A stretch of DNA of 64,000 nt, from positions 27,153-91,152 of IMG/VR virus record IMGVR_UViG_3300027851_000016; one strand, written 5' to 3'. A program made the translations under genes and the position numbers. Origin of the DNA: a virus. Positions 1 through 64,000 of this stretch are shown here, in pieces (position 1 is the stretch's first letter; the number at the start of each line of letters is the position of its first letter). The notes under the pieces were generated by a model, which saw only the letters and a list, made by a program, of their open reading frames with translations, did not search any database and was not told the DNA's origin.

Positions 1-2
1 TC

Positions 3-530
3 GTGCACCTGTGCAACGTGTGGCCTGCGGTGCACAAGTACACGAAGGACCTGCTTGTATGCTCTGACGACACCGAGGAGATGCACAGGGTTCTGAATGA
101 CAAGTTGATGAAGGAGCACTCGTTTTGGGGGTTTGACTACGAGACGCTGCTCATGCACCGCATGGATGCTGTCGGGGACATGTCTGACTGGAATGCTGGA
201 CCGACGCGCACGGATGACGAGCTGCGCGAGGTGCTGGCTGGTGTGTATGCCGAAGTCGCAGGGAAACAGCTACGACCGATTCCGTTCTACGCAGTCGATG
301 CGCATACGCGAGAGGGAAAGCGTGTGTGGTTGACGCAGCGCAAGCAGATTCGACCGAATGCTCCGTGTACGGTGGCTGACCTGCGGTATGCGGCGAACTG
401 GGTGTCGATGCTCTGGCGCAGGGAGGCATGGAAGCAGTTCGGGACGATTCATGTTGCCTGGGAGGATGTCGTGTTGCCAGAAGACAGGTATTACAAGGCG
501 CTCTGGAAGGGAGTGTACCCGCATGAGTAG
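3..530 (+). CDS. Hypothetical protein, probably cut at its 5' end by the window edge
   Basis: An open frame runs from the window edge to a TAG at 528-530; the first usable codon is GTG at 3, but the true start is probably upstream. The 175 visible residues are rich in Trp and charged residues, and contain AVDAHTREGKRVW in the middle and a C-terminal segment with several Trp (ANWVSMLWRREAWKQ). I do not recognise the family. Its stop overlaps the start of the next gene by 8 bp, so it is translated with the carbohydrate-type operon that follows. Confidence 0.75.
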   Translation: MHLCNVWPAVHKYTKDLLVCSDDTEEMHRVLNDKLMKEHSFWGFDYETLLMHRMDAVGDMSDWNAGPTRTDDELREVLAGVYAEVAGKQLRPIPFYAVDAHTREGKRVWLTQRKQIRPNAPCTVADLRYAANWVSMLWRREAWKQFGTIHVAWEDVVLPEDRYYKALWKGVYPHE

Positions 531-1719
531 GGTTCTTGTCCTCGGTGGCGGGCTTGCTGGGATGACCGTGGCAAAGGCTCTTGCAGGCAGCCACGACGTG
601 CGGGTGCTTGAGCAGGAGGACCGACTGGGTGGCCTGCTGCGTACGTTCCGTGGCACCGTAGACGGGGTCGGTGAGTTCCGCTTCGACATCGGTGGGCATT
701 GGCTGCATCGGGACGGGTTCTCAGGTGTGGCCGACCTGTTCTCAGGACTGGTCGAGCACGAGCGCCATGCCTTCGTGTACGTGAACGGGAAGCATGGGCG
801 GTTCCCGATTCAGGCGTTCTACGATGACGTGTTTGATGGGGAGACAGCCGTAAGCATCTGTGAGGAGTTGGCAAACAGGACAGACGACCAGCCCAGGTCA
901 TACGCTGACATGCTGCAGAAGAGCTATGGGGAGACGCTGTTCGACAGGTTCTTCGAGCCGTACAACCGCAAGCTGTTCGGTGTGCCAGACCTGACACCCA
1001 TCAGCTTCGGTGAGTTGGAGTTGGTGCGGAACGTTAGAGTCGGAGACAAGGCGGGGTACAACAGCACGTTCCTGTATCCCGACGGGCAGGGCATCGAGTC
1101 GCTGATTGAGGACCTGAAGGATGACCGCGTCGAGTACATCCTTGATGAGATGGCAGTGCACGTCGATACGCAGGCGCACATCGTGACCTGTGCAGACGGT
1201 ACCCCGTACACGTATGACGTACTCGTATCGACAGTCCCGCTCGACATGCTCACTGCGATGGTAGGCGAGCCGCTATACCTGCTGGGGTCTCAGGGACTTG
1301 TGATGAACATGGGGGTCAAGAAGAACCCGAATCACGTCGGAAAGAACTGGGTGTACTACCCAGATGATGGTCTGCCGTTCTACCGTGTCGGTCTGTATAG
1401 CGAAGCCGACCCGACTGCTGCTCCTGAAGGGTACGTGGCAATGTACGTCGAGGTGTCCACACTGCGCCCGTGGACCAACGCAGAGGTAATGCTGGGCCTG
1501 CAGAAGGTCGGGATGATTGAGAGTCCGACCGATGTGGTGCTGCAGCAGGCCGCGTACCTGCCGACGAACTACTGCTTCGCTGACCCGCGTGTTCCAGGGG
1601 TCTTGCAAGCATTCCGTTTGGCTGGTGTGCACTCGATTGGACGGTATGGGAGCTGGCACTGGTCGTCCATGCACGAGGATGTGAAGCAGGCGCTCGAACT
1701 GGCGGAGAGGATTCGGTAA
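523..1719 (+). CDS. FAD/NAD(P)-binding amine-oxidase / UDP-galactopyranose-mutase-like protein
   Basis: This 398-residue protein begins with a Rossmann dinucleotide-binding motif (RVLVLGGGLAGMTVAKAL, residues about 3-20) followed about 25 residues later by VLEQEDRLGGLLRTF, the usual layout of FAD-dependent protoporphyrinogen oxidases, amine oxidases and UDP-galactopyranose mutases. The segment FFEPYNRKLFGVPDLTPIS around residue 145-165 resembles the PYN-K-WG motif of that superfamily. ATG at 523 was chosen because the nucleotide-binding motif starts right after it and it overlaps the previous stop. Known relatives rearrange or oxidise sugar nucleotides and porphyrins; the neighbouring glycosyltransferases, deacetylase and WbqC-like gene favour a sugar-nucleotide substrate. 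The exact reaction is inference. Confidence 0.8.
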   Translation: MSRVLVLGGGLAGMTVAKALAGSHDVRVLEQEDRLGGLLRTFRGTVDGVGEFRFDIGGHWLHRDGFSGVADLFSGLVEHERHAFVYVNGKHGRFPIQAFYDDVFDGETAVSICEELANRTDDQPRSYADMLQKSYGETLFDRFFEPYNRKLFGVPDLTPISFGELELVRNVRVGDKAGYNSTFLYPDGQGIESLIEDLKDDRVEYILDEMAVHVDTQAHIVTCADGTPYTYDVLVSTVPLDMLTAMVGEPLYLLGSQGLVMNMGVKKNPNHVGKNWVYYPDDGLPFYRVGLYSEADPTAAPEGYVAMYVEVSTLRPWTNAEVMLGLQKVGMIESPTDVVLQQAAYLPTNYCFADPRVPGVLQAFRLAGVHSIGRYGSWHWSSMHEDVKQALELAERIR

Positions 1720-2138
1720 TGATGTACGTTCGGTATCTGTGGACGGTCCTCAAGCACAAGTGGTTCGTCTTCGTTGAGTGCGCCAAAGAGGGAATCGCGT
1801 GGCGTGGGTTGATTCATGACATGAGCAAGTTCCTGCCAAGTGAGTGCATTGCGTATGCAGAGTATTTCGAGGGTGACCCAGATGATAACGTGGCGTTCAA
1901 TGCTGCGTGGGCATTGCACGTGAGGCGGAACGACCATCACTGGCTCCATTGGCTTGTGGATGGTGAGGCGCAAGAGATGCCGTTTGAGGCTGTAGTCGAG
2001 ATGGTCTGTGACTGGGTTGGGGCGGCGCGGGCGTACAAGGGTGATGGAATTGTACCGTGGTACACCCAGAACGGTCCGAACATGGTGCTACATGCTAAGA
2101 CCCGTGAACTGGTTGAGGAACTTGTGAGTGTGCGATGA
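1719..2138 (+). CDS. DUF5662-like (HD-like) protein
   Basis: This 139-residue protein contains HDMSKF (residues about 32-37), followed by a Glu/Tyr-rich helix and later RRNDHHWLHW, the spacing of conserved His/Asp residues seen in the DUF5662 family. These residues look like a metal site of HD type, but no biochemical role is established to my knowledge. It overlaps the preceding oxidoreductase by one base (TAATG) and the following glycosyltransferase by 4 bp, so it is part of the cassette operon. It may be a small hydrolase; family assignment rests on memory of the motif only. Confidence 0.65.
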   Translation: MMYVRYLWTVLKHKWFVFVECAKEGIAWRGLIHDMSKFLPSECIAYAEYFEGDPDDNVAFNAAWALHVRRNDHHWLHWLVDGEAQEMPFEAVVEMVCDWVGAARAYKGDGIVPWYTQNGPNMVLHAKTRELVEELVSVR

Positions 2139-3592
2139 GACTCCTGTACCTGCCGCTGTACACGAACAAGAACCTGAATGGGGACAGCAGCTACAACGTC
2201 GCGTCGAAGTTCATCGCGAGTGCGGTCGAGCGTGGGTGGTTCGTACACTGGGTACTGCCCCAGGTGGGTGGTGGTAGCCGCTTCCACTATGAGGGGTCGA
2301 GGGCTGCGATTGAGAACCACCCGCAGGTCCTCGTGCATCGTGTGCCCTCCATCGAGGACCAGTACATGCAGACAGGCGTGGTGCCTGCAGACGTGTTGTT
2401 CAGGCTGTTCAGTCAGCACCAGGGCAGGTATCACATCGACGCTGTGCTCACGGAGAAGCCTGCGAGTGCGGCGTATGTGCGTAAGTTGCTCCAGCACCCG
2501 TTCACACGTCCTGCGAAGGGCAAGAACAGGTGGCTCGGTAAGACTCCTGCACTGCCCATGTTCGTTCGCGACCCGTTCACGAAGTCCCAGGAACTGCACA
2601 TCATCAGCGATGTCGAGGAGGTCGAGCAGTCTGTCGGGTACCTGACCAGCTACAGCATCTTCATGTGCCAGACGGACTTCGATATGGCCTCGAAGGTCGC
2701 GAAGCGGTACCTGAACTACGGGCAGGTCAAGAAGATGCAGGCTCGGTCGGTGGTGCTCCCGCCAGGTACGGCGACGGCAGAGTTGTTGCCCGTCAGGGAG
2801 GCGGCGGTCAAGCGGGACAGGTTCACTGTACTGATTGCCGAGCGTTTGAAGAACGGTGCGCTCATGGATTCGCTCGATGCAGTGGACTACATGTTCAAGC
2901 GTGGGTACCAGATGGATGTCGTAATCAGCTCGCAGTCGGAACTGAACCGCAAGACGCTCATGAACTACCCGACTGTCTTCGAGCACGCAGAACTGCACCC
3001 AGCGAACCCGAGAGACCAGTATCTGCCGCTGGCTGCGGCGTGCCACGCAACGATTACGATGCCCTCGACGCACAGCTACCCACAGGGTCTGATGGAGCGG
3101 CTGTACTTGGGACTCGTTGCGGTGCTGCCCGACTACCCATGGGTGCACACGTTGTTGCCCGACTATCCGTTCGTGGTGAAGCGGAACGTGAAGTCGATGG
3201 TGGCGATGCTCAAGTGGATTGAGGAGAACTACGAGGAGGCCAAGCAGAAGGTCGCCTGGGTGCCTGGGTACATCGAGGAGCACTACGATGCCCAGTTGCT
3301 GGCGGAGAAGACGATGCGGCATATCGAGGAGACGACGGCGCTGGTTCGCGCGAGTTCGGCACCATCGAGCGGGTTCTTGGAGTTGATTGACCAGTTCGAC
3401 TTCGATGAGGCAGACGAAGAGACGCTGTTTGAGTACATGAAAGCGCATTCGACCACGGGACTGTCGTTCAACAATGAGGGGAAGACTGCTGCGTTCGGCA
3501 GCTACAAGTCGCAGTTGTTCCAAGCGATGCGGCATCGTGGGTGGGAAGACACGTGCGAGGGTCCGTTCGTGACGATGAGGAGGAAGAGCTGA
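2135..3592 (+). CDS. Glycosyltransferase-like protein (GT-B type) with C-terminal extension
   Basis: This 485-residue protein has an N-terminal Rossmann-like half (MRLLYLPLYTNKNLNG then helical segments), and a C-terminal half with alternating strands and helices: DRFTVLIAERLKNGALMDSL (about residues 230-249) and later TITMPSTHSYPQGLMERL and LGLVAVLPDYPW, which resemble the nucleotide-sugar side of GT-B glycosyltransferases where a Glu sits near the donor. After about residue 415 a separate acidic tail follows (FDEADEETLFEYMKAH), similar in kind to the tail of the glycosyltransferase-like gene at 6804. It overlaps neighbours on both sides. Sugar donor and acceptor cannot be deduced. Confidence 0.7.
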   Translation: MRLLYLPLYTNKNLNGDSSYNVASKFIASAVERGWFVHWVLPQVGGGSRFHYEGSRAAIENHPQVLVHRVPSIEDQYMQTGVVPADVLFRLFSQHQGRYHIDAVLTEKPASAAYVRKLLQHPFTRPAKGKNRWLGKTPALPMFVRDPFTKSQELHIISDVEEVEQSVGYLTSYSIFMCQTDFDMASKVAKRYLNYGQVKKMQARSVVLPPGTATAELLPVREAAVKRDRFTVLIAERLKNGALMDSLDAVDYMFKRGYQMDVVISSQSELNRKTLMNYPTVFEHAELHPANPRDQYLPLAAACHATITMPSTHSYPQGLMERLYLGLVAVLPDYPWVHTLLPDYPFVVKRNVKSMVAMLKWIEENYEEAKQKVAWVPGYIEEHYDAQLLAEKTMRHIEETTALVRASSAPSSGFLELIDQFDFDEADEETLFEYMKAHSTTGLSFNNEGKTAAFGSYKSQLFQAMRHRGWEDTCEGPFVTMRRKS

Positions 3593-4254
3593 TGTCGTTG
3601 TACGACAAGGACAAGATAGTTGGATGCTTCGAGAGCGAGGAGCAGTGGCGTGATGAGGCCGACGAGATAATCGCCATGCAGATGAGCTACCGCTCACACG
3701 CTTTGATGATGGGCAAGGTTGTTGACACGTTCTTCGATGTGGTCGAGCGGAACCATGGTGCAGCGACGGTTCTCGATGTCGGCTGTGGCACGGCCATGTT
3801 CCTCGACTACGTTCGTGAACAGTACGGTCTGCACCGTGTGGAGCGGTACGTTGGGTACGAGTTGGTCACACGATTCGGGGAGAAGGCAGCGCAGAAGCTC
3901 GAAGACTATGGTGTCCGTGGAGCGATTGTGGGTGCCGACTTCTTCGACCTGGGGACCACCGCAGCACCAGCTGACCTGGTGATTGCCTCGCAGTGTCTGA
4001 ACACGGTGTTCAGCGATGACCCGCTGGCCTTCATCGCGATGGCAGTGGACCAGCTGTGGTCGATGACGCGGCACTCGCTCGTGTTCGACCTGAAGGATGT
4101 GGCTGCTCCGAGGATTCTCGACCCGCACCTGCGGACGTACTACGACCCTGTGTACGTGTACAAGGTGTGCCGTGACCACACGGTGAACGTCACAGTCAGC
4201 CAGACCACGAAGGCGAACTTCACGGTGGTCATGTCGCGGGAGGAGCTGTACTGA
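3592..4254 (+). CDS. SAM-dependent methyltransferase (class I)
   Basis: The 220-residue protein carries a clear class I methyltransferase motif I, TVLDVGCGTAMFLDYV (around residues 59-74), an acidic residue at the end of strand 2 (YVGYELV), and a post-motif strand PADLVIASQCLNTVF. The ATG at 3592 was preferred over an upstream in-frame codon because it is preceded by GAGGAGGAAGAG and overlaps the previous stop in TGATG. It lies between a glycosyltransferase and an ATP-grasp gene, so a sugar or small-molecule acceptor is more likely than DNA, although the acceptor cannot be read from sequence. Confidence 0.85.
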   Translation: MSLYDKDKIVGCFESEEQWRDEADEIIAMQMSYRSHALMMGKVVDTFFDVVERNHGAATVLDVGCGTAMFLDYVREQYGLHRVERYVGYELVTRFGEKAAQKLEDYGVRGAIVGADFFDLGTTAAPADLVIASQCLNTVFSDDPLAFIAMAVDQLWSMTRHSLVFDLKDVAAPRILDPHLRTYYDPVYVYKVCRDHTVNVTVSQTTKANFTVVMSREELY

Positions 4255-5399
4255 TGATTCTGCTTCTCGGCAAGGGGGAGGGTCTGCAGGCTCTGACCGA
4301 TGTGTTTGCTGGTGAGGATGCGGTTGCACTCACTGATGCGGGCAGGACACCTGACGAACTGTGTGCGGATGTCCGAAGTGTCCTAGAAGTCCACGAGTTC
4401 GAGTTCGCCGTGGCTAATGGACTGTCTTGTGCGAAGGCCCTGGACGTACTCGATGGTGTGGGTGTGCCCACGGTCGGCGCGACGACACAGGATTGGCATA
4501 TCGAGATGGACAAGCCGTTCGGCAAGAAGTTGTGCGCCGAAGTCGGTGTAGGCACGAGCGAGTGGTGGACGGTGGACTTGGCTGACCTGGATGAAACGGA
4601 GTGGGAGTTTCCGTGCTACGTGAAGCATCGCAAGGCCATCGGCGGGACGACCTCGTTCAAGGTGCACTCGAAGAAGCAGATACGAAACCTGATTCGTGCG
4701 TATGGCTACGAGCGCGGGTTCATCGTGGAGCTGCCACTTGCAGGCATCGAGTTCAGCATGAATGCGCTGATTGGTGCTGAGAACTGGCAGGTGATTGGTT
4801 GCAACTACGACATGAAGGGGCCGACAGGCAAGGTGGTCGGGAATGCCTATGGTGCGGCTGGTGAGCATACAGCTTGGATTGAGGGGCAGCTTGCTCCGTT
4901 GTTCCAGGCGGTATGTGGGATGGGTTACCGAGGAGTGCTCGCCGTGACGGTGTTCATGACCGACGAGGGACTTCGCATGATTGAGCTGAATGTACGTGTT
5001 GGGACAGGGTCGGGGTACACGTACCTGAACAACGTCTCGAACATGGCGGACATGCTGCGAGCCTGTGCGCTCGGGCAGAGCATCCCTGCACCGCAGTTCA
5101 AGCATCTGTACGGGCTGTCGGTCACGGTGGACTCAGGCTTGAGGCGAGAAGCGTATGACCTTGAGGTCGGGCTTCTTGAGCCGCTGGGTGATGGTGTGGT
5201 GCTGGTCGAGAACAATGTGTACGACGGGATGAGCAACGGTGCCGCCCCGTACCTACTGGTCGGGTTCGGTGACTCGTCATTGCAGAGTGTTGGAGAGACC
5301 CTGATGGAGAACTTGAGGTGTTTGGATGTCCCACTGATGTCTAAGCCTGAACTAGACCTTGACCGTTTCGATAGACTGGCGGAGGTGCTGCCACGATGA
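4254..5399 (+). CDS. ATP-grasp ligase, PurD/carboxylate-amine ligase-like
   Basis: This 381-residue protein has the ATP-grasp arrangement. An N-terminal pre-ATP-grasp segment (ILLLGKGEGLQAL) is followed by a DKPFGKKLCAEVGVGTSEWW stretch where family members position the adenine, then FPCYVKHRKAIGGTTSFKVH (strand with Lys and a Gly-rich loop), FIVELPLAGIEFSMN and IELNVRVGTGSGYTYL, matching the E-x-N-x-R metal site. The best resemblance is to phosphoribosylamine-glycine ligase (PurD). The family couples ATP to joining a carboxylate and an amine. In this operon it could add an amino acid to a sugar or another acceptor; that is inference. Confidence 0.8.
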   Translation: MILLLGKGEGLQALTDVFAGEDAVALTDAGRTPDELCADVRSVLEVHEFEFAVANGLSCAKALDVLDGVGVPTVGATTQDWHIEMDKPFGKKLCAEVGVGTSEWWTVDLADLDETEWEFPCYVKHRKAIGGTTSFKVHSKKQIRNLIRAYGYERGFIVELPLAGIEFSMNALIGAENWQVIGCNYDMKGPTGKVVGNAYGAAGEHTAWIEGQLAPLFQAVCGMGYRGVLAVTVFMTDEGLRMIELNVRVGTGSGYTYLNNVSNMADMLRACALGQSIPAPQFKHLYGLSVTVDSGLRREAYDLEVGLLEPLGDGVVLVENNVYDGMSNGAAPYLLVGFGDSSLQSVGETLMENLRCLDVPLMSKPELDLDRFDRLAEVLPR

Positions 5400-6061
5400 A
5401 GATTGTCGTGCACCAGCCTGTGTTCCTGCCGTACCTTGGAGTGGTGGGCAAGATTGCACACGCGGACGGGCTTGTCCTGCTCGATGACGTGCAGTATGTC
5501 CGTCGTGGGTTCATGAATCGGAACCGCATCCTGACGAAGGATGGTGAGCACTGGCTGACCGTGCCCGTTCGAAAGGCTCCGCAGGATACGCAGGTCAAGG
5601 ACATCGAAATCAGCTACGAGACCGACTGGCAGCGGCAGATGAAGCGTACGCTGGAGATGGCGTATGGGAAGGCTCCGCACTTCGAGGCAACGATGGCGGC
5701 ATTGCAGCCCTTGTGGGTAGCGAAGCCCAATCACCTGATGGACCTGAATGTTCTGCTGCTTGAGCGAGTGTTGAAGTTCTTCGGGGTCAGTGTGCCTGTG
5801 TGGTGGAGCAGTGACTTCCCCCCTGTCGAGGACCCGACGCAGCGTTTGCTGGATAGGGTCGAGCGTGTTGGTGGCACTGTCTACGTGGCTGGTGCGAACG
5901 GGAAGGCGTACATGGAACTGACGGGGGACGAACGTGTGAAAGTACAGTTCGAGGAGTATGCTTGTCCCGAGTACGCGCAGTTCAACAGCACCGAGTTCGT
6001 ACCGTACCTCTCGGTGGTGGACTACATGATGAACGTCGGGGCGGTGCGGAAAGCACTGTAG
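5396..6061 (+). CDS. WbqC-like family protein
   Basis: This 221-residue protein opens with MKIVVHQPVFLPYLGVVGKI and continues with ADGLVLLDDVQYVRRGFMNR, closely matching the start of WbqC-like proteins, which carry the HQP-x-YLPWLGYF and DDVQY signatures. WbqC-like genes are typical of O-antigen and glycopeptide sugar biosynthesis loci, where they are linked to acylated amino-sugar formation, though the catalysed step is poorly defined. It overlaps the ATP-grasp stop by 4 bp. Its presence next to a PIG-L deacetylase strengthens the view that this cassette builds or modifies an amino sugar. Confidence 0.85.
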   Translation: MKIVVHQPVFLPYLGVVGKIAHADGLVLLDDVQYVRRGFMNRNRILTKDGEHWLTVPVRKAPQDTQVKDIEISYETDWQRQMKRTLEMAYGKAPHFEATMAALQPLWVAKPNHLMDLNVLLLERVLKFFGVSVPVWWSSDFPPVEDPTQRLLDRVERVGGTVYVAGANGKAYMELTGDERVKVQFEEYACPEYAQFNSTEFVPYLSVVDYMMNVGAVRKAL

Positions 6062-6087
6062 GATTGAACAGGACAGAGGAGGCAAGG

Positions 6088-6804
6088 ATGCTCGGATTCA
6101 GTGACCAGTGCGTTCTCGTTATCAGCCCGCACCAGGATGACCTCGAAATCGGATGCGGTGGCATCGTTCAGAAGTTCCTCGCTGCTGGGAGCGACGTGCA
6201 TGTCGTGCACGGTACGCTCGTAGACCTCGCAGGCACGTATCGCAAGTATGACAAGGCGACTGATACGTACACGACGTACACGGGTGCCCAGCGGTTCGAG
6301 GAGACTCGCAGTGCGTTGGCGGTGCTTGGTGGTGCGAGTCCTGACGCGTGGCGCGGGATAGTGGTGCACGACCCGCTGTTCAGCAGTGACAAGCACCATC
6401 GAATCGACACGGTACCGCTGTCGGAGCGTATCGAGGTGCTGGAGTCGGTTATCAGTGCGGTGAAGCCTACCGTGCTCTTGTACGCAGCTGAGTCCTCGAA
6501 CCAAGACCACGAAGCGCTTGCGCGCACCGTTCGCAGTGTCATGCGCCCGCATTTCTACAGTGGCATGGTCATCGAGTACGAGATTGGTGACGAGGTGGCG
6601 TTCGTCCCGAACTTGTTCGTGCCCATGACCGACCAGGAGTTGCGCAGGAAGCTCGATGCGTTCGAGGCGTACGAGACCCAGCAGAGTGGGGACCTGCACG
6701 TCGTCAGCGAGTGCGGTATCCAGTACAAGGCACAGTACCGAGGGAAGCAGTGCTACCACCCGTATGCGGAAGCGTTCCGAGTGCTGAGGATGGTGGCGGG
6801 GTGA
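6088..6804 (+). CDS. PIG-L / LmbE-family N-deacetylase
   Basis: The 238-residue protein begins with a strand and then ISPHQDDLEIGCGGIVQKFL, the zinc-binding PHxDD motif of the PIG-L/LmbE superfamily (residues about 12-31), with a later SSNQDHEALART segment supplying the conserved HxxH-type His region. Family members remove N-acetyl groups from GlcNAc derivatives (GlcNAc-PI, mycothiol, bacillithiol and teicoplanin pathways). ATG at 6088 is preceded by GAGGAGGCAAGG, which is why it was preferred over upstream in-frame codons. It sits 26 bp after the WbqC-like gene and overlaps the next gene by 1 bp. Confidence 0.88.
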   Translation: MLGFSDQCVLVISPHQDDLEIGCGGIVQKFLAAGSDVHVVHGTLVDLAGTYRKYDKATDTYTTYTGAQRFEETRSALAVLGGASPDAWRGIVVHDPLFSSDKHHRIDTVPLSERIEVLESVISAVKPTVLLYAAESSNQDHEALARTVRSVMRPHFYSGMVIEYEIGDEVAFVPNLFVPMTDQELRRKLDAFEAYETQQSGDLHVVSECGIQYKAQYRGKQCYHPYAEAFRVLRMVAG

Positions 6805-8267
6805 TGCGAGTCCTGCTACCAGTCGGTGCTGTACGCGAGGGGTTCTACGACGACGGTGTCATGCGCGTCGGGAACACGGGTATGCCAAGCATCTGGAAGG
6901 TGATTCGTGACTTCGGCAAGCTGAACAGCGACCGTGGCTGGTTCTACTATGGGGCTGTGATGTACAGCAACAAGAACGCTGTCGAAGTGCTGCCACTGAA
7001 GGACATCAACGGCTCGCTCGTGCTGATGCACACGACCGACCGTACCTGGATTGAGGTCGGCACGTTCTACCTGACCAAGATGCTGATTCAGAAGTTCTCG
7101 TACAACGGCACGTGTCCTGTTGACTGTGTGCTCATGGGTGGCACGGTGGACGCGGCAGCATACCGCTACTACATGGCATACCGACATGGGCTGCAGCAGC
7201 GTCCGTTGCTGTTCTACCGCACGCACAATGGCGTGACCGAGAGTCCGTCGAGCAAGGAGTTGTGGTTCTCAGCGGCGAAGGACAACGCACAGGTGGTGAA
7301 CAGCCTGGTGAACTTCGACCGTCTGTATCTGAGTGCTCCTCATCTGCTGGATGCGTACGTGAAGATAGCCAAGGGCTACCTGTCGTTCAGCGCGGTGAAG
7401 GACTTGATGGAACGGTTCGTGTACGCGCCGCAGGGGTCCCCTGCATTCGAGGGCGAACTGAACCTGGACAGGGGGAAGGTCGTCGGGTACTTCGGGCGGC
7501 TGAACGACACGCACAAGAATACCGACATGGTGTTCAGGGAGTTCGACAAGTTGTACAAGGCTGGTGCTGTGTCAGAGGTGCTGGTGACCAGTCCGATGGC
7601 CTCGGACAAGGACAAGCCGACGCTTGACCTGATTCCGTATGTGGACCTGAAGGTTCTTGGCATGGAGTACCTGAAGGAAGTCGAGCGTACGCGAGCGACG
7701 GTCGCGGCCTACGAGTCCATCGCCTGCCCCGTTGCGATGCTAGAGCAGATGGCCCATGGGGTCGTGCCTGTCGTACCGAAGGACAGGATGTGGTCTCGGT
7801 CGTTCTTTGGGCATGAGTTCCCCGAGTATCCGTTCATGTACAGCAGTAAGTCGGAGATTGGGCCGATGCTGCGGCTGCTCATGGACAACGACGAGATGTA
7901 CAAGATGTGGGCACAGAAGCTGTCGGACAGGGTACGTCAGCGGTACGAGTATCGAACGCTGAAGCGGTCCTTGTACGACGACATGCAGCAGCGGGTCGAT
8001 GTGTACCCGAAGCCCAAGTACATGGACTTCGACCTGGAAGCGTTCCGTACGTATAGGTTCGTGGCGGAGGCCGAAGAGTTGGCCGAGCGGCTGGGGGATG
8101 AGTTCACGTTCGACAGGTTCATGAAGGAGGCACAGCGTCTGCCCATGCGGGGTAGGGGTGGGGTGCCAGTGTTGAGCAACAAGGGTGTGCTCCGCCTGCT
8201 TGAGGCGATGGGGTACACCGACACGATGGATAGTGCAGACATTCGACTGAGGAGGACCCGTGCCTGA
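6804..8267 (+). CDS. Glycosyltransferase-like protein (GT-B type)
   Basis: This 487-residue protein has a GT-B style C-terminal domain: GKVVGYFGRLNDTHKNTDMV (about residues 225-244), a following strand VSEVLVTSPM, a VAAYESIACPVAMLEQMAHG segment in which Glu and the Gly-rich turn resemble the donor-binding EX7E region of retaining enzymes, and VVPVVPKDRMW. The N-terminal half contains several Tyr/Trp-rich strands. A C-terminal tail from about residue 420 (FTFDRFMKEAQRL, then NKGVLRLLEAMGYTD) looks like a small helical module. ATG at 6804 overlaps the deacetylase stop. Donor and acceptor are unknown; it may act sequentially with the gene at 2135. Confidence 0.72.
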   Translation: MRVLLPVGAVREGFYDDGVMRVGNTGMPSIWKVIRDFGKLNSDRGWFYYGAVMYSNKNAVEVLPLKDINGSLVLMHTTDRTWIEVGTFYLTKMLIQKFSYNGTCPVDCVLMGGTVDAAAYRYYMAYRHGLQQRPLLFYRTHNGVTESPSSKELWFSAAKDNAQVVNSLVNFDRLYLSAPHLLDAYVKIAKGYLSFSAVKDLMERFVYAPQGSPAFEGELNLDRGKVVGYFGRLNDTHKNTDMVFREFDKLYKAGAVSEVLVTSPMASDKDKPTLDLIPYVDLKVLGMEYLKEVERTRATVAAYESIACPVAMLEQMAHGVVPVVPKDRMWSRSFFGHEFPEYPFMYSSKSEIGPMLRLLMDNDEMYKMWAQKLSDRVRQRYEYRTLKRSLYDDMQQRVDVYPKPKYMDFDLEAFRTYRFVAEAEELAERLGDEFTFDRFMKEAQRLPMRGRGGVPVLSNKGVLRLLEAMGYTDTMDSADIRLRRTRA

Positions 8268-9078
8268 CGAGAAGCGTATCGAGATAACGTACATCAGTGT
8301 CGATGACCTGGTGCCGATGGAAGAGAACCCGAACTTCCAGTCGGATGCAGTGTTCAACAACCTGGTGGACAACATCAGCAAGATTGGGATGGTCGAACCC
8401 ATCATGGTCGCCCCGCTGCGGGACGAGGATGGCGCGATTATCGAGGGCAAGTACAAGATTGTCTCTGGTGAGCATCGGTACTTTGCCTGCAAGATGCTTG
8501 ACTATGAAGAGGTGCCGACCATCGTCCAGATGGACTTCGATGACGACGCGGCGCGGTTCCAGCTGGTCCGCATGAACATGCTCAAGGGCAAGCTCGACCC
8601 CGTGAAGTTCACGAAGCTGTACAACCAGATGGCAGAGAAGTACGGCGAGGAACTGACCAAGGAACTGATGGGTCTGGTCGAGGAGGCGGCGTTCAAGAAC
8701 CTGTACCTGCAGGTGAAGAAGGAACTGTCGCCAGAGATGCAGGAGAAGCTCGAAGAGTCGAAGGATGACATCAAGACGGTCGATGACCTGAGTCGCGTGC
8801 TGAACGAGATGTTCAGCAAGTATGGTGACACGCTGCATCAGCACTTCATGGTGTTCCAGTACGGCGGCAAGACCCACCTGTGGGTGCAGATGTCGAAGGA
8901 CTTGAAGAAGCGGATGATTGACCAGTACGTGGAGAAGCTGAAGGCGGGGAACTTCGACATGAACGAGTTCTTCGACAAGCTCATCCTGCAGTACGGAGAC
9001 GCGGTCATGGAGACCATGGAGCCGATTGCCGTAGACGAGGATGAGGGCATCTTCGTGGATTCCGAGGGCGTGCTCTGA
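8260..9078 (+). CDS. ParB/Srx N-terminal domain protein
   Basis: The 272-residue protein starts at GTG 8260, overlapping the previous gene by 8 bp. Residues about 8-95 match a ParB-like nuclease/CTPase fold: ISVDDLVPMEENPN, then a short helix, IGMVEPIMVAPL, and YKIVSGEHRYFACKMLDYEE, which contains the G-E-x-R-x-x-A signature of ParB boxes. The rest is helical and acidic. Phage ParB-domain proteins often lie next to terminase genes and are suspected of roles in DNA processing or packaging; others couple to DNA modification. Here it links the sugar cassette to the packaging region. Confidence 0.85.
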   Translation: MPDEKRIEITYISVDDLVPMEENPNFQSDAVFNNLVDNISKIGMVEPIMVAPLRDEDGAIIEGKYKIVSGEHRYFACKMLDYEEVPTIVQMDFDDDAARFQLVRMNMLKGKLDPVKFTKLYNQMAEKYGEELTKELMGLVEEAAFKNLYLQVKKELSPEMQEKLEESKDDIKTVDDLSRVLNEMFSKYGDTLHQHFMVFQYGGKTHLWVQMSKDLKKRMIDQYVEKLKAGNFDMNEFFDKLILQYGDAVMETMEPIAVDEDEGIFVDSEGVL

Positions 9079-9599
9079 TGAAGTTGGTGCGCCCGTCTGT
9101 GGAGTACAAGGATAGCTACCTCGTAGGACTGCACGAGTTTCGTATCGACGGCATCTGTGTGGACTACGATGAGGCTGCGATTGCTGAGGACTTCGAAGGG
9201 TTCGTGCAACGACAGCTTGACGACTACGACGAGTCCAAGATTCCAGTCGGGCATGTCCCGTACCTGCGGCTGTGGGCCGTGCACGACGGAGAGTTCGTAG
9301 GGCACGTCACGATTCGATGCGGGATGAACGAGGACGTGTGGAAGAAGGGTAACGTCGGGTACGCTGTGGTGCCGTCGCGTCGGAGCCAAGGGTTCGGTAG
9401 GATGATGCTCGTTGAGGCGCTTGCACGGATAGAGCGGATGTGTGGAGAAGGACACTGGCACTGGATGGTGTTGGTGGTGTGCGGTGTGGCGAACACGTGG
9501 TCACGAAAGATAGCTGAGTCGTGTGGTGGTCGCTGGGTCGGGACGCATGAACCAGATGGAAGCAAGGTCGTGTACCTCATGCCGATAGGTGGGTGCTGA
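9078..9599 (+). CDS. GNAT-family N-acetyltransferase
   Basis: This 173-residue protein shows the GNAT core: FVGHVTIRCGMN, NVGYAVVPSRRSQGFGRMML (motif A with the Q/R-x-x-G-x-G/A-like RSQGFGRM pyrophosphate-binding turn, about residues 92-112), and a late ANTWSRKIAESCGGRWVGTH segment of motif B. It would transfer an acyl group from acyl-CoA to an amine. The N-terminal 40 residues are typical of acyltransferases in the YjcF/ElaA range. It overlaps both neighbours. Given the upstream deacetylase cassette, a re-acylation role on an amino sugar is possible, but a protein target cannot be excluded. Confidence 0.88.
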   Translation: MKLVRPSVEYKDSYLVGLHEFRIDGICVDYDEAAIAEDFEGFVQRQLDDYDESKIPVGHVPYLRLWAVHDGEFVGHVTIRCGMNEDVWKKGNVGYAVVPSRRSQGFGRMMLVEALARIERMCGEGHWHWMVLVVCGVANTWSRKIAESCGGRWVGTHEPDGSKVVYLMPIGGC

Positions 9600-10081
9600 T
9601 GGATAAGCAGTACAGCGCGGAAGAGCACCAGCTGCTGGAGGCTGGACTCAAGTTCGTGCAGACGAGTGGTGTTCCCATGACGAAGGTGGCGTGGGGGCTG
9701 GCAAGCATCATCGGGAGACAGGACAACGCTGTGTACCATCGCATGCAGTCGATGGCCAGTGGCTCGTTCGACCCGACAGCTGAGCTGGACGAGGATGTGA
9801 CCGACGAGGATGAACGACTCGACCGCAGGGTCGGTGAGGTCGTTGCTGCAAGAGTGGCGAGTATCAAGTCGTATGGAGCGCTCTGCGTGGTGGAGGGTAC
9901 GACGCGGGCGCTGCTGCTACATGTCAGCGAGATAGCCGACGAGTACATAGACGACGTGAACGAGTACCTGGCTGTCGGGGATGTCGTCCAGGCGATTCTC
10001 GTAGTGAGCACGAAAGAGGACAGGCTCGCCTTGTCAACGAAGCGCATTGGGACTGTCAAGCGGAAGACCCCGAAGGCGTGA
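9599..10081 (+). CDS. SANT/Myb-like HTH plus S1 RNA-binding domain protein
   Basis: The 160-residue protein starts at ATG 9599 inside a TGATG overlap. Residues 1-50 (YSAEEHQLLEAGLKF... GLASIIGRQDNAVYHRM) resemble a SANT/Myb-type helix-turn-helix, with a lineage-style 'GR-x-x-x-AV-x-x-R' recognition helix. After an acidic linker, residues about 76-152 form an S1 OB-fold: VGEVVAARVASIKSYGALCV, LLLHVSEIAD, LAVGDVVQAILVV and EDRLALSTKRIG are the usual S1 strand motifs. S1 domains bind RNA or single-stranded nucleic acid. A DNA-binding plus S1 combination suggests a post-transcriptional or transcriptional regulator; this is inference. Confidence 0.75.
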   Translation: MDKQYSAEEHQLLEAGLKFVQTSGVPMTKVAWGLASIIGRQDNAVYHRMQSMASGSFDPTAELDEDVTDEDERLDRRVGEVVAARVASIKSYGALCVVEGTTRALLLHVSEIADEYIDDVNEYLAVGDVVQAILVVSTKEDRLALSTKRIGTVKRKTPKA

Positions 10082-10380
10082 GCGGGTACGAAGAAGGCTT
10101 CGATGCCGCACAGACAGAAGATGTGACCTCGATTCGAGTGCAGGTAGGCCCATGGCTCGACATGGTGGCGACTGGTCCACGAGTGGCGGTGGCACTGGAG
10201 ACGTTCCTGAAGGTGCACGGAGGGAAGTTGCGGGAGGAGGGGGAAGTCAGCTTCCTGTACCTCTGCCGTGATTGGTTCAGGATGCGGGAGTTCGACGCGC
10301 ACATCGAACCGTGCAGCGACCTGAACAGGTTCCAGAAGATGTTCTTGAACCGACTGCTCAAGATAGACGGGAAGCCATAG
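10078..10380 (+). CDS. Hypothetical protein, 100 aa
   Basis: GTG 10078 overlaps the stop of the S1 gene (GTGA). The protein is predicted soluble and mixed alpha/beta, with WLDMVATGPRVAVALETFLK and a C-terminal basic helix NRFQKMFLNRLLKIDGKP. No family is recognised. It is the last gene of the left-hand operon before a 255-bp non-coding block. Confidence 0.65.
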   Translation: MSGYEEGFDAAQTEDVTSIRVQVGPWLDMVATGPRVAVALETFLKVHGGKLREEGEVSFLYLCRDWFRMREFDAHIEPCSDLNRFQKMFLNRLLKIDGKP

Positions 10381-10635
10381 CTGTCACGACTTGTCAGCAG
10401 AATAGCTCGAAACGGACCCTCGTTCGCTCGAAAGGCGGCGGGGGTCTTGTCATGAGTGGTTGTGTTGTCAGTAGAGGGGGATGTAGAGTTGTCAGCAAGG
10501 TGTTAGTTGTCAGTCGGAATCGAAGGCGGCGGCGGGCACCGAAAAAGCGGGGAAACGTATGGTGTATGCTCGGAAGATAGTAAGAGCAGGCAACGTACGC
10601 CGAACAGTACAAGACACGCAGGGAGTGACAGGACA
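10381..10635 (+). promoter_or_regulatory. Non-coding block with five TTGTCA motifs, candidate regulatory or packaging site
   Basis: No gene is supported in this 255-bp stretch. It contains five TTGTCA hexamers in the same orientation at 10391, 10447, 10465, 10489 and 10507, four of them followed by G; the spacings are 56, 18, 24 and 18 bp. There is also a direct GCTCGAAA repeat and a GC-rich run. No good -10 sits 16-18 bp from any of them, so they do not look like -35 boxes. Position immediately upstream of the terminase genes suggests binding sites for the small terminase subunit (cos or pac type) or for a late regulator; both are inference. Confidence 0.45.
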
Positions 10636-10848
10636 GTGGCACAGGCAGAGGCATGCGGTCAGCGAGGTCCCGCTACAGACCCGCGCAGGGACGACAGTCC
10701 AGTCCTCGTCAGGGTGACGCCCTCGTTCTTGGAGACGGTGATTGCCCAGTCAAGTCCGCCAGGATTCGCACGGTTCGTCACGTGGCGTGAGCCTGATGCG
10801 AACGGTGTGTACACGCCGATGGTCACGCAGGTGAAGTGCGATGGCTGA
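10636..10848 (+). CDS. Small hypothetical protein upstream of terminase
   Basis: GTG 10636 opens a 70-residue frame preceded by CAGGGAGTGACAGGACA. The C-terminal 45 residues (VLVRVTPSFLETVIAQ, then FARFVTWREPDANG) look folded, while the N-terminus is polar. It overlaps the next gene by 8 bp. No family is recognised; its position suggests an accessory to packaging. The upstream continuation of the frame to 10507 lacks a ribosome site and was not used. Confidence 0.55.
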   Translation: MAQAEACGQRGPATDPRRDDSPVLVRVTPSFLETVIAQSSPPGFARFVTWREPDANGVYTPMVTQVKCDG

Positions 10849-11482
10849 GAAGAAGGCCGCTCGTAGGCAACGCTCAGACGCGTTCTCCGACCTGAAGGCC
10901 ATGTACTGCTACGGTGACATGGACAAGAAGGTCAAGGCAGGTATTGCCGTCGAGGAGATTGCCCGCTGGCTACAGGAGGACTGTTTCCAGTTGCTGGGAA
11001 TCAAGAGGGACAGTCTGGTACGGAAGCTGTACAGGTACAAGGCCCAGCTGCCCGCTGCCGACCTGGTGAAGAACCCGCCCCTGTACCTGGAGAGGGCGAT
11101 TGAGAAGCTCAGGCGCGGAGTGAACGAGGTCGAGGAGCTAGAGAAGCTGTACCTGCTCCAGTTGAAGCGCATCAGCATGGATGCCGAGACCGAGGAACGC
11201 ATCACGAAACTGTTCAGCGGGACGAACGCTGAGATTCGGACGGCAGCAGACCTGCTCGCTAAGATGATGCAGATGAAGCAGGAACTCGGTATCGTCCAGA
11301 AGGTGCCTGACCGCATCGACCTCGGTGGTGGGGTCAACGTCGGTCACCTGGTAGACGAGGATACCGACGAGGGTACGAAGGCCAAGTTGGGACTACTGGC
11401 TGGCAAGTTGCTCGATGCGATGGGAAAGTCGGTAGCAGAGGCGGAGAAGACGCAGGACGAGGAGGATTCTGATGTTGGCTGA
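10841..11482 (+). CDS. Probable terminase small subunit
   Basis: This 213-residue protein has a basic N-terminus (KKAARRQRSDAF), a helix-turn-helix-like segment GIAVEEIARWLQEDCFQLLG followed by RDSLVRKLYRYK, then a long helical, coiled-coil-like central region rich in Glu, Lys and Leu (LERAIEKLRRGVNEVEELEK), and an acidic C-terminus. DNA-binding N-terminus plus oligomerising helices is the usual arrangement of small terminase subunits, which recognise the packaging site and regulate the large subunit. Position 1.3 kb upstream of the large terminase supports this. Direct homology was not established. Confidence 0.55.
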   Translation: MAEKKAARRQRSDAFSDLKAMYCYGDMDKKVKAGIAVEEIARWLQEDCFQLLGIKRDSLVRKLYRYKAQLPAADLVKNPPLYLERAIEKLRRGVNEVEELEKLYLLQLKRISMDAETEERITKLFSGTNAEIRTAADLLAKMMQMKQELGIVQKVPDRIDLGGGVNVGHLVDEDTDEGTKAKLGLLAGKLLDAMGKSVAEAEKTQDEEDSDVG

Positions 11483-11642
11483 GGTGTTCGTGCTGATTGC
11501 CGTCAGTGCCATCGCTAGTGCGCTGGTCCTGTTCCTGCCTCGGAAGGAAGACCGTGTGAAGAGCTTGTCGCTGCCCGAGAATCCGAGTACTGGGCAGAAT
11601 CCGTTCGATGTTGACCTGGGGTCTGGAGAGGAACAGTCATGA
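11472..11642 (+). CDS. Small single-span membrane protein, 56 aa
   Basis: ATG 11472 opens a frame whose first 22 residues are hydrophobic (EVFVLIAVSAIASALVLFLP), followed by a KED basic/acidic boundary and a polar, probably cytoplasmic tail. It overlaps the previous gene by 11 bp and the next by 4 bp. Such small membrane proteins are common between packaging genes; no function is assigned. Confidence 0.6.
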   Translation: MLAEVFVLIAVSAIASALVLFLPRKEDRVKSLSLPENPSTGQNPFDVDLGSGEEQS

Positions 11643-11902
11643 AGGTGCAGGTAGTGGTGAGTATGAGCGGCCAGTTCACGCTCGAAGTCGAGGGGGTGGA
11701 CAAGGTCACCGCTGATGACATCATCGCGAAGGCCACTGAGATGTGGGGAGTCTCGCCCGATGAGCTGTTCCAGCCGTTCGTCGTGGCGGCGAGCATGAGT
11801 AGTGGTGGGCATCGTCTGCTCGAAGGGACGGACAATGTCCTGGAGGGCCTTGGCGACGGCAGCATGCTCCGTGTGGCAATGCCCCTCCGAGCGAAGGACT
11901 GA
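11639..11902 (+). CDS. Ubiquitin-like (beta-grasp) protein, YukD/EsaB-like
   Basis: The 87-residue protein begins MKVQVVVSMSGQFTLEVEGV, continues with a helix DDIIAKATEMWGVSPDELF, and ends with LEGTDNVLEGLGDGSMLRVA and a basic tail. This strand-strand-helix-strand order with a Gly-Asp-Gly turn before the final strand is the layout of small ubiquitin-like proteins such as YukD/EsaB of type VII secretion. There is no C-terminal Gly-Gly for conjugation. Fold assignment is from pattern only. It is translationally coupled to the membrane protein upstream. Confidence 0.55.
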   Translation: MKVQVVVSMSGQFTLEVEGVDKVTADDIIAKATEMWGVSPDELFQPFVVAASMSSGGHRLLEGTDNVLEGLGDGSMLRVAMPLRAKD

Positions 11903-11905
11903 CCG

Positions 11906-12229
11906 ATGCTGAGACCAAGTCTGGTGCGGGCCATCGGCGTGGAGATGCGGGCGGCTCAGGACAAGCATGGAGACCAGTACGTCGAGAACCTGACGATGCG
12001 TTCCTCGATTGACCTGCACCTCGTGCATTCGATGGTGTCTGCTGGTGCGATGGCGCGGTCGATGTGCGACGAGGGGTACCCGACTCAGCTGGCCGTCCTC
12101 ATGGAAGAGGTCGGTGAGGTGGTCGAGGCGGTGCTTGCTGGGAGCGACCCGACAGAGGAACTGATTCAGGTGGCGGCGATGGCAGCGGCCATGGCCCAGA
12201 AGCAGATGGGGGAGGTTGACGAGGGGTGA
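11906..12229 (+). CDS. MazG-like / all-alpha NTP pyrophosphohydrolase-type protein
   Basis: The 107-residue protein is all-helical. LAVLMEEVGEVVEAVLAG (about residues 63-80) carries the E-x-x-E motif of MazG-like enzymes, and EELIQVAAMAAAMAQKQM supplies the second helix that usually holds the E-x-x-D-type metal ligands, here partly replaced by Gln/Ala. MazG-type enzymes hydrolyse NTPs to NMP and pyrophosphate and in phages may lower alarmone levels or sanitise nucleotides. The degraded second motif leaves activity uncertain. Confidence 0.65.
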   Translation: MLRPSLVRAIGVEMRAAQDKHGDQYVENLTMRSSIDLHLVHSMVSAGAMARSMCDEGYPTQLAVLMEEVGEVVEAVLAGSDPTEELIQVAAMAAAMAQKQMGEVDEG

Positions 12230-12537
12230 GTGAGTTGACCACTGACCCGAAGGACCCGAGACTCGGTCATGGGGTGGACACCGAACCAGTACCACAGAAT
12301 GAGGCGTACCTCGTCCTGTCGGAGGAGGAGCGTGCGCAGGGATTCGTCCGTCCTGTTCGCAGGGCATACGTGCACAAGACGTGCGGGTCCCTGACGATGA
12401 TGAGTCGGGCAATAGCTGAGACCTACGCTCGTGACCCGAAGTTCTACGGAGCGACGTACTGCTGCGCATGCCAGAAGCACCTGCCAGTCAGCGAGTTCGC
12501 CTGGGATGACGGTGTCGGAACGCCCGTCGGTTCCTGA
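12226..12537 (+). CDS. Zinc-binding hypothetical protein with TYARDPKFYGATYC motif
   Basis: GTG 12226 overlaps the previous stop (GTGA). The 103-residue protein has FVRPVRRAYVHKTCGSLTMM and AETYARDPKFYGATYCCACQ followed by KHLPVSEFAW, giving Cys and His positions for one zinc site. I recognise this as a family that recurs in phages of soil and aquatic bacteria, without a known role. It lies among small genes just before the large terminase. Confidence 0.75.
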   Translation: MSELTTDPKDPRLGHGVDTEPVPQNEAYLVLSEEERAQGFVRPVRRAYVHKTCGSLTMMSRAIAETYARDPKFYGATYCCACQKHLPVSEFAWDDGVGTPVGS

Positions 12538-12549
12538 AAAGGAGTGGCT

Positions 12550-12699
12550 GTGGCAAAGCATCGCAAGAAGGCCAACCGAACGGCACGGGCGGGCTGTCAC
12601 TACTGCAAGCCCTGGAAGTTGCGTTTGAGGGGCCGCACCTCGCCAGACTTCGAATCGTTCTCGGCGCACCGTAGGCGCGTGACTATAGGAGAGGACTAG
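12550..12699 (+). CDS. Small basic Cys-containing protein, 49 aa
   Basis: AAAAGGAG precedes GTG 12550 (an in-frame GTG at 12544 is closer to the ribosome site). The product is strongly basic (AKHRKKANRTARAGCHYCKP) with a CHYCKPWK motif resembling small phage and bacterial proteins with a CxxCKPxK signature. It could bind nucleic acid, but this is not shown. The frame ends 2 bp before the next start. Confidence 0.55.
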   Translation: MAKHRKKANRTARAGCHYCKPWKLRLRGRTSPDFESFSAHRRRVTIGED

Positions 12700-12701
12700 A
12701 C

Positions 12702-12833
12702 ATGAGTCTCGTACCACCGTCGAAGTTCGACCAGGGCAGGTTCGCTCTTGCATACCTGACGATTGTCATGACGGTCGCAGGGGCGTGCGGAGTCACATGG
12801 TTGGTGGCCAAGCTGTTTGGCATGCTTCCGTGA
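12702..12833 (+). CDS. Small single-span membrane protein, 43 aa
   Basis: ATG 12702, preceded by ATAGGAGAGG, opens a 43-residue frame with one hydrophobic segment (RFALAYLTIVMTVAGACGVT) and a short C-terminus. Its stop overlaps the GTG start of the large terminase (GTGA), so the two are coupled. No function can be given. Confidence 0.6.
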   Translation: MSLVPPSKFDQGRFALAYLTIVMTVAGACGVTWLVAKLFGMLP

Positions 12834-15799
12834 TAGACCTGAACGACCTCCGACTGAAGCCGATGCTCGATGAGTTGACGCGTGGGTTCACGCAGTCGGA
12901 CATCGAACTGCTGAAGGCCGTGCTCAAGCAGAATCCTGGCAGCGAGATAGAGGTGCTGCAGGACCTGATGGGGTACACGTATAGGCACACGCCCGTACCG
13001 ACCCGCCAGTTCATCGAGGACCCGTACTACCTGGGGCTGCAGGGTCAGGTGTTCCCGAAGCTGCTGGATGACATCGAGGAGTTGTTCGAGGGGGAGTATG
13101 TCGAGGCGGTACTCACTGGCGCGATTGGGTGGGGTAAGGCGTGCAGCCTTGACACGCGGGTACCGACACGTCATGGGTGGACGACCTTTGGTGAAGTCAC
13201 GGTCGGGGACGAACTGTTCGATGAGCAGGGTAGGCTCTGTAAGGTAACCAAGAAGACAGAAGTCATGTACGACAGGCCCTGCTTCGAAGTCACGTTCTCA
13301 GATGGGACGAAGCTGGTTGCAGATGCGGAGCATCAGTGGCTTGCATCCGAGTGGTCTGAGCGAGCTAATGCTGCGCGGAGTGGGGGAGAGCTGCATGAGC
13401 GTGTGGTCACGACTGCGGAGATGGCAGCCAGCCTGAAGCACGGTCGAATGAACAACTGGGCTGTGCGGGTTGCAGAGGCACTGGACCTGCCAAAGCAGGT
13501 GCTACCAGTAGACCCATACGTGCTCGGTGTGTGGCTCGGAGACGGGAACTCAGCAGACGGTGCGTTCACGTGTTTCGACCCAGAGATTGTCGAGGAGATT
13601 CGCAGGCGAGGCTACGAGGTTCGTGAGCAGCACGCTTCGCAAGGAAGGTACACGATAGTAGGGCTGAAGGTGCAGTTGCGGGAGCTGGGCGTGCTTGGGA
13701 ACAAGCATGTGCCTGCCCTGTACTTTAGAGGTAGCATCGACCAGCGCACGGACTTGCTCAAGGGTTTGATGGATACGGATGGTTCGATTGAGACTTGTGG
13801 TCGTGCAGAGTTCGTCGGTGTGAGCAAAGCACTCGTAGAGTCCGTACGCGAACTCGCTGCAAGCCTCGGGCACAAGCCTGTGTGGTCAGAAGGAACAGCA
13901 CGTGTTGATGGCAAGGATTGTGGAGCAAAGTACCGAGTCCGATTCACGCCAGACACGCCTGTGTTCTGTTTGACTAGGAAGTTGGAGCGGCAACGCGTGG
14001 CGGGGAAGCAGGGACTGCGGAACAAGCGCAGGTACGTGACTGCTGTGGTTCCAGTAGAGAGTGTTCCAGTCAGGTGCATCGAAGTGGATTCACCATCGCA
14101 CTTGTTCCTGGTAGGTGACTGCTTCGTCCCGACGCACAACAGCACGTTCGCTGAGATAGCCCAGTGCCGCATGCTCTACGAAATCAGCTGCCTGAGAGAC
14201 CCGCAGAGGGTGTACGGACTGATGCGTGGGTCGGTCATCGTCCTGCTGAACGTCGGTGTGACGCGGACCAACGCCGAGAAGATTGTCTTCCAGGGGGTCA
14301 AGAACAAGCTGCACGCTGCCCCGTACTTCGTGGAGAAGTTCCCGTACGGGCCGTGGATGAACGAACTGAGGTTCCCGAACAACATCTGGCTGTTCCCCGC
14401 AACGCCGAGCGACAGTGGTGTCATCGGGTACAACGTCTTCGGCGGGGTCATGGACGAAGTGAACTTCATGAGCATCGTGGAGAAGTCGAACTCGTCTCGG
14501 GGTGGGACGGGTCGGTTCGACCAGGCGGAGACCCTGCACAAGTCTCTGATTCGACGGATGAAGTCCCGATTCATGAAGAAGGGCAAGCTCCCTGGCATCC
14601 TGCTGCAGATTTCGTCTAGTCGGTACCCCGAGGACTTCACCGAGCGCCGCATCAAGGAGGCTGAGGATGACCCGACGGTCTTCGTGCGTCGGTACAGCCA
14701 GTGGGACACGTTCCCCGAGGACAGATGGACTGGGAAGCGGTTCTGGATAAGCCTCGGAGACGGCACGGAACAGCCACGGGTGATACACGGCCCCGAGGAG
14801 CTGAAGGCGGCGGAGGACAAGGGCCTGCCCCTGTTGGATGTGCCCGAGGAGTTCGAGCGTGACTTCGAGGCTGACATCGACGCTGCGATTCGAGACCTGG
14901 CTGGTCGGCCTACGCTCACGATTCGCCCGTACATCCGCTACCGACACAAGGTGGCGGAGGCGCTGGCGCGGGGCGAGACCGAGTTGGGTCTGGTGCACCC
15001 GTTCTCGAAGACGGAGTCCACGCTGAAGGATGGCGGCTCGTTCGTACTGGAGAAGCTCGCCATCCCGAGGCTCAAGCAGCAGATTGCGAGTGGCACACTG
15101 GGGGACGTGGAACTGGCAGCAGCCAAGGACGAGCTTGCGTTCCTGAAGAGCAAGCCCCGCTTCGTCCATGCTGACCTCTCGGTCACGGGGGACAGCACGG
15201 GTATCGCGATGGGTTACGTCCGTGGGTACCGTGAGGTGGTCAGACGGAACGAGGCGGGGGAGCAGTACACGACGCGTATGCCCATCGTCGTGATTGAGTT
15301 CATGCTCAGGGTGAACCCACCGCAGAACGGCGAGATTGAGTTCGCTGACGTGCGGTCGCTCGTACTGGAGCTGCGGAGCTACGGGTACCCGATTCGAAGC
15401 GTCACGTTCGACTCGTTCCAGTCCCGTGACTCGATGCAGGCGTTCAAGCGGGTAGGAATCGACTCGTCGCACCTGTCGGCGGACACGAACCTTGAGGTGT
15501 ATGCTGCGTACAAGGATGCGCTCTACGAGGACAGGTTCATCACGTACCAGTACGACAAGCTGTTCGAGGAGACCATCCGACTGGAGAAGAACGAGAAGAC
15601 GGGAAGGGTGGACCACCCTGCGAACGGTTCGAAGGACGTGGCAGATGCGGTCGCTTGCGTATGCTACGGCTGCGTCAAGGACGGCATCAGGTCCCCCGCT
15701 CCGCCTCCGTCGTACGGCGACATGTCCACGCCACGACAGTCGTCAGCGGTGCCCACGATGGGGGAAGTGGAACCGAGAGTTCCCGAGATAGTCACGTAG
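12830..15799 (+). CDS. terL: Terminase large subunit, interrupted by an intein
   Basis: The precursor is 989 residues; removing the 334-residue intein leaves a host protein of about 655 residues, a normal terminase length. The ATPase P-loop becomes GAIGWGK-STFAEIA after splicing (K103 joined to S438), the Walker B region is VFGGVMDEVNFM, and the C-terminal RNase H-like nuclease shows FVHADLSVTGDSTGIAM, SVTFDSFQSRDSM and KDVADAVACV, whose acidic residues match the metal site. The enzyme translocates DNA into the prohead at the portal and cuts the concatemer. GTG 12830 was chosen over 12785 because it overlaps the upstream gene as GTGA and gives VIDLNDLRLKPML at the N-terminus. Confidence 0.93.
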   Translation: MIDLNDLRLKPMLDELTRGFTQSDIELLKAVLKQNPGSEIEVLQDLMGYTYRHTPVPTRQFIEDPYYLGLQGQVFPKLLDDIEELFEGEYVEAVLTGAIGWGKACSLDTRVPTRHGWTTFGEVTVGDELFDEQGRLCKVTKKTEVMYDRPCFEVTFSDGTKLVADAEHQWLASEWSERANAARSGGELHERVVTTAEMAASLKHGRMNNWAVRVAEALDLPKQVLPVDPYVLGVWLGDGNSADGAFTCFDPEIVEEIRRRGYEVREQHASQGRYTIVGLKVQLRELGVLGNKHVPALYFRGSIDQRTDLLKGLMDTDGSIETCGRAEFVGVSKALVESVRELAASLGHKPVWSEGTARVDGKDCGAKYRVRFTPDTPVFCLTRKLERQRVAGKQGLRNKRRYVTAVVPVESVPVRCIEVDSPSHLFLVGDCFVPTHNSTFAEIAQCRMLYEISCLRDPQRVYGLMRGSVIVLLNVGVTRTNAEKIVFQGVKNKLHAAPYFVEKFPYGPWMNELRFPNNIWLFPATPSDSGVIGYNVFGGVMDEVNFMSIVEKSNSSRGGTGRFDQAETLHKSLIRRMKSRFMKKGKLPGILLQISSSRYPEDFTERRIKEAEDDPTVFVRRYSQWDTFPEDRWTGKRFWISLGDGTEQPRVIHGPEELKAAEDKGLPLLDVPEEFERDFEADIDAAIRDLAGRPTLTIRPYIRYRHKVAEALARGETELGLVHPFSKTESTLKDGGSFVLEKLAIPRLKQQIASGTLGDVELAAAKDELAFLKSKPRFVHADLSVTGDSTGIAMGYVRGYREVVRRNEAGEQYTTRMPIVVIEFMLRVNPPQNGEIEFADVRSLVLELRSYGYPIRSVTFDSFQSRDSMQAFKRVGIDSSHLSADTNLEVYAAYKDALYEDRFITYQYDKLFEETIRLEKNEKTGRVDHPANGSKDVADAVACVCYGCVKDGIRSPAPPPSYGDMSTPRQSSAVPTMGEVEPRVPEIVT
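13139..14140 (+). other. Class 3-type intein with LAGLIDADG homing endonuclease, inside terL
   Basis: The 334-residue intein is in frame within the terminase. It begins at Ala (ACSLDTRVPTRHGWTTFG) and ends VPTHN, followed by Ser of the extein. Splicing blocks are visible: block A/DT and GEVTVGDELFDEQG, block B ADAEHQW, block F PVRCIEV and block G FVPTHN. The Trp after the block B His, the Cys in block F and the Thr before the terminal His-Asn form the WCT triplet of class 3 inteins, which lack an N-terminal nucleophile, agreeing with Ala at position 1. Two dodecapeptides, VLGVWLGDGNSADG and LLKGLMDTDGSI, mark a LAGLIDADG endonuclease. Confidence 0.9.
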
Positions 15800-15832
15800 G
15801 TAGTAGACTGTGCGAGAAGGGAGGCGAGGTCC

Positions 15833-17536
15833 TTGGCTACGTTGCGCGAAGAGATAGTCCAGCGGCTCACCGACCTGTTCCGCAGGAGTCCAGCTGGAGA
15901 GCCTGTACCTGACACCGACTCGTCCATCGAGACGCGGAAGAGCGGGGAGAATGGCGCACAGCAGAGCACTGGTGCGTGGGACTGGTACAGTGATGAGGTG
16001 GCCCTTGAGGGTAAGCGCAAGGGCAAGTACGAAGAGTATGCCCGCATGGATACTGAGTCGGTGGAGATTGCCTCGGCGCTTGACATCTATGCTGACAACG
16101 CCACGAGTGGCGAGCGGGATGAGGATAGCATCATCGAAATCGTCTCCGACTCGGAGAAGGTCATCGAGGTGCTGGATGAGATGGTCGAACGGCTCGACCT
16201 CGACGCGGACCTGTGGAGCATCGCCCGTGAGATGGTCAAGTACGGGGACTGCTTCGAAGAGGTCGTCGCGTACCCCGATGGCGAGGTACACCGCCTGAAG
16301 CACCTGGACCCCGAGGGGATTCGGGTCAAGCAAGACCAGTGGGGACGGCCCGACCCTGAGTTCCCGTTCGTCCAGGCGGACTCGACGGGTGAAGAGAAGG
16401 CCAAGTTCAGGGAGTGGCAGATACTGCACTTCCGCATGATGAAGGACCGCGAGTCCAAGTACGGGGTGGATGGTTCGCTCCTGTACCCGATTCGCAAGGT
16501 GTTCAAGCAACTGGCCATGATTGAGGACAGCATGGTCATCGCCCGTCTGACCCGTGCCCAGCAGCGGTTCGGGTTCCGTATCGACGTGACGGGCATCGAA
16601 CCTGGCCAGCCGACCGTGGACTACCTGAACGAGGTCAAGGGGACGCTCAAGAAGAAGCGGACCATCGACCCTGTGACGGGCCAGATGGACATGAAGTACA
16701 ACCCGCTGTCAGTCGAGGAGGACATCTTCTTGCCTGTACGTGAGGGTGGCGGTTCGGATGTGAAGGTCCTGCAGGGTGCGTCGAACCTCGGTCAGTTGGC
16801 GGATGTCGAGTACTTCAGCAAGAAGCTCTTCGCTGGCCTGAAGGTCCCGAGAGCCTGGATGGGCTTCGAGGGTGACACGAAGGCACGGGCGGTCATCACC
16901 GAACTGGATGTGCAGTTCGCCAGGACGATTCGGCGTGTCCAGCAGAGCCTTGGGCGGGAGTTGCGGAAGCTCTTCGACCTTGTCTTGCTGTCGCGGGGAA
17001 TCGACCCTGCAGTGAATGAGTACTCGATTCGGCTCCCAGTCCTGTCCACGGTGGATGAACTGCGTGAGTGGCAACTGAAGCTCGTCAAGACGAACGTGGC
17101 GAAGGCGTACAAGAACGACCTCGCTGTCAGCACGGTCTGGGTGTACAAGAACCTGCTCGACATGACCGACGAGGACATCGAGGAGATGCTGGACGCGCTG
17201 GAGGACCCAGAGAGCCTGGACAACCGTCTGGCGAACGCACGGACTCCCGATGCGCTCAAGCCAGATGACCCAGCCAAGCCTGGTGCGAAGGCACCGAAGA
17301 CGGGAGCGACCGAGCCTGGTCCTGAAGGGGACACTGGCACGGCACCGCAGGGTGGGGTCAAGACCAGCACCATCGTCCAGCCCGAGCCTGATGGCGCGGC
17401 AGGGACTGCGGAGTCATTGTCACGGCGTGAGATTCGGATTCTGAGGAACAAGCTCAAGAGTGACCTGAGAGCACTCGATGAGTTGACAGAGTGGGCGTAT
17501 GAGGGCAGGACAGGTAAGGTACTGACGCATAGGTAG
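15833..17536 (+). CDS. Portal protein, T4 gp20-like
   Basis: The 567-residue protein matches the gp20 portal family in several segments: YARMDTESVEIASALDIYAD, VHRLKHLDPEGIRVK, a long SMVIARLTRAQQRFGFRIDV strand-helix, DPVTGQMDMKYNPLSVEEDI and VEYFSKKLFAGLKVPRAWMG. The dodecameric portal is the DNA channel and the terminase docking site. TTG 15833 is used as start because it follows GGGAGGCGAGG and no ATG/GTG lies nearby in frame; the protein then begins with ATLREEIVQRL. The C-terminal 80 residues are Pro/Ala/Gly-rich and low in complexity before a final helix. Confidence 0.92.
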   Translation: MATLREEIVQRLTDLFRRSPAGEPVPDTDSSIETRKSGENGAQQSTGAWDWYSDEVALEGKRKGKYEEYARMDTESVEIASALDIYADNATSGERDEDSIIEIVSDSEKVIEVLDEMVERLDLDADLWSIAREMVKYGDCFEEVVAYPDGEVHRLKHLDPEGIRVKQDQWGRPDPEFPFVQADSTGEEKAKFREWQILHFRMMKDRESKYGVDGSLLYPIRKVFKQLAMIEDSMVIARLTRAQQRFGFRIDVTGIEPGQPTVDYLNEVKGTLKKKRTIDPVTGQMDMKYNPLSVEEDIFLPVREGGGSDVKVLQGASNLGQLADVEYFSKKLFAGLKVPRAWMGFEGDTKARAVITELDVQFARTIRRVQQSLGRELRKLFDLVLLSRGIDPAVNEYSIRLPVLSTVDELREWQLKLVKTNVAKAYKNDLAVSTVWVYKNLLDMTDEDIEEMLDALEDPESLDNRLANARTPDALKPDDPAKPGAKAPKTGATEPGPEGDTGTAPQGGVKTSTIVQPEPDGAAGTAESLSRREIRILRNKLKSDLRALDELTEWAYEGRTGKVLTHR

Positions 17537-17563
17537 CAACTGGACGAAGTAAGGGAGGGCAAG

Positions 17564-18793
17564 ATGACTGCGCACATTGCAGGGCGGGACAGCACGGGGG
17601 TCTTCGGACCGTTCCTGCGCGAGAGGGTCACGAGTGGTTTCCCCGTAATCACGACTGACCACGCGCTGATTCACGAGGGGATTGCGTTCACGCAGGCTGG
17701 TGTCCTGACTGTGGCGAACGGCAAGGACGCATCGGTGAGGGTCACCGCTCCTGGTCGGACTGGTGTGAAGGCCAGTACGGTCGTGGACATGACCAACGCC
17801 AACGCTGACCTGACCTACGAAGCGGTTGAGGCGGGGCCAGAAGGAAACGACCTGACGGTTACGCATGTTGACCCAGGTGTGAGCGGGTCCCCGATTGCGG
17901 TGTCAGTTAGCGGGGAGGCCATCACGGTCTCGCTGGAGACGGCACCTGATGTGCCCGCGACCCTGGATGCGGCTGGCATGCTGTTCACGGCAGTGCCCGT
18001 CGGTGTGCTTGGCAACGCGGTGAGTGTCGTGCTCGCGGCTGCGGTACCGAACCAGGCGTTCTCGGTCGCGGTGGTTGGGCAGAAAGTCACGGTGAACCTC
18101 GCCACGAACGCCTCGACTGTCATCACGTCCACGAAGGAGGATGTCGCGGTAGGAATCGCTGCGACTCCCGCTGCGGCTGCTCTCGTTGTAGCCTCTGACG
18201 GCACTGGACTGCTGATGGCTCTGGCAGAGACTTCGCTCGCTGGTGGGTCTGATGGTGGAGCTATCGTCTCGACTGCCAATGACGTGAAGGCTGCGGTCGA
18301 AGTGGACTTGGTCTCGATGGGCATGGTCAGTGTCACGGTAGAGGGCACTGGTCTTGGTGTGGTAAATGCCAAGGCGGTCCAGTCGCTGAGTGGCGGCACG
18401 TCTCCAGTGTACGTGCACCTCAAGCCCATAGGTGTCCAGGCGACTGGTCAGGCAATCGTGACCCTGTACGAGGAGGCGACGGTCACTGGCACTGAGACCG
18501 CAGTCGAGCCTCGCAACAGGAACCGCTTCGTCGCGGGTGTGGAGGGCGACGACAGCAGCGTCCAGGTACGTACCTGCGTGGATGCCACGTTCGGTGCGAC
18601 AACGATTGACCTCGATTCGGTCATCGTCCCTGGTGGCGGGCAGGGTGCCACGAGAATCGGTGGCGCTGTGGACCAGGCTGAGGAGTGGGTGCTCGACCCT
18701 GGCAAGGACTACGTCATGAAGCTGGACAACACGGCGGGTGCTGAGAACAAGATTGCGTACTCGCTGCTCTGGTATGAAGAGGAAAGCGCGTAG
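17564..18793 (+). CDS. Virion structural protein with repeated beta domains
   Basis: The 409-residue protein is almost entirely beta, rich in Val, Thr, Ala and Gly. Residues about 85-150 (GPEGNDLTVTHVDPGVSGSP ... GEAITVSLETAPDV) and about 145-215 (LGNAVSVVLAAAVPNQAF ... VGQKVTVNLATNAS), followed by a third, are related repeat units of the GNDLTV-type found in surface and decoration proteins of phages and in sheath-like proteins. The last 110 residues look distinct (RNRNRFVAGVEGDDSSVQVR). Position right after the portal and before other appendage genes suggests a capsid decoration or vertex protein; no catalytic motif is present. Confidence 0.7.
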   Translation: MTAHIAGRDSTGVFGPFLRERVTSGFPVITTDHALIHEGIAFTQAGVLTVANGKDASVRVTAPGRTGVKASTVVDMTNANADLTYEAVEAGPEGNDLTVTHVDPGVSGSPIAVSVSGEAITVSLETAPDVPATLDAAGMLFTAVPVGVLGNAVSVVLAAAVPNQAFSVAVVGQKVTVNLATNASTVITSTKEDVAVGIAATPAAAALVVASDGTGLLMALAETSLAGGSDGGAIVSTANDVKAAVEVDLVSMGMVSVTVEGTGLGVVNAKAVQSLSGGTSPVYVHLKPIGVQATGQAIVTLYEEATVTGTETAVEPRNRNRFVAGVEGDDSSVQVRTCVDATFGATTIDLDSVIVPGGGQGATRIGGAVDQAEEWVLDPGKDYVMKLDNTAGAENKIAYSLLWYEEESA

Positions 18794-18817
18794 GCTGAGT
18801 AGCGGAGAGGACCTGAC

Positions 18818-18982
18818 ATGGCGTTCGAAGTGAAGGCAAAGCCCAAGACCGTGGTGATGGCAAAGGTCATCCATGCAGATGGAAGCGTCACGGACTTGGG
18901 GGTCCTGAAGAAGAGGAATCCGCTCAGCCGCTTTGTGCACAAGGTGGCGATGGCTCTAAGGAGGAGCAATGCCAACGAGTGA
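18818..18982 (+). CDS. Small basic hypothetical protein, 54 aa
   Basis: ATG 18818 with an upstream GCGGAGAGG opens a 54-residue basic protein (AFEVKAKPKTVVMAKVIHAD, C-terminal RFVHKVAMALRRSNANE). It overlaps the next gene by 14 bp. No family recognised; it sits between head-appendage genes. Confidence 0.55.
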   Translation: MAFEVKAKPKTVVMAKVIHADGSVTDLGVLKKRNPLSRFVHKVAMALRRSNANE

Positions 18983-19325
18983 TGCCTATACGTCAGCAGG
19001 CGAGGCCAAGGTCATCGACCTGATGGATACCGTCACGTGGTACGCAGGAGTAGGAATCGGGACGACCGCTGCAGCCAAGACCGACACCGCCCTCGGTAAC
19101 ACGACGGGATGCCCCGCACGGGTAGCGACCACAGACACGCAGCCGACCGAGGACAAGCTCCAGATGGTGGCGCTGTTCTCGTTCACGTCCGCTCTGGCAA
19201 TCACGGAGCTGGGCATCTTCGACACGGCCTCGAATGGTACGCTGCTCCAGCGGCACGTCTTCGACCCCATCAACACGGTCAACGGTGACAGCATCCAGTT
19301 CACGACTCTGCACGAACAGGCGTAG
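18969..19325 (+). CDS. Predicted virion-associated beta protein, 118 aa
   Basis: ATG 18969 follows AAGGAGGAG. The protein has WYAGVGIGTTAAAKTDTALG, then MVALFSFTSALAITELGIFD and a final TLLQRHVFDPINTV, a pattern shared with small phage structural proteins (ELGIF, LL-R--F) encoded next to tail or head fibres. The same type of sequence appears in the gene at 37160 (HFGIWTLASGGSFLGSG). It is probably a minor virion protein; the exact place is unknown. Confidence 0.65.
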   Translation: MPTSDAYTSAGEAKVIDLMDTVTWYAGVGIGTTAAAKTDTALGNTTGCPARVATTDTQPTEDKLQMVALFSFTSALAITELGIFDTASNGTLLQRHVFDPINTVNGDSIQFTTLHEQA

Positions 19326-19331
19326 CCCACG

Positions 19332-20657
19332 ATGGGCGTGGCACCGAACAGCCCCGTAGCGGACTGGGTGGTCCAGCCGCGAGGAGACCACTACGGTACG
19401 TTCGTGAACCAGGTCGGTGGCGGGGATGCCACCGTCACACGAACGACCCCGAAGACCATCTACGACCCGACAGATGGTCTGATTCATGACGTTCCCGCTG
19501 GCTCGTTGGCGGTGAACCCGTGGAGTGCGTACCAGACGGGCGGCGTGGGCTACGCAGCAGTCATCGAGGAAGCACGCACCAACTACCTGACGAACAGCTA
19601 CGGGGCAGCGAACGCTAGCAACATGTGGACTGGCTGGGTGTGGTCTGGCGTGTCCCCAGTCACGCGGAGCATTGTTGCTGGTGTGTACGGGAGCACGGCG
19701 CAACGCATTGTGTACGACGGAGTTGCTGCTGCGTCTGCCGCGACACTCCAGTTCCAACAGACGACGGCTGCTGGCACGTTCGCAGCAGCTGAAACTGCGA
19801 TGGGTACGATGTGGCTGAAAGGTTCACGGGTAGGTTGTACCGCAGAACTGCATCTCATCGCATGGAACTCTGGAGGTTCGTACCTCGGCGGAGCACAGGT
19901 GGCTGTGGTGCCTACCGTTGGGTGGTCACGGTTCTCGCTGGCTTACGCAAGCCTGCCAGCGAACACCTCGCATGTATTGTTCATGCTGAAGCTCAGTGGT
20001 ATCGACACGGGCGACACGTATGACTTAGCCTTCGACGCTTGCCAGCTCGAAAAGAGCAGCGCACAATATCCAGGTGCTACTTCGTACATTCCGACGACGA
20101 CGGTTACAGCTACAAGAGACCTGGATAGAGTGCTAGTTCCGACCGCTGGGTGGTCGAATGGTACTGGTATGACCTTGCTGGTAGTCTCTGATGGGACTAG
20201 ACCAGGCACTTTCTATGGGAACCTGCTTGAACCGTCGTACAATACAGACAACCGTCTGCGGGTGTCACGTAGTGCTAGCGCGGTGTCTGCGGGTGCCCAG
20301 GTGGGCGGGGTGGGGTACATAGCCGCAATAGCGAAGGCTGGTGCCTGTGTAGCAGTAGGACGGTTCCAGGTGGGTGCCCCTGTCTCTGTCTTTGCGGATG
20401 GTGCGCGCGCCGACTCAGCAGCTTCACTTGCGTCTATGCCACCTATGGCGATATCAGCGTCTTTGGGCGGTGGCTCTATGTCGTTTGTTCCGCTTGGTGG
20501 TCCTGTAGCACGTGCTACCGTCTACGACACCGCGCTCACCGACGAGCAACTCGCAGCCGTTGACATGACCACCGACCTGTTGAACGGGAATGCGAGTATC
20601 GTGTACGAGAAGAGCGTTGGTGTGGTCTCGTCCGTCAAGTTCATGCCGAGAGGATAG
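19332..20657 (+). CDS. Lectin-like virion appendage protein (paralogue A)
   Basis: The 441-residue protein opens with an about 95-residue module (PVADWVVQPRGDHYGTFVNQ ... TRTTPKTIYDPTDGLIHDVP ... VNPWSAYQTGGVGYAAVIEE, ending ARTNYLTNS) found nearly unchanged in the gene at 21113. Next comes a carbohydrate-binding-like beta sandwich ending CQLEKSSAQYPGATSYIPTT, typical of phage appendage modules, and then a concanavalin A/LamG-like domain with TVYDTALTDEQLAAVDMTTD. Such domains recognise surface glycans. Its position between portal and capsid genes suggests a head fibre or whisker rather than a tail fibre. Confidence 0.75.
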   Translation: MGVAPNSPVADWVVQPRGDHYGTFVNQVGGGDATVTRTTPKTIYDPTDGLIHDVPAGSLAVNPWSAYQTGGVGYAAVIEEARTNYLTNSYGAANASNMWTGWVWSGVSPVTRSIVAGVYGSTAQRIVYDGVAAASAATLQFQQTTAAGTFAAAETAMGTMWLKGSRVGCTAELHLIAWNSGGSYLGGAQVAVVPTVGWSRFSLAYASLPANTSHVLFMLKLSGIDTGDTYDLAFDACQLEKSSAQYPGATSYIPTTTVTATRDLDRVLVPTAGWSNGTGMTLLVVSDGTRPGTFYGNLLEPSYNTDNRLRVSRSASAVSAGAQVGGVGYIAAIAKAGACVAVGRFQVGAPVSVFADGARADSAASLASMPPMAISASLGGGSMSFVPLGGPVARATVYDTALTDEQLAAVDMTTDLLNGNASIVYEKSVGVVSSVKFMPRG

Positions 20658-20660
20658 AAG

Positions 20661-20975
20661 ATGCGCAGATACGTGTTCCTTGCAGAGTTCGCCTCGCCGC
20701 AGGAGGGGCCTGACTGCACTCCGATTGCACCGTTCGACAAGGTCGAGGTCGTGCAAGGAGAGGGCAGTGTGTACCCGCCTGCGCCTGCGAACATGTGCCT
20801 GGTCTCGGTGGAGTGCCAGGAGCACACGATTCTGCAGGACCTCGTGGTGAACGATGACCCGATGTGGCCCACGCAGAGGGCACTGCTCCTCGCACCGCTA
20901 GAAGAGGCGATGGAAGCGGCACGAGTCCAGATGGCTGAGTTGTATCCGTTTGTGGGGGTGGAGGACTATGCCTAA
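20661..20975 (+). CDS. Hypothetical protein, 104 aa
   Basis: ATG 20661 starts 3 bp after the previous stop. The protein is a small alpha/beta protein (RRYVFLAEFASPQEGPDCTP; a C-terminal helix APLEEAMEAARVQMAELYPF). No family recognised. It lies between the two lectin-like paralogues. Confidence 0.65.
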   Translation: MRRYVFLAEFASPQEGPDCTPIAPFDKVEVVQGEGSVYPPAPANMCLVSVECQEHTILQDLVVNDDPMWPTQRALLLAPLEEAMEAARVQMAELYPFVGVEDYA

Positions 20976-21120
20976 GAAGGTTCCTGATAGCCTGCCCAAG
21001 AAGGCCAAGAGCGATACCGACTCCGCGTACATCGACAAGGTGTTCAAGTCCTTGTACAAGGGCCAGAACCGTAGGAAGTTGAAGGCACCGAAGCCACCGA
21101 AGGCAGAGGACCGTGGGTAG
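20968..21120 (+). CDS. Small Lys-rich protein, 50 aa
   Basis: ATG 20968 overlaps the previous gene by 8 bp and is preceded by GGGGGTGGAGG. The product is very basic (PKKVPDSLPKKAKSDTDSAY; LYKGQNRRKLKAPKPPKAED) and overlaps the next gene by 8 bp. It could interact with DNA or acidic capsid surfaces; this is speculation. Confidence 0.55.
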   Translation: MPKKVPDSLPKKAKSDTDSAYIDKVFKSLYKGQNRRKLKAPKPPKAEDRG

Positions 21121-22897
21121 CCCAGCACCATATGCTCCTGTAGCCGACTGGGTCGTCCGTCAGACGGGGGACCACTGTGGCGACTACGTAGACCTCGTCA
21201 CGGGGCAGACGTGCACGATTACGAGGACGACCCCGAAGACGATATACGACCCAGCAACGGGGCGGATTCACGATGTCCCCGCTGGGAAGCTGGCCGTGAA
21301 CCCGTGGTCTGCGTACAAGAGCGGTGGGATTGGCTACGCAGCGATTCCTGAAGAGGCCAGAACGAACTACCTGTTGCATAGCTGGTTCGATGTGGACAGC
21401 AACGGGGATGGGCGTGCTGACAGCTGGAGTGTCATGCACAACGCGGGGACTGGTACGTACGCACAGGCCCTGGTCGAGGGCGTGTACCGTAACGGGCAGT
21501 CGATTAGGTTGCTGACGGGGTCTGGGTACCAGATTGGATTGTCTCAGTCCAGTGCAGTAGGCACCTTCGCGGCGGGGGAGACAGCAACGTTCTCCGCGTA
21601 TATTGGTGGCACGATAGCGGGTGCGTCTGCGCTGCTCCAGTTGCGTGCGTTCAGCAGCACAGCTGTCCAGCTGGGTGTTGTGAACGGAAACACGCTCGCT
21701 GTGACTGCAACGCCAACGCTGTTCTCGCAGGCGTATGCAAGTCTGCCAGCAGGAACGTCCTATGTCCTGGTAGCTGTGGTGCTGACCAACTTCAACACTG
21801 GAGATGTTACTGATGTCGTCGTGTCGGCAGCCCAGCTGGAGAAGGGTGCGTTCTCGACTTCGTACATTCCGACGACGACTGCGGCTGTGGCTAGGGCTGC
21901 TGACAACGTAACGATACCGACTACGGGGTGGACCCCGTCCACGGGTACGATGATGGGTGTTGTTGGTGCGGGAGTCATGCCAACAGCGAACTACGTTCTG
22001 ATGTGGAGAAAAGACTCAAGCAACTTCGTCGGACTTCAGACTACGTATGCGTACGCTGGCGGTGGTACACGAATCGTGTATTACGGCGCTGGCAACGTAG
22101 CAGCATCTGGGTACAAGATTCTCGCAAACCCGTCACCGTGGGTGCTCGCAGGTAAGTGGACGGCAGGTTCACCCGCCTACGGGTACTTGAATGGCTCGGT
22201 GAGTACAGGCTCAGTGAACACGTATCTGTCGGATGTTGTGGGGGTGTCCGCACGTGTAGGCAGCTACGATGGTGGTGTGTACCACTTCCACGGGCCGATA
22301 GAACGACTCGTTGTCTATGACAAAGCGCTCTCTGATGCTCAGCTGGCAACGACTGCACTGACGACTGACCTCCTGAATGGAATCGAGTATCGACCGAGCG
22401 TACAGTTCCAGATGACCACGACCAGAAGCAAGGTGGCGGCTGCGGTCCCCTCGGTAACGAAGCATACCAGGCGGCTCGTGTCCCGTACGGGAACGGGAAC
22501 ACCGTCAGTCACGAAGCAGACGAGACGGACAGTCGGAGTCGTAACCGCAGCGCAGTTGTCTGTTGCCCGAAAGACCTTCCGTACTGTTAGGATTGCATCA
22601 GCAGCGGTCGTCGGTGTGGCTCAGCGGAGCATGACGCGGCTGCTGGGTATCGTTTCGAGTACGGTCGTGTCCAAGAATGCGCAAACGTCACGGGCACTCG
22701 GTGTGGTCGGGACTGGCACAGCAAGCAAGGGTGCCACGGTCGTGCACAGGACGCTTCAGGCGGTCGCGCACGGGTTGGCAAGCATGAGGTTCATCCTGCC
22801 GAACACGTACAGGTGGCTCGTCGGACTCGCTGTGGTCTCTGGCCTCAAGCGCACTGACGTGGATGAAAGCCGTAAGGAGGTCGATGTCGAGTGCTGA
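21113..22897 (+). CDS. Lectin-like virion appendage protein (paralogue B) with C-terminal repeats
   Basis: Start GTG 21113 lies in the overlap with the previous gene. The 594-residue protein shares the N-terminal module of the gene at 19332 (PVADWVVRQTGDHCGDYVDL, TRTTPKTIYDPATGRIHDVP, ARTNYLLHS), followed by a carbohydrate-binding-like domain ending QLEKGAFSTSYIPTTTAAVA and a LamG-like domain ending KALSDAQLATTALTTDLLNG. After residue 430 come about six degenerate repeats of roughly 22-25 residues built on V-x-x-x-T-R-x-x-V (SVTKHTRRLVSRTGTG, SVTKQTRRTVGVV, SVARKTFRTVRIA). The repeats may form an extended stalk. Role as surface-binding appendage is inferred. Confidence 0.75.
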   Translation: MGSPAPYAPVADWVVRQTGDHCGDYVDLVTGQTCTITRTTPKTIYDPATGRIHDVPAGKLAVNPWSAYKSGGIGYAAIPEEARTNYLLHSWFDVDSNGDGRADSWSVMHNAGTGTYAQALVEGVYRNGQSIRLLTGSGYQIGLSQSSAVGTFAAGETATFSAYIGGTIAGASALLQLRAFSSTAVQLGVVNGNTLAVTATPTLFSQAYASLPAGTSYVLVAVVLTNFNTGDVTDVVVSAAQLEKGAFSTSYIPTTTAAVARAADNVTIPTTGWTPSTGTMMGVVGAGVMPTANYVLMWRKDSSNFVGLQTTYAYAGGGTRIVYYGAGNVAASGYKILANPSPWVLAGKWTAGSPAYGYLNGSVSTGSVNTYLSDVVGVSARVGSYDGGVYHFHGPIERLVVYDKALSDAQLATTALTTDLLNGIEYRPSVQFQMTTTRSKVAAAVPSVTKHTRRLVSRTGTGTPSVTKQTRRTVGVVTAAQLSVARKTFRTVRIASAAVVGVAQRSMTRLLGIVSSTVVSKNAQTSRALGVVGTGTASKGATVVHRTLQAVAHGLASMRFILPNTYRWLVGLAVVSGLKRTDVDESRKEVDVEC

Positions 22898-23223
22898 ACA
22901 GTGAGTTCTTCATAGGGCAGGGGGACACGAAGGACCCGATTCGTGTGACCGTGTACCACGAGTACACGAACACGCCCGTGAACCTGGCGGGATTGACTGT
23001 CACGTTCTCGATGGTCACCGACCTCGGTGCTGTCATCGTTGACGACCAGCCAGCTGTCATCGACGGTCTCACGTCGGATGGCAAGGTGTACTACGAGTGG
23101 CAGGATGGGGATACGGACATCGCGGGGGATTTCAGAGGACGGTTCAAGTTCACGGACCAGTTCGGCAAGGTGTTCTCGGCCCCGAACGAGGGCTACATCG
23201 CGGTGCACGTCACGAAGTTCTGA
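22891..23223 (+). CDS. Small beta-sandwich structural protein, BppU-N-like
   Basis: GTG 22891 overlaps the previous gene by 7 bp. The 110-residue protein (FFIGQGDTKDPIRVTVYHEY, LAGLTVTFSMVTDLGAVIVD, GKVYYEWQDGDTDIAGDFRG) resembles the N-terminal immunoglobulin-like domain of baseplate upper proteins and similar small phage structural proteins that carry a D-T-DIAG-F-G motif. It is probably a virion attachment domain for the appendages encoded upstream. Confidence 0.65.
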   Translation: MLNSEFFIGQGDTKDPIRVTVYHEYTNTPVNLAGLTVTFSMVTDLGAVIVDDQPAVIDGLTSDGKVYYEWQDGDTDIAGDFRGRFKFTDQFGKVFSAPNEGYIAVHVTKF

Positions 23224-23234
23224 GAGGACAGCAC

Positions 23235-24446
23235 ATGTACATGAAGGTCGGAGCACACTGGTACGAGGTCCTGGTCGAGAAGACCGTGGATGACCTTGAC
23301 CCTGAGTACGTCAAGAAGGTGCTTGGACAGAAGCGGTTCGACCCGCTTGGTTCGAGGGTGAACCCGAAGAGCCGTGGCAGTCGTGCGCAGGTCTCCGCTG
23401 AGAAACAGGTCGTGGCTGCATACACGAAGGGGATGCGTCCGCTATCACCGAAGGCCGAGTACGACAAGGCCCGTGCAGCGTGGGTAGCGTACAAGAAAGG
23501 ATTGAACAGTCAGCTGCAGGACTTGGTTGTTGCGCTGCAGGGTGGTACCCTCACGGAGAAGGGGTTTCTGAGTAAAGCACAGGCGCTCCTTCGAGCGGGG
23601 TATGAGAGGGCGTATAGACTTGGAACCGACGCGGGTGGGATGGGGGCGTTCAAGCTCCCCGCAGAGGACCTGGCGTGGCTCGCGAGAGCAAGACGTGCAG
23701 AGTATCGGTTCCTTGACAAGTTCGCCCGTGACATCGTCCAGGGCAAAGGGTCGATGTCGTATCGAGACCGAGCATCCATGTACGTCGATTCGATGGACGG
23801 GATGTTCGACGCGGGCAGGATAGACGCGTACCCGTCGGAGGGGACCCTCATCTACTGGGAGTTGTCGGCGGCGGAGAGTTGCGGGGACTGCATCGACCTG
23901 GCGATAAACAGCCCGTACACGCCTGATGAGCTTCCGACGACCCCGAGGGCTGGCGGGACAGCGTGTCTGAGCCACTGCCAGTGCTCGCTTCGTGTGCGGT
24001 ACGTCCCACCGACGAAGATGGACCTCGAAATCAGAAGGGTCAGTCCAGACGCGGCGCGTAAGTTGGGACTCGCTTTCGTAACAGCAACTTCCCTCGCGTT
24101 GCTGCTGAAACCGAAGGATATGGCTCCGAGCAAAGGGGGTGACCCGAGTTCTGCTAGCGGACTGGACATGGATTACGATGGCGAAGAGTCTGTCGCCGTG
24201 CTCGACTGGAACAAGCTGGATGAGATGTTGTCAGCGTTGGCCAAGTTGAGGATGCTGGAGCGGTATGAACCGTCCGAGCATCGGCTCCACGAGGAGCTGC
24301 ATGAGAACGACAGGTTCGCTGAGGCAAGTAAGTCGCTGCCTACGTGGTTGGACCCGTTCAGTCGGGAGGTCTACGTGTGGCACGCCATCGGTACACGTGT
24401 GCTGGAGCATGTAGGCCAAGAGATGCCCGAGGAGGTGAAGATGTAG
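23235..24446 (+). CDS. MuF-like minor head protein
   Basis: ATG 23235 was chosen as start (GAGAGGACAGCAC upstream). The 403-residue protein is helical in its first half, then contains YWELSAAESCGDCIDLAINS and AGGTACLSHCQCSLRVRYVP, the Cys and His pattern typical of phage Mu F/SPP1 gp7-like head morphogenesis proteins, which act with the portal and scaffold. Residues 250-403 form an acidic helical C-terminus of unknown role, with HRLHEELHENDRFAEASKSL. Position between appendages and prohead protease fits head morphogenesis. Confidence 0.75.
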   Translation: MYMKVGAHWYEVLVEKTVDDLDPEYVKKVLGQKRFDPLGSRVNPKSRGSRAQVSAEKQVVAAYTKGMRPLSPKAEYDKARAAWVAYKKGLNSQLQDLVVALQGGTLTEKGFLSKAQALLRAGYERAYRLGTDAGGMGAFKLPAEDLAWLARARRAEYRFLDKFARDIVQGKGSMSYRDRASMYVDSMDGMFDAGRIDAYPSEGTLIYWELSAAESCGDCIDLAINSPYTPDELPTTPRAGGTACLSHCQCSLRVRYVPPTKMDLEIRRVSPDAARKLGLAFVTATSLALLLKPKDMAPSKGGDPSSASGLDMDYDGEESVAVLDWNKLDEMLSALAKLRMLERYEPSEHRLHEELHENDRFAEASKSLPTWLDPFSREVYVWHAIGTRVLEHVGQEMPEEVKM

Positions 24447-24449
24447 CCA

Positions 24450-25667
24450 ATGGGAACCAGTAAGAGTACAGCACTCATCGAACAGCCGCTGTTCGAGGCT
24501 CTGCAGCTTGTCGAAGCGTCCGAGGAGGACCTGTACAAGCTGTTGACCATCCGTGGTACCGCCAGCAAGGGCGGGCACGTGAACCAGAACGGCAGGCTGT
24601 ACCCGACCTCGGTGTTGGCCAAGGTCGTGGAGAAGGCACAGAGTGACATCGCCAAGGGCAAGCTCTTGGGTGAGCTGGACCACCCGCCCGACAAGGGGAC
24701 GCTCAGCAGAGCGGCGGTCAAGTTCACGGCCCTCTGGATGGAGGGTGACGACATGCTCTTCGAGGGGCATGTCCTGCCGACACCCGATGGGGAGCGTCTC
24801 GCGATGCTTCTTCGTGCAGGGGTCGGAGTCGGGATTTCCACGCGCGGCTACGGGTCGTTGCGGCCTGTGGACTATCCTGATGGTACAGTGTATGAAGTAC
24901 AGCCCGACTACGAGATGAAGGGCATCGACTGTGTACTTGAGCAGTCGAACGAGTTCGGTACCGTAGCGAGCTTCGAGCACATCGAAGGAGGTAGTGAGGA
25001 CATGGACCTGGACACCCTGAAGAAGGACCACCCCGAGCTTGTCGAAGCGCTCCGTAAGGAGATTGAGGACACGCTCAAGGAGTCCACGGAAGACCAGCAG
25101 AAGGAGTTCGAGCTGAAGGTCTCCCAGGCAATCGAGGAGAAGAAGGAAGAGTTCATGGCCGAGGCGAAGAGCCTTGTCATGGAGTCGGACGAGGTCAAGG
25201 GACCGAAGGCCATCATCGAGGCCATCATCGAGGCCCTGAAGCCCATGCTCCCCGAGGCCAAGTCGGTCGAGGAGCTTGACGCGGACCTGCGCAAGGAGAA
25301 CGAGGGCCTTGTGGCACAGGTCGAGTCGCTTCAGACCCAGAACCAGGCGCTCACCGAGGCTGCGGCAAAGGCTGAGGCTGAGGTAGAGCGTCAGGCCATC
25401 GCAGAAGCCGTCGCCGCCAAGGTGGACGAGCTTGTCGAGGGTCATCGCTTCGCGGACAAGCTCCGCACCCGCCTTGTTGACTGCACGTCGGTCGAGGCGG
25501 TCGAAGAGGCGTTCAAGCGCGAGGCAGAGTTCATCGCTTCGCTGGTCGAGGACACCAAGCCGCCTGCGGGCGAGGGCACGGTTCTCGATGAGGACGAGGA
25601 CGGACAGAACAAGGGCAAGGCACTGACCGAGGCCGAGCAGCGCCAGCGGGCGCTCGCAGGCATCTAG
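24450..25667 (+). CDS. Prohead protease (T4 gp21-like) fused to scaffold domain
   Basis: The 405-residue protein has an N-terminal protease region: GGHVNQNGRLYPTSVLAKVV, LLGELDHPPDKGTLSRAAVK (with the conserved His of the U9/gp21 protease class), then GVGVGISTRGYGSLRPVDYP where a Ser-Thr-Arg-Gly turn supplies the nucleophile. From about residue 185 the sequence becomes a highly charged helical scaffold (LVEALRKEIEDTLKESTEDQ ... AEAEVERQAIAEAVAAKVDE). In gp21-type systems the protease digests the scaffold and trims the capsid protein after (L/I)-x-E. A strong internal start at 25002 probably makes the scaffold separately. Confidence 0.85.
   Translation: MGTSKSTALIEQPLFEALQLVEASEEDLYKLLTIRGTASKGGHVNQNGRLYPTSVLAKVVEKAQSDIAKGKLLGELDHPPDKGTLSRAAVKFTALWMEGDDMLFEGHVLPTPDGERLAMLLRAGVGVGISTRGYGSLRPVDYPDGTVYEVQPDYEMKGIDCVLEQSNEFGTVASFEHIEGGSEDMDLDTLKKDHPELVEALRKEIEDTLKESTEDQQKEFELKVSQAIEEKKEEFMAEAKSLVMESDEVKGPKAIIEAIIEALKPMLPEAKSVEELDADLRKENEGLVAQVESLQTQNQALTEAAAKAEAEVERQAIAEAVAAKVDELVEGHRFADKLRTRLVDCTSVEAVEEAFKREAEFIASLVEDTKPPAGEGTVLDEDEDGQNKGKALTEAEQRQRALAGI
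25002..25667 (+). CDS. Putative nested scaffold protein from an internal start
   Basis: ATG 25002 is in frame with the protease gene and is preceded by GAAGGAGGTAGTGAGGAC, one of the strongest ribosome sites in the window although it lies inside a gene. Translation from here gives a 221-residue acidic coiled-coil protein (MDLDTLKKDHPELVEALRKE onward) without the protease domain, the same layout as lambda C/Nu3 and related nested scaffold genes. The scaffold would outnumber the protease-scaffold fusion and template the prohead. Confidence 0.6.
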   Translation: MDLDTLKKDHPELVEALRKEIEDTLKESTEDQQKEFELKVSQAIEEKKEEFMAEAKSLVMESDEVKGPKAIIEAIIEALKPMLPEAKSVEELDADLRKENEGLVAQVESLQTQNQALTEAAAKAEAEVERQAIAEAVAAKVDELVEGHRFADKLRTRLVDCTSVEAVEEAFKREAEFIASLVEDTKPPAGEGTVLDEDEDGQNKGKALTEAEQRQRALAGI

Positions 25668-25690
25668 TCCCTGAAGGAGGGAAGCAGCAA

Positions 25691-27034
25691 ATGGACCTCA
25701 GAGAGATGATGACCAAGCAGGAGCCGTCCTTCCTGGTCGAGGACAAGCAGCGGCGTGGCCGTTGGGCGAACCTGACCGAGGGTCTGGACGACTACAAGCG
25801 GCTTCAGCTGGAGACCATGTTCGAGAACGCTGCTCGTCAGGTCCTGTCGGAGGCATCCGATACGTCCGACGTGCAGGCGTTCACGACCTTCGGATTCCCG
25901 CTCATCCGCCGTGTGTTCCCGAACCTCATCGCCCAGGAGCTGGTCTCGGTTCAGCCAATGACCATGCCGACGGCGCTGGTGTTCTTCCTCGACTTCGTCT
26001 ATGGCACCACGATTCGTGGTACCTCGGCGGGGACGAGCATCGCGGACTCGATTCAGGCGGGCACGTACAACCCGTTCTACGCTGGCGGTCTCGTCCGTGG
26101 CGTGTACGTCGGTACTGGCGATGGCAACGATGTCACGTTCAACCTGCCGACTGGCACGTACCCCATCGCGGCGAACAGCCAGACCATCTATGTTGATGGT
26201 GTGGCCAAGGTCGAGACGACCGACTACAGCATCAACGACACGACTGGTGCCATCGACTTCACCGCTGGCGGCGCGCCTGCTGCTGGTGCGGTCATCACCG
26301 CCGACGCATCGCTCACGACTCCGACCGAGGGTGGGGACAACATCCCCGAGCTGGACTTCACCATGACCTCCGAGTCGGTCACCGCTGAGACCAAGAAGCT
26401 CAAGGCCAAGTGGACCCTGGAGTCGCAGCAGGACCTGCTCGCGTACCACGGTGTCAACGCCGAGACCGAGCTTCTCGCTGTGCTCGCTGACGAGATTCGT
26501 CGCGAGATTGACCGTCAGATTGTGAACGACCTGTTCACCATCGCGTCGGCTGGCAACGTGAACTGGTCGAAGACCATTCCCGCTGGCTACGACGGTTCGC
26601 AGCGCGAGTGGGACATGAGCATCTTCGAGGCGCTCATCGACGCGAACACGCTCATCTACAAGCGTCGGTTCCGCAACGCGACCTTCTGCGTGGCTGACCC
26701 TGACGTGTGTGCTCGCTTCGAGAAGCTCGATGGTTTCGTGGAAGTTCCGCGTGACTGGTCGGGCAATGCGGGCCAGGGCATCGAGAAGTTCGGTGTCATC
26801 AAGAACCGCTTCACGGTGTACAAGGACCCGATGGCCCCTGCGAACAAGATTCTCATGGGTCACAAGGGTGCGTCCATGTTCGAGACGGGCTATGTCTACG
26901 CCCCGTACGTCCCGCTGTACACGACTCCCGTGTTCATGGACCCGAACGACATGACCCCGCGCCGCTCGGTCATGAGCCGCTACGCACGCAAGCCGCTCAT
27001 CACCGACATGTACTCGACCATCACCCTGACCTAG
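25691..27034 (+). CDS. Major capsid protein, T4 gp23-like HK97 fold
   Basis: This 447-residue protein starts 23 bp after the protease with GAAGGAGGGAAGCAGCAA upstream. It shows the gp23-type segments FPLIRRVFPNLIAQELVSVQ followed by PMTMPTALVFFLDFVYGT, and later ELLAVLADEIRREIDRQIVN and KNRFTVYKDPMAPANKILMG, which are the conserved core of this capsid family. A beta-rich insert (about residues 135-220, VYVGTGDGNDVTFNLPTGTY onward) looks like a surface domain. Residues 52-54 (LSE) form a (L/I)-x-E site at the expected propeptide boundary for the gp21-like protease. Codon use is the most regular of the window, as expected for high expression. Confidence 0.94.
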   Translation: MDLREMMTKQEPSFLVEDKQRRGRWANLTEGLDDYKRLQLETMFENAARQVLSEASDTSDVQAFTTFGFPLIRRVFPNLIAQELVSVQPMTMPTALVFFLDFVYGTTIRGTSAGTSIADSIQAGTYNPFYAGGLVRGVYVGTGDGNDVTFNLPTGTYPIAANSQTIYVDGVAKVETTDYSINDTTGAIDFTAGGAPAAGAVITADASLTTPTEGGDNIPELDFTMTSESVTAETKKLKAKWTLESQQDLLAYHGVNAETELLAVLADEIRREIDRQIVNDLFTIASAGNVNWSKTIPAGYDGSQREWDMSIFEALIDANTLIYKRRFRNATFCVADPDVCARFEKLDGFVEVPRDWSGNAGQGIEKFGVIKNRFTVYKDPMAPANKILMGHKGASMFETGYVYAPYVPLYTTPVFMDPNDMTPRRSVMSRYARKPLITDMYSTITLT

Positions 27035-27132
27035 AGCCAGGGCAAGTAAGACCAGCACCCGTTTGTAGTAGTCGGGGGCGGATTGCAGCGTGAAGGGTGC
27101 CACGCCGAGTCCGCTCCAAGAGAGGAGTCCAG

Positions 27133-27567
27133 ATGGGACGGTTCTACCGTGATAAGGTCGTTGCTGCGGATGTAGAGTTGGGCGACCGTTCAGCAGGTAC
27201 GCGTGTACCAGCAACGAAGGTCGTTCGAGCGACCCTCGCAGAACTGAACGCTGGGAAGGTCATCGTTCCTGGTGTGGCTGGCAGGCAGATTGTCGTGACC
27301 GATGCCAAGATGCGTGCCATTGGTGGCGCGCTTGGTGCCGTCACGCTCATCCGCCTTGTCGAGTCCACGTCGAGCGGTGTCGTGCTCTCGAACACGCAGG
27401 CGACTGCTACGCAGGACACGTGGCTGAACGCGAACACTGCCAACGCGGTCTCGACCAAGATGGCTGTCGCGCTCACCGCTGGTGAGGGCGTGAAGCTGGA
27501 CAAGACGGGCAACGCGGGTACCGTCGCCACGCACATCGACGTGGTTGTGACGTACTACCTGGCGTAG
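27133..27567 (+). CDS. Probable capsid decoration or head protein, 144 aa
   Basis: ATG 27133 is preceded by AAGAGAGGAGTCCAG. The protein is beta-rich and Thr/Val-rich: GRFYRDKVVAADVELGDRSA, GVAGRQIVVTDAKMRAIGGA, LGAVTLIRLVESTSSGVVLS and a final VATHIDVVVTYYLA. Small beta proteins directly downstream of the capsid gene are commonly decoration or cement proteins. No clear hairpin separates it from the capsid gene in the 98-bp gap. Assignment is positional. Confidence 0.6.
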   Translation: MGRFYRDKVVAADVELGDRSAGTRVPATKVVRATLAELNAGKVIVPGVAGRQIVVTDAKMRAIGGALGAVTLIRLVESTSSGVVLSNTQATATQDTWLNANTANAVSTKMAVALTAGEGVKLDKTGNAGTVATHIDVVVTYYLA

Positions 27568-27611
27568 TCATGAAGGCAGTGAACAGTACACAGACTGGGA
27601 GGTAGAGAAGC

Positions 27612-27776
27612 ATGGCTGGTGAAGTTCGGTACAAGAACAAGTCCGACGTACTGCAGGTGCTCTACGATGAGCGTGGCACGAAGCGCGAGGTCATCCCTGG
27701 TGGGACCATCAAGCTGACCAAGGCGCACGCCTCGCGGTTCAGGTTCCTGGTGCCTGTGGTGCAGGAGAAGTCCTAG
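27612..27776 (+). CDS. Small hypothetical protein, 54 aa
   Basis: ATG 27612 follows GGGAGGTAGAGAAGC. The product is a small basic alpha/beta protein (GEVRYKNKSDVLQVLYDERG, VIPGGTIKLTKAHASRFRFL) resembling the small beta proteins found between capsid and connector genes. No function is assigned. Confidence 0.6.
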   Translation: MAGEVRYKNKSDVLQVLYDERGTKREVIPGGTIKLTKAHASRFRFLVPVVQEKS

Positions 27777-27797
27777 TCGGGACTGGAGGTGTGAACG

Positions 27798-28493
27798 ATG
27801 GCGGACCCCACTGAGGCTGATGTTCGAGCTACTCTGAGGAACAAGCTGGTGGTGCTGCTCGGCAGCAATGGGACTGGTGTGACGACCACGCTGCTGGACT
27901 CAGCCATCGACACAGCACTGGACGACATGTCACGCCTGAAGCCGAAGGTGTCCTACGTAGTCATGGACATGGTGGCTGGTCAGGCGGTGTACACGGTCCC
28001 CACTGGAACGTACAAGGTGCTCGACGTTGTGTTCCCTGACCTTGGTGGACTCGCGGAGTCGGAGCTGGCCTACATCCAGTCGTACTCGCCTGGTGCGACC
28101 GCCCCGATGAATCACTCGTTGGCCATCATCGAGGCGCAGATGTGGGAGCAGTTCCAGAACCTGTACGGATTCGACTGGGAGTACAACGCGGACGCTGGTA
28201 CTGTCACCGTCATGCCGACACCGACCACGTCTGGCAAGATGGCTCTGAAGGTATCTGTACTGCGCACCCTGCTAGACCTGCCCGTTAGCATGAGCAAGGC
28301 TGCTGAAAGTCTTGCTCTTGCTGCGGTGCTCTCCGACATGACTGCCTCAGTAGGCGGAGGTATAACGTCCGTGCCAATCGGCATCGGCAGTGTGTCGTTC
28401 GACCCGTCACGTCTTGTGGTACAAGCCGAGCGCCTGCGTAAGGAAGCGTATTCGAAGCTCGGGTTGGGTGGCGGGCAGGTGATAGTAGGATGA
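27798..28493 (+). CDS. Head-tail connector / adaptor-like protein
   Basis: The 231-residue protein begins with a helical segment (LDSAIDTALDDMSRLKPKVS) followed by a YVVMDMVAGQAVYTVPTGTY strand block and VLDVVFPDLGG, a pattern of phage neck proteins that sit below the portal, then a C-terminal helical part (LSMSKAAESLALAAVLSDM-like, ending EAYSKLGLGGGQVIVG). Order after the capsid gene and before the tail-completion genes supports a connector role. Confidence 0.6.
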   Translation: MADPTEADVRATLRNKLVVLLGSNGTGVTTTLLDSAIDTALDDMSRLKPKVSYVVMDMVAGQAVYTVPTGTYKVLDVVFPDLGGLAESELAYIQSYSPGATAPMNHSLAIIEAQMWEQFQNLYGFDWEYNADAGTVTVMPTPTTSGKMALKVSVLRTLLDLPVSMSKAAESLALAAVLSDMTASVGGGITSVPIGIGSVSFDPSRLVVQAERLRKEAYSKLGLGGGQVIVG

Positions 28494-28747
28494 GTGATGA
28501 AGGTATCTTCAGTGGTCCGCTTCCGAAGGGCATGCAACTACCCGTCCCCGAGGTGGATGTGTTCGACCAAGCCGCTGAATCGGTGCTGTCGAGTTCCGAT
28601 GTCAACTACGCGAAGTTGATTCGTGACGCACTTGGCTCCGTCACTGAGGTAGACCTGGTGGTCAGCGGTCTCGGCACGAGTGAGGCTCTTGGTGCGCACC
28701 CTGTTGTGCAGCTTGAAGTCATCGTCATGCCGAGGGCCGAATCGTGA
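28490..28747 (+). CDS. Small neck-region protein, 85 aa
   Basis: ATG 28490 overlaps the connector stop by 4 bp. The product has an acidic, helical centre (VDVFDQAAESVLSSSDVNYA) and a beta C-terminus (VDLVVSGLGTSEALGAHPVV, LEVIVMPRAES). It overlaps the next gene by 4 bp. Probably a head-tail joining accessory; not recognised by family. Confidence 0.6.
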   Translation: MSDEGIFSGPLPKGMQLPVPEVDVFDQAAESVLSSSDVNYAKLIRDALGSVTEVDLVVSGLGTSEALGAHPVVQLEVIVMPRAES

Positions 28748-29130
28748 GCATCAGTCAGAAGCAGAAGTATGCGGTAGACGTAGCCATCGCAGCCAATCCG
28801 ACGGTTGTCGAGATTGTGCGCACGGAGTACCGAGAGGCTGATGGTGCGCGTGCGAAGACGGTGACCAGCATCCCGCCGCAGACGTTCCTGCTGTTCCCAG
28901 CATCTGCTAGCTCCTCGCGTGTAGGTTCTGGCGACAATGCGTCTCCGAAGGGTGATGTGTCTGCCTGGGGAGCACTTGCACCGAGTACCGCGAACGTCAT
29001 GTGGGGTGCATTCGTCACAGATGTGCTCACGGCTGCTGGTCTTGGTTCATTCGAGGTCGTCAGTGGAAGACCGCTGATGGTCGGCACAGACATCAACGGG
29101 TATCAGCTCGTCCTGAAGAGGGTGGGCTGA
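28744..29130 (+). CDS. Head-tail joining protein candidate, 128 aa
   Basis: GTG 28744 is coupled to the previous gene. The sequence includes VVEIVRTEYREADGARAKTV, IPPQTFLLFPASASSSRVGS and, near the C-terminus, SFEVVSGRPLMVGTDINGYQ, a beta-barrel-like pattern similar to stopper proteins of siphoviruses. Its place between connector and HK97 gp10-like genes is the normal stopper position. Assignment is positional. Confidence 0.55.
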   Translation: MSISQKQKYAVDVAIAANPTVVEIVRTEYREADGARAKTVTSIPPQTFLLFPASASSSRVGSGDNASPKGDVSAWGALAPSTANVMWGAFVTDVLTAAGLGSFEVVSGRPLMVGTDINGYQLVLKRVG

Positions 29131-29477
29131 TGTCTGGTCTGCACGGGACACAGCAGGTACTGGCAGCGCTTGAGCGCTGGCACGTCGGGCGCGTCGCCAA
29201 GGCTTCGGCTGTGTGTAAGACAGTCATCGAGCCGATGATTGAGAAGAGGGCCAAGGCGAATGCACCTTGGACGGACAGGACGGGGGATGCGCGGCGGCTG
29301 TTGCACGCTGAGACCCTCGTATCCGCATCTGAAGTGGTCGTTCGTCTGCACCACGGTGTGTACTACGGCCTGTTCCTTGAGGTCAGTCACGCTGGTAGGT
29401 TCGCGATTCTCAAGCCGACCCTGGATGACAGTCGTTCGGACATCATGAATGCCCTGCGTGTCGGGCTGAGAAGCTAG
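29130..29477 (+). CDS. HK97 gp10-like / tail completion protein
   Basis: ATG 29130 overlaps the previous stop (TGATG). The 115-residue protein starts with a helix, then has IEPMIEKRAKANAPWTDRTG, where APW-DRTG followed by AR-L is the recurrent motif of HK97 gp10-like head-tail proteins, then VVVRLHHGVYYGLFLEVSHA and GRFAILKPTLD. The matching motif W-x-x-x-T-G-x-A/R-x-x-L and Y-x-x-x-L-E-x are well known in this family. Confidence 0.85.
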   Translation: MSGLHGTQQVLAALERWHVGRVAKASAVCKTVIEPMIEKRAKANAPWTDRTGDARRLLHAETLVSASEVVVRLHHGVYYGLFLEVSHAGRFAILKPTLDDSRSDIMNALRVGLRS

Positions 29478-29487
29478 GTGGTAGCCG

Positions 29488-29871
29488 ATGCGTTCTGCGA
29501 TTCGACAGCGTCTGCTGAACAGGCTGACCGAGGTTGGGACTCGTGTATACGAGCCACACATGGGTGGGCCGAGTGTCCAGAAGCCCTTCGCTATCGTCAA
29601 GATGGGCGGAGAGACCAAGAGTAGCAGCATGAAGTATGGCTACGACCTGCCCGTCGAGGTCTGGGTGTACACGGACATCACGAGCCATGGCGTAGGTGAT
29701 GCCCTCGTCAGCGAGGTCGTGAACGCGCTGGGTGGTATCGAGTTGACGAGCAGTCTGGGACAGAAGTTCACGCTGCGGTATGCTGGTAGCAGTGGTGACT
29801 TCGAAGACGAGGACTGGGAAGCGCTTACACGCAGAATCGACTTCACCACGGCACGAGTCAGGGAGGGTTAG
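29488..29871 (+). CDS. Tail terminator-like protein
   Basis: The 127-residue protein (RSAIRQRLLNRLTEVGTRVY, VQKPFAIVKMGGETKSSSMK, DLPVEVWVYTDITSHGVGDA, CT RRIDFTTARVREG) follows the DUF3168/tail-terminator layout: N-terminal helix, central beta strands including P-[FY]-x-x-[VI], and a VEVWVY strand. It would cap the growing tail tube at the right length. Preceded by GAAGCTAGGTGGTAGCCG. Confidence 0.75.
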   Translation: MRSAIRQRLLNRLTEVGTRVYEPHMGGPSVQKPFAIVKMGGETKSSSMKYGYDLPVEVWVYTDITSHGVGDALVSEVVNALGGIELTSSLGQKFTLRYAGSSGDFEDEDWEALTRRIDFTTARVREG

Positions 29872-29874
29872 AGC

Positions 29875-30129
29875 ATGAAGGCTCAGAAGAATCGAATCGT
29901 GCGGTACGAGGGTGCTGAGTACCGCTTCAAGGCAGGAAAGACAGTACCTGACGACTTCCCGAAGGAAGTCATGGCTGTTGCAGCGCGTGAGGGTGTCATA
30001 GAGCCGAAGAAGCTGACTCGTGCACCCAAGCAGGGCAAGTCCGTGGAGGTCGATAAGACCCCTGCGGTGAAGGACAGCAAGACCTCGGACGAGTCCGTGT
30101 CCGATGAGACCTCTGGAGAGGAGGAGTAG
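29875..30129 (+). CDS. Small charged protein, 84 aa
   Basis: ATG 29875, preceded by GAGGGTTAGAGC, encodes a protein with an N-terminal folded part (RIVRYEGAEYRFKAGKTVPD) and a disordered acidic tail rich in Ser, Lys, Asp and Glu (SKTSDESVSDETSGEEE). It precedes the tail-tube gene by 2 bp. No family; similar small proteins are common at this position. Confidence 0.6.
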   Translation: MKAQKNRIVRYEGAEYRFKAGKTVPDDFPKEVMAVAAREGVIEPKKLTRAPKQGKSVEVDKTPAVKDSKTSDESVSDETSGEEE

Positions 30130-30131
30130 TC

Positions 30132-30953
30132 ATGGCAAGTCAGACCAAGAAGGGCTATCTGCGTGGATGCCGGGGTATCCTCATCACTGAGTTGAACGCA
30201 GATGGCAGCATGCCTGCGTCCCCGACCAAGCTGTGGGTGGACACGGCGCAAGAAGCGTCCATCGAGGCCGAAGTCGTTGAGGGCGAAACCAGTGACCTGC
30301 GCGGCGGGGACCACCTGCTCGTCCAGGTGACGGAGAACGATGTCACCGTGGGTGTGAACGTGGACTTCACCGACGCGAAGTTCGACGCGGCGTTGCTGGA
30401 GATGATTCTCGGTGGTTCCCTGGTGCTCGATGGCGCTGAAATCATCGGGTGGGAGGCTCCGCTGGTCGCTGACCAGACAGCTGCTATCCCGTTCCAGGCC
30501 GAACTGTATGTGCAGTCGTTCAACTCCGAGGGTGGTCGGGAAGCGTACCTGAAGTACAAGTTCCCGTACTGCGTCGGACGTATGAACGGTATCGAGCACA
30601 GCGACCAGGACTGGGGGACACCTGAGTTCTCGCTGAAGGCGCGTGAGAATCCGTCCACTGGTGCGGCTTCGTACCGCCGTGAGTTCGTCACGGGTCTGCC
30701 GCCGAGCATCACGCTGGTCAAGGCTGGTGGTACGTTCACGCTGGCAACGTCGCCCACGGGTATCGTTTCCGCTGGCTCGACTGTCACCGTGCTCATCGAC
30801 AACCTGGAGAATGGCGGAGCGTTCACGTCCATCGCAGTCGAGGACGCTGCTGGTACGCCAGTCTCGACCACTACAGTCACGCTTGGCGAAGAGTACACGT
30901 TCGTCATGCCCGCGACCGATGCGACCGTCACGGTCACCATCACCGTCACGTAG
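30132..30953 (+). CDS. Major tail (tube) protein with C-terminal Ig-like domain
   Basis: The 273-residue protein has a tail-tube core (GILITELNADGSMPASPTKL, ASIEAEVVEGETSDLRGGDH, VGVNVDFTDAKFDAALLEMI, and ELYVQSFNSEGGREAYLKYK), followed by residues about 195-273 of a Ser/Thr/Val-rich immunoglobulin-like domain (TFTLATSPTGIVSAGSTVTV ... DATVTVTITVT). C-terminal Ig domains on tube proteins are a known variable decoration of siphovirus tails. Location between the terminator and chaperone genes fits the tube. Confidence 0.75.
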   Translation: MASQTKKGYLRGCRGILITELNADGSMPASPTKLWVDTAQEASIEAEVVEGETSDLRGGDHLLVQVTENDVTVGVNVDFTDAKFDAALLEMILGGSLVLDGAEIIGWEAPLVADQTAAIPFQAELYVQSFNSEGGREAYLKYKFPYCVGRMNGIEHSDQDWGTPEFSLKARENPSTGAASYRREFVTGLPPSITLVKAGGTFTLATSPTGIVSAGSTVTVLIDNLENGGAFTSIAVEDAAGTPVSTTTVTLGEEYTFVMPATDATVTVTITVT

Positions 30954-30998
30954 CACCAGGCTGGTTCCGTTCGCTGATAGGACATGTGAGGAGTTGCT

Positions 30999-31316
30999 AT
31001 GGCTCAGCTGATTCACTGCGACAACTGTGGAGTGACCTTCAGTCTGGAGGGTGTGCGGCTGGTCGAGGAACGCCTCGTTGCAAATAGGACAGGGACGTAC
31101 TTTGCCTGCCCCGTGTGTGGCCACAAGTACCCAGTCGGGAGTGTCACCGACAAGGGTGCCGAGTTGCGGACAAAGCTGCAGGAGACGCGCAGCAGGTTCG
31201 GCAAGGCCCGCCCAGGGGCAGGCAAGGTAGCCCTGCAGAAACAGTTCGACCGACTGCTGGTCGAGTACCAGCGCGAGGTCACAGGACCGTACACAGAAGG
31301 AGAGGTACTGCAATGA
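30999..31316 (+). CDS. Zinc-ribbon protein in the tail operon
   Basis: The 105-residue protein starts MAQLIHCDNCGVTFSLEGV and later has FACPVCGHKYPVGS, giving two CxxC knuckles of one zinc ribbon, then a Lys/Arg-rich helical tail (KLQETRSRFGKARPGAGKVA). It overlaps the chaperone gene by 4 bp. Zinc ribbons at this place are seen in several phage tail operons; a structural or assembly role is likely but not known. Confidence 0.7.
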   Translation: MAQLIHCDNCGVTFSLEGVRLVEERLVANRTGTYFACPVCGHKYPVGSVTDKGAELRTKLQETRSRFGKARPGAGKVALQKQFDRLLVEYQREVTGPYTEGEVLQ

Positions 31317-31825
31317 GTGACGAGCACACGCTGACACCTGTCGGCGGTTACCAGCCTGCTGGCGACCCGCTGCCAGTCAATCCCCCGCAGGGCAAGAAGA
31401 TGCCCGCTGAGGTAATCAGCGTCGCAGAGCTTCAGGAGAGGGCTGCGGGTACGCCCATCGAGATTCCCGACTGGTTGCCACACAAGACCATCTGGGTGCG
31501 TGTGCGACCCATCGACATGACCCCGCACATGCTCAAGCTGAATGCCCTGCCCAACACGCTGAAGGCAGCGGCAACTGAGGTGTTCCATGGCGAGGCCAGT
31601 GATTCGAAGACCGCTGCGAAGAGGGCACTGGAGGAGACTGGCAGTGACAACATCGAGCTGATGCTTCCGATTCTTGATGGCATCGCTGCGGATGTACTGG
31701 TGCAGCCCTCGTACACGGAGATTCAGGCGCTGCTCCCACTCACCCTGAACCAGAAGATGGCCCTGTTCAAGTTTGCAATGGGGGGACTCGACAGCCTTGA
31801 GTCCTTTCGTTCGGGACTCGGATAG
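31313..31825 (+). CDS. Tail assembly chaperone (G-like)
   Basis: ATG 31313 follows GAAGGAGAGGTACTGCA. The 170-residue protein has an N-terminal Pro-rich part, IEIPDWLPHKTIWVRVRPID with TPHMLKLNALPNTLKAAATE, and a helical C-terminus ending LNQKMALFKFAMGGLDSLES. Position between the tail tube and the tape measure, and the overlapping downstream frame that begins exactly where a G6 run occurs, are the signatures of the G/GT chaperone pair that keeps the tape measure protein soluble during tail assembly. Confidence 0.8.
   Translation: MSDEHTLTPVGGYQPAGDPLPVNPPQGKKMPAEVISVAELQERAAGTPIEIPDWLPHKTIWVRVRPIDMTPHMLKLNALPNTLKAAATEVFHGEASDSKTAAKRALEETGSDNIELMLPILDGIAADVLVQPSYTEIQALLPLTLNQKMALFKFAMGGLDSLESFRSGLG
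31780..31786 (+). other. Candidate programmed frameshift site (GGGGGGA)
   Basis: The run of six G followed by A lies near the 3' end of the chaperone frame (zero-frame codons ATG GGG GGA). A -2 shift here joins the G-like frame to the frame of the 31827 gene, which is open through this point. A -2 shift on a G-run of this type is known for phage Mu and relatives; a -1 shift would enter a different frame. Confidence 0.5.
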
Positions 31826-31826
31826 G

Positions 31827-32006
31827 ATGACCGAACTGGTCGGGATTGCCCGCCTGTTCAATGTAAGACCTAGCTCGCTGATACACGGTCTGTCCTCGTG
31901 GGAAGCGTACTGCTTCGACACGGCAGCAGCCGTTTATGTGATAGAACTGGACAAGGGTAGCAAGCCGATAAGGAGCGCGGAAGACGCAAGCACCTGGCTA
32001 CTCTAG
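31827..32006 (+). CDS. Tail assembly chaperone, T-like extension
   Basis: ATG 31827 gives a 59-residue protein (MTELVGIARLFNVRPSSLIH, then GLSSWEAYCFDTAAAVYVIE), where S-x-W-E-A-Y-C-F-D-x-A is typical of the downstream half of siphovirus chaperone pairs. The frame is open upstream at least to 31773, overlapping the G-like gene, so it is probably expressed mainly as a G-T fusion made by -2 frameshifting at 31780-31786. Independent initiation at 31827 remains possible: GGATAGG precedes it. Confidence 0.65.
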   Translation: MTELVGIARLFNVRPSSLIHGLSSWEAYCFDTAAAVYVIELDKGSKPIRSAEDASTWLL

Positions 32007-32021
32007 GAGAGGAGGCACGGC

Positions 32022-34955
32022 ATGCCGACTGCAGCAGGCTCTCTCGGTACGCTGTACGCCGAGCTTCGTCTCATGCTCGATAAGTTCAATGCTGATGTCG
32101 CTGAGGCCCGACTCAAGATGCAGGGCTTCAGCGACGATGCTGTAAGTGACATCGGGCGCATCAGTCAGGTCGGTGGGTCGCTTCAGAAGGTCGGCACGGC
32201 AATGACACTCGGCCTGACGGTACCCATCGTCGCCATCGGTACGGCTGCGGTGAAGACGGGTATGGAGTTCGACGCGGCCATGTCCCTCGTCCGTGCGGTG
32301 TCCGACGTGACTGGTGCGGAGTTCCAGCAACTGCGTGACCTGGCTATCGAGATGGGCAAGGAGACGAAGTTCTCGGCCCTCGAAGCTGCAGAGGCTATGG
32401 GTGAGCTGGGCAAGCTGGGCTTCACCGCGTCAGAACAGATGTCTGCGCTCCCTGCCACCCTTGCTCTTGCTGCTGCGGGGTCCACAGAACTGAGTGTGGC
32501 TGCTGAGATAGTGGCCAAGACCATGAACGCCTTCGGTGAGTCGGCTGACCAGACGACACGGTACGCCGATGTGTTCGCCAAGGCTGCGGCCATCGGTGCT
32601 CTTGATGTGACCACGATGGGTGAGGCACTGTCCTACGCGGCCCCAGCTGCGGCTGCGATGGGGTACACGCTCGAAGACACGACTGCCATCCTTGCTGTGT
32701 TTGCTGACGCGGGGCAGGACAGCACACGTGCGGGTACCCTGATGGAAGCGATGATGCGTGACCTGAAGGCATCCGCCATCGAAGCTGGTGGCACACTTGA
32801 TGTGTTGAGTGCTTCAGGAGAGCTAGTCAAGGTGGCCATGTACGATGCGGCTGGTGAGACAAGGCCGTTCGTGGACATTCTGGCTGACCTTGAAGTGGCT
32901 ACTGCGGGCATGTCGGACGCGCAGCGGGACGCGGCACTGTCTCAGATTGCGAACACGAAGAGTCTCCGTGGTTTGAACATCCTGCTTGGGAAGGGGTCCG
33001 AGTACCTGGCGAACTACACGGATGCCATCTATGACAGCGAGGGTGCTGGCGATGCCATGGCGAAGACCATGATGGACAACCTCGCTGGTGCGGTGGAGGA
33101 GTTCAAGGGGTCTGTAGAGACTGCCGCCATCGTACTGTCCGACCAACTGACTCCGTTCATCCGTGAAGCAACAGAGTGGTTGAAGAAGTTCTTCGACTGG
33201 TTCATCGAACTGGACGATGGGACGAAGAAGGCCATCGTGGGAGTCTTGCTGTTCATTGCTGCTCTCGGTCCGCTGCTTGTCATTGTCGGTACGTTCCTGA
33301 AGTCGGTCGCGCCAGTCATCACGCTTGTGAATGGTGTGGGTACGGCCCTGGCAGCGATAGGGCCGACAATCGGCGCTGTCGTGGCTGCGTTCCAGGCTGG
33401 TGGACTCGGCGCGGGTCTCGCTTCGATAAGTGCGGCCCTCGGCCCAATCGGGTGGGTGGTCCTGGCGCTGGCGGCTCTTGCAGCTGTGGCTGTGGTCGTC
33501 TGGAAGAACTGGGACAAGGTGAAGGCCGCGTTTGAGGTCGTTGCACAGTGGATGGCACCAGTCATCGCCATGTTCAAGAAGACGGTTGAGACCATGGGTA
33601 CACAGATGGGACCCGTAGTCGAACAACTGAAGAGTGCGTGGGATGCCCTGAAGGACGCGGTCGAGCCGCTCATGCCTGTATTCGAGTTCCTGGGCAAGTT
33701 CATAGGCGGTGTGCTGGTAGTCGCACTCGGCATCCTCATCGGCGTAGTGAATGGCGTGCTGAGTGCGCTGGCACCGCTCGCCAAGGTATTCGCTGGTCTG
33801 GTAGAGGTGATTGCCAATGTCGTGAAGGGCGTGGTTGGACTCGTCAAGGGACTGCTCACTGGCGACTGGAGTATGGTCGCTGAGGCGTGGGAGGGCATCA
33901 AGACTGGCATCGTCAACATCTTCAGTGGTCTGTGGGAGACTGTGAAGGCATTGCTCGGTGGGTTCTGGACGGGCATCGTGACGTTCTTCAAGTCGTTGGT
34001 CCCCGAACTGACGAACTCGATTGGACTGTTCTTCACGGTGACTGTGCCGCAGTGGTTTGCTGACATGTGGACTAAGGTGACTACGTGGGTGAGCACGGGT
34101 ATAGCGAACGTCGTGCTGTTCTTCAGCGAGCTGCCTGCAAAGGTTGGGGTGTTTCTGCTTGACCTGTTCACCGTCCAGATTCCGTACCTGATTGGGTATG
34201 GCATAGGCTGGATGATTCGGACCATCGCTGATGGTATTGTCGCGGTCGTCACATTCTTCATGGAACTGCCCGCGAAGGTTGCGACATGGCTCACAGTCGC
34301 AATCACGAACATCACGACCTGGGCGAAGAATGCACACGATACGCTAGTGACCTGGGTGGGCAATGCCATTGACGCAGTGGTGACGTTCTTCATGAACCTG
34401 CCTGGTCGTGTATGGACCTGGCTGCAGGCAACGATAAGCAAGATTGCTGCTTGGGTGTCCCAGCTTCCTGGGAAGGCACAGGAGGCGGGCACCAGTCTTG
34501 TCGATGGGTTCGTTAACTTCGTGGAGACGCTCCCAGGCAAGATGGTCGGCATCGGCACTGCGGTTGCAAACAAGATAGCTGAGTGGGGAACCGCCTTGTT
34601 CAATAAGGCGAAGTCAGTAGCGTCGAGCATCTGGGAGGGGTTCAAGGACGGGCTTGGTATCCACTCGCCGTCGTATATCGAAGAGGCGATGGACCGCATA
34701 CTCTCGGAGTCTGCGGGGATGCTCGGTGATATGAAGGGCATCTTTGGGCAGATGGGCGACCTGAGCGTACAGCCGAACATCGGACTTGCTAGCGCAGCAT
34801 TCGGTCCTGGTGGTTCAAGCAGTGGGGTGTCCAGCAGTTCAGTGGTGGGTGATACGTTCCACATCGTACTCGATGCGTCGAAGATGCCGAGTGCGGACTT
34901 CGAGGGCCTGTTGGCGAGCCTGCAGATGGCAAAGCAGATGGTTGGGAGTACGTAA
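32022..34955 (+). CDS. Tape measure protein
   Basis: The 977-residue protein is the largest uninterrupted virion gene here. It starts with SLGTLYAELRLMLDKFNADV, contains the classic FDAAMSLVRAVSDVTGAEFQ and LRDLAIEMGKETKFSALEAA helices, a central hydrophobic block (about residues 405-495, several spans such as AIVGVLLFIAALGPLLVIVG), Trp-rich repeats in the C-terminal third (VVTFFMELPAKVATWL, VVTFFMNLPGRVWTWL), and ends with GIHSPSYIEEAMDRI. By the usual ratio of about 0.15 nm per residue the tail would be near 145 nm. Start ATG 32022 follows AGGAGAGGAGG. Confidence 0.93.
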   Translation: MPTAAGSLGTLYAELRLMLDKFNADVAEARLKMQGFSDDAVSDIGRISQVGGSLQKVGTAMTLGLTVPIVAIGTAAVKTGMEFDAAMSLVRAVSDVTGAEFQQLRDLAIEMGKETKFSALEAAEAMGELGKLGFTASEQMSALPATLALAAAGSTELSVAAEIVAKTMNAFGESADQTTRYADVFAKAAAIGALDVTTMGEALSYAAPAAAAMGYTLEDTTAILAVFADAGQDSTRAGTLMEAMMRDLKASAIEAGGTLDVLSASGELVKVAMYDAAGETRPFVDILADLEVATAGMSDAQRDAALSQIANTKSLRGLNILLGKGSEYLANYTDAIYDSEGAGDAMAKTMMDNLAGAVEEFKGSVETAAIVLSDQLTPFIREATEWLKKFFDWFIELDDGTKKAIVGVLLFIAALGPLLVIVGTFLKSVAPVITLVNGVGTALAAIGPTIGAVVAAFQAGGLGAGLASISAALGPIGWVVLALAALAAVAVVVWKNWDKVKAAFEVVAQWMAPVIAMFKKTVETMGTQMGPVVEQLKSAWDALKDAVEPLMPVFEFLGKFIGGVLVVALGILIGVVNGVLSALAPLAKVFAGLVEVIANVVKGVVGLVKGLLTGDWSMVAEAWEGIKTGIVNIFSGLWETVKALLGGFWTGIVTFFKSLVPELTNSIGLFFTVTVPQWFADMWTKVTTWVSTGIANVVLFFSELPAKVGVFLLDLFTVQIPYLIGYGIGWMIRTIADGIVAVVTFFMELPAKVATWLTVAITNITTWAKNAHDTLVTWVGNAIDAVVTFFMNLPGRVWTWLQATISKIAAWVSQLPGKAQEAGTSLVDGFVNFVETLPGKMVGIGTAVANKIAEWGTALFNKAKSVASSIWEGFKDGLGIHSPSYIEEAMDRILSESAGMLGDMKGIFGQMGDLSVQPNIGLASAAFGPGGSSSGVSSSSVVGDTFHIVLDASKMPSADFEGLLASLQMAKQMVGST

Positions 34956-37141
34956 TGGCTACCTGGGGCGCATGGTCACCGAACTCGACCACGACCAAGC
35001 GGATGCGTTTGGGCATGGACTTCTGGTACACGGGGGACCCCGCTGCTGGCTATGTGACAGTCCACAAGATTCTGTATGCGGAGTGCTACTACCGCATCAG
35101 TGACACGTCGAACAGTTCAAGCATCAGCGGGACGGCGGGGTCACACTCTGGGTCGCTGTCGTACGTGTTTCCTGCCGACTACACGACGATTACCGTTTGG
35201 GCCGAGCACACTGAGAATGTAGCGGTAGCCTACGGTAGCACGACGTACGTCTCGGCTGCTGCGTCCGTGAGTGGTATCGACTACATCGGCTCGTCGTACA
35301 CCGTTAGCGTGTCCGTCGGCTTGACGCTCCCTGCACGTCCGTACTCAGCGCCCACTGCCCCGACTATCGGGACGAACACGCGTAACAGTGACGTGTCGAA
35401 CACGATTGGGTGGACGAACAACGCGACGACAGCAGCCCCGTACACGAACCTGTATGTCGAGCGAAGCACCGATGGCGGGTCATACTCACAGGTAGCCTCG
35501 CTTGCTGGGAGTGCGACCTCGTACAACGACACGACGACGACGAGCAACCACTCGTACAAGTACCGTGTGCGGGCATCGAACTCGGCTGGGTACAGTTCGT
35601 ACTCGTCCGAATCTGGGGTCACGTACAACACGCCTGCCGCCCCGACGAACTGTGTTGCGACCAAGACAGGGGATACGCAGGTGTCCGTGACCTGCACGGA
35701 CAACTCGAACACGGAGACTGGGTTCACGTGGGAGCACACGACGAACGGCGGGGCCTCGTGGAGCAGCACTGGCACGACAGGTGCAGGTGTCACCACGATA
35801 GTCCACGACCCCGCACCGAGCGGGACTGTCGCGTACCGCGTCAAGGCCACCCGTAGTACGCTTGTGTCTGCATGGTCGGCCACGTCGAACAGTGTGACCA
35901 CGACACAGGCACCTGCTGCACCGACCGTCGCAGCATGGAGTGCGTATTCGCACACGGGAACGACGAAGCGGGTCAGCTGGACGCACAACTCGCTCGATGG
36001 CTCCAGCCAGACGGCAGCGACCATCGTGTACACGCGGGACGGCGTGGAGACGACGTATGCCCTGAGCGGCTCGCAGGCGTACTACGACATCCCGATTACT
36101 GGCTACGCTGCTGCCAAGGTGATAACCGCGAAGGTGCGTACGAAGGGCCTGCATGCTGATTATGGTCCGTACTCAGCCGTGCAGTCCACGACACTGGCTG
36201 ACGAGCCGCAAGCGACGATTACGACTCCAGCAGTCGATGCTACTGTCGTGACCGACGTGCCGCTGGTGGTGGCATGGACGTACACAGATGCGTTGCCACA
36301 GTCGTCGTTCGCACTGGCTCTGTACCGTGACGGTCTGCTCGTCCACACGTGGACGGGGACCTCTGGTACTGCGCAGTCGATACCTGTGCAATACCTGACA
36401 AATGACTCGTCGTTCAGTGTCAGTCTGATGGTCAGGAATGCTGCTGGATTCGAGGCGACCGTGGTGCGGACGTTCTCGACCGACTACGTTGCACCGACCG
36501 TACCTGAAGTGTATGCGACGTGGGATGTGGATATGCTTGCAGCGCAGGTAGTCGGGTACGAGGGTGAGCTGGGTGCACTCCCGATGACAGACCACCTCGC
36601 GCTATGGCGGCTGGACACAGCAGATGATGGCACCGTCGAGACAGAGGTGCTCGCGGACCCGTATACGAATGCGAGCACGTTCATCGACTACGTACCTCGA
36701 TTGAACCAATCGGTGACGTACCGCTGCGTTGCTTTTGCGGCGAACGGTGCGTACTCGTATGCAGACGTTGCGGTGACGACTACGGCGAATGGGTACTTCG
36801 CAGTGAACTTCGGTGATGGGGATGGAGACCTGCTGCGGTTGAAGTGGAACCCGAAGCGTACGCTCAAGGCATCGGATGATTCAGAGGTGATGACGTTCGC
36901 TGGTCGTGAACTGCCTGTCGTCTACGCGGGCGAGCATACAGCGCACGAAGTGTCCTTTGCTGTGGCGACGACTGCTGTTTCGGACATCGTCAAGTTCAGG
37001 CAGTTGAAGGCATGGCGACGTGCGACGGTCTGGCGCGACATCCATGGACAGCGTATGAATGTGAAGTGGACCTCGCTGCAGGAGGGTGATGACCACACAG
37101 CAGTGCGGACCCTTGGCTTTGAAGGTACTGTGGTTGAGTAA
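34955..37141 (+). CDS. Tail protein with fibronectin type III domains
   Basis: ATG 34955 overlaps the tape measure stop. The 728-residue protein has an N-terminal structural region of about 115 residues, then two or three fibronectin type III domains (TAPTIGTNTRNSDVSNTIGW ... YKYRVRASNSAGYSSYSSES; APTNCVATKTGDTQVSVTCT), further beta domains, and a C-terminal region GYFAVNFGDGDGDLLRLKWN ... EVSFAVATTAVSDIVKFRQL that resembles distal-tail-type folds. It is likely the distal tail or adhesion hub component; FnIII modules often bind host surface polymers weakly. Confidence 0.75.
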   Translation: MATWGAWSPNSTTTKRMRLGMDFWYTGDPAAGYVTVHKILYAECYYRISDTSNSSSISGTAGSHSGSLSYVFPADYTTITVWAEHTENVAVAYGSTTYVSAAASVSGIDYIGSSYTVSVSVGLTLPARPYSAPTAPTIGTNTRNSDVSNTIGWTNNATTAAPYTNLYVERSTDGGSYSQVASLAGSATSYNDTTTTSNHSYKYRVRASNSAGYSSYSSESGVTYNTPAAPTNCVATKTGDTQVSVTCTDNSNTETGFTWEHTTNGGASWSSTGTTGAGVTTIVHDPAPSGTVAYRVKATRSTLVSAWSATSNSVTTTQAPAAPTVAAWSAYSHTGTTKRVSWTHNSLDGSSQTAATIVYTRDGVETTYALSGSQAYYDIPITGYAAAKVITAKVRTKGLHADYGPYSAVQSTTLADEPQATITTPAVDATVVTDVPLVVAWTYTDALPQSSFALALYRDGLLVHTWTGTSGTAQSIPVQYLTNDSSFSVSLMVRNAAGFEATVVRTFSTDYVAPTVPEVYATWDVDMLAAQVVGYEGELGALPMTDHLALWRLDTADDGTVETEVLADPYTNASTFIDYVPRLNQSVTYRCVAFAANGAYSYADVAVTTTANGYFAVNFGDGDGDLLRLKWNPKRTLKASDDSEVMTFAGRELPVVYAGEHTAHEVSFAVATTAVSDIVKFRQLKAWRRATVWRDIHGQRMNVKWTSLQEGDDHTAVRTLGFEGTVVE

Positions 37142-37159
37142 CAGTCTGAAGGAGGAGAA

Positions 37160-37543
37160 ATGAGTCTTGGTGACTGGGCAGAGAATGCACTGCTCGACTG
37201 GTTGCTCGGTGGTTCGTCACCGTCACGGCCCTCTGCAAGGTACGTGTCTCTGCACACGGCTGACCCTGGGGATAACGGGGCGAACGAACTGACTGGAACT
37301 GGGTACGCGCGGCCTGCTGTCACGTTCGGCGCAGCATCAAGTGGTGTTGCCTCGAACTCTGCTACTGCGACGTTCTCGAACTCGGGCGGAACAGCATGGG
37401 CCGAGGCCACGCACTTCGGTATATGGACCTTGGCGAGTGGTGGGAGCTTCCTTGGCAGTGGTTCGCTGTCGGTGGCACGTGCGATTGCCGCTGGGACGAG
37501 CGCGACATTCGCTGCGGGAGACCTGGACGCTACACTGAGCTGA
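37160..37543 (+). CDS. Small tail-associated structural protein
   Basis: The 127-residue protein opens with LGDWAENALLDWLLGGSSPS and RYVSLHTADPGDNGANELTG, the YVSLHTADPG motif of a widespread phage tail family, then GTGYARPAVTFGAASSGVAS and HFGIWTLASGGSFLGSG. It is preceded by GAAGGAGGAGA. Role in the tail tip or fibre is inferred. Confidence 0.75.
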   Translation: MSLGDWAENALLDWLLGGSSPSRPSARYVSLHTADPGDNGANELTGTGYARPAVTFGAASSGVASNSATATFSNSGGTAWAEATHFGIWTLASGGSFLGSGSLSVARAIAAGTSATFAAGDLDATLS

Positions 37544-37554
37544 TGAGGTGAACG

Positions 37555-37959
37555 ATGGCCGTTGCATGGTATGGCGTGAAGGTATGGCTGCTCACGTCTC
37601 CTGACGGGACGGAGCGGGTCATAGCCACTCGTCCTACGCACTCGTGGGTATGGGAGATGTGGACACTGGATAAACGCGATGGGACCACTGCGCAGGTCCC
37701 ACAGCGCCTCCGTCCTAAGTACGGTGCGCACCAGATAACGGCTGCGTACGACAAGGAGTACATTGAGGGTGACGATAGCAGCATACCGACCGTTGCGTTG
37801 CTGCGGGTCGTGCATCCTGACGGTACAGAACCACCGCTTGAGTCGGAGGACTACACCGTATTGCTGAACACGCAAGCGAAGTGGAACACTGCGATGACGC
37901 AGTACCCGACCCTGAAGTACCGTTTCGCTGACCAGCCGTACTACCCAGCAGGAGGGTAG
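37555..37959 (+). CDS. Tail-region hypothetical protein, 134 aa
   Basis: ATG 37555 follows GATGAGGTGAACG. The product has AVAWYGVKVWLLTSPDGTER and WVWEMWTLDKRDGTTAQVPQ, then RVVHPDGTEPPLESEDYTVL and NTAMTQYPTLKYRFADQPYY; beta-rich and Trp/Tyr-rich. No family recognised. Position between tail genes implies a minor tail protein. Confidence 0.6.
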   Translation: MAVAWYGVKVWLLTSPDGTERVIATRPTHSWVWEMWTLDKRDGTTAQVPQRLRPKYGAHQITAAYDKEYIEGDDSSIPTVALLRVVHPDGTEPPLESEDYTVLLNTQAKWNTAMTQYPTLKYRFADQPYYPAGG

Positions 37960-37965
37960 CCAACG

Positions 37966-39684
37966 ATGGCAACGACCTCGGTAGTCGTAGCATGTTCTGG
38001 TGCATCCATCTGGATTGAGCAGATGGATGGCGAGGACGTATTCGATGTTTACAAGGGGTCTGGCTCAACGTGGACGCTGGTAGGCAGTAACGTAGCTGGT
38101 TTGACCGTTACCTTCGATACTGCAGGTACGAAAACGACGTACTGGACGTGCCCACCGACCTCGCTTGTCAGCACCGACGCGGTCAAAGTCACGATGAAAA
38201 CCATCCAAGAGAGTGTAGTGAAAGGGACGTACTCGCAGCAGACGGCAGCACTGAACGGAACGTCGCTTAGTAATGCGCAGTGGTCGTTCGTACGCACGCT
38301 GAGCAATGATGGTAGTCAGGCTGACTACACGTCGAATGCTACGGTGTCGAACATCACGTACGCTACGTCCACATCGGTGTCGCTGGCTGGTTCGATGGAC
38401 GGGGTTGGAAGTTTCAGTGGGTCCCTGGTTCCGAACGTAGCACTTGCTGGAGCCGTGGCTGGGTCTGGTAGCTTCGCAGGCTCATTGCTCCCGAACTCGG
38501 TGCTCGTTGGGTCGATGGATGGGAGCGGAGAGTTCAGCGGGTCACTGACACCATTGGTGTTCCTGAGCGGAACGCTTGCTGGCTACTTCGGCATGCGCGC
38601 AATCTTCGAAGAGGACAAGGTAGTCGAGGTAACGGCGATAGACTGGACGATTCCACGCCAGGGTGTGTACCGCTACTACCGTGTGGACTACACGACCCGT
38701 CTGGAGATTGAGGAACTGACGACGATTCTGGCGGGTGGCAGCATCACACGGAACATGTACACGGACCTGAAGGAGGCGGGGAAACTGCCTGCAATCGGGC
38801 CGTTGTCGCTTGGTGACGACCTGGTGCGCATCTACTACGTGGTTGAGGATGACAACGGCAACACCGAGGCCGTTGCATTGGCTACGATGCACGCGGTGGC
38901 TGAGAGCGTGGCATTGAATGCCGCCACGGAATCGTGCGAACTGACCTTGTATTCGGCACTACTGACCCTACAGCAGGACACGATTGAGACCTCGTTGACG
39001 ATTCCAGCTGGCACGGTCGCGGTGTCGGAAGCGGCTTCGCTATGCGCTGCTCTTGGACTGCCTGTCGTTGCAAGTCCGTCAGTGAAGACTCTTGGCTCTG
39101 ATGTGTCGTTCGACGCGGGCACCACGTATCTGAAGATAGTGAACCACTTGCTCGGGTACGCAGGCTTTTGGTCGGTCCTTGTCGATGGATGGGGCCGTGT
39201 GGTCATGTCTCCGTACCAGTCACCAGATGAGCGTGCGGTGTCCTGGGAGTTTGTAGCTGGGGAGAACTGCATCTTCCTGCCGTCTGTTGAGCTTGCATCG
39301 GACTCGTTCAAGGTGCCGAACAAGTGCGTGTTGGTATGCTCCAACGCCGATACGACCTTGGCTGGGTCCTACACGAACGATGACCCTGCGTCCCCGTTCT
39401 CGACGGTGTCACGGGGACGTACGATAACGATGACAGAGACCGTCAACGATGCCGAGGATGTGGATGACCTGAATGGGCGTGCGCGTGCACGGTTGCAGAG
39501 TGCTACAGCTGCGACGGAGACTGTGAAGGTCCAGCACGCCTACGCACCAGTGACGACGAGCGATGTGGTGCGGCTGCGTTGGGACGGTCGGAATGTTGAC
39601 CTTGAAGGTGCGATTCAAGCACAGGAGATTGCGCTGGTGCCATCTGCATTGGTGACCACCGAGGCGAAACGCATCTGGAGGTAG
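37966..39684 (+). CDS. Minor tail protein, prophage-endopeptidase-like, with SMDGSG repeats
   Basis: The 572-residue protein has a beta-rich N-terminus (residues 1-135), then three tandem about 21-23-residue repeats (SLAGSMDGVGSFSGSLVPNV, ALAGAVAGSGSFAGSLLPNS, VLVGSMDGSGEFSGSLTPLV), then a C-terminal half (residues about 205-572) resembling phage minor tail proteins of the prophage endopeptidase tail type (QGVYRYYRVDYTTRLEIEEL; DDLVRIYYVVEDDNGNTEAV; VRLRWDGRNVDLEGAIQAQE). This hub-like part probably lies at the tail tip. Its stop overlaps the next gene. Confidence 0.7.
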   Translation: MATTSVVVACSGASIWIEQMDGEDVFDVYKGSGSTWTLVGSNVAGLTVTFDTAGTKTTYWTCPPTSLVSTDAVKVTMKTIQESVVKGTYSQQTAALNGTSLSNAQWSFVRTLSNDGSQADYTSNATVSNITYATSTSVSLAGSMDGVGSFSGSLVPNVALAGAVAGSGSFAGSLLPNSVLVGSMDGSGEFSGSLTPLVFLSGTLAGYFGMRAIFEEDKVVEVTAIDWTIPRQGVYRYYRVDYTTRLEIEELTTILAGGSITRNMYTDLKEAGKLPAIGPLSLGDDLVRIYYVVEDDNGNTEAVALATMHAVAESVALNAATESCELTLYSALLTLQQDTIETSLTIPAGTVAVSEAASLCAALGLPVVASPSVKTLGSDVSFDAGTTYLKIVNHLLGYAGFWSVLVDGWGRVVMSPYQSPDERAVSWEFVAGENCIFLPSVELASDSFKVPNKCVLVCSNADTTLAGSYTNDDPASPFSTVSRGRTITMTETVNDAEDVDDLNGRARARLQSATAATETVKVQHAYAPVTTSDVVRLRWDGRNVDLEGAIQAQEIALVPSALVTTEAKRIWR

Positions 39685-40343
39685 TGGTGAACGTCAACGA
39701 CATCCTCAAGAGCGCAATCATGAAGAGTGAGGCACCACCTCGTGACTCGTGGAGTTTCGGCACTGTTGAAGTGCCCAGTCCAGCACGTACTGACGGGCTT
39801 GTAGAGGTCGTACTTGATGGGGACACGGACCCGACAGCGATGGCTTCAACAGTGCCGTGTTCTGATGGTGACAGGGTGCTGGTGCTGCTTCTCGGAGGGA
39901 CGCGTGTGGTCACGGGGGTAATAGGTGCCACGTGCCCTTACGCTGTCGGTGACTACTTCATGACTGAGGGTACGACCCCACCTGGCACACGCTGGCCAGG
40001 GACGACGTGGGTTGAACTCGCTGGTCGTGTCCTGGTAGGTCGTGACACCACGCAGACTGAGTTCGACACTGTGGGCGAGCAGGGTGGCTCGAAGGATGCT
40101 GTACTTCTGGCACACACGCACGTGCAGCAACTGAATAGTGGAGACAATGGTACGGGCAGTCACGTGCAGATGCTCAGTGAACCGAATGATGGTACCAGTA
40201 GGACAGGCTCAGCCGTAGTAGATGTGAACTATGCCACAAGTACGCGTACCCCCGTGAACACGCAGTCTGCAGGCGTTGCAGACACGAACAACCAGAACCT
40301 GCCGCCGTACCGCGTATGCTACGTTTGGAGAAGGACAGCGTAA
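39684..40343 (+). CDS. Tail tip / baseplate protein with gp10/gp12-like C-terminus
   Basis: GTG 39684 (a second GTG follows) overlaps the previous stop. The 219-residue protein has an N-terminal OB-like part (ARTDGLVEVVLDGDTDPTAM, GDRVLVLLLGG) and a C-terminal collar domain with TTPPGTRWPGTTWVELAGRV, GRDTTQTEFDTVGEQGGSKD, AVLLAHTHVQQ and NLPPYRVCYVWRRTA. The HTH metal-binding motif and the NLPPY-V-Y-W-R ending are typical of phage short tail fibre collars and Gp10-like baseplate proteins. Confidence 0.8.
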   Translation: MVNVNDILKSAIMKSEAPPRDSWSFGTVEVPSPARTDGLVEVVLDGDTDPTAMASTVPCSDGDRVLVLLLGGTRVVTGVIGATCPYAVGDYFMTEGTTPPGTRWPGTTWVELAGRVLVGRDTTQTEFDTVGEQGGSKDAVLLAHTHVQQLNSGDNGTGSHVQMLSEPNDGTSRTGSAVVDVNYATSTRTPVNTQSAGVADTNNQNLPPYRVCYVWRRTA

Positions 40344-40597
40344 TGGACCCAGCGAAGACAGCACAGGCATTGGCGAGTGGCGGCGCATACACTGCATGGT
40401 TCGTCGTTGTAGTGCTCGCTGGGGTTGTTGCCTACCTGTTCAAGGAAGTGAAAGCCTTGAACAAGGAGTTGGTTCAGGCGTACAAAGAAGAGGACGATGA
40501 GATACTGAAGGGCTTGGCAAGTGTCAGTGCGACTCTGATGGAGCACACGAACGTGCTTGCCAAGATAGTCGGGGTACTTGAGGGGTGGAGACGATGA
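40343..40597 (+). CDS. Small membrane protein with coiled-coil tail (holin-type candidate)
   Basis: ATG 40343 overlaps the previous stop (TAATG). The 84-residue protein has one membrane segment (AYTAWFVVVVLAGVVAYLF) followed by a charged helix (KEVKALNKELVQAYKEEDDE) predicted to form a coiled coil. Location just before other membrane genes and the endolysin suggests a holin, antiholin or spanin partner; not resolved. Confidence 0.65.
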   Translation: MDPAKTAQALASGGAYTAWFVVVVLAGVVAYLFKEVKALNKELVQAYKEEDDEILKGLASVSATLMEHTNVLAKIVGVLEGWRR

Positions 40598-40848
40598 GTG
40601 TTGTCGAGTCTGCTAACTGGAGTGCCATTGTGTTGGTGCTCGTCCAGTATGCGCTCGTCACAGCAGTTGGGCTAACGGTAGCAAGGGTACTTGTGCACTT
40701 CGTTCTAGGTGCCATCAAAAGACCAGACAAGCCAGTGAAGAAGGACTATGCCGCGTGCGCTGCTGAGTCGTTGCGTATGGCGACGGAGTTGCGCATGGAT
40801 GCAACCGCTGTGTTCGACCAGCTGGCGGGGAAGGGACGAAGGGTATGA
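40594..40848 (+). CDS. Small membrane protein, 84 aa
   Basis: ATG 40594 overlaps the previous gene by 4 bp. One clear hydrophobic stretch of about 30 residues (SAIVLVLVQYALVTAVGLTV, then ARVLVHFVLGAI) is followed by a basic loop KRPDKPVKKDY and a helical soluble tail. Part of the lysis-region membrane cluster; function not assigned. Confidence 0.65.
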   Translation: MSVVESANWSAIVLVLVQYALVTAVGLTVARVLVHFVLGAIKRPDKPVKKDYAACAAESLRMATELRMDATAVFDQLAGKGRRV

Positions 40849-41225
40849 GTATCGAGTTGATTACTCGAATGTACACGGTAGGGCTGGTGATAAAGGCGTT
40901 GCTCTTGTCTGGTCTGGCGCTCCGCTGTGTGTGGGCCGTGTACAAGAACCATCTGGAGCGCAAGGTACGTATTGTTGTATGGGGGACGCTGGCTATCGCT
41001 GCAACGTCCTCGCTTGAGAGTTGGGTGCGTGCGCTTGGCCGTGTCGAGCAGTGGATGTGTGGCATCGAGCCGACGCAGATGAACCCAGAGTTGGCGCTTG
41101 CCGCACTCATGCTGACGAATGCCGGATTGCTTGCCTGGATTGTGACCATGGAGGTGACGACCCACCTGGGTATAGTGAACCCGAAGTTCCACAGACGCGA
41201 GGATGACCCGAAGAGAGGAGTGTAG
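40845..41225 (+). CDS. Multi-span membrane protein, 126 aa (holin candidate)
   Basis: ATG 40845 overlaps the previous stop. Three likely membrane segments are visible: MYTVGLVIKALLLSGLALRC, RKVRIVVWGTLAIAATSSLE and LALAALMLTNAGLLAWIVTM, ending in a charged tail (HRREDDPKRGV). Three spans and small size fit class I holins, but sequence similarity was not recognised. Confidence 0.65.
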   Translation: MSIELITRMYTVGLVIKALLLSGLALRCVWAVYKNHLERKVRIVVWGTLAIAATSSLESWVRALGRVEQWMCGIEPTQMNPELALAALMLTNAGLLAWIVTMEVTTHLGIVNPKFHRREDDPKRGV

Positions 41226-41227
41226 AC

Positions 41228-41359
41228 ATGCCTGGTAGGAAGAAGGATGTGCCTGAGCAGACTGACAACACGCCACGGCCAGAAGATGGGCCGCAGGATG
41301 ATGTCTCTCAGGACCCGAACTGGGTGAATCCTGATGCTGTGAAGGAGGATGATGCGTGA
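41228..41359 (+). CDS. Small acidic protein, 43 aa
   Basis: ATG 41228 is two bases after the previous stop. The product is hydrophilic and probably disordered (PGRKKDVPEQTDNTPRPEDG, then QDPNWVNPDAVKEDDA). The stop overlaps the endolysin start. Might be only a translational coupler; kept because start, frame and spacing fit the operon. Confidence 0.5.
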   Translation: MPGRKKDVPEQTDNTPRPEDGPQDDVSQDPNWVNPDAVKEDDA

Positions 41360-42417
41360 TGGGTGCTCCTACGAAGGCCCAGTTGCTCGCGCACACCGCC
41401 AAGCACATCGGAATCGCTGAGAACCCGCTCGGCAGCAACAAGACCGAGTTCGGGGTGCAGTGCGGCATGAACGGGGTGGCCTGGTGTGCCATCTTCCAGT
41501 CCTGTATGGCACTCGACCTTGGTGCTGTCACGGCACTGATGGGTGCGAAGCGGGCGTACACGCCGACCATGGGCAAGTGGTTCTACGACCGTGGTCAGTG
41601 GTTTGAGACCCCACGGGCTGGGGACTACGTGTTCTTCGCCTGGGGAACTGGCACAGGCCGCTGGAAGGGCATCCAGCACGTTGGCATCGTGGAGTCGGTC
41701 AACGCTGATGGCACGTTCTACACGATTGAGGGCAACGTGGACAGCAGGGTCAAGCGTATCAAGCGCTCGATGACCTACGTCGCTGGCTTCGGTCGCCCTG
41801 CGTACGCAGATGTGCCTGCACCGCTTCCGACCCCCGATACGACCCCGCTGCTCAAGAATGGCGATTCTGGACCTGCTGTGAAGCGGATGCAGGAGAGGCT
41901 CCTCGTGCACGGGTTCAAGCTCCCGCAGTTCGGTGCGGATGGCGACTTCGGTGACGAGACTGAGAAGGCTGTCATCGCCTTCCAGACGGCGCGCAAGCTC
42001 GAAGTCGATGGCATCTGTGGTGACCAGACCTGGGGCGCGCTGAACGCGGCTCCGCCCGTGGTTGCACCGCCTGCTCCTGCTCCTGCTCCCGTGGCCAATG
42101 CACGGGTCAGGGAGTTCCAGTACTGGTCTCGCAAGGCGGGTATGCGGGACTACACAGGGGCGCTGCTTGAGGTGGACGGTGTCTACGGTGAGCGTACCGC
42201 CTCTGTCACCAGGAAGCCTGCGGTGCTGGTTCGTGGCGCACGTGGGAACATGGTCGCGTTCATGCAGCGTTGCGTCGGTGCCAAGGACGACGGGTACTAT
42301 GGCCTGAAGCCGTACCGCGAGACGTACGACAAGGTCATTGCGTTCCAGAAGGCCCACAAGCTGGCGGCAGATGGTGTCGTTGGCGAGAACACCTGGAAGC
42401 GCCTGCTTCTCGGGTAG
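41359..42417 (+). CDS. Endolysin: CHAP-type peptidase with two peptidoglycan-binding domains
   Basis: The 352-residue protein has an N-terminal cysteine peptidase domain of CHAP/NlpC type: HIGIAENPLGSNKTEFGVQC, NGVAWCAIFQSCMA (catalytic Cys), GDYVFFAWGTGTG and IQHVGIVESVNADGTFYTIE (catalytic His), then a Pro/Ala linker and peptidoglycan-binding repeats (PAVKRMQERLLVHGFKLPQF with DGDFGDETEKAVIAFQTARK; MVAFMQRCVGAKDDGYYG with KVIAFQKAHKLAADGVVGEN). It cleaves cell wall peptides at lysis. Start could be ATG 41359 or GTG 41356; both follow GAAGGAGGATG. Confidence 0.9.
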   Translation: MGAPTKAQLLAHTAKHIGIAENPLGSNKTEFGVQCGMNGVAWCAIFQSCMALDLGAVTALMGAKRAYTPTMGKWFYDRGQWFETPRAGDYVFFAWGTGTGRWKGIQHVGIVESVNADGTFYTIEGNVDSRVKRIKRSMTYVAGFGRPAYADVPAPLPTPDTTPLLKNGDSGPAVKRMQERLLVHGFKLPQFGADGDFGDETEKAVIAFQTARKLEVDGICGDQTWGALNAAPPVVAPPAPAPAPVANARVREFQYWSRKAGMRDYTGALLEVDGVYGERTASVTRKPAVLVRGARGNMVAFMQRCVGAKDDGYYGLKPYRETYDKVIAFQKAHKLAADGVVGENTWKRLLLG

Positions 42418-42429
42418 GAAGGGGAGGTC

Positions 42430-42771
42430 ATGGACTGGTTGAAGGCGCTATGGGATATGGTGGTCCAGAACTGGGAGTGGATTCTGGCTGTTGCCGTCCC
42501 GTTCGTGGTTGCCACTATCTCGAAGTCGAACTGGTCTTCGACAGCGAAGGGATGGTCAGCCATCGTCGGCTCACTTGCCATTGGTGTCGTAGCAGCATTC
42601 GTCCAGGGGATTCCGCTGGAACCTGCATCCCTGACGATGTTCCTCGCCGCTGTCGTAGGCGTAACACAGGTTGCATACCGCATTTTCCGTTCGTTCGGAA
42701 TCACGAGCGCATGGTTGGACAAGCTACTCGGCTGGAGAGACGTGACTGCTCCGCAGATTCTGAATGAATAG
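42430..42771 (+). CDS. Holin-like membrane protein, 113 aa
   Basis: The product has hydrophobic segments NWEWILAVAVPFVVATI, TAKGWSAIVGSLAIGVVAAF and EPASLTMFLAAVVGVTQVAY, and a charged C-terminus (ITSAWLDKLLGWRDV). Three spans and a position directly after the endolysin make it the best holin candidate in the window. GAAGGGGAGGTC precedes ATG 42430. The terminator at 42802 follows. Confidence 0.75.
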   Translation: MDWLKALWDMVVQNWEWILAVAVPFVVATISKSNWSSTAKGWSAIVGSLAIGVVAAFVQGIPLEPASLTMFLAAVVGVTQVAYRIFRSFGITSAWLDKLLGWRDVTAPQILNE

Positions 42772-42801
42772 GTCGCCAAAGCCTGTGTCGGCTTGAGGAC
42801 G

Positions 42802-42829
42802 GAAAGCCCCTGCTTCGGTGGGGGCTTTC
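42802..42829 (+). terminator. Terminator after the structural and lysis operon
   Basis: GAAAGCCCC (42802-42810) and GGGGCTTTC (42821-42829) form a perfect 9-bp stem with a 10-base loop, followed by TGCTG rather than a strong T-run. It lies 31 bp after the last lysis gene and just before promoter P1, and likely ends the late transcript. Confidence 0.8.
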
Positions 42830-42849
42830 TGCTGTCCAGAAATATCTTG

Positions 42850-42926
42850 CTCATCAGTAAGATTTCTTTGCTACATTGCTTGACACAGAACTCGTTATAT
42901 GTCACGATGATAGTAGAGAACTACCC
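42850..42926 (+). repeat. 77-bp promoter block, copy 1
   Basis: This block is repeated at 52910-52986 with only two differences in 77 bases. It holds a hairpin-like ATCTTGC/GTAAGAT element at its left end (42844-42863, partly before the block), a T-rich run, and promoter P1. Conservation outside the core promoter suggests a regulator-binding site or recent duplication. Confidence 0.85.
42880..42908 (+). promoter_or_regulatory. Early-type promoter P1
   Basis: TTGACA at 42880-42885, a 17-bp spacer containing GTTATATG, and CACGAT at 42903-42908 preceded by TGT (an extended -10). GATAGTAG follows. The same arrangement recurs at four further places, which is why it is called although CACGAT is a weak -10 match on its own. 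It drives the genes from 42961. Confidence 0.75.
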
Positions 42927-42960
42927 AGACGCGGATTTGAGATGGGAAAGGGTGGTAGAG

Positions 42961-43086
42961 ATGGGGAACATGGAGCGGACACTGAAGGAGCTTCTCGCCT
43001 TCGGATTCTGGTTCGTGTATGACAAGCACGTACTGCACCGTCCCTACACGTACGCGCGGTTCTACCGCGAGGCCCTGCAGGGTTAG
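42961..43086 (+). CDS. Small hypothetical protein, 41 aa, first gene after P1
   Basis: ATG 42961 (a second ATG at 42970) follows GAAAGGGTGGTAGAG and lies about 50 bp downstream of P1. The product is rich in aromatic residues (RTLKELLAFGFWFVYDKHVL, RPYTYARFYREALQG). Frame codons upstream of 42961 overlap the promoter and were ignored. Small leader proteins after early promoters are often host-takeover factors; nothing specific is recognised. Confidence 0.55.
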   Translation: MGNMERTLKELLAFGFWFVYDKHVLHRPYTYARFYREALQG

Positions 43087-43108
43087 ACGAGAAGGAGATG
43101 TGGATTCG

Positions 43109-43381
43109 ATGAGCATGTCAGCAGAGCAGGTCAAGAAGGCACAGCGGCTGGTTGCGGACGGCAAGGTGCACAAGCTAGGAGAGCTTGAGTACCAGGTAGA
43201 TGGTCGTGGCGACACGTACATCGTCAAGCTGCACGACCACGGTCGGGCGAAGTCCTGCACGTGCCCCGCAGGCAGCCACTGGCGCAAGTCCAGCCTGCAC
43301 CAGACGGGTAAGCACGTCTGCTACCACATCGGCGCGGTCATGATGGCACGGAAGTCAGAGATGGGGGTGTGTGCACGATGA
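43109..43381 (+). CDS. SWIM zinc-finger-like protein
   Basis: ATG 43109 follows GAGAAGGAGATG by 11 bases. The 90-residue protein has AQRLVADGKVHKLGELEYQV, then KSCTCPAGSHWRKSSLHQTG and KHVCYHIGAVMMA, matching the CxCx(n)CxH pattern of SWIM zinc fingers, which bind DNA or proteins and occur in recombination-related proteins. It overlaps the next gene by 4 bp. Confidence 0.75.
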   Translation: MSMSAEQVKKAQRLVADGKVHKLGELEYQVDGRGDTYIVKLHDHGRAKSCTCPAGSHWRKSSLHQTGKHVCYHIGAVMMARKSEMGVCAR

Positions 43382-43635
43382 GCAACATGAGCTACTGCAG
43401 GTTCGAGAACACCCGAGGTGACATGAGCGACTGCATCGAAGCGCTGGCTACGCGGGAGGCGGACCTGTCGCTCGATGAGTACCGTGCAGCACGTGGGATG
43501 CTCTCAGAGGTTATCGACTTCTTCGTTGATGAAGGCATCGTGGACGAGGCGGACGTGAACTTGCTTCGCCTTGGCAACTTGCTTGATGAGTGCCGCGAGC
43601 AGGAGTTCGGGACAGACGACGAGATGGAGGACTGA
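43378..43635 (+). CDS. MSYCRFENT-type conserved phage protein, 85 aa
   Basis: ATG 43378 overlaps the SWIM gene. SNMSYCRFENTRGDMSDCIE followed by LSLDEYRAARGMLSEVIDFF marks a very widely distributed small phage and prophage family of unknown function, recognised by MSYCRFENT and the spaced D-C. The C-terminus is acidic. Confidence 0.8.
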   Translation: MSNMSYCRFENTRGDMSDCIEALATREADLSLDEYRAARGMLSEVIDFFVDEGIVDEADVNLLRLGNLLDECREQEFGTDDEMED

Positions 43636-43636
43636 G

Positions 43637-44074
43637 ATGGGCAAGAGAGTGTGCGTAGGGCGCGTGGCTGTGGACGCGGGGCTTATGTGGGTAGGGGACC
43701 CGTGCTACGTGATTGGCAAGGTCGGTGACTCTGACGAAGAGCGGTCGAAGGTCGAGTCATGGAATCAGGCGTGGTACGGCAAGGATGGTTCGTTCTGCGA
43801 CACGCTGGAGAGGATGGATGCAGAGCGGGCTGAGGATGACCCCGCCAGGAACACCGTGTACCCGTTCGAACCAGGCCAGAAGGTTGCCACTGGCATCGCA
43901 GTGAGCAGTGGTTGGGGTGACGGCGTGTACCCCGTCTATGTCGAGTACGAAGGTAGGCGGGTCAAGTCGGTCACCGTCGAGTTCATGGAAGACGACGAGG
44001 ACGAGGACTGTGATTGGCAAGAGGACGACGAAGAGTACGATGAGTCTGCCGAGTATGAGACTGGGGCGGAATAG
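43637..44074 (+). CDS. Conserved phage protein with GDPCYV and GDGVYPVYV motifs
   Basis: ATG 43637 is 2 bp after the previous stop. The 145-residue protein has VAVDAGLMWVGDPCYVIGKV near the N-terminus and GIAVSSGWGDGVYPVYVEYE followed by GRRVKSVTVEFMEDD, the two blocks of a common phage family related to DUF4241. The C-terminal 40 residues are almost entirely Asp, Glu and Tyr. No activity is known. Confidence 0.7.
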   Translation: MGKRVCVGRVAVDAGLMWVGDPCYVIGKVGDSDEERSKVESWNQAWYGKDGSFCDTLERMDAERAEDDPARNTVYPFEPGQKVATGIAVSSGWGDGVYPVYVEYEGRRVKSVTVEFMEDDEDEDCDWQEDDEEYDESAEYETGAE

Positions 44075-44076
44075 TC

Positions 44077-44385
44077 ATGGATGGCTTCGAGTTCATGTAC
44101 GACGAAGAGGGAATCGGTCGCCTGGAGCACGGCAAGGAGACACTGCTCCAGGAGTTCAAGGCCGAAGGTGATGGAGCAGCCTGTGTGGTCTACGTTGTAG
44201 CAACACCCGCTCGGTTCTACACGGTGGTCGTGCCCGCGCACACCGACTGCTTCGGGGTGCAGCATCCGACCTATGAGTTGGGGACTGGGTCAGGTGACGA
44301 GATGCGTGAACTGGCGCTCTCGATTGCCAAGAGCGTTGCAGAGGGCATGCTGGTCGTGCGCGTGCGGAACGAGGAGGTGTACTGA
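44077..44385 (+). CDS. Hypothetical protein, 102 aa
   Basis: ATG 44077 is 2 bp after the previous stop. The product is an alpha/beta protein with DGAACVVYVVATPARFYTVV, VPAHTDCFGVQHPTYELGTG and a final amphipathic strand EGMLVVRVRNEEVY. No family recognised. Part of the P1 unit. Confidence 0.6.
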   Translation: MDGFEFMYDEEGIGRLEHGKETLLQEFKAEGDGAACVVYVVATPARFYTVVVPAHTDCFGVQHPTYELGTGSGDEMRELALSIAKSVAEGMLVVRVRNEEVY

Positions 44386-44386
44386 G

Positions 44387-44671
44387 ATGGCGGAGATGGC
44401 CGATACGAAGCGCTGGGCGAAGTGTGAGTGTGGTCTGCACATGGAGCCGTTCAGTGCCTGCCGTGCACTGGAGATAGGCAACGACAAGGAGATGCGCGAC
44501 CGCATCCCGTACGACGGGTCCATCGGAGAGAAGTGTCCCGACTGCAATGCTCGTGCGGGTAAGATGCACCACCTCGGCTGTGACCAGTCTCGGTGTCCGT
44601 TCTGTGGTGGGCAGGAGTCGTTCTGTGACTGTGACCTTGACCAGATTGCTGTGCTGGAGAGGGTGGAGTAA
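44387..44671 (+). CDS. Cys-rich zinc-binding protein, 94 aa
   Basis: ATG 44387 is 1 bp after the previous stop, after GAGGAGGTGTACTGAG. The product has ten or more Cys arranged as CECGLH, CPDC, HHLGCDQSRCPFCGG and FCDCD, implying two or more zinc sites. MHHLGCDQSRCPFCGGQ is typical of a recurring phage zinc-binding family. Function unknown. Confidence 0.7.
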   Translation: MAEMADTKRWAKCECGLHMEPFSACRALEIGNDKEMRDRIPYDGSIGEKCPDCNARAGKMHHLGCDQSRCPFCGGQESFCDCDLDQIAVLERVE

Positions 44672-44947
44672 GTGGCTACGACGAAGACTATCGTCACAGA
44701 CGACGGGCAGGTCCTCACCGAGGCGACTAGGTTGCCGAATGGGGACTGGCAGGTCGTGGATGCTGACAGTGTCTACGACGCCGAGTACATCGTTGTCGTG
44801 ATTCTCGATGGTGACCCGCTCTGGGAGCGGGCTAACCGTATCGTCGCTCGCATGGTCGAGTCGGGCGGTATGTGGGTCGAGAAGCCGTTCACAGAGTTGG
44901 AGTTGGCGTACATGGTCTACGAGGAACTCGGAGGTTGTGAGCGATGA
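44672..44947 (+). CDS. Hypothetical protein, 91 aa
   Basis: GTG 44672 is adjacent to the previous stop with GAGAGGGTGGAG upstream. The sequence includes VLTEATRLPNGDWQVVDADS, DAEYIVVVILDGDPLWERAN and a final acidic helix TELELAYMVYEELGGCE. It is coupled to the next gene by a 4-bp overlap. Not recognised. Confidence 0.6.
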   Translation: MATTKTIVTDDGQVLTEATRLPNGDWQVVDADSVYDAEYIVVVILDGDPLWERANRIVARMVESGGMWVEKPFTELELAYMVYEELGGCER

Positions 44948-45069
44948 GGGATAGAGCAGAGGTGGGTGTCACGATTGCTGGACTCGTAATAGCTGCTACG
45001 TTCCCGCTCTGGGTCCGCTGGTTCTGTCAGTTGACAGTAGTGCTCGCGGACTGGATAGGGGTCGTGTGA
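44944..45069 (+). CDS. Small single-span membrane protein, 41 aa
   Basis: ATG 44944 overlaps the previous gene. The product has a hydrophobic core (VGVTIAGLVIAATFPLWVRW) with a second weaker segment FCQLTVVLADWIGVV. It overlaps the next start as GTGATGG. Function unknown; early membrane peptides can act on host physiology. Confidence 0.5.
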   Translation: MRDRAEVGVTIAGLVIAATFPLWVRWFCQLTVVLADWIGVV

Positions 45070-45341
45070 TGGCTATTGACCTGAGTTCGAACAAGACGAT
45101 GTATGACGACATCCGTGGACACGTCGGGCACGCGTTGGAGTGTGTCGCGTATGGGCGACGGGATGACCCCGAGAACGTCGCAATCGAGTGCATGGACTGT
45201 GGGGTCGTCCTGGTGGATGCCGACAGGGGGGATAAGAGCACGAACTGCAACGAAGTTGGTTGTGTGTACAGCACAGGCAGCAAAGACGGGTGCACGCTTG
45301 GGAGTAAGACGTACCCGCATACGTGCAGTGAGTTGGACTGA
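45069..45341 (+). CDS. Cys-rich small protein, 90 aa
   Basis: ATG 45069 follows GGGGTCGTGTG. The product contains ALECVAYGRRDDPENVAIEC, MDCGVVLVDADRG and NEVGCVYSTGSKDGCTLGSK with a late HTC, so at least one zinc site is likely. No family assigned. Confidence 0.6.
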   Translation: MAIDLSSNKTMYDDIRGHVGHALECVAYGRRDDPENVAIECMDCGVVLVDADRGDKSTNCNEVGCVYSTGSKDGCTLGSKTYPHTCSELD

Positions 45342-45353
45342 GAGGTGGTTGGG

Positions 45354-45536
45354 GTGGCCGAAACGTATGTCGGCGTGGCAATCGAGGCCCGTGGTCGGAT
45401 TGTCGAGGTTGTCACCACGACCGAAGAGCACTTCAGCAAGACCGTATGGTTCATGTTGAGCCGCTGGGATGGCGCGGAGAACTTGAAAGCACGACGGTGT
45501 GTCGTGGTTGTCGAAGAGGAGGTCGGTTGTCCATGA
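45354..45536 (+). CDS. Small hypothetical protein, 60 aa
   Basis: GTG 45354 was chosen because GAGAGGTGG ends a few bases before it; GTG 45345 is an alternative. The product has AETYVGVAIEARGRIVEVVT, ATEEHFSKTVWFML-like and CVVVVEEEVGCP segments. It overlaps the following tiny frame by 4 bp. Confidence 0.5.
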   Translation: MAETYVGVAIEARGRIVEVVTTTEEHFSKTVWFMLSRWDGAENLKARRCVVVVEEEVGCP

Positions 45537-45601
45537 CCTGGTTCGAGCGGGTTCTGTGGGTCCTATTTGAGTCGATGATGAAGGGTGTGAGAAAGGTATG
45601 A
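45533..45601 (+). CDS. Putative 22-aa leader-like peptide
   Basis: ATG 45533 lies in a 4-bp overlap with the gene before and its stop overlaps the start of the gene after (ATGA). The product would be an amphipathic peptide (TWFERVLWVLFESMMKGVRK). Only gene packing supports it. Confidence 0.35.
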   Translation: MTWFERVLWVLFESMMKGVRKV

Positions 45602-45792
45602 AGAAGCAGATGCGGGTGACGGTGAACGACACGAAGCACGATGGTCTGTACATCGTGTGCGTGGTGCTCGATGGTCACGAGTTCGGGAAGCGTACGACGA
45701 GCCTAGACCAGGCGATGTCCACCGCGAAGGACGCGGCCAGGATGCTCGGCCTGCATGAGTACGCGCTCATGGGCAAGAGTGTGACTGTATAG
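45598..45792 (+). CDS. Small hypothetical protein, 64 aa
   Basis: ATG 45598 follows GAAAGG. The product (KQMRVTVNDTKHDGLYIVCV, EFGKRTTSLDQAMSTAKDAA) is a small alpha/beta protein with an N-terminal strand pair, closing the P1 transcription unit before promoter P2. Not recognised. Confidence 0.6.
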   Translation: MKKQMRVTVNDTKHDGLYIVCVVLDGHEFGKRTTSLDQAMSTAKDAARMLGLHEYALMGKSVTV

Positions 45793-45805
45793 CACTGTGC
45801 CGTAC

Positions 45806-45834
45806 TTGACATAGACAACGTTATACGTCACGAT
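45806..45834 (+). promoter_or_regulatory. Early-type promoter P2
   Basis: TTGACA 45806-45811, 17-bp spacer with GTTATACG, CACGAT 45829-45834, then GATAGTAAG. It is the most divergent of the five related promoters (CG instead of TG before the -10). It lies 55-80 bp before the GHKL-zincin gene and starts its unit. Confidence 0.75.
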
Positions 45835-45887
45835 GATAGTAAGGTACTTTCCAGACGCGAATGAGATGGGAAGAGGTGGGAACGTAG

Positions 45888-47540
45888 ATGCGAACTGTTG
45901 AAGTCAGGTCGAACATCGCAGGCGACATCATGAAGATTCGAAAGGGTGTCGTGTACAAGGATACGGCGACCGTTGTGGATGAGTTGCTGCAGAACTGTCA
46001 GCGTGCGGGTGCTACGTCGGTTGACGTGCGTATCATCGGTGACTCGATGACGGTCACAGACGATGGAGTCGGATGCCCCGACCCGCAGTCGTTGTTCGAG
46101 AAGAACACGTCCGCATGGGGGAACGAGGACGAGGCGTTCGGGGAGGGGTTCTTCAGTGTGTTCCTGTTGGCTGACAGGCTGGCTGTCCGCAGCTGCGATT
46201 GGTCGTTGACCATCGACGTGCTGGAGATGATTCGGACGCAGGACATGCGTGTCGAAGTCACTGAAGGGCTGGAACACGTGCAGGGGATGGTCGTCCAGGT
46301 CTCAGGCAAGAAGGTCGAGGACGATGTGTGGGAACTCCGTGAGGAGGTAGAACTGCTTGCGCGCACGATGCAGTTCGACACCGTTCTGAACGGCACGGAA
46401 GTAGAGCAGGTTGACCTGTTCCATCCGAATGAGCCTGGTGAGTTCCGCGTGGACACCAAGTTGTTGGAGGGTTGCATCGTACCGACCAAGGGGTACGGAA
46501 GTTACGTCCAGTGGTTCTACGAAGGCCGTCCCGTGCGCTCCGACTATGTGCAGGGCATCAGCGGCAACGTGGCCATCAAGAAGGGCTGCGCGACCCTGAA
46601 AGCACCTGACCGTAAGGAGTTCATCTACGACGCGAAGAAGACGGCACTTGCGGAGTCGCTGAAAGACGCGACACGCGGGGTGTTCCAGCAGTTCATCAAG
46701 ACAGCCACGGACGAGGAACTCGATGCCATGGCGGATGCAATCGACGCGTACCTGAAGGTCACGGACTACGCGGACCTGCTGAGTGTGTCGAAGTCCTTGT
46801 TCGAACGGGCGGAGGGGAGCGCCAAGGATGCAGGTGTGAAGTTTGATGCTGCGCTGCTTGGGCTGCTTGCGGGCATCGGGAAGATGGGCTTGGGAGACCG
46901 TGCTGAACGACCGAAGGGTCTGCTTGGTGAACTGGTCAGTAAGGTCAGGAAGCTCGCCTACGTGCCATCGAGGGACATCGAGAAGTATGAGAAGGCTGTG
47001 CGCAGGGCGGAGTACCTGGGATTCACGGTTGTGTACGCGCCGAACCAGCTGTATGTGAAGTCCATGCAGCACTTCGGGGTGCCGCTCGTCACGGCGCTTG
47101 AAGACCGTGTCGTAGCGCAGTACATCGCGGAGAAGGACGAGCCACGTAGCCAGAAGGAGCAGAGGTTCTTGTTCCTGATGCGTCGGGTCGAAGAGCACTT
47201 CGACATGCCAGCAGGCACGATTCGCTTGGCGAACTTGCGGCAGGAGGAGACCGACCAGGAGACTGGTGAGGTGCTGAAGCGAGACGACACGATTCTTGGG
47301 ATGACCGACTACCAGTTGAAGCGTGTGTACATCGACCGCAAGCAGGTCAAGTTCCCTGAGTATCGTGCGCAGGACCCCGAGTATCCGACAGTCACGGCAC
47401 ATGACTATCGCGTGCTGCTGCGCGTCTGGGGGACGCTGGTGCATGAGTTGGCGCACCTGCTGTACATGACGCGGGACAACACGATGGACCATGAGCAGGC
47501 GCAGCTTCGAATCGCCAACGAGTTGGATGGGTTGTTCTAG
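45888..47540 (+). CDS. GHKL ATPase fused to a HEXXH metallopeptidase-like domain
   Basis: This 550-residue protein has an N-terminal GHKL (Hsp90/MutL/MORC-type) ATPase: TVVDELLQNCQRAGATSVDV (N-box with Asn for Mg/ATP), TVTDDGVGCPDPQSLFEKNT (D-x-G-x-G box), and EGFFSVFLLADRLAVRS as the Gly-rich lid segment. The centre is helical. At the C-terminus LVHELAHLLYMTRDNTMDHE contains HELAH, a zincin-type zinc site, with His/Glu downstream as possible third ligand. I know of no characterised protein with this pairing. It could be an ATP-regulated protease or a chaperone with a degenerate peptidase. It leads its own P2 unit, so early expression is likely. Confidence 0.85.
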   Translation: MRTVEVRSNIAGDIMKIRKGVVYKDTATVVDELLQNCQRAGATSVDVRIIGDSMTVTDDGVGCPDPQSLFEKNTSAWGNEDEAFGEGFFSVFLLADRLAVRSCDWSLTIDVLEMIRTQDMRVEVTEGLEHVQGMVVQVSGKKVEDDVWELREEVELLARTMQFDTVLNGTEVEQVDLFHPNEPGEFRVDTKLLEGCIVPTKGYGSYVQWFYEGRPVRSDYVQGISGNVAIKKGCATLKAPDRKEFIYDAKKTALAESLKDATRGVFQQFIKTATDEELDAMADAIDAYLKVTDYADLLSVSKSLFERAEGSAKDAGVKFDAALLGLLAGIGKMGLGDRAERPKGLLGELVSKVRKLAYVPSRDIEKYEKAVRRAEYLGFTVVYAPNQLYVKSMQHFGVPLVTALEDRVVAQYIAEKDEPRSQKEQRFLFLMRRVEEHFDMPAGTIRLANLRQEETDQETGEVLKRDDTILGMTDYQLKRVYIDRKQVKFPEYRAQDPEYPTVTAHDYRVLLRVWGTLVHELAHLLYMTRDNTMDHEQAQLRIANELDGLF

Positions 47541-47542
47541 CC

Positions 47543-47719
47543 ATGGCGTTCACGAATGCACAGCGGCAGGCGCACCAGCTTTGCTCGGTGTGCACGCGCT
47601 GCAATAGGTGCCGTTTCGTACCCCGCTCCTCGACGGCATGTGATGCGTTCATCCAGCGGAAGAGAGACCAGAGGGAGCATGGGTCAAAGGTGAGTTACGA
47701 CAGATGGGAGGCACGATGA
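47543..47719 (+). CDS. Small Cys-rich protein, 58 aa
   Basis: ATG 47543 is 2 bp after the GHKL-zincin gene. The product has HQLCSVCTRCNRCRFVPRSS, four Cys in a tight CxxCxxCxxC arrangement, then a Lys/Arg-rich helix. The stop overlaps the next start. It could bind zinc or an iron-sulfur cluster; no family recognised. Confidence 0.6.
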   Translation: MAFTNAQRQAHQLCSVCTRCNRCRFVPRSSTACDAFIQRKRDQREHGSKVSYDRWEAR

Positions 47720-47982
47720 ACGAGTACCCTGAGCACGAGAAGCTGGAAAAGGTGCAAGAGAAGAGTCAGGCCATCGGAGAGTTCCTCGAATGGCTGAACG
47801 ACGAGAAGGGCCTCAGTCTTGCGGTGTGGGGTGAGGATGAGGTCATAGGTGAATGCCTGTACCCCGCGCACCCCAGTGTGCAGGACTTGCTTGCCGAGTT
47901 CTTCGGCATCGACCTGCAGGTACTGGAAGACGAGAAGCAAGCGATGCTTGTAGAGCTGAGGAGGACTGATGAGCAGAGGTAA
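47716..47982 (+). CDS. Conserved phage protein with EHEKLEKVQEKSQAIGEFLEW motif
   Basis: ATG 47716 follows GGGAGGCACG; the in-frame ATG at 47704 sits on the ribosome site and was rejected. The 88-residue protein opens EYPEHEKLEKVQEKSQAIGE followed by FLEWLNDEKGLSLAVWG, a recurrent helical module in phages of diverse hosts with no known function. It overlaps the next gene by 14 bp. Confidence 0.75.
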   Translation: MNEYPEHEKLEKVQEKSQAIGEFLEWLNDEKGLSLAVWGEDEVIGECLYPAHPSVQDLLAEFFGIDLQVLEDEKQAMLVELRRTDEQR

Positions 47983-48280
47983 CCCGTTCGAGAATGCTGC
48001 ACGTGGCAGGGACGCGTCAGGCATCAACGAGGATGAGTTGGAGCCTATCAAGTTCGAGGAGGCACCGAGACCACTGGCGGATGCACTGCATGCTGTCACC
48101 GTTGCAGCGAATGGCGTGGCGCGTGCGTTCGGTATCCCCGAGAAGAGGCCGACCGAGGACCGATACGGTATGAACCCGTGCTTCCTGATGGGCAAGTGGG
48201 CGCGTGCGCTGTGGATGATGTCTGCCGTCGCGTTCCGCGAGGGCTGGGTCTACGGGAAGAAGTGGTGGGAGGATGAGTGA
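47969..48280 (+). CDS. Hypothetical protein, 103 aa
   Basis: ATG 47969 follows GAGGAGGACTG. The product has a disordered N-terminus and a Trp-rich C-terminal helical part (LMGKWARALWMMSAVAFREG, WVYGKKWWEDE). It overlaps the next gene by 8 bp. Not recognised. Confidence 0.6.
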   Translation: MSRGNPFENAARGRDASGINEDELEPIKFEEAPRPLADALHAVTVAANGVARAFGIPEKRPTEDRYGMNPCFLMGKWARALWMMSAVAFREGWVYGKKWWEDE

Positions 48281-48644
48281 CCGCATAGACGAGTTGTTAC
48301 GTGGAGGTGAACCGATGAGTATCCGAGACATCATCGAGAAGTGGCATCTCATCTCCACGAACTACGCGCGGCACGGCTACACTGCTGCGGTTCATGGTCG
48401 CGACTTCGAGGAGATGCGTGACGACTTCGCTTCTGCGCTCGAAGAACTCTCCCTCATGGAAGCCGTGTGTGAGGCGGCAGCGGACGTAGCGGACGAAGTG
48501 ACGAATGGCGTCCCGCTGGACGACAACGTAATCGAGTTCATGGATGAGGATAGCGACTATCTGTTCATCGAGAAGTCGCTTATACGGAAGCTCGACGACG
48601 CGCTTGATAGCCGCGCCGCCTACCGAAAGGAGCGTGGACTGTGA
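48273..48644 (+). CDS. Hypothetical acidic helical protein, 123 aa
   Basis: Two good starts exist: ATG 48273 after GGTGGGAGG, and in-frame ATG 48315 after GTGGAGGTG. The common part (SIRDIIEKWHLISTNYARHG onward) is helical and acidic with LMEAVCEAAADVADEVTNGV. It overlaps the next gene by 4 bp; the 3' end of the gene coincides with a 26-bp repeat. Function unknown. Confidence 0.6.
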   Translation: MSDRIDELLRGGEPMSIRDIIEKWHLISTNYARHGYTAAVHGRDFEEMRDDFASALEELSLMEAVCEAAADVADEVTNGVPLDDNVIEFMDEDSDYLFIEKSLIRKLDDALDSRAAYRKERGL

Positions 48645-48645
48645 G
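48620..48645 (+). repeat. 26-bp repeat at a translation start, copy 1
   Basis: This 26-bp sequence (begins CTACCGAAAGGAGCG, ends CTGTGAG) is identical to 63829-63854. Both copies place GAAAGGAG and a GTG start in the same position, so a translation initiation cassette is duplicated rather than a protein domain. Confidence 0.85.
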
Positions 48646-48802
48646 TCACTGCATCTACTGCCTCGAAGATGATGACCGGCTTGACTCTGATGGCGTGTGC
48701 CCAGAGTGCCGGGAGGAGTTCGGTAACCGTGATGCTCTATACGAGCAGGAGCTAGCCGACAGCCTTGAGTTCGATGTTGACGAGGAGGCCGACCATGAGT
48801 GA
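48641..48802 (+). CDS. Small zinc-ribbon-like protein, 53 aa
   Basis: GTG 48641 follows AAAGGAG within the 26-bp repeat. The product has SHCIYCLEDDDRLDSDGVCP followed by ECREEF, two CxxC pairs of a single zinc knuckle, and an acidic tail. It overlaps the next gene by 8 bp. Confidence 0.6.
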   Translation: MSHCIYCLEDDDRLDSDGVCPECREEFGNRDALYEQELADSLEFDVDEEADHE

Positions 48803-49172
48803 GACACCCTGCCCGTTCTGCGGTCAGATTCACGGCGATGACATGTCGGAGTGCGCTGACGGATTCACATCACGCCACAACGACGAGGGTATTGGCCTCA
48901 CCGCCAATATCGAACGCCTGGAAGCCGACCTCAGTACCGTCAAGGACGCTTACGATGACAAGCACCGTGCCTATGCGCTGCTGCGGGAAGCGTACCAGCA
49001 ACTCCTTGCCGAGCGTGACGCGCTACTTGACGCGCTTAGGTGGTGCGGCGGGTCTGCCGACTTTGGGCACGGAGGACAGGCACGCGAGGGATGGCAGCGC
49101 AAGGTTGCGCCGCTTTTCGCCGAGAGGGTGAGGAACGCGCCGCTTCTCGCCGAGAGGGTGATACGACGATGA
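48795..49172 (+). CDS. Zinc-binding protein with coiled coil and 10-residue tandem repeat
   Basis: ATG 48795 starts SETPCPFCGQIHGDDMSECA, a zinc-binding CPFC-H-C pattern, followed by a coiled coil (LTANIERLEADLSTVKDAYD ... YQQLLAERDALLDAL). The last residues carry a 10-residue tandem repeat (APLFAERVRN, APLLAERVIR) encoded by a nearly perfect 30-bp repeat. The first half resembles many phage early zinc proteins. Confidence 0.65.
   Translation: MSETPCPFCGQIHGDDMSECADGFTSRHNDEGIGLTANIERLEADLSTVKDAYDDKHRAYALLREAYQQLLAERDALLDALRWCGGSADFGHGGQAREGWQRKVAPLFAERVRNAPLLAERVIRR
49107..49161 (+). repeat. Tandem repeat, 30-bp period
   Basis: Two 25-bp units (49107-49131 and 49137-49161) differ at one base and start 30 bp apart, coding for the duplicated decapeptide at the end of the 48795 gene. 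Confidence 0.85.
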
Positions 49173-49270
49173 GTGACCGTGAGCTTCTGCACGACAGGAA
49201 CGAGGCACTGCCCCGCATGGTTGATGATGGACTTGAGCAGTCGTCCACGCTTGCTGCTGGAAGAAAGTAG
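49169..49270 (+). CDS. Small hypothetical protein, 33 aa
   Basis: ATG 49169 overlaps the previous gene by 4 bp. The product (SDRELLHDRNEALPRMVDDG) is short and acidic. It closes the P2 transcription unit before the promoter at 49296. Support is only packing and frame. Confidence 0.4.
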   Translation: MSDRELLHDRNEALPRMVDDGLEQSSTLAAGRK

Positions 49271-49295
49271 GGTACTGTATCGTGCATTTTGGACC

Positions 49296-49325
49296 TTGTC
49301 TTCTGCGCCGCCAATCCAGTACAAT
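49296..49325 (+). promoter_or_regulatory. Promoter of the replication unit
   Basis: TTGTCT 49296-49301, an 18-bp spacer and TACAAT 49320-49325 form a plausible vegetative sigma promoter 37 bp before the ribbon-helix-helix gene. It differs from the P1-P5 family, so the replication unit may be controlled separately. Confidence 0.65.
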
Positions 49326-49361
49326 GATAGAAGAACACCACACTGTACATGGGAGGGCGCG

Positions 49362-49595
49362 ATGTCAGAACAGGACAAGAAGGCGAACGCACGAGGACCT
49401 GTCGTTTCGGTGTACATGTCGGAGGCTGAGCGGGAGGCACTTGATATGCTCGCCCAGCTGGAGAACCGAAGTAGTTCGAACCTGATTCGCGTCGAACTCG
49501 TCAGGGTGCTCAAGAATCGAGGGCTTCTGGTAGAGAAGTTCGGGGAGCACGGTGAGATAGAGCAAGTAGTGGTCAGAGACGCGGTGGTAGCGTGA
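49362..49595 (+). CDS. Ribbon-helix-helix type regulator, 77 aa
   Basis: ATG 49362 follows GGGAGGGCGCG. The product has a strand GPVVSVYMSEAEREALDMLA followed by a helix-turn ENRSSSNLIRVELVRVLKNR, matching the ribbon-helix-helix pattern of Arc/CopG proteins, in which the strand enters the major groove as a dimer. It is the first gene after the promoter at 49296 and could be an autoregulator of the replication unit. Confidence 0.7.
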   Translation: MSEQDKKANARGPVVSVYMSEAEREALDMLAQLENRSSSNLIRVELVRVLKNRGLLVEKFGEHGEIEQVVVRDAVVA

Positions 49596-49936
49596 TGCAG
49601 GGTGCCTGCCTGGATAGGCTTGGCCCACCCGTACTGATACCGAGGGACTGGTTGCAGGACCTTGGTGTTGACAGTGCGGTACTGCTAGCGATGCTACGAG
49701 AGCTACTGCACTCGGAACGCGTGCGTGGAGTAAGTGAGCGCGTGGATAGCAATGGCTTCGTGCGGCTCACAGTGGCTGAGATTCAGAGCAGGATGCCTTG
49801 GTGGAGTGTTGCAACGGTGCGGCGAAGGCTCACCAAGTTGGTCGAGTTGGGGTACCTGGTGGCGGTCGAGTCGGAGGATAGTGACCCGCGTGACCGAGCC
49901 TTGTGGTATGCGCTGGGTGGTGAAGCGCATGAATGA
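49595..49936 (+). CDS. Winged-helix DNA-binding protein, related to the replication initiator
   Basis: ATG 49595 overlaps the previous stop. The 113-residue protein shows AVLLAMLRELLHSERVRGVS, then VRLTVAEIQSRMPWWSVATV followed by RRRLTKLVELGYLVAVESED and DRALWYALGG. The order 'helix, WS-x-x-T-[VIL]-R-R, L-x-x-L-x-x-G-[YL]-[LV]' is the same as in the initiator gene that follows, indicating paralogy. It probably binds DNA near the origin, either as initiator partner or as regulator. Confidence 0.75.
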   Translation: MQGACLDRLGPPVLIPRDWLQDLGVDSAVLLAMLRELLHSERVRGVSERVDSNGFVRLTVAEIQSRMPWWSVATVRRRLTKLVELGYLVAVESEDSDPRDRALWYALGGEAHE

Positions 49937-50951
49937 TGAGGGAGATGTCCTGTTGCTGGATGAGCCGATGCTGATGGTGCAGTCGAGACTTGCGGTGGCA
50001 CTCGGCTTGAATCAGGCACTGTTCCTGCAGCAGGTTCAGTACTGGTTGCACACGAACAAGAAGCATGGGCGCAACCTGCGGGATGGTAGGTACTGGACGT
50101 TCAACTCGTTTGAGGCGTGGCAGGAGGAGAGCTTTCCGTTTTGGAGTGTGAGTACGCTCAAACGGATTGTCGGTACCCTCGAAAAGGCTGGTGTGTTGCT
50201 GACCACCGACAAGTACAACAAGCACGGGTACGACAACACGAAGTGGTACAGCATCGACCGTGAACGTCTCGCAGAGGTAGTTGCAAGTGGAGTACTGTCT
50301 GAGAGTGTGCAGAATGAGCAAGCCACAGTCCAAGTTGACACGGTGGAGTGTGCAGTCAATCTGAGCACCCCACCGTGTCAATCTGACACGTCTATCGTGT
50401 CAACTTGGCACGACAATCGTGTCAATCTGACACGAACAAGACCAGAGACTAACGCAGAGATTACGGCAGAGACTAGAGATGTCGCGCACCCCGCGACCTC
50501 ACCGCGCGTAGGGGCTTTGGAGCGACCTACGAAACGGAGCACCAATCCTCCTGCGGTGTCGGTGGAAGAGGCGGTCGCTGCGGCCACTGAGCGGTCCATA
50601 GCAGCGCGAGAACGGCGTGGCAGTACCAAGAGGCGTAAGGAGCCTCAGAAGAACGCGAACACGGCACTGGCGCGGTTCAGTGAGTTGTTCACGGAGACGT
50701 TCGGCGGCGTGGCACCTATTGAACTGGCGAAAGACCGTGCACTGATGAAGAAGCTGGTCGAGCACCACGGGTACGAGACTGTGGTCTCGTGGGTGGAGTG
50801 GATGTTCAGGAACTGGGCTGTGATGCGTCGTGAGTGCAAGCTGACAGGTGTACCGACCATCGGTATGTTCTTCGGGTTCCGAGGGTACCTGCAGGAGCAT
50901 GCTGGGGTCGTTGAGGTCGGTGCAGACAGTGCCAGTCCGTGGGGTGTCTGA
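49929..50951 (+). CDS. Replication initiator with N-terminal winged helix; contains origin iterons
   Basis: ATG 49929 gives 340 residues. The N-terminal winged-helix part has GLNQALFLQQVQYWLHTNKK, GRYWTFNSFEAWQEESFPFW, SVSTLKRIVGTLEKAGVLLT and a WYSIDRERL end, typical of phage replisome organiser proteins. A polar linker contains the 22-bp DNA repeats, and residues about 230-330 form a second helical domain (ARFSELFTETFGGVAPIELA, ETVVSWVEWMFRNW) that probably contacts the helicase loader or helicase. As in lambda O, the origin is likely inside this gene. Confidence 0.85.
   Translation: MNDEGDVLLLDEPMLMVQSRLAVALGLNQALFLQQVQYWLHTNKKHGRNLRDGRYWTFNSFEAWQEESFPFWSVSTLKRIVGTLEKAGVLLTTDKYNKHGYDNTKWYSIDRERLAEVVASGVLSESVQNEQATVQVDTVECAVNLSTPPCQSDTSIVSTWHDNRVNLTRTRPETNAEITAETRDVAHPATSPRVGALERPTKRSTNPPAVSVEEAVAAATERSIAARERRGSTKRRKEPQKNANTALARFSELFTETFGGVAPIELAKDRALMKKLVEHHGYETVVSWVEWMFRNWAVMRRECKLTGVPTIGMFFGFRGYLQEHAGVVEVGADSASPWGV
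50351..50438 (+). repeat. Four 22-bp iterons, candidate replication origin
   Basis: Four direct units begin at 50351, 50373, 50395 and 50417, exactly 22 bp apart. The core is TCGTGTCAATCTGACACG, itself nearly palindromic. Units 2 and 4 match it almost perfectly, unit 3 has CAACTTGGCACG, unit 1 is degenerate. A fifth, inverted partial copy lies at 50329-50346. A purine-rich stretch with lower GC follows to about 50490. Iterons in the initiator gene mark lambda-type origins. Confidence 0.8.
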
Positions 50952-51574
50952 TGGAGGGAGGTGCGGAAGTGTTGACGAAGCGCAAGTTGACGTTCGGTGA
51001 TGTGCGGCGGGCGAACCTGCCAGAGTTGTTCTGGGATGCGTCCCTGGATGCTGTACCTGACCTGGCGTACAAGCCGAAGGTGGAGCGGTACCTGGAGACG
51101 CTGCCGCACATGCTGTCGCAGGGTGTCGGTCTGTACCTGTGGTCAAGTGAGAACAGCACGGGTAAGACGAGCCTTGCCGCACTCATCGTCAAGGAGGCAC
51201 TCCGTTACGGGCACACGGTGTTCTTCGAGGAGTCTGGTCGCCTGAAGACTCGCCTGATGAACAAGGAAGAGTTCGAGGAGGGGCAGTCCGTATGGAACCG
51301 AGCGGATACTGTTGACCTGCTTGTGCTCGATGACATCGGCAAGGAGTACCGCACGTCGAGCGGGTATGTAGAGAACCTGGTCGAGACGATGCTGCGCGGG
51401 CGAGTGCAGCGCAAGCAGACGACGGTCATGACGGGCAACGTGCACCCGAGGGACCTGAAGAAGTTGTACTCGTCCGACTTTGCCGCGCTGCTCAAGGAGA
51501 GCATGATTCCGATTGAGGTCACAGGCCACGACTTCCGTGAGGCGCGTGCGCGGGAACTGCAGGCACTGCTATGA
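50951..51574 (+). CDS. DnaC/IstB-like helicase loader ATPase
   Basis: The 207-residue protein has YLWSSENSTGKTSLAALIVK (Walker A with STGKTS), VDLLVLDDIGKEYRTSSG (Walker B) and QTTVMTGNVHPRDLKKLYSS (sensor-like), the layout of DnaC/DnaI/IstB AAA+ ATPases. It loads the DnaB-like helicase next door onto origin DNA. ATG 50951 overlaps the initiator stop in TGATGG; GTG 50969, 10 bases after GGGAGG, is an equally good start and would remove six residues. Confidence 0.88.
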   Translation: MEGGAEVLTKRKLTFGDVRRANLPELFWDASLDAVPDLAYKPKVERYLETLPHMLSQGVGLYLWSSENSTGKTSLAALIVKEALRYGHTVFFEESGRLKTRLMNKEEFEEGQSVWNRADTVDLLVLDDIGKEYRTSSGYVENLVETMLRGRVQRKQTTVMTGNVHPRDLKKLYSSDFAALLKESMIPIEVTGHDFREARARELQALL

Positions 51575-51588
51575 GAGAGGAGGTCTAG

Positions 51589-52842
51589 GTGCACGCTGAG
51601 AAAGCGGTGCTTTCGCGCATACTGCTCAGTGGTGAGTGGCATAGCGTGATGGACAGACGTGTTTCTGCTGGGTTGTTCCAAGATGAGGAATGCAGGCAGT
51701 GCTTTCAGTTCGTGTCCGATTTCTACGGGCAGTACTCGAAGGTGCCGTCGCTTGAACTCGTAGAAGAGCAGTTCCCTGGCATGCGGTTCCAGCTGGCAAA
51801 GGAGCCAGTCGAGTTCTACGTGGACAAGTTGTCTGAGAACTACGTGCGGTTGAATGGGTCGAAGCTGCTCATGGCAAGCGCGGAGGTAATCACGCGCGAC
51901 CCATTTGCTGGGCTGGAGAAGTTGCAAAGCGGGGTGGCACAGCTTGCCCTGGATGCAAGGCCGACGCGTGACGTGTCGGTAGGTGCTAGCACTGGAAGCC
52001 GCAAGGAGCGGTACCTGCGCTTGAAGGATGCGAAGGGCATGGACGGTCATTCGACCCCATGGCAGGTGCTGAACGAGGCTACGATGGGTCTGCACCCTGG
52101 GGATTTCGTGGCAATCGTCTCTCGACCTGCCGTCGGTAAGACGTTCATGCTCACCGTGTTTGCTGAGTTTGCTGCGCGGACGGGGCTGCGTGTGCTGTTC
52201 ATATCGAACGAGATGTCAGACACGCAGATAATGCAGCGTTTCGATGCAGTGCACTTCCAGTTGCCATACAAGGAGCTGCGTGCTGGGCTGCTACCCGACG
52301 CACTGGAGGAACGCTACTTCGAGGGTCTTGATTCGATGTCGGTCGATATGGTCGTGACGGAAGATGTGCAGACCATCTCGGCAGTGTCGGCCAAGATTGA
52401 CCAGTACAACCCTGACCTGCTCCTGGTGGACGGCATGTATCTGATGCGTGACGAGGTTCGTGGCTCAGACCAGTATGCGACCGTATCGAATGTGAGTCGG
52501 GCACTGAAGCGGCTTGGTAAGCAGAAGCGGATACCAGTTGTTGCTACGACACAGTTCAACCGCCTGACGGACGAGTTGCGCATGGATAAGGTGACGCTGG
52601 CGAACCTGGGTTTCAGTGATAGCATCGGCCAGGATGCCGACGTTGTGCTTGGCCTGTTCCGAACGCAGGATATGCGTGCGAACAACGAGATGCGGGTCAG
52701 GATGCTCAAGATTCGGGAAGGAGAGCCGAAGGACTTCACGCTGAACTGGGACCTGCATCGTATGAACTTCGAAGAACTCGATGCGTCGGATGACGACCGC
52801 CTGCTGGACGCGGATGACACGGAGGCCCGTATCGTCTACTGA
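51589..52842 (+). CDS. Replicative DnaB-like helicase
   Basis: GTG 51589 follows GAGAGGAGGTCTAG. The 417-residue protein has an N-terminal collar-like helical part, a linker, and a RecA-fold motor: GDFVAIVSRPAVGKTFMLTV (Walker A), VLFISNEMSDTQIMQRF (H1a-like), PDLLLVDGMYLMRDEV (Walker B, H2), IPVVATTQFNR (H3) and GQDADVVLGLFR with MRVRMLKIREGEPKDFTLNW. It is a hexameric 5'-3' helicase of the phage replisome. The RNL..R finger is modified, but all NTPase motifs are intact. Confidence 0.92.
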   Translation: MHAEKAVLSRILLSGEWHSVMDRRVSAGLFQDEECRQCFQFVSDFYGQYSKVPSLELVEEQFPGMRFQLAKEPVEFYVDKLSENYVRLNGSKLLMASAEVITRDPFAGLEKLQSGVAQLALDARPTRDVSVGASTGSRKERYLRLKDAKGMDGHSTPWQVLNEATMGLHPGDFVAIVSRPAVGKTFMLTVFAEFAARTGLRVLFISNEMSDTQIMQRFDAVHFQLPYKELRAGLLPDALEERYFEGLDSMSVDMVVTEDVQTISAVSAKIDQYNPDLLLVDGMYLMRDEVRGSDQYATVSNVSRALKRLGKQKRIPVVATTQFNRLTDELRMDKVTLANLGFSDSIGQDADVVLGLFRTQDMRANNEMRVRMLKIREGEPKDFTLNWDLHRMNFEELDASDDDRLLDADDTEARIVY

Positions 52843-52866
52843 TGCTCGGTCGTATGGATTGATTCA

Positions 52867-52887
52867 GGGTGGGCCACTGGCCCGCCT
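52867..52887 (+). terminator. Terminator after the helicase gene
   Basis: GGGTGGGCC (52867-52875), loop ACT, GGCCCGCCT (52879-52887) form a 9-bp stem with two G-T pairs, followed by TTGTTGT. It separates the replication unit from promoter P3. Confidence 0.8.
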
Positions 52888-52909
52888 TTGTTGTATCTGC
52901 AGGATGTTA

Positions 52910-52986
52910 CTCATCAGTAAGATTTCTTTGCTCCATCGCTTGACACAGAACTCGTTATATGTCACGATGATAGTAGAGAACTACCC
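52910..52986 (+). repeat. 77-bp promoter block, copy 2
   Basis: Matches 42850-42926 except for two bases. It includes promoter P3 and the left-hand CTCATCAGTAAGATTTCTTT element. In both copies the block follows directly after a terminator. Confidence 0.85.
52940..52968 (+). promoter_or_regulatory. Early-type promoter P3
   Basis: TTGACA 52940-52945, 17-bp spacer with GTTATATG, extended TGT and CACGAT 52963-52968, followed by GATAGTAG. It is identical to P1 in the core and drives the unit containing the primase. Confidence 0.75.
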
Positions 52987-53015
52987 TGTCCACGATGGGA
53001 TGGAGATGAGAAACG

Positions 53016-53471
53016 ATGGGGACCAAGAAGGACACAGTCGAGATTCGATGCGAGACCTGCGGCGGTTCGGGCCACTGCACCGCGTGTGGTGGTTCGGGGT
53101 GCCCGACCTGCAGCGACAGTGGTGACTGCTCCTGGTGTGGTGGCAGTGGGGTATACGAGATGGAGGTCAAGGAAGAGGTCCGTGTGTGGACCAAGACCGA
53201 GGTCAAGGGCCTGCTGGTTCGCAACGATGAGGCAGTACGCAAGGGCATCGTCGCGATATACCGACTGCAGACGGAGGAAGAGAAGGTAGCAGGTGAGACC
53301 CGCGTGGACAACGGTGTTGGGTTCAACGGCGTGGATGCACCGTTCTTGTCGTCGCTGGCACGCCAGGTACTGCAGGGTCGGAACCTGTCGGAGAAGCAGT
53401 TGGCTGCTGGTCGCAAGGCTCTGCTCAAGTACGCTGGTCAGCTTACCCGCATAGCGAACGGGAAGGTGTGA
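53016..53471 (+). CDS. DnaJ-type zinc-finger protein, 151 aa
   Basis: ATG 53016 follows GATGGAGATGAGAAACG. The N-terminal 50 residues contain four CxxCxGxG-like units (RCETCGGSGHCTACGGSGCP, TCSDSGDCSWCGGSG), the DnaJ central zinc finger. The C-terminus DNGVGFNGVDAPFLSSLARQ followed by VLQGRNLSEKQLAAGRKALL resembles a short helical module of several phage DNA-metabolism proteins (GVGFNG-D, GR-L-x-KQ). It has no J domain. It may bind single-stranded DNA or act as a co-chaperone. Confidence 0.75.
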   Translation: MGTKKDTVEIRCETCGGSGHCTACGGSGCPTCSDSGDCSWCGGSGVYEMEVKEEVRVWTKTEVKGLLVRNDEAVRKGIVAIYRLQTEEEKVAGETRVDNGVGFNGVDAPFLSSLARQVLQGRNLSEKQLAAGRKALLKYAGQLTRIANGKV

Positions 53472-53476
53472 TTGCC

Positions 53477-53752
53477 ATGGCTGACTGCACACGATGCAAG
53501 TCCACGACGTGTAGGACCAGGGCTGCGGGTGTTGACCTGGTGTCGGTACCTGACTGTGATTCGTTCGTTGGCGGTGCTGTTGATTTGCTTGAGGCCGCTA
53601 CAGACCGTGCGGCACGTGCGTACACCGAGTACAGGATGTCCGTACTTGAGGGTGCACGGCGTGAGGCTGCGGCACTGGACATCGTACTGATGGAGTTGGG
53701 GAACCTGATGGAGGCTGCGCGGGATGCGGTCACGGAGGCACGTCATGGCTGA
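53477..53752 (+). CDS. Hypothetical protein, 91 aa
   Basis: ATG 53477 follows GGGAAGGTGTG; GTG 53468 is an alternative. The sequence starts ADCTRCKSTTCRTRAAGVDL with a CxxC pair and continues with a long helical part (RAARAYTEYRMSVLEGARRE, AALDIVLMELGNLMEAARDA). It overlaps the next gene by 8 bp. Confidence 0.55.
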   Translation: MADCTRCKSTTCRTRAAGVDLVSVPDCDSFVGGAVDLLEAATDRAARAYTEYRMSVLEGARREAAALDIVLMELGNLMEAARDAVTEARHG

Positions 53753-53969
53753 CGCAACGACCGAGAAGATAGTCGAGTTCTTCGACCACGATGTGTGCGC
53801 CAAGTGCGGTGGGGAGTGTTGCAAGCATTGCTCTTGCCTTGCGCACCCAGATGACTTCGGAAGCACGCCTGAGCAGGTCATGGAGAACCTGGAGGCAGGG
53901 ATGGCCCAGAAGGACTACGCAATCCGTGTGGGTGTCTCAGACGAGAAGGAGATGGGTGACGATGCGTAA
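53745..53969 (+). CDS. Cys-rich acidic protein, 74 aa
   Basis: ATG 53745 follows ACGGAGGCACG. DHDVCAKCGGECCKHCSCLA followed by HPDDFG gives six Cys and a His, suited to one or two zinc sites. The rest is acidic and helical. Function unknown. Confidence 0.6.
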   Translation: MADATTEKIVEFFDHDVCAKCGGECCKHCSCLAHPDDFGSTPEQVMENLEAGMAQKDYAIRVGVSDEKEMGDDA

Positions 53970-54246
53970 GGTACGCGGGTTCATGGTGCAGGAGTATGCA
54001 ATCCCCGAGAGCAGGGACTGGAAGCGTGTGCCGAAAGACACGGACAGGCTTCCTGTAGTGGACACGGATGGTGTCTCGCTGGGGCAGTTCCTGCTCACGG
54101 ACGGGGATGACGTCGTGTACGTCGTTGACCGTTTCGAGACCGACGATGGGTTCACGGTAGCGCTGGTTGCCGACAGGTACAAGAACCTGGCGTTCTGGTC
54201 CTCGAATGCCACGTTCTTCGCCCTCGATGAAGGACAGGAGGGGTGA
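53962..54246 (+). CDS. Hypothetical protein, 94 aa
   Basis: ATG 53962 follows GAAGGAGATGGGTGACG and overlaps the previous gene by 8 bp. The product has RKVRGFMVQEYAIPESRDWK, LGQFLLTDGDDVVYVVDRFE and VALVADRYKNLAFWSSNATF, beta-rich and acidic. Not recognised. Confidence 0.6.
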   Translation: MRKVRGFMVQEYAIPESRDWKRVPKDTDRLPVVDTDGVSLGQFLLTDGDDVVYVVDRFETDDGFTVALVADRYKNLAFWSSNATFFALDEGQEG

Positions 54247-54608
54247 TGGTGGGACGGCCCTGGAAGTACAAGTTGAAGGAGGGTTCGGCGCTTCGGAAGG
54301 CCATAGACGCGGCGGATGGCCTTGGGTTCGAGGGTAGTGCGCGTGTTCTCGACCAGCTGGAGGTGTGCTGCCGTGAGGCTATGGCACTGACCGAGCATGA
54401 GGAAGATGCGCACGAGTGCTACGGCGCGTACACGAAGTTCGAGGACCTGCTCGGTATGCTGGATGGCGAGGCCGAGGTGGTACGTACCAAGCCAGAGGTT
54501 GTCATGACCGAGTGGGAGTACGTCGGTGGGGTCACGGAGTTGGTCGATGGCAGACTAGCAGAGTTCTATGACCTCGCAGACGAGTTCAGAATGTGGGTGA
54601 CGTGGTGA
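54246..54608 (+). CDS. Hypothetical helical protein, 120 aa
   Basis: ATG 54246 overlaps the previous stop (GTGATGG). The product has GRPWKYKLKEGSALRKAIDA, LDQLEVCCREAMALTEHEED and an acidic C-terminus VDGRLAEFYDLADEFRMWVT. It is mainly helical with no clear motif. Confidence 0.6.
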   Translation: MVGRPWKYKLKEGSALRKAIDAADGLGFEGSARVLDQLEVCCREAMALTEHEEDAHECYGAYTKFEDLLGMLDGEAEVVRTKPEVVMTEWEYVGGVTELVDGRLAEFYDLADEFRMWVTW

Positions 54609-54787
54609 TGGCTGCGAAGAAGGTGTTCAAAGCATCGACCGCGAAGGCGAAGAAGAACTACACGTGTGACGGATGTGTGCGCGCGGGTCACCAGCAGAAG
54701 TGCCCGAAGGAGCGACTGAAGGACCTGCGGTTCAAGTTGTCAGATGAGCGTGAGTGCTGGTCTGATGACCCGAGGGAGGCACAGTGA
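54608..54787 (+). CDS. Small basic zinc-finger-like protein, 59 aa
   Basis: ATG 54608 overlaps the previous stop. The product has AKKVFKASTAKAKKNYTCDG followed by CVRAGHQQKCPKERLKDLRF, a CxxC and C/H pattern with a strongly basic N-terminus. It lies just upstream of the primase and may bind nucleic acid. Confidence 0.55.
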   Translation: MAAKKVFKASTAKAKKNYTCDGCVRAGHQQKCPKERLKDLRFKLSDERECWSDDPREAQ

Positions 54788-54814
54788 TTTGCCTATGCGG
54801 GAGCGGGTGAAGCA

Positions 54815-55849
54815 GTGAATCGAGAGAGCATCACGTACGTCCTGCAGCGCATGGGTGTCGAGCATGCCCAGATGTCTGGCGAGTGGATTCGGTGTGCGTG
54901 CCCGTTGGCACCGTGGACACATGCTGGTGGCACTGACAAGAACCCATCGTTCGGGGTCAAGGAGGCACGTGGTATCAGTGGCGTGAACTGCTTCTCATGC
55001 GGGTTCAAGGGCGGGATGCTGCAACTCGTGCGGCGGTTCGCTCCGCTAGCGGTCGATGCAGGGCTATGGTCGCCAGAGGATGTGCAAGAGGTGACCGACT
55101 ACGTGCTGCTTGCGGAGTCTGATGACCAGGTGGTCGAGCATAAGGAAGTGCTCGCTGACGTGGTGGTCGGTGAGGACCTTCGGAAGTGCCTGAATGTCTG
55201 GCACCCGTACTTCGCGAGCAGGGGCATCACCGAAGCGATGGCCGAGCAGTGGAGCCTTGGCTATGTGGAAGACCATGTGGACCCGAGGACAGAGAGCCAC
55301 ATGCACAAGCGGGCACTGTTCCCCGTGTTCGAGCGAGATGGGAAGCGGTTAGAGCTGCGCGGCATAGTTGGGCGTACGACATTGCAGGCAGCAGAGATGG
55401 AGGTTCGTGGGGAACCGAAGTACAAGAATGCTCCACCGAAGTTCAGGAAGTCACAGTACCTGTACGGGCTGTGGCACCAGGAGCATCAGCGTCGGCTAGT
55501 CGTAGTCGAGGGGCCGATGGACTGCATCACGTTGAATGCACGGCTCGCTGCGGTTGGTCTGGACGACGAGTTCCTGGTGGTTTCGATACTCGGTGCGTCT
55601 GCGAGTGACCACCAGGTCGAGCTGTTGAAGGAGCATGCCGAGGAGGTCGTCTGCCTTCTGGACAACGACCCCAGCGGGAAGCTCGGCGTGAAGGGACTGA
55701 TAGATGCGCTGGAGGCGCATGTGCTCGTGTCGGTAGTGACGTATCCCGATGGCGTGAAGGACCCAGATGAGGCAGGAGATGCTGCTCTCGATATGTTAGC
55801 AATGCGCGTGTCGATTCTGGAGTACCGCCTGGGTAAGCTGCTTGGGTAG
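54815..55849 (+). CDS. DnaG-like primase with CHC2 zinc finger and TOPRIM domain
   Basis: GTG 54815 gives 344 residues. The N-terminus has EWIRCACPLAPWTHAGGTDK, NPSFGVKEARGISGVNCFSC and GFKGGML, matching the CHC2 zinc-binding domain (Cys, His, Cys, Cys). A TOPRIM domain follows: RRLVVVEGPMDCITLNARLA (E-G-x-x-D) and EEVVCLLDNDPSGKLGVKGL (D-x-D). It synthesises RNA primers for the DnaB-like helicase-driven replisome. It lies in a different unit from the helicase. Confidence 0.9.
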   Translation: MNRESITYVLQRMGVEHAQMSGEWIRCACPLAPWTHAGGTDKNPSFGVKEARGISGVNCFSCGFKGGMLQLVRRFAPLAVDAGLWSPEDVQEVTDYVLLAESDDQVVEHKEVLADVVVGEDLRKCLNVWHPYFASRGITEAMAEQWSLGYVEDHVDPRTESHMHKRALFPVFERDGKRLELRGIVGRTTLQAAEMEVRGEPKYKNAPPKFRKSQYLYGLWHQEHQRRLVVVEGPMDCITLNARLAAVGLDDEFLVVSILGASASDHQVELLKEHAEEVVCLLDNDPSGKLGVKGLIDALEAHVLVSVVTYPDGVKDPDEAGDAALDMLAMRVSILEYRLGKLLG

Positions 55850-55853
55850 GTAC

Positions 55854-55882
55854 TTGACACAGACCTTGTTATATGCCACGAT
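55854..55882 (+). promoter_or_regulatory. Early-type promoter P4
   Basis: TTGACA 55854-55859, 17-bp spacer with GTTATATG, TGC and CACGAT 55877-55882, then AGTAGTAGG. It starts just 4 bases after the primase stop and leads the next unit. The outer 77-bp block is not conserved here. Confidence 0.75.
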
Positions 55883-55935
55883 AGTAGTAGGAAACTACAT
55901 GCACGCTGTATCGGACAGGACATGAGAGGTGGGTG

Positions 55936-56904
55936 ATGGTAGTGGCACGGAGGGTGTACGGAAGCATCAGTGAGTGCATCACGGCGTACGTCAATCGGTC
56001 GTCGGAGTACGGGCGTGCGGGGAACGTGTACTTCGATGGGGATGTGATTTACAGCTACGGGTCGCACTTCCCGATGGCGGTGCGGCTCCCGAACGGGTTG
56101 TATGTCTGCAACGGGGACAAGTACAGCGTGACAACGTCCTCGCACCAGTCGCAGTTGTTTGGTGCGATTCCGAACAGGGAGCGGGTTGAGATTCCGTTCA
56201 GTGCGCTGGCGAATCTGGACGTGAACGGTCGGGGTGCTCTGCGTGTCGTGCGGGAACTGAAGCTGCTCGACTGGCAGAACGACCAGTGGATTGACACTGG
56301 ACGAGTCAGCGAGAAGACAGGGCAGACCATCTATGAGCACGTTCTCGGCGCAGTGCTGTTCACGTACAAGGGGCAGTACTGGCTGTCAGGGCTGGACGAG
56401 TCTGGTACGAATGGTCGGTTGTTCTTCCTGACCAGGTTGAGTCCAGCCCAGATGAAGAAGTACGGAAAGCCCAAGACGGTCGCTGCGGCATACGAACTGA
56501 TGAAGCCCGACGAGGTCAAGCAGGCGGAGGCCGCAGGTCTTGAAGTGCTTCGTCAGGGTGAGTGGTTCTTCGTACCTGCAGAGTTCTCGTTCACGTTGGA
56601 CGTGAAGAGAGCCGAGAAGGACTACGTGTTGAAGCATCGTCAGCGTGACCGTGAAGCACGGCACCACGTCACCGAAGGCATGCGCATACCGAGTGTTGGA
56701 CATGTCGTGCGTGGAGTTGTGCGGCATGGCAACACGCATCGAGGGCAGGACTGGCGCGGGAACCCGTACACGTGGCGCGACCGTCCTGAGCATCGGCAGT
56801 TGAAGCTGTACGAGACTGGGACGAAGCCGAAGGACCGCCCATGGTTCCTGGCGTATGAATCGCCCCAGGTTGTCAGCTTCAGTGCGATTGGGGCGGTGGA
56901 CTGA
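55936..56904 (+). CDS. Conserved phage protein with YGSHFPMA motif, 322 aa
   Basis: ATG 55936 (GTG 55933 alternative) follows GAGAGGTGGG. The N-terminus RVYGSISECITAYVNRSSEY followed by FDGDVIYSYGSHFPMAVRLP and YVCNGDKYSVTTSSHQS is a pattern I have seen in phage and plasmid hypothetical proteins; the SYGSHFP and YS-TTS-HQ segments suggest a conserved active or binding site. The C-terminal 100 residues are basic (KHRQRDREARHHVTEGMRIP). No reaction can be assigned. First gene under P4. Confidence 0.7.
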   Translation: MVVARRVYGSISECITAYVNRSSEYGRAGNVYFDGDVIYSYGSHFPMAVRLPNGLYVCNGDKYSVTTSSHQSQLFGAIPNRERVEIPFSALANLDVNGRGALRVVRELKLLDWQNDQWIDTGRVSEKTGQTIYEHVLGAVLFTYKGQYWLSGLDESGTNGRLFFLTRLSPAQMKKYGKPKTVAAAYELMKPDEVKQAEAAGLEVLRQGEWFFVPAEFSFTLDVKRAEKDYVLKHRQRDREARHHVTEGMRIPSVGHVVRGVVRHGNTHRGQDWRGNPYTWRDRPEHRQLKLYETGTKPKDRPWFLAYESPQVVSFSAIGAVD

Positions 56905-57404
56905 TGAGCAAGTTGGTGTTCGCATCAGAGGCAGAGGCAATCGAGAGGTTGCGCGGGGCAGACCACGCATACGTCAGCAAGCAGTTCGCTGTTGCTGTAG
57001 CCAGGGGGCTTGGCATCAAGAGTGAGCCTCAAGTAAAGGTAGAGGTCGATACTCGTTGGATGTTCAAGGGGTTGACCCTGAACAAGCCAGATGGGTACCT
57101 CGACTTGCACGAGTTCCGCAAGTGGATGAAGGAGAACTGGGACTGGGTCAAGCCCCCGTACAAGCGTGTGGCAATGACTTGGCTCGTTGATGAGTTGTGG
57201 ATGGCATTCACGAAGCCGAGAAGCAAGGGCGGGGAGGGTCTCCGTGGGGTTCCGTACGCAGAGGGAATCGAAGCGAACGTCCTGGCTGCGTGGGCGTGCA
57301 GGGAACTCGGAGTGAGCTACGCCCCGATGCTCGGTGTAGGGTCGGAGCTACGTGAGTGCTGCCGAGCATTGGCTGAGCACTTCGGTATCGAGGTGCAAGT
57401 ATGA
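56904..57404 (+). CDS. Hypothetical protein, 166 aa
   Basis: ATG 56904 overlaps the previous stop. The product is helical in its first half (EAEAIERLRGADHAYVSKQF) and has GYLDLHEFRKWMKENWDWVK and EANVLAAWACRELGVSYAPM. Not recognised; its stop overlaps the next small frame. Confidence 0.6.
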   Translation: MSKLVFASEAEAIERLRGADHAYVSKQFAVAVARGLGIKSEPQVKVEVDTRWMFKGLTLNKPDGYLDLHEFRKWMKENWDWVKPPYKRVAMTWLVDELWMAFTKPRSKGGEGLRGVPYAEGIEANVLAAWACRELGVSYAPMLGVGSELRECCRALAEHFGIEVQV

Positions 57405-57469
57405 GGTTGCTCACGTTCATGACGTGCTTGGCCGCTGAGGTAAGGAAGCGCGATAGGGAGGTGAAGTGA
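57401..57469 (+). CDS. Putative 22-aa peptide
   Basis: ATG 57401 overlaps the previous stop and its own stop overlaps the next start. The peptide (RLLTFMTCLAAEVRKRDREV) may serve only to couple translation: GATAGGGAGGTG near its end is the ribosome site of the next gene. Confidence 0.3.
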   Translation: MRLLTFMTCLAAEVRKRDREVK

Positions 57470-58167
57470 TGGAAGAGCCACGGTTCTGGGTGGACACGCC
57501 TGTGACCGACACTGACCAGCTGGGTATCGAGGGCTGGGTAGCGGTCATTGATGAGGAACGTGGAGGGGCGATTGCATACTTCGGGCGTGAGGAAGATGCG
57601 GAAGAGTATGTCGCGCATCGCATGCTCAAAGAAGGGCCGTACAAGAGCATGCACACGATTGGTGGGGTGATTCAGGCTCTGCTGCGGTACGACCTGAACA
57701 CGCCATGCACGCAAATCATGTGGTTGCCCGACGATGTTCGGACGCTTGCCAACGTGACCGATGAGGAAGCGGAAGCAGTGTTGTATGGCATGGAGGCTGG
57801 TAAGGACTGTGGGCTTGGGCAAAGCTGGGACACGCTCCAGGTGTACCTGGACGAGGTCCTTGACCAGCGGTGCGGGCAGGTACTGTTCATGGATGGCGTG
57901 CCTGTTGCCCGCTGCGTACAACCCGCTGGTGTGGAGCATGACCACTTGAATCTGACGGCCACGGAAGCGGTAGTAGCTGGGCTTGCTGTGCCTGTTGGTG
58001 GACCTGACGACGAAGGGTACCACTGTCCCGAGTGTTACGCGGGAGACGCGAAGTTGTCCCAGTCGATGGATGACCCGCAGGTGGACGGTACGTATCCGTG
58101 GTACTGCCTGGAGTGCGGCTGGCGCGGGCGTGAGGCCAGCCTGATTGAAGTGGATGGTACTTCATGA
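57469..58167 (+). CDS. Hypothetical protein with C-terminal zinc ribbon, 232 aa
   Basis: ATG 57469 (GTG 57466 alternative) follows GGGAGGTGAAG. The N-terminal 180 residues have WVAVIDEERGGAIAYFGREE and MLKEGPYKSMHTIGGVIQAL; residues about 185-225 carry YHCPECYAGDAKLSQSMDDP and WYCLECGWRGREASLIEV, a two-knuckle zinc ribbon. A role in nucleic-acid binding is possible. Not recognised as a family. Confidence 0.6.
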   Translation: MEEPRFWVDTPVTDTDQLGIEGWVAVIDEERGGAIAYFGREEDAEEYVAHRMLKEGPYKSMHTIGGVIQALLRYDLNTPCTQIMWLPDDVRTLANVTDEEAEAVLYGMEAGKDCGLGQSWDTLQVYLDEVLDQRCGQVLFMDGVPVARCVQPAGVEHDHLNLTATEAVVAGLAVPVGGPDDEGYHCPECYAGDAKLSQSMDDPQVDGTYPWYCLECGWRGREASLIEVDGTS

Positions 58168-58469
58168 TGGAGGGGCGACTGGAGGTCCTCGACACGATGT
58201 TCCTCTGCGCTGATGGGCGGTTCAAGTCGGTGGACGACATGGACCCCGAGGAGGGTGGTGAGTTCCTGACGCTGGTCGGGACACCGCTCTCGTACGTAGG
58301 TTGGGTGTATGGGAATACGAGTAGCCACAACGTGAAGGCAGTGCGGCTGGCTCCGTTGATGGAGGCATTCGTACGACGCGTGCGTGCTGAGGCACGTGGT
58401 GCTGCCAACGACGCGTTGGTTGCACATGCAGACGAGTTGCTGCGGCAGCTGGACAAGAGGGAGTGGTGA
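58164..58469 (+). CDS. Hypothetical protein, 101 aa
   Basis: ATG 58164 overlaps the previous stop by 4 bp. The product has GRLEVLDTMFLCADGRFKSV, LVGTPLSYVGWVYGNTSSHN and a C-terminal helix (RVRAEARGAANDALVAHADE). Not recognised. Confidence 0.55.
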   Translation: MMEGRLEVLDTMFLCADGRFKSVDDMDPEEGGEFLTLVGTPLSYVGWVYGNTSSHNVKAVRLAPLMEAFVRRVRAEARGAANDALVAHADELLRQLDKREW

Positions 58470-58471
58470 GC

Positions 58472-58966
58472 ATGAAGAGGACGGATGCGGAACTGACCGT
58501 ACGTCTTGCAGGCAGCACGTTCAAGGGTGCGTTTGAGTACAACGGTGCTACGCATCTGCTCTTCGACGCGGGTGGCGTAGACCGAGTGGTGCGCGTCGAT
58601 GGTGGGGCACAGTGTCTTGGCATTGCTGAGTCAGCAGACGTGCTTGCGCGTAGGTTGAGTGCTGTCGAGAGTTCGATGGTCGAGGCCATGACGTTGCAGT
58701 CGGTTCGGCGGGACCCAAGGGTGCCCGTTGTTGCAGAGCAGCCCAAGAAGGCGGCGAAGGTCGCGGACGACATGCGAAGGGCATCGGAGGTCGATGACCT
58801 GCTCTCAAGTCGTCGTCGGGTGTCAAAGACGCTCGGCACTGAGGAGGTAGAGACAGGTGAGTTCATGCCTGGGTACGTGTCTGACATTTCCCGTACGGAC
58901 AGTGAGCGGCAGCGCACCGAGGTGCGGGACACGCGATTGCTGAGTGAGGTCAGCGACATTCGGTAA
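58472..58966 (+). CDS. Hypothetical protein, 164 aa
   Basis: ATG 58472 follows GAGGGAGTGGTG. The N-terminus is beta-rich (AELTVRLAGSTFKGAFEYNG, VDRVVRVDGGAQCLGIAESA) and the C-terminus is Arg/Asp/Ser-rich and probably disordered (DDLLSSRRRVSKTLG, TDSERQRTEVRD). Not recognised. Confidence 0.6.
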   Translation: MKRTDAELTVRLAGSTFKGAFEYNGATHLLFDAGGVDRVVRVDGGAQCLGIAESADVLARRLSAVESSMVEAMTLQSVRRDPRVPVVAEQPKKAAKVADDMRRASEVDDLLSSRRRVSKTLGTEEVETGEFMPGYVSDISRTDSERQRTEVRDTRLLSEVSDIR

Positions 58967-58968
58967 GG

Positions 58969-59346
58969 ATGGTAAGGATGGTGATGATGATGCTGATGTG
59001 GACGATGCGGGACGGGACTGAGATAGCGATTGCGGATATGACTGATGCCCACATCCGCAACGCCATCGCGATGTTGGAGCGTAATGCCGAGCACATGTGG
59101 GCGGCAGAGCTTGCTGACGCTGCAGGGTTCGTGGGCATGTGCAACGGCGATGGTGCGGTCATGGCGGCTGAGCAGGCGTTTGACAACGTAGCCCGTATGA
59201 CCCCGCAGCAGTTCTTGGAGGAGGAGACCGCGTATTGTGACCTGCTGGACGAACTCGATAGGCGTGATGACGCAGGCACGCTGTTCGAGCCGAAGGTGAC
59301 GAGAAGTCTGGTCGATGTGTGGATGCGGTCTAGGAGCATCGAATGA
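58969..59346 (+). CDS. Hypothetical helical protein, 125 aa
   Basis: Several clustered ATGs (58969, 58978, 58984, 58987) could serve as start after GGTAAGG. The common part (RDGTEIAIADMTDAHIRNAI, AMLERNAEHMWAAELADAAG) is helical. DMTDAHIRNAI resembles a recurring motif in small phage proteins with no known role. It overlaps the next gene by 4 bp. Confidence 0.6.
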   Translation: MVRMVMMMLMWTMRDGTEIAIADMTDAHIRNAIAMLERNAEHMWAAELADAAGFVGMCNGDGAVMAAEQAFDNVARMTPQQFLEEETAYCDLLDELDRRDDAGTLFEPKVTRSLVDVWMRSRSIE

Positions 59347-59537
59347 GTGGTCAGCCATTGTTTGGGCATGTGCCAGCAGCATTGCAAAGCAAGTGCCCGT
59401 GCAGGGAGTGTGCGCCGCCGAAGCGTAAGCCTGGGTGCCACGATGATTGCGCGGAGTACCAGGAGTGGCACGTGCTGTGTGGGAAGGCTCGTGAGGCGCG
59501 TGCGTATGTGTGGCAGGATAGCAAACGTAGGTGGTAA
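59343..59537 (+). CDS. Small Cys-rich protein, 64 aa
   Basis: ATG 59343 overlaps the previous stop. The sequence contains SKCPCRECAPPKRKPGCHDD followed by CAEYQEWHVLCGKAREA, giving CPCREC and CHDDC knuckles typical of a small phage zinc-binding family (PGCHDxCxxY-x-W). Last gene of the P4 unit. Confidence 0.65.
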   Translation: MSGQPLFGHVPAALQSKCPCRECAPPKRKPGCHDDCAEYQEWHVLCGKAREARAYVWQDSKRRW

Positions 59538-59553
59538 TCATCTTCAGATTACC
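59533..59553 (+). promoter_or_regulatory. Inverted repeat upstream of promoter P5
   Basis: GGTAATC and GATTACC, separated by 7 bases, form a perfect 7-bp inverted repeat that ends 2 bp before the -35 of P5. It lacks a T-run, so an operator for a dimeric regulator is more likely than a terminator. Confidence 0.5.
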
Positions 59554-59555
59554 GC

Positions 59556-59584
59556 TTGACACAGACTACGTTATATGCCACGAT
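59556..59584 (+). promoter_or_regulatory. Early-type promoter P5
   Basis: TTGACA 59556-59561, 17-bp spacer with GTTATATG, TGC and CACGAT 59579-59584, then AGTAGTAGAG. It is followed by a perfect 7-bp hairpin in the leader (CCATCCC 59597-59603 with GGGATGG 59613-59619). Confidence 0.75.
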
Positions 59585-59642
59585 AGTAGTAGAGAACCAT
59601 CCCGCACACGGTGGGATGGTAGACGTGAAGGAGATGGGGAAA

Positions 59643-59888
59643 GTGGCCGAGTACAACGGGACAGTGAGGATAGCGGGGACGGAGTACAGGATTCGGCAGG
59701 CTACAACGCCAGCTGAACTTGAGGCTAACGACCTGCCCGAGGCGGCAGAGTGGATGCGTTCGATGGGCTGGCTCGAAGACCTCGTACTCGAAAGCCCGCA
59801 CGGGCATGTGGTCCACGCTGCGCTCATCGCCAAGGGTGCGTATGAGTTCTTCGACCCAGACCAGTTCCACCTGATGGACGCACAGTAG
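59643..59888 (+). CDS. Hypothetical protein, 81 aa, first gene after P5
   Basis: GTG 59643 follows GAAGGAGATGGGG at normal distance. ATG 59616 lies inside the leader hairpin and ATG 59634 on the ribosome site, so both were judged less likely. The product has AEYNGTVRIAGTEYRIRQAT and DLPEAAEWMRSMGWLEDLVL. Not recognised. Confidence 0.6.
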   Translation: MAEYNGTVRIAGTEYRIRQATTPAELEANDLPEAAEWMRSMGWLEDLVLESPHGHVVHAALIAKGAYEFFDPDQFHLMDAQ

Positions 59889-59891
59889 GCT

Positions 59892-60104
59892 ATGATGAGC
59901 ATGAGCACGGTGCTCAGTTCGGTGAACGAGTCAGCGCTAAAGCAGGGGCTGGTCGGGTACGCCCGACATGCCGTGGAGCGTACCCCCATCTCCGCTCCGC
60001 ACGGCGACAGCAATCGCGCTACGGGTAGTCCTGCGCCCAATGGCTCGTTCATCGACCTGAGCACCGTGTTCTTGTTGTGGAGGGAGATGGGGACGTGCAA
60101 CTGA
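59892..60104 (+). CDS. Small hypothetical protein, 70 aa
   Basis: ATG 59892 or 59895 starts 3-6 bp after the previous stop. The product (STVLSSVNESALKQGLVGYA, APNGSFIDLSTVFLLWREMG) has no recognised domain. It overlaps the likely start of the next gene by 10 bp, so its reality is less certain. Confidence 0.45.
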   Translation: MMSMSTVLSSVNESALKQGLVGYARHAVERTPISAPHGDSNRATGSPAPNGSFIDLSTVFLLWREMGTCN

Positions 60105-60895
60105 ATGCAGTAGAGCAGAGTGGGGTTCGGCTGTCCTTGCACACGGACGACTCGCCCGAGAGTCCTCGCGAGTGGTCCAACCTGGGCACGATGGTGTGCA
60201 GCCACAGGCGGTACGACCTGGGAGACGAGCAGGCGAACACGGAGGATTACGTCGGCTGGGACTCGTGGCTGGCTGGTGAGGTGCTCGACAAGCACGAGGC
60301 TGGGTCGGTCGTGTTCCTGCCGCTGTACCTGTACGACCACAGTGGCATCACGATGAACACGACGGGGTTCAGTTGTCCGTGGGATTCGGGGCAAGTCGGC
60401 TGGATATGGGCGACCAAGAAGACGTTCCGTGAGGAGACGGGGTACACCGAAGCGGAGCTGTTCAGTAAGGATTCGCACCGCAGGCCCGAGGTTGGGGAGC
60501 ACGTCAAGGTCAAGGACTTCGAAGGAGAGGGCTGGGCGAAGGTCACGCTGGTGACCAAGGAGAACTACGTCGTGGACTTCGACTACTGCAAGACGCCCAC
60601 GGCGAGGGACCCGCAGCGGCAGTGGGCGGTGCCCTTTGCCAACGTAGTGGAGGTCATGGCGAATCGCGCCGAAGAGATGCTCCGAAACGAGGTCAAGAGC
60701 TACGACGACTACCTGCGTGGGAACGTGTACGGGTATGTGCTGGAGCGGAAGGTCGAGTGTTCCTGCTGCGGGAACGTCACGTGGGAGCACATCGACTCCT
60801 GTTGGGGGTTCTACGGTGACGACGCAGTCGAGCAGATGAAGGAGAGTGTTGGGGAGTACGAAGAGTTGTTCGATGAGTTGAAGACGCGTAACTGA
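60095..60895 (+). CDS. Conserved phage protein with YDLGD and LYLYDHSGITM motifs, 266 aa
   Basis: GTG 60095 follows GGAGGGAGATGGGG. The protein has SHRRYDLGDEQANTEDYVGW, VVFLPLYLYDHSGITMNTTG, FSCPWDSGQVGWIWATKKTF and, towards the end, CSCCGNVTWEHIDSCWGFYG. These segments form a family that recurs in many phages and some plasmids as a hypothetical protein; the Asp/His/Cys-rich motifs suggest a metal site. An in-frame GTG at 60077 is an alternative start. Confidence 0.8.
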   Translation: MQLNAVEQSGVRLSLHTDDSPESPREWSNLGTMVCSHRRYDLGDEQANTEDYVGWDSWLAGEVLDKHEAGSVVFLPLYLYDHSGITMNTTGFSCPWDSGQVGWIWATKKTFREETGYTEAELFSKDSHRRPEVGEHVKVKDFEGEGWAKVTLVTKENYVVDFDYCKTPTARDPQRQWAVPFANVVEVMANRAEEMLRNEVKSYDDYLRGNVYGYVLERKVECSCCGNVTWEHIDSCWGFYGDDAVEQMKESVGEYEELFDELKTRN

Positions 60896-60927
60896 CGAGA
60901 GAAAGGACAGGACATGGGAGGTGAGAC

Positions 60928-61539
60928 ATGGGCTTTGAAGAGGTAGTGTGCGGACTCATGCTGGGCGATGGTTCCCTGGAGAGGCGCGGGAACGCTCGAC
61001 TGAAAGTGCTTCGAAAGCAGGAGCATGCAGAGTACAACGTGTGGTTGAAAGCATTGCTGATAGATGACTTCGACTTCGGGCCAGACCAAGAAAGCCATAC
61101 GCAGGATGCACGTACGGACAAGGAGTACCACGGGTCCCGCATCAAGACACATGCAGATGAGCGCCTGACCGTGCTGCACACGTTGTGGTACGCGGACAAG
61201 AAGGTAGTGCCTGTTGCTTTTGTGGAGCAGTACTTCACGGCGTTGTCCCTGGCTATCTGGTACTTGGATGATGGCACGCTGACGAGGACGGGGAAGCAGG
61301 GTTACTACCGTACAGTTCTTGCAACGAACTGCTTCAGTCATGAAGAGGTCGCGTATCTGAGTGAGTTGCTTGCGCGGAGGTTTGGAATCAAAGCGCATGT
61401 AACACCGTGGCAAGGAAGATACGTACTGCGCATGTTTCAAGAAGAGAGCACGAAGTTATTAGACGTGGTCGGCTCTGTGTTGCCTGCACAAGGACTTGAG
61501 TGCATGCAGTACAAGCTGCAGATGATGGGAAGGTTGTGA
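60928..61539 (+). CDS. Free-standing LAGLIDADG homing endonuclease
   Basis: ATG 60928 follows GGGAGGTGAGAC. The 203-residue protein has two dodecapeptide motifs: VVCGLMLGDGSLERRG (near residue 6) and LSLAIWYLDDGTLTRTG (near residue 108), each with the catalytic acidic residue, and a basic connector typical of the intron-type LAGLIDADG_2 family. It would cut a long specific DNA site and promote its own spread. No intron or intein border is visible; flanking genes look intact, so it is inserted between genes and overlaps the next one by 4 bp. Confidence 0.88.
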   Translation: MGFEEVVCGLMLGDGSLERRGNARLKVLRKQEHAEYNVWLKALLIDDFDFGPDQESHTQDARTDKEYHGSRIKTHADERLTVLHTLWYADKKVVPVAFVEQYFTALSLAIWYLDDGTLTRTGKQGYYRTVLATNCFSHEEVAYLSELLARRFGIKAHVTPWQGRYVLRMFQEESTKLLDVVGSVLPAQGLECMQYKLQMMGRL

Positions 61540-62243
61540 TTGTCATAGGACTCGACTGGCACAGTGTCACGTACGGTACTGACGGGTTTGGGCGGAGGCC
61601 TTGTGAGTTGGTCGGCGCTCCGAAGGTGGGGCAGCGCGAGACGTTCCGCTCTGATATGCAAGATGTGCTCAACTTCCGCAAGGAAGACAGCGCGGAGCGG
61701 CATGAGACCTGGAGGCCGTTCGCGTTCCCAGGTGAGGACGTGGCCAAGCAGACCGACAAGTACTACGAGTACTGGAAGGACATGACTCTCGACAAGCTGA
61801 TGCTCGAAGAGCAGGACAAGTTCGATTGCGAGAACTGTCCGCTGATGCTTGCGCTGCAAGGGGCGGATTCGACTGATTCATTCTTCTTGGGTGCCACGGT
61901 GTCGTCGTGTGACTTCCGTGGGAAGCGCATCAGCGCGGATGACGCGCTCTCGGAGGACGTGCGCGAGTCGGCGTACCTGGAACGGAATCTGGATGAGATG
62001 CTGGCCTACGCAGACACGCTTGAGGATGAGATTGAAGTCCAGCGTGAGTTGGGCAACCTGCTGAAGGTTCCGTATGCGCAGTACAAGGGAGAGTGGAAGT
62101 CTGAGACGTTCCACTGGGCACCGCTCATGACAGAGGAAGAGTGGGACGCATCCTTGCACTGGCGCGAGCAGAGTCTTCGTGAAGCGATTCACTGGCTCCG
62201 CACGTGCGCTGGTATGGGTGTTTCGATGGTGACGAGCTACTGA
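61536..62243 (+). CDS. Hypothetical protein, 235 aa
   Basis: GTG 61536 follows GGGAAGGTT and lies in the overlap with the endonuclease. The protein has IVIGLDWHSVTYGTDGFGRR, then an acidic helical body with DKFDCENCPLMLALQGADST and SADDALSEDVRESAYLERNL. A single CxxC pair is present. Not recognised. Confidence 0.6.
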   Translation: MIVIGLDWHSVTYGTDGFGRRPCELVGAPKVGQRETFRSDMQDVLNFRKEDSAERHETWRPFAFPGEDVAKQTDKYYEYWKDMTLDKLMLEEQDKFDCENCPLMLALQGADSTDSFFLGATVSSCDFRGKRISADDALSEDVRESAYLERNLDEMLAYADTLEDEIEVQRELGNLLKVPYAQYKGEWKSETFHWAPLMTEEEWDASLHWREQSLREAIHWLRTCAGMGVSMVTSY

Positions 62244-62596
62244 TGGCTACGCAGCGGTTTGTAGAACGCCCACCCGAGTACGAAGCGGTTCAGTACATCG
62301 TGGTCCGAGGGAAGCCCAAGAACCTGGAAGAGATTCTGGAGTTCCTCGGTCCTGAGTGGCAGGTCGAGCGGGTCAATGGTGGTGGCACAGCGGACTTCCG
62401 TAGGTACCGCAACGGTAAGCCAGTGGACAAGTTCAAGTATGCGCGAGCAACGCTGCGGCTCTGGAACAAGTGCTGGGTGGTACGCCAGTCCAATGTGAAC
62501 CGCCACTATGTAAGCATGAAGGACGACAAGAGCATGCACGCGGAGTTCATGCCTGTTGGCTACGTGCATCGTCATGGAGAAGAGGACAGGGCATGA
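62243..62596 (+). CDS. Conserved phage protein with RPPEYEAVQ motif, 117 aa
   Basis: ATG 62243 overlaps the previous stop (TGATGG). The protein opens ATQRFVERPPEYEAVQYIVV and has FLGPEWQVERVNGGGTADFR, a common small phage family in which R-x-x-x-x-[VI]-x-A-x-[QR] precedes a W-x-V strand. Function unknown. Confidence 0.7.
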   Translation: MATQRFVERPPEYEAVQYIVVRGKPKNLEEILEFLGPEWQVERVNGGGTADFRRYRNGKPVDKFKYARATLRLWNKCWVVRQSNVNRHYVSMKDDKSMHAEFMPVGYVHRHGEEDRA

Positions 62597-62934
62597 GAAG
62601 GTACTTCGAGGTAGATGGGATGCCCGATGAGGTCAAGGTCAGCACTGGTTACGACATCGGCGGACCGAACTACCTGAGCGGCAGCACTAGCCGCCGTGGG
62701 TACTACGCATACGTTCAGCCCGTGAAGCGTGGCAAGACTTCCGACGGCAGGTTCACGTCGGAGCAGGTCACGTTGTTCGTGGGGTTCAAGGAGTTGCTGA
62801 TAGAGGTGAAGCGGCAGTCGCAGAAGCAGGCATCGCACGCAGAGATTCTTGCTGAGATGAATGCACGGCGCTGGGCGAACATGCTGGCAGCTGAGCGGGG
62901 CTGGACACTGACAGGGAGGTTCGAAGACGCCTAA
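62593..62934 (+). CDS. Conserved phage protein, 113 aa
   Basis: ATG 62593 overlaps the previous gene by 4 bp. The product has RRYFEVDGMPDEVKVSTGYD, GGPNYLSGSTSRRGYYAYVQ followed by PVKRGKTSDGRFTSEQVTLF, then a basic helical tail. The GPNYFSGS-xx-RGYY pattern recurs among phage hypothetical proteins. Function unknown. Confidence 0.7.
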   Translation: MRRYFEVDGMPDEVKVSTGYDIGGPNYLSGSTSRRGYYAYVQPVKRGKTSDGRFTSEQVTLFVGFKELLIEVKRQSQKQASHAEILAEMNARRWANMLAAERGWTLTGRFEDA

Positions 62935-62961
62935 CTGGTGTGGGAACAACGGAGGACTAGG

Positions 62962-63168
62962 ATGCGACTGCACAAGACGACGCTGGTCATTTGGACGGAC
63001 TTTGACCCATCTGACCTGAGCCTCGAAGAGCTTGGCAGGGAAGCCGACCAGGGCGCGGGGTACTGCTCGCATGCAACGGCTGAGTGGGTCGATGGGCTGG
63101 CGAAGGACGAGCATGTCACAGATGGCTTGCTGGAGTTCTTCCAGGTACGTGATGAGGAGCGTGGATGA
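62962..63168 (+). CDS. Conserved small phage protein, 68 aa
   Basis: ATG 62962 follows GGAGGACTAGG. The product MRLHKTTLVIWTDFDPSDLS followed by LEELGREADQGAGYCSHATA matches a recurrent small family with an N-terminal strand and an A-x-x-G-xx-YCS motif. It overlaps the next gene by 1 bp. Confidence 0.7.
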   Translation: MRLHKTTLVIWTDFDPSDLSLEELGREADQGAGYCSHATAEWVDGLAKDEHVTDGLLEFFQVRDEERG

Positions 63169-63332
63169 TGGCGAAGTGGCATGTAGGGTTACGGCTCGAA
63201 ACAGAAGTGTCTGCGAGCAGCAAGGACGAGGCGATTCAGCTTGCTGTGGACTTGGAAGACAGGGTCCAGAAGGTGCTGAAGCGTGCTGGAGTCAAGGGTG
63301 TGGAAGTGTGCGTCGGAACGGTAGAGAAGTGA
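63168..63332 (+). CDS. Small hypothetical protein, 54 aa
   Basis: ATG 63168 (or 63165) overlaps the previous stop. The product (AKWHVGLRLETEVSASSKDE, DRVQKVLKRAGVKGVEVCVG) is a small strand-helix-strand protein. Not recognised. Confidence 0.55.
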   Translation: MAKWHVGLRLETEVSASSKDEAIQLAVDLEDRVQKVLKRAGVKGVEVCVGTVEK

Positions 63333-63367
63333 GGGATGCTGTTTCCGACCGACGAGAAGGAGTAGTG

Positions 63368-63787
63368 ATGTGCGAGTCATGTGAGAGCACAGGATTCGAC
63401 GGTAACCCCGCGAGGGCTGCGAGTACCCTGCTCGACAAGATAGCGGATTCGATGGGCACGATGGTCAACGGCGGGGTTCGGAATGACTTCCCCGACACGT
63501 GGGAGGTGCTGTCCGCAGCGGTGGCCGAACTCGACCTGTTGTGTATGGAGCACCTTGAGGGCGACGTGGGTGAGGCGGTCGAAGGGCTTGCTGAGAATGA
63601 CCTGTTCACCTGCGAGAACTGCCACAAGACCATGGACATCGAAGACAGCGTGCGGCAGGGAGATGGGCGGCTGGTCTGTGCGTACTGTGATGAGCACAGG
63701 TTGTTCCCTGTCGGTGGCGAGAGTCACGATTTGATGGGTAAGGTTACTGCCGAGACGCGATTGCTGCGGGAGGCCACCGATGAGTGA
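63368..63787 (+). CDS. Zinc-ribbon protein, 139 aa
   Basis: ATG 63368 follows GAGAAGGAGTAGTG. The product has CESCESTGFDGNPARAASTL near its start, an acidic helical middle, and FTCENCHKTMDIEDSVRQGD followed by RLVCAYCDEHRLFPVGG, a zinc ribbon. Function unknown. Confidence 0.65.
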   Translation: MCESCESTGFDGNPARAASTLLDKIADSMGTMVNGGVRNDFPDTWEVLSAAVAELDLLCMEHLEGDVGEAVEGLAENDLFTCENCHKTMDIEDSVRQGDGRLVCAYCDEHRLFPVGGESHDLMGKVTAETRLLREATDE

Positions 63788-63828
63788 AGCGACTACTCCA
63801 GCTAATACGACTGACCAGATAGCGGCTA

Positions 63829-63854
63829 CTACCGAAAGGAGCGTGGACTGTGAG
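63829..63854 (+). repeat. 26-bp repeat at a translation start, copy 2
   Basis: Identical to 48620-48645. It supplies GAAAGGAG and the GTG start of the last gene in the window. Confidence 0.85.
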
Positions 63855-64000
63855 CACCCTAACCGACCTGCGTGCGGCGTTGGATGCTTGGCTCGAAGCG
63901 GAGGACGCCTATCTGACGTATGACCGTGCCGACATCGTTGAGCTGGCCCGTCGCCTCGATAGCAAGATGAGTGCGAGGTCAGTACTCGTGTCGCGTCTCC
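63850..64000 (+). CDS. Hypothetical protein, cut at its 3' end by the window edge
   Basis: GTG 63850 follows AAAGGAG in the 26-bp repeat. The visible 50 residues (STLTDLRAALDAWLEAEDAY, YDRADIVELARRLDSKMSAR) are helical. The frame is open to the end of the window. Not recognised. Confidence 0.55.
   Translation, partial: MSTLTDLRAALDAWLEAEDAYLTYDRADIVELARRLDSKMSARSVLVSRL

What the first reader, a model, noticed from the sequence alone, without database searches (positions are those of the whole stretch)
45888..47540. GHKL ATPase fused to a HEXXH peptidase-like domain
N-box DELLQNCQRAGA, DDGVGC and EGFFSVFLLADRL define a Hsp90/MutL/MORC-type ATPase; HELAHLLYMTRDNTMDHE at the C-terminus is a zincin-type zinc site. 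It is the first gene of its own promoter unit. An ATP-clamp coupled to proteolysis would be a new type of phage enzyme, possibly acting against host defence proteins or remodelling host complexes; MORC/Hsp90-type clamps are themselves common in defence systems.
Basis: partly seen in the sequence, partly recalled or inferred. Interest (0 to 1): 0.78.

Follow-up and report, generated by a model that had tools for sequence, protein, structure and literature searches.

The report
Phage Hsp90-like ATPase with zincin tail
An early phage gene encodes a protein that joins an Hsp90/RIIA-type ATP-driven clamp to a small domain with all the marks of a zinc-protease site; relatives keep the clamp but have lost the zinc site in several lineages, so it may be an ATP-controlled protease (or protein binder) used to take over or disarm the host cell.

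Summary
In detail: ORF 45888-47540 (550 aa) carries a GHKL ATPase (N-box E32/N36, DxGxG 58-62, GxG 85-87) and an HEXXHx11H motif (H519, E520, H523, H535) 32 residues from its C-terminus. It heads a transcription unit behind one of five copies of a promoter-like repeat. Twenty-one full-length relatives turned up in viral and MAG contigs; seven proteins in all keep HEXXHx11H. In those seven, only eight residues beyond 345 are invariant, and seven belong to the motif. AlphaFold gives GHKL + transducer + alpha/beta segment + helix/strands/HEXXH-helix/helix, the zincin core topology. The ATPase half is nearest in profile to an unnamed plasmid 'ATP-binding protein' family, then Hsp90, then phage RIIA; the C-terminal domain matches no solved structure significantly. 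Fifteen relatives lack the metal site; twelve of these, one clade, also have D58N and lost the second G1-box glycine. RIIA proteins are already described as GHKL plus variable C-terminus, so this is a new variant of a known kind, not a new kind. Best reading: an early, RIIA-like, ATP-driven clamp with a metallopeptidase tail acting on host (perhaps defence) proteins; proteolysis, ATP coupling and target are inferred.

The parts
45805..45850 (+). Promoter-like repeat copy: TTGACA at 45806-45811, 17-nt spacer, second hexamer position 45829-45834 (CACGAT)
   Evidence: One of five copies (42879, 45805, 52939, 55853, 59555); the related element before the L009 orthologue reads TTGACA-17-TATAAT/TAGAAT
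45888..47540 (+). GHKL-zincin fusion ORF, 550 aa
   Evidence: 22-member full-length family
45888..46415 (+). GHKL ATPase domain, residues 1-176
   Evidence: hhalign to HtpG 98.3% over residues 2-176; Foldseek TRAP1 E 1.5e-14
45978..46013 (+). N-box DELLQNCQRAGA (E32 general base, N36 Mg ligand by analogy)
   Evidence: E32, N36 invariant in 22 of 22
46059..46076 (+). G1 box DDGVGC (D58, G60, G62)
   Evidence: D58 and G62 kept in 10 members; D58 is N and G62 is I/T/V/A in the 12-member AT-rich clade
46137..46178 (+). G2 box FGEGFFSVFLLADR; short lid precedes it
   Evidence: G85, G87 invariant in 22 of 22
46416..46787 (+). Transducer-like domain and helices, residues 177-300
   Evidence: AF2 secondary structure; hhalign to the plasmid family over residues 1-266 and to RIIA over 12-250
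46596..46613 (+). LKAPDR loop, candidate catalytic arginine R242
   Evidence: L237, P240, D241, R242 invariant in 22 of 22; aligns with RIIA aPSRE
46788..46922 (+). Low-confidence linker, residues 301-345
   Evidence: pLDDT under 50 at 311-338
46923..47132 (+). Small alpha/beta segment, residues 346-415
   Evidence: AF2; kinship to the Hsp90 middle-domain small sandwich not established
47133..47537 (+). Zincin-like domain, residues 416-550: helix, 3-4 strands, HEXXH helix, last helix
   Evidence: AF2 pLDDT 91.7 for the C-terminal part alone
47442..47456 (+). HELAH motif, H519-H523
   Evidence: H519, E520, A522, H523 invariant in the 7 metal-site members
47490..47492 (+). H535, candidate third metal ligand
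   Evidence: invariant with D530 and T532 in the 7 HEXXH members; lost in 14 of the 15 members without HEXXH, kept in L026

Best explanation
An early-expressed phage protein of RIIA/Hsp90-like architecture: ATP binding to the GHKL domain closes a clamp (probably a homodimer) through the transducer and its PDR arginine loop, and the C-terminal zincin domain, which holds one Zn2+ by H519, H523 and H535 with E520 as general base, cleaves a protein held by the clamp. The target is most likely a host protein, plausibly part of a defence or exclusion system, as for RIIA. Shown here: gene, both conserved site signatures, predicted fold, promoter-headed position, conservation. Inferred: zinc binding, proteolysis, dimerisation, ATP coupling, target.
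For: GHKL boxes and PDR arginine conserved. Structure and profile place the ATPase half with Hsp90 and RIIA. In the seven HEXXH members, seven of the eight invariant residues beyond 345 are H519, E520, A522, H523, D530, T532, H535. Predicted element order of 416-550 equals the zincin core described in PMC5512222: helix, three strands, HEXXH helix, second helix with the third ligand. Early position between lysis and replication genes in the window and L009; downstream of lysis-type genes in L026 and L027. Diverse RII pairs overcome RexAB (PMC11879866).
Against: No known zincin is found by Foldseek with the C-terminal model (no hit with E below 0.001). Fifteen of 22 family members lack HEXXH, so proteolysis is not essential to the family. 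No RIIB-like partner was found in the PHROG scans of neighbouring genes. No model coordinates were available here, so metal-ligand distances were not measured.
Confidence: 0.42

Rival explanations
1. An RIIA/Hsp90-type clamp that binds and sequesters or remodels a host protein; the C-terminal domain is a client-binding module, and the metal site is structural or regulatory rather than proteolytic.
For: Fifteen of 22 full-length members lost or lack HEXXH while keeping the domain frame (R484 in 14 of the 15) and the GHKL residues E32, N36, G60, G85, G87; L026 keeps T532 and H535 without HEXXH.
Against: The general-base position E520 and the whole HEXXHx11H are strictly kept in seven members whose identity to the query is mostly 24-53%, which suggests catalysis rather than a simple structural metal.
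Confidence: 0.3
2. Self-processing: the zincin domain cleaves its own chain, for example in the 301-345 linker, to release the clamp, as proposed for metallopeptidase domains of polyvalent proteins.
For: Low-confidence linker at 311-338; precedent suggested in PMC5512222.
Against: No conserved cleavage motif seen in the linker, which is the least conserved part (33% identity to L009); relatives without HEXXH keep the same full-length architecture.
Confidence: 0.1
3. A phage Hsp90-like folding or assembly factor for virion or replication proteins, with the zincin as a processing step.
For: Hsp90-like fold; gene adjacent to the replication module.
Against: Promoter unit next to replication rather than structural genes; no Hsp90-type C-terminal dimerisation domain; patchy occurrence (no full-length match in 50,697 phage records).
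Confidence: 0.13

Closest known systems
Unnamed plasmid 'ATP-binding protein' family (e.g. WP_165989276.1, Caballeronia plasmid pSBC1_4)
   Same: GHKL plus transducer; hhalign 99.9%, E 2.8e-36 over residues 1-266; similar length, 530-580 aa
   Different: C-terminal half does not align convincingly and has no HEXXH; function unknown
Phage T4-type RIIA
   Same: N-terminal GHKL with the arginine loop (aPSRE versus aPDRk), hhalign 95.4% over residues 12-250; phage gene with a variable C-terminal domain (PMC7824862)
   Different: No HEXXH in the six relatives of T4 RIIA checked by script; RIIA is followed by RIIB in the loci read through, this gene is not; sequence kinship only moderate
Hsp90 / HtpG / TRAP1
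   Same: Best PDB match by fold (TRAP1 E 1.5e-14) and by profile (Hsp90 E 3.4e-9)
   Different: Shorter; zincin-like domain in place of the C-terminal dimerisation domain; small middle sandwich not shown to be homologous
Zincin-like metallopeptidases of phage and plasmid polyvalent proteins (PMC5512222) and SprT/WLM
   Same: Core topology and HEXXH; family members show only chance-level Pfam matches to SprT-like (0.058) and WLM (0.083)
   Different: Third ligand appears to be His in HEXXHx11H, not the Glu described for polyvalent zincins; no Foldseek match; partner is a GHKL clamp

Membership tests
GHKL ATPase superfamily | N-box ExxxN, DxGxG, GxG motifs | tested here: met
   E32/N36, D58-G62, G85/G87
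GHKL ATPase superfamily | Bergerat fold | tested here: met
   AF2 plus Foldseek against the PDB
GHKL ATPase superfamily | ATP binding and hydrolysis | not testable with these tools
   needs biochemistry
Hsp90 | N-domain sequence closer to Hsp90 than to MutL or GyrB | tested here: met
   top PDB profile hits are all Hsp90; MutL from 1.3e-3
Hsp90 | Complete middle domain with small sandwich | tested here: inconclusive
   full-length fold alignment is long, but the sequence test is not significant, 27 of 150 shuffles as good; isolated domain prob 0.23 at best for Hsp90
Hsp90 | C-terminal dimerisation domain | tested here: not met
   replaced by the HEXXH domain; no hhalign match of the C-terminal part to HtpG
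RIIA | GHKL plus transducer with variable C-terminus in a phage | tested here: met
   description from PMC7824862
RIIA | Direct sequence detection from T4 RIIA | tested here: inconclusive
   single T4 RIIA hhalign 52.6%; RIIA profile 95.4%
RIIA | Adjacent rIIB | tested here: not met
   no RIIB family among scanned neighbours in the window or L009; RIIB follows RIIA in L077 and L079-L082
RIIA | Suppression of Rex-type exclusion | not testable with these tools
   needs phage genetics
Zincin-like metallopeptidase | HEXXH in the first C-terminal helix | tested here: met
   519-523 inside helix 504-526, conserved in 7 members
Zincin-like metallopeptidase | helix, three-stranded sheet, two helices | tested here: met
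   element order on the model against PMC5512222
Zincin-like metallopeptidase | Third ligand in the second helix | tested here: inconclusive
   H535 conserved with HEXXH and in helix 533-549; distance not measured
Zincin-like metallopeptidase | Detectable fold match to known zincins | tested here: not met
   Foldseek PDB, none with E below 0.001
Zincin-like metallopeptidase | Zn binding, proteolysis | not testable with these tools
   needs biochemistry
MORC | Specific similarity to MORC ATPases | tested here: inconclusive
   MORC not among the 60 listed PDB profile hits; 159 passed the limit

The most novel reading that the evidence does not exclude
A single-chain ATP-gated protease powered by a GHKL (Hsp90-type) clamp instead of an AAA+ ring: the phage uses it early to hold and cut a specific host defence protein, and derived lineages lost the protease, and in one clade apparently also ATP turnover, to become pure binders.
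Probability: 0.25. Interest if true: 0.86.

Novelty: new variant of a known kind. Interest (0 to 1): 0.6.

Why it matters
Energy-dependent proteolysis is known from AAA+ machines; a GHKL clamp joined to a zincin would be a different design. It also gives a handle on RIIA-type proteins, whose biochemical action is still unclear decades after their discovery: here the variable C-terminus has a recognisable, mutable active site, and natural active and inactive versions exist for comparison.

Tried and rejected
Single-sequence searches of viral contigs and phage records found no full-length relative; alignment-based scans did; two last scans added no new member. Homology of residues 352-418 to the Hsp90 middle-domain small sandwich looked good by eye but failed the profile test (27 of 150 column shuffles scored as well), so it is not claimed. 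A weak PDB sequence hit to a snake-venom metalloproteinase (E 0.85) was discarded as motif-driven. A Bacteroidota genome hit (G287, E 1.8e-4) has in-frame stops and lies among ordinary metabolic genes: discarded. A conserved partner gene was sought by all-against-all comparison of flanks: only L009 (and partly L027, L026) shares neighbours with the window, and none is shared family-wide. The Vibrio phage 'histidine kinase-like ATPase' hits match only residues 25-128 and the one read has no HEXXH. Literature: GHKL with HEXXH and metallopeptidase gave nothing; GHKL with zincin and phage gave only PMC7824862, which treats them as separate proteins. The library holds open-licence papers only, so a prior description elsewhere is not excluded.

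Full report
What is there. The window is part of a 91,152-base virus record. Nucleotide-level evidence of selection is limited because synonymous sites are saturated against the nearest relative L009 (pS 0.89, pN 0.34), but the protein is conserved full length at about 50%.

Family. No PHROG or PADLOC family matches it, and the Pfam HATPase match is sub-threshold. Profile-guided scans of viral contigs and genome contigs gave 21 full-length relatives. The loci range from 29% to 58% GC, so the gene is spread over very different elements, yet no full-length match exists in 50,697 phage records. Seven proteins (query, L009, L011, L012, L027, L029, L076) carry HEXXHx11H, always 32-39 residues before the C-terminus.

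The metal site is under constraint. Within the seven, the only invariant residues beyond 345 are R484, H519, E520, A522, H523, D530, T532 and H535: the motif is the most conserved thing in that half. Fifteen members lack HEXXH, and fourteen of them also lack H535 (L026 keeps it). On a tree of the ATPase half the trait needs three changes (bootstrap 2-4); two members without HEXXH, L010 and L026, sit inside a group whose other five members have it, so loss is the natural reading there, while the deeper forks are unresolved.

The ATPase half. E32, N36, G60, G85, G87 and the L237/P240/D241/R242 loop are invariant in all 22. Ten members have the full DxGxG; the 12-member AT-rich clade has N at D58 and I, T, V or A at G62 together with lack of the metal site. 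The matching Asp contacts adenine in Hsp90 (own knowledge), so that clade may have lost nucleotide turnover. As the clade is one lineage, this joint loss is one event and only a hint that the two sites work together.

Structure. AlphaFold from nine family sequences gives pLDDT 84.6, and 91.7 for the C-terminal part alone. The whole model matches TRAP1/Hsp90 (E 1.5e-14); among named viral models the matches are mainly RIIA proteins. Residues 416-550 run helix 422-437, strands 445-483, HEXXH helix 504-526, last helix 533-549, the zincin core order given in PMC5512222. Foldseek with the C-terminal model finds no significant solved structure, so zincin membership rests on motif, topology and conservation. 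I had no coordinates and could not measure ligand distances.

Kinship. By profile comparison the ATPase half is closest to an unnamed plasmid family annotated 'ATP-binding protein' (E 2.8e-36, residues 1-266), then HtpG (1.6e-14, residues 2-176), then RIIA (1.7e-8, residues 12-250). [quoted passage not shown] diverse RIIA/RIIB pairs overcome RexAB (PMC11879866). Here no RIIB neighbour was found, whereas RIIB follows RIIA in most RIIA loci fetched for comparison.

Context. The gene lies between the lysis genes (endolysin at 41356-42417, with a run of small genes between) and the replication module (Arc-like regulator, two initiator-like proteins, DnaC-like loader, DnaB-like helicase) and follows a promoter-like repeat present five times in the right arm. 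L009 has the same gene order and its own TTGACA-17-TATAAT repeat before the gene. L026 also carries it directly downstream of an endolysin; L027 has an endolysin/holin-like stretch upstream and replication genes downstream. An early function, before or with replication, is therefore likely.

Mechanism. Most likely an ATP-driven clamp delivers or holds a host protein for a zinc peptidase; the RIIA precedent and early timing point to host takeover or counter-defence. Shown: sequence, conservation, predicted fold order, position. Inferred: zinc, cleavage, coupling, target. The strongest rival is a clamp-type binder in which the metal site is not proteolytic, since most sampled relatives dispense with it.

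Noticed in passing
window 42879, 45805, 52939, 55853, 59555: Five copies of a 46-nt promoter-like repeat (CTTGACA...GTTATAT...CACGAT) spaced through the right arm, probably the phage's early promoters; the related phage L009 has the same type with a near-consensus -10.
   Followed up: partly
L058-L064, L066, L067, L069, L071, L072, L074: AT-rich clade of about 608-aa relatives (several from records that look isolate-derived, up to 217 kb) with degenerate G1 box (D58N, G62 changed) and no metal site: candidate pseudo-enzymes.
   Followed up: partly
L003-L008 and other plasmid records: Large unnamed GHKL 'ATP-binding protein' family of 530-580 aa on big plasmids of Proteobacteria and Deinococcus, sharing the ATPase half with this phage protein; function unknown.
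   Followed up: partly
window 60928-61539: LAGLIDADG homing endonuclease (PHROG 11023, E 1e-18) among the right-arm genes.
   Followed up: no
L012:11829-13001: ORF starting MRRSYKFRIQPTKAQEINLQRLLDQCRFLYNCALEQ, which looks like a TnpB-type transposon protein, near a HEXXH member of the family.
   Followed up: no
L068:5989-6879: A family member whose ORF stops at 296 aa although the tblastn match continues to residue 565 of the query used: possibly a frameshifted or split gene.
   Followed up: no
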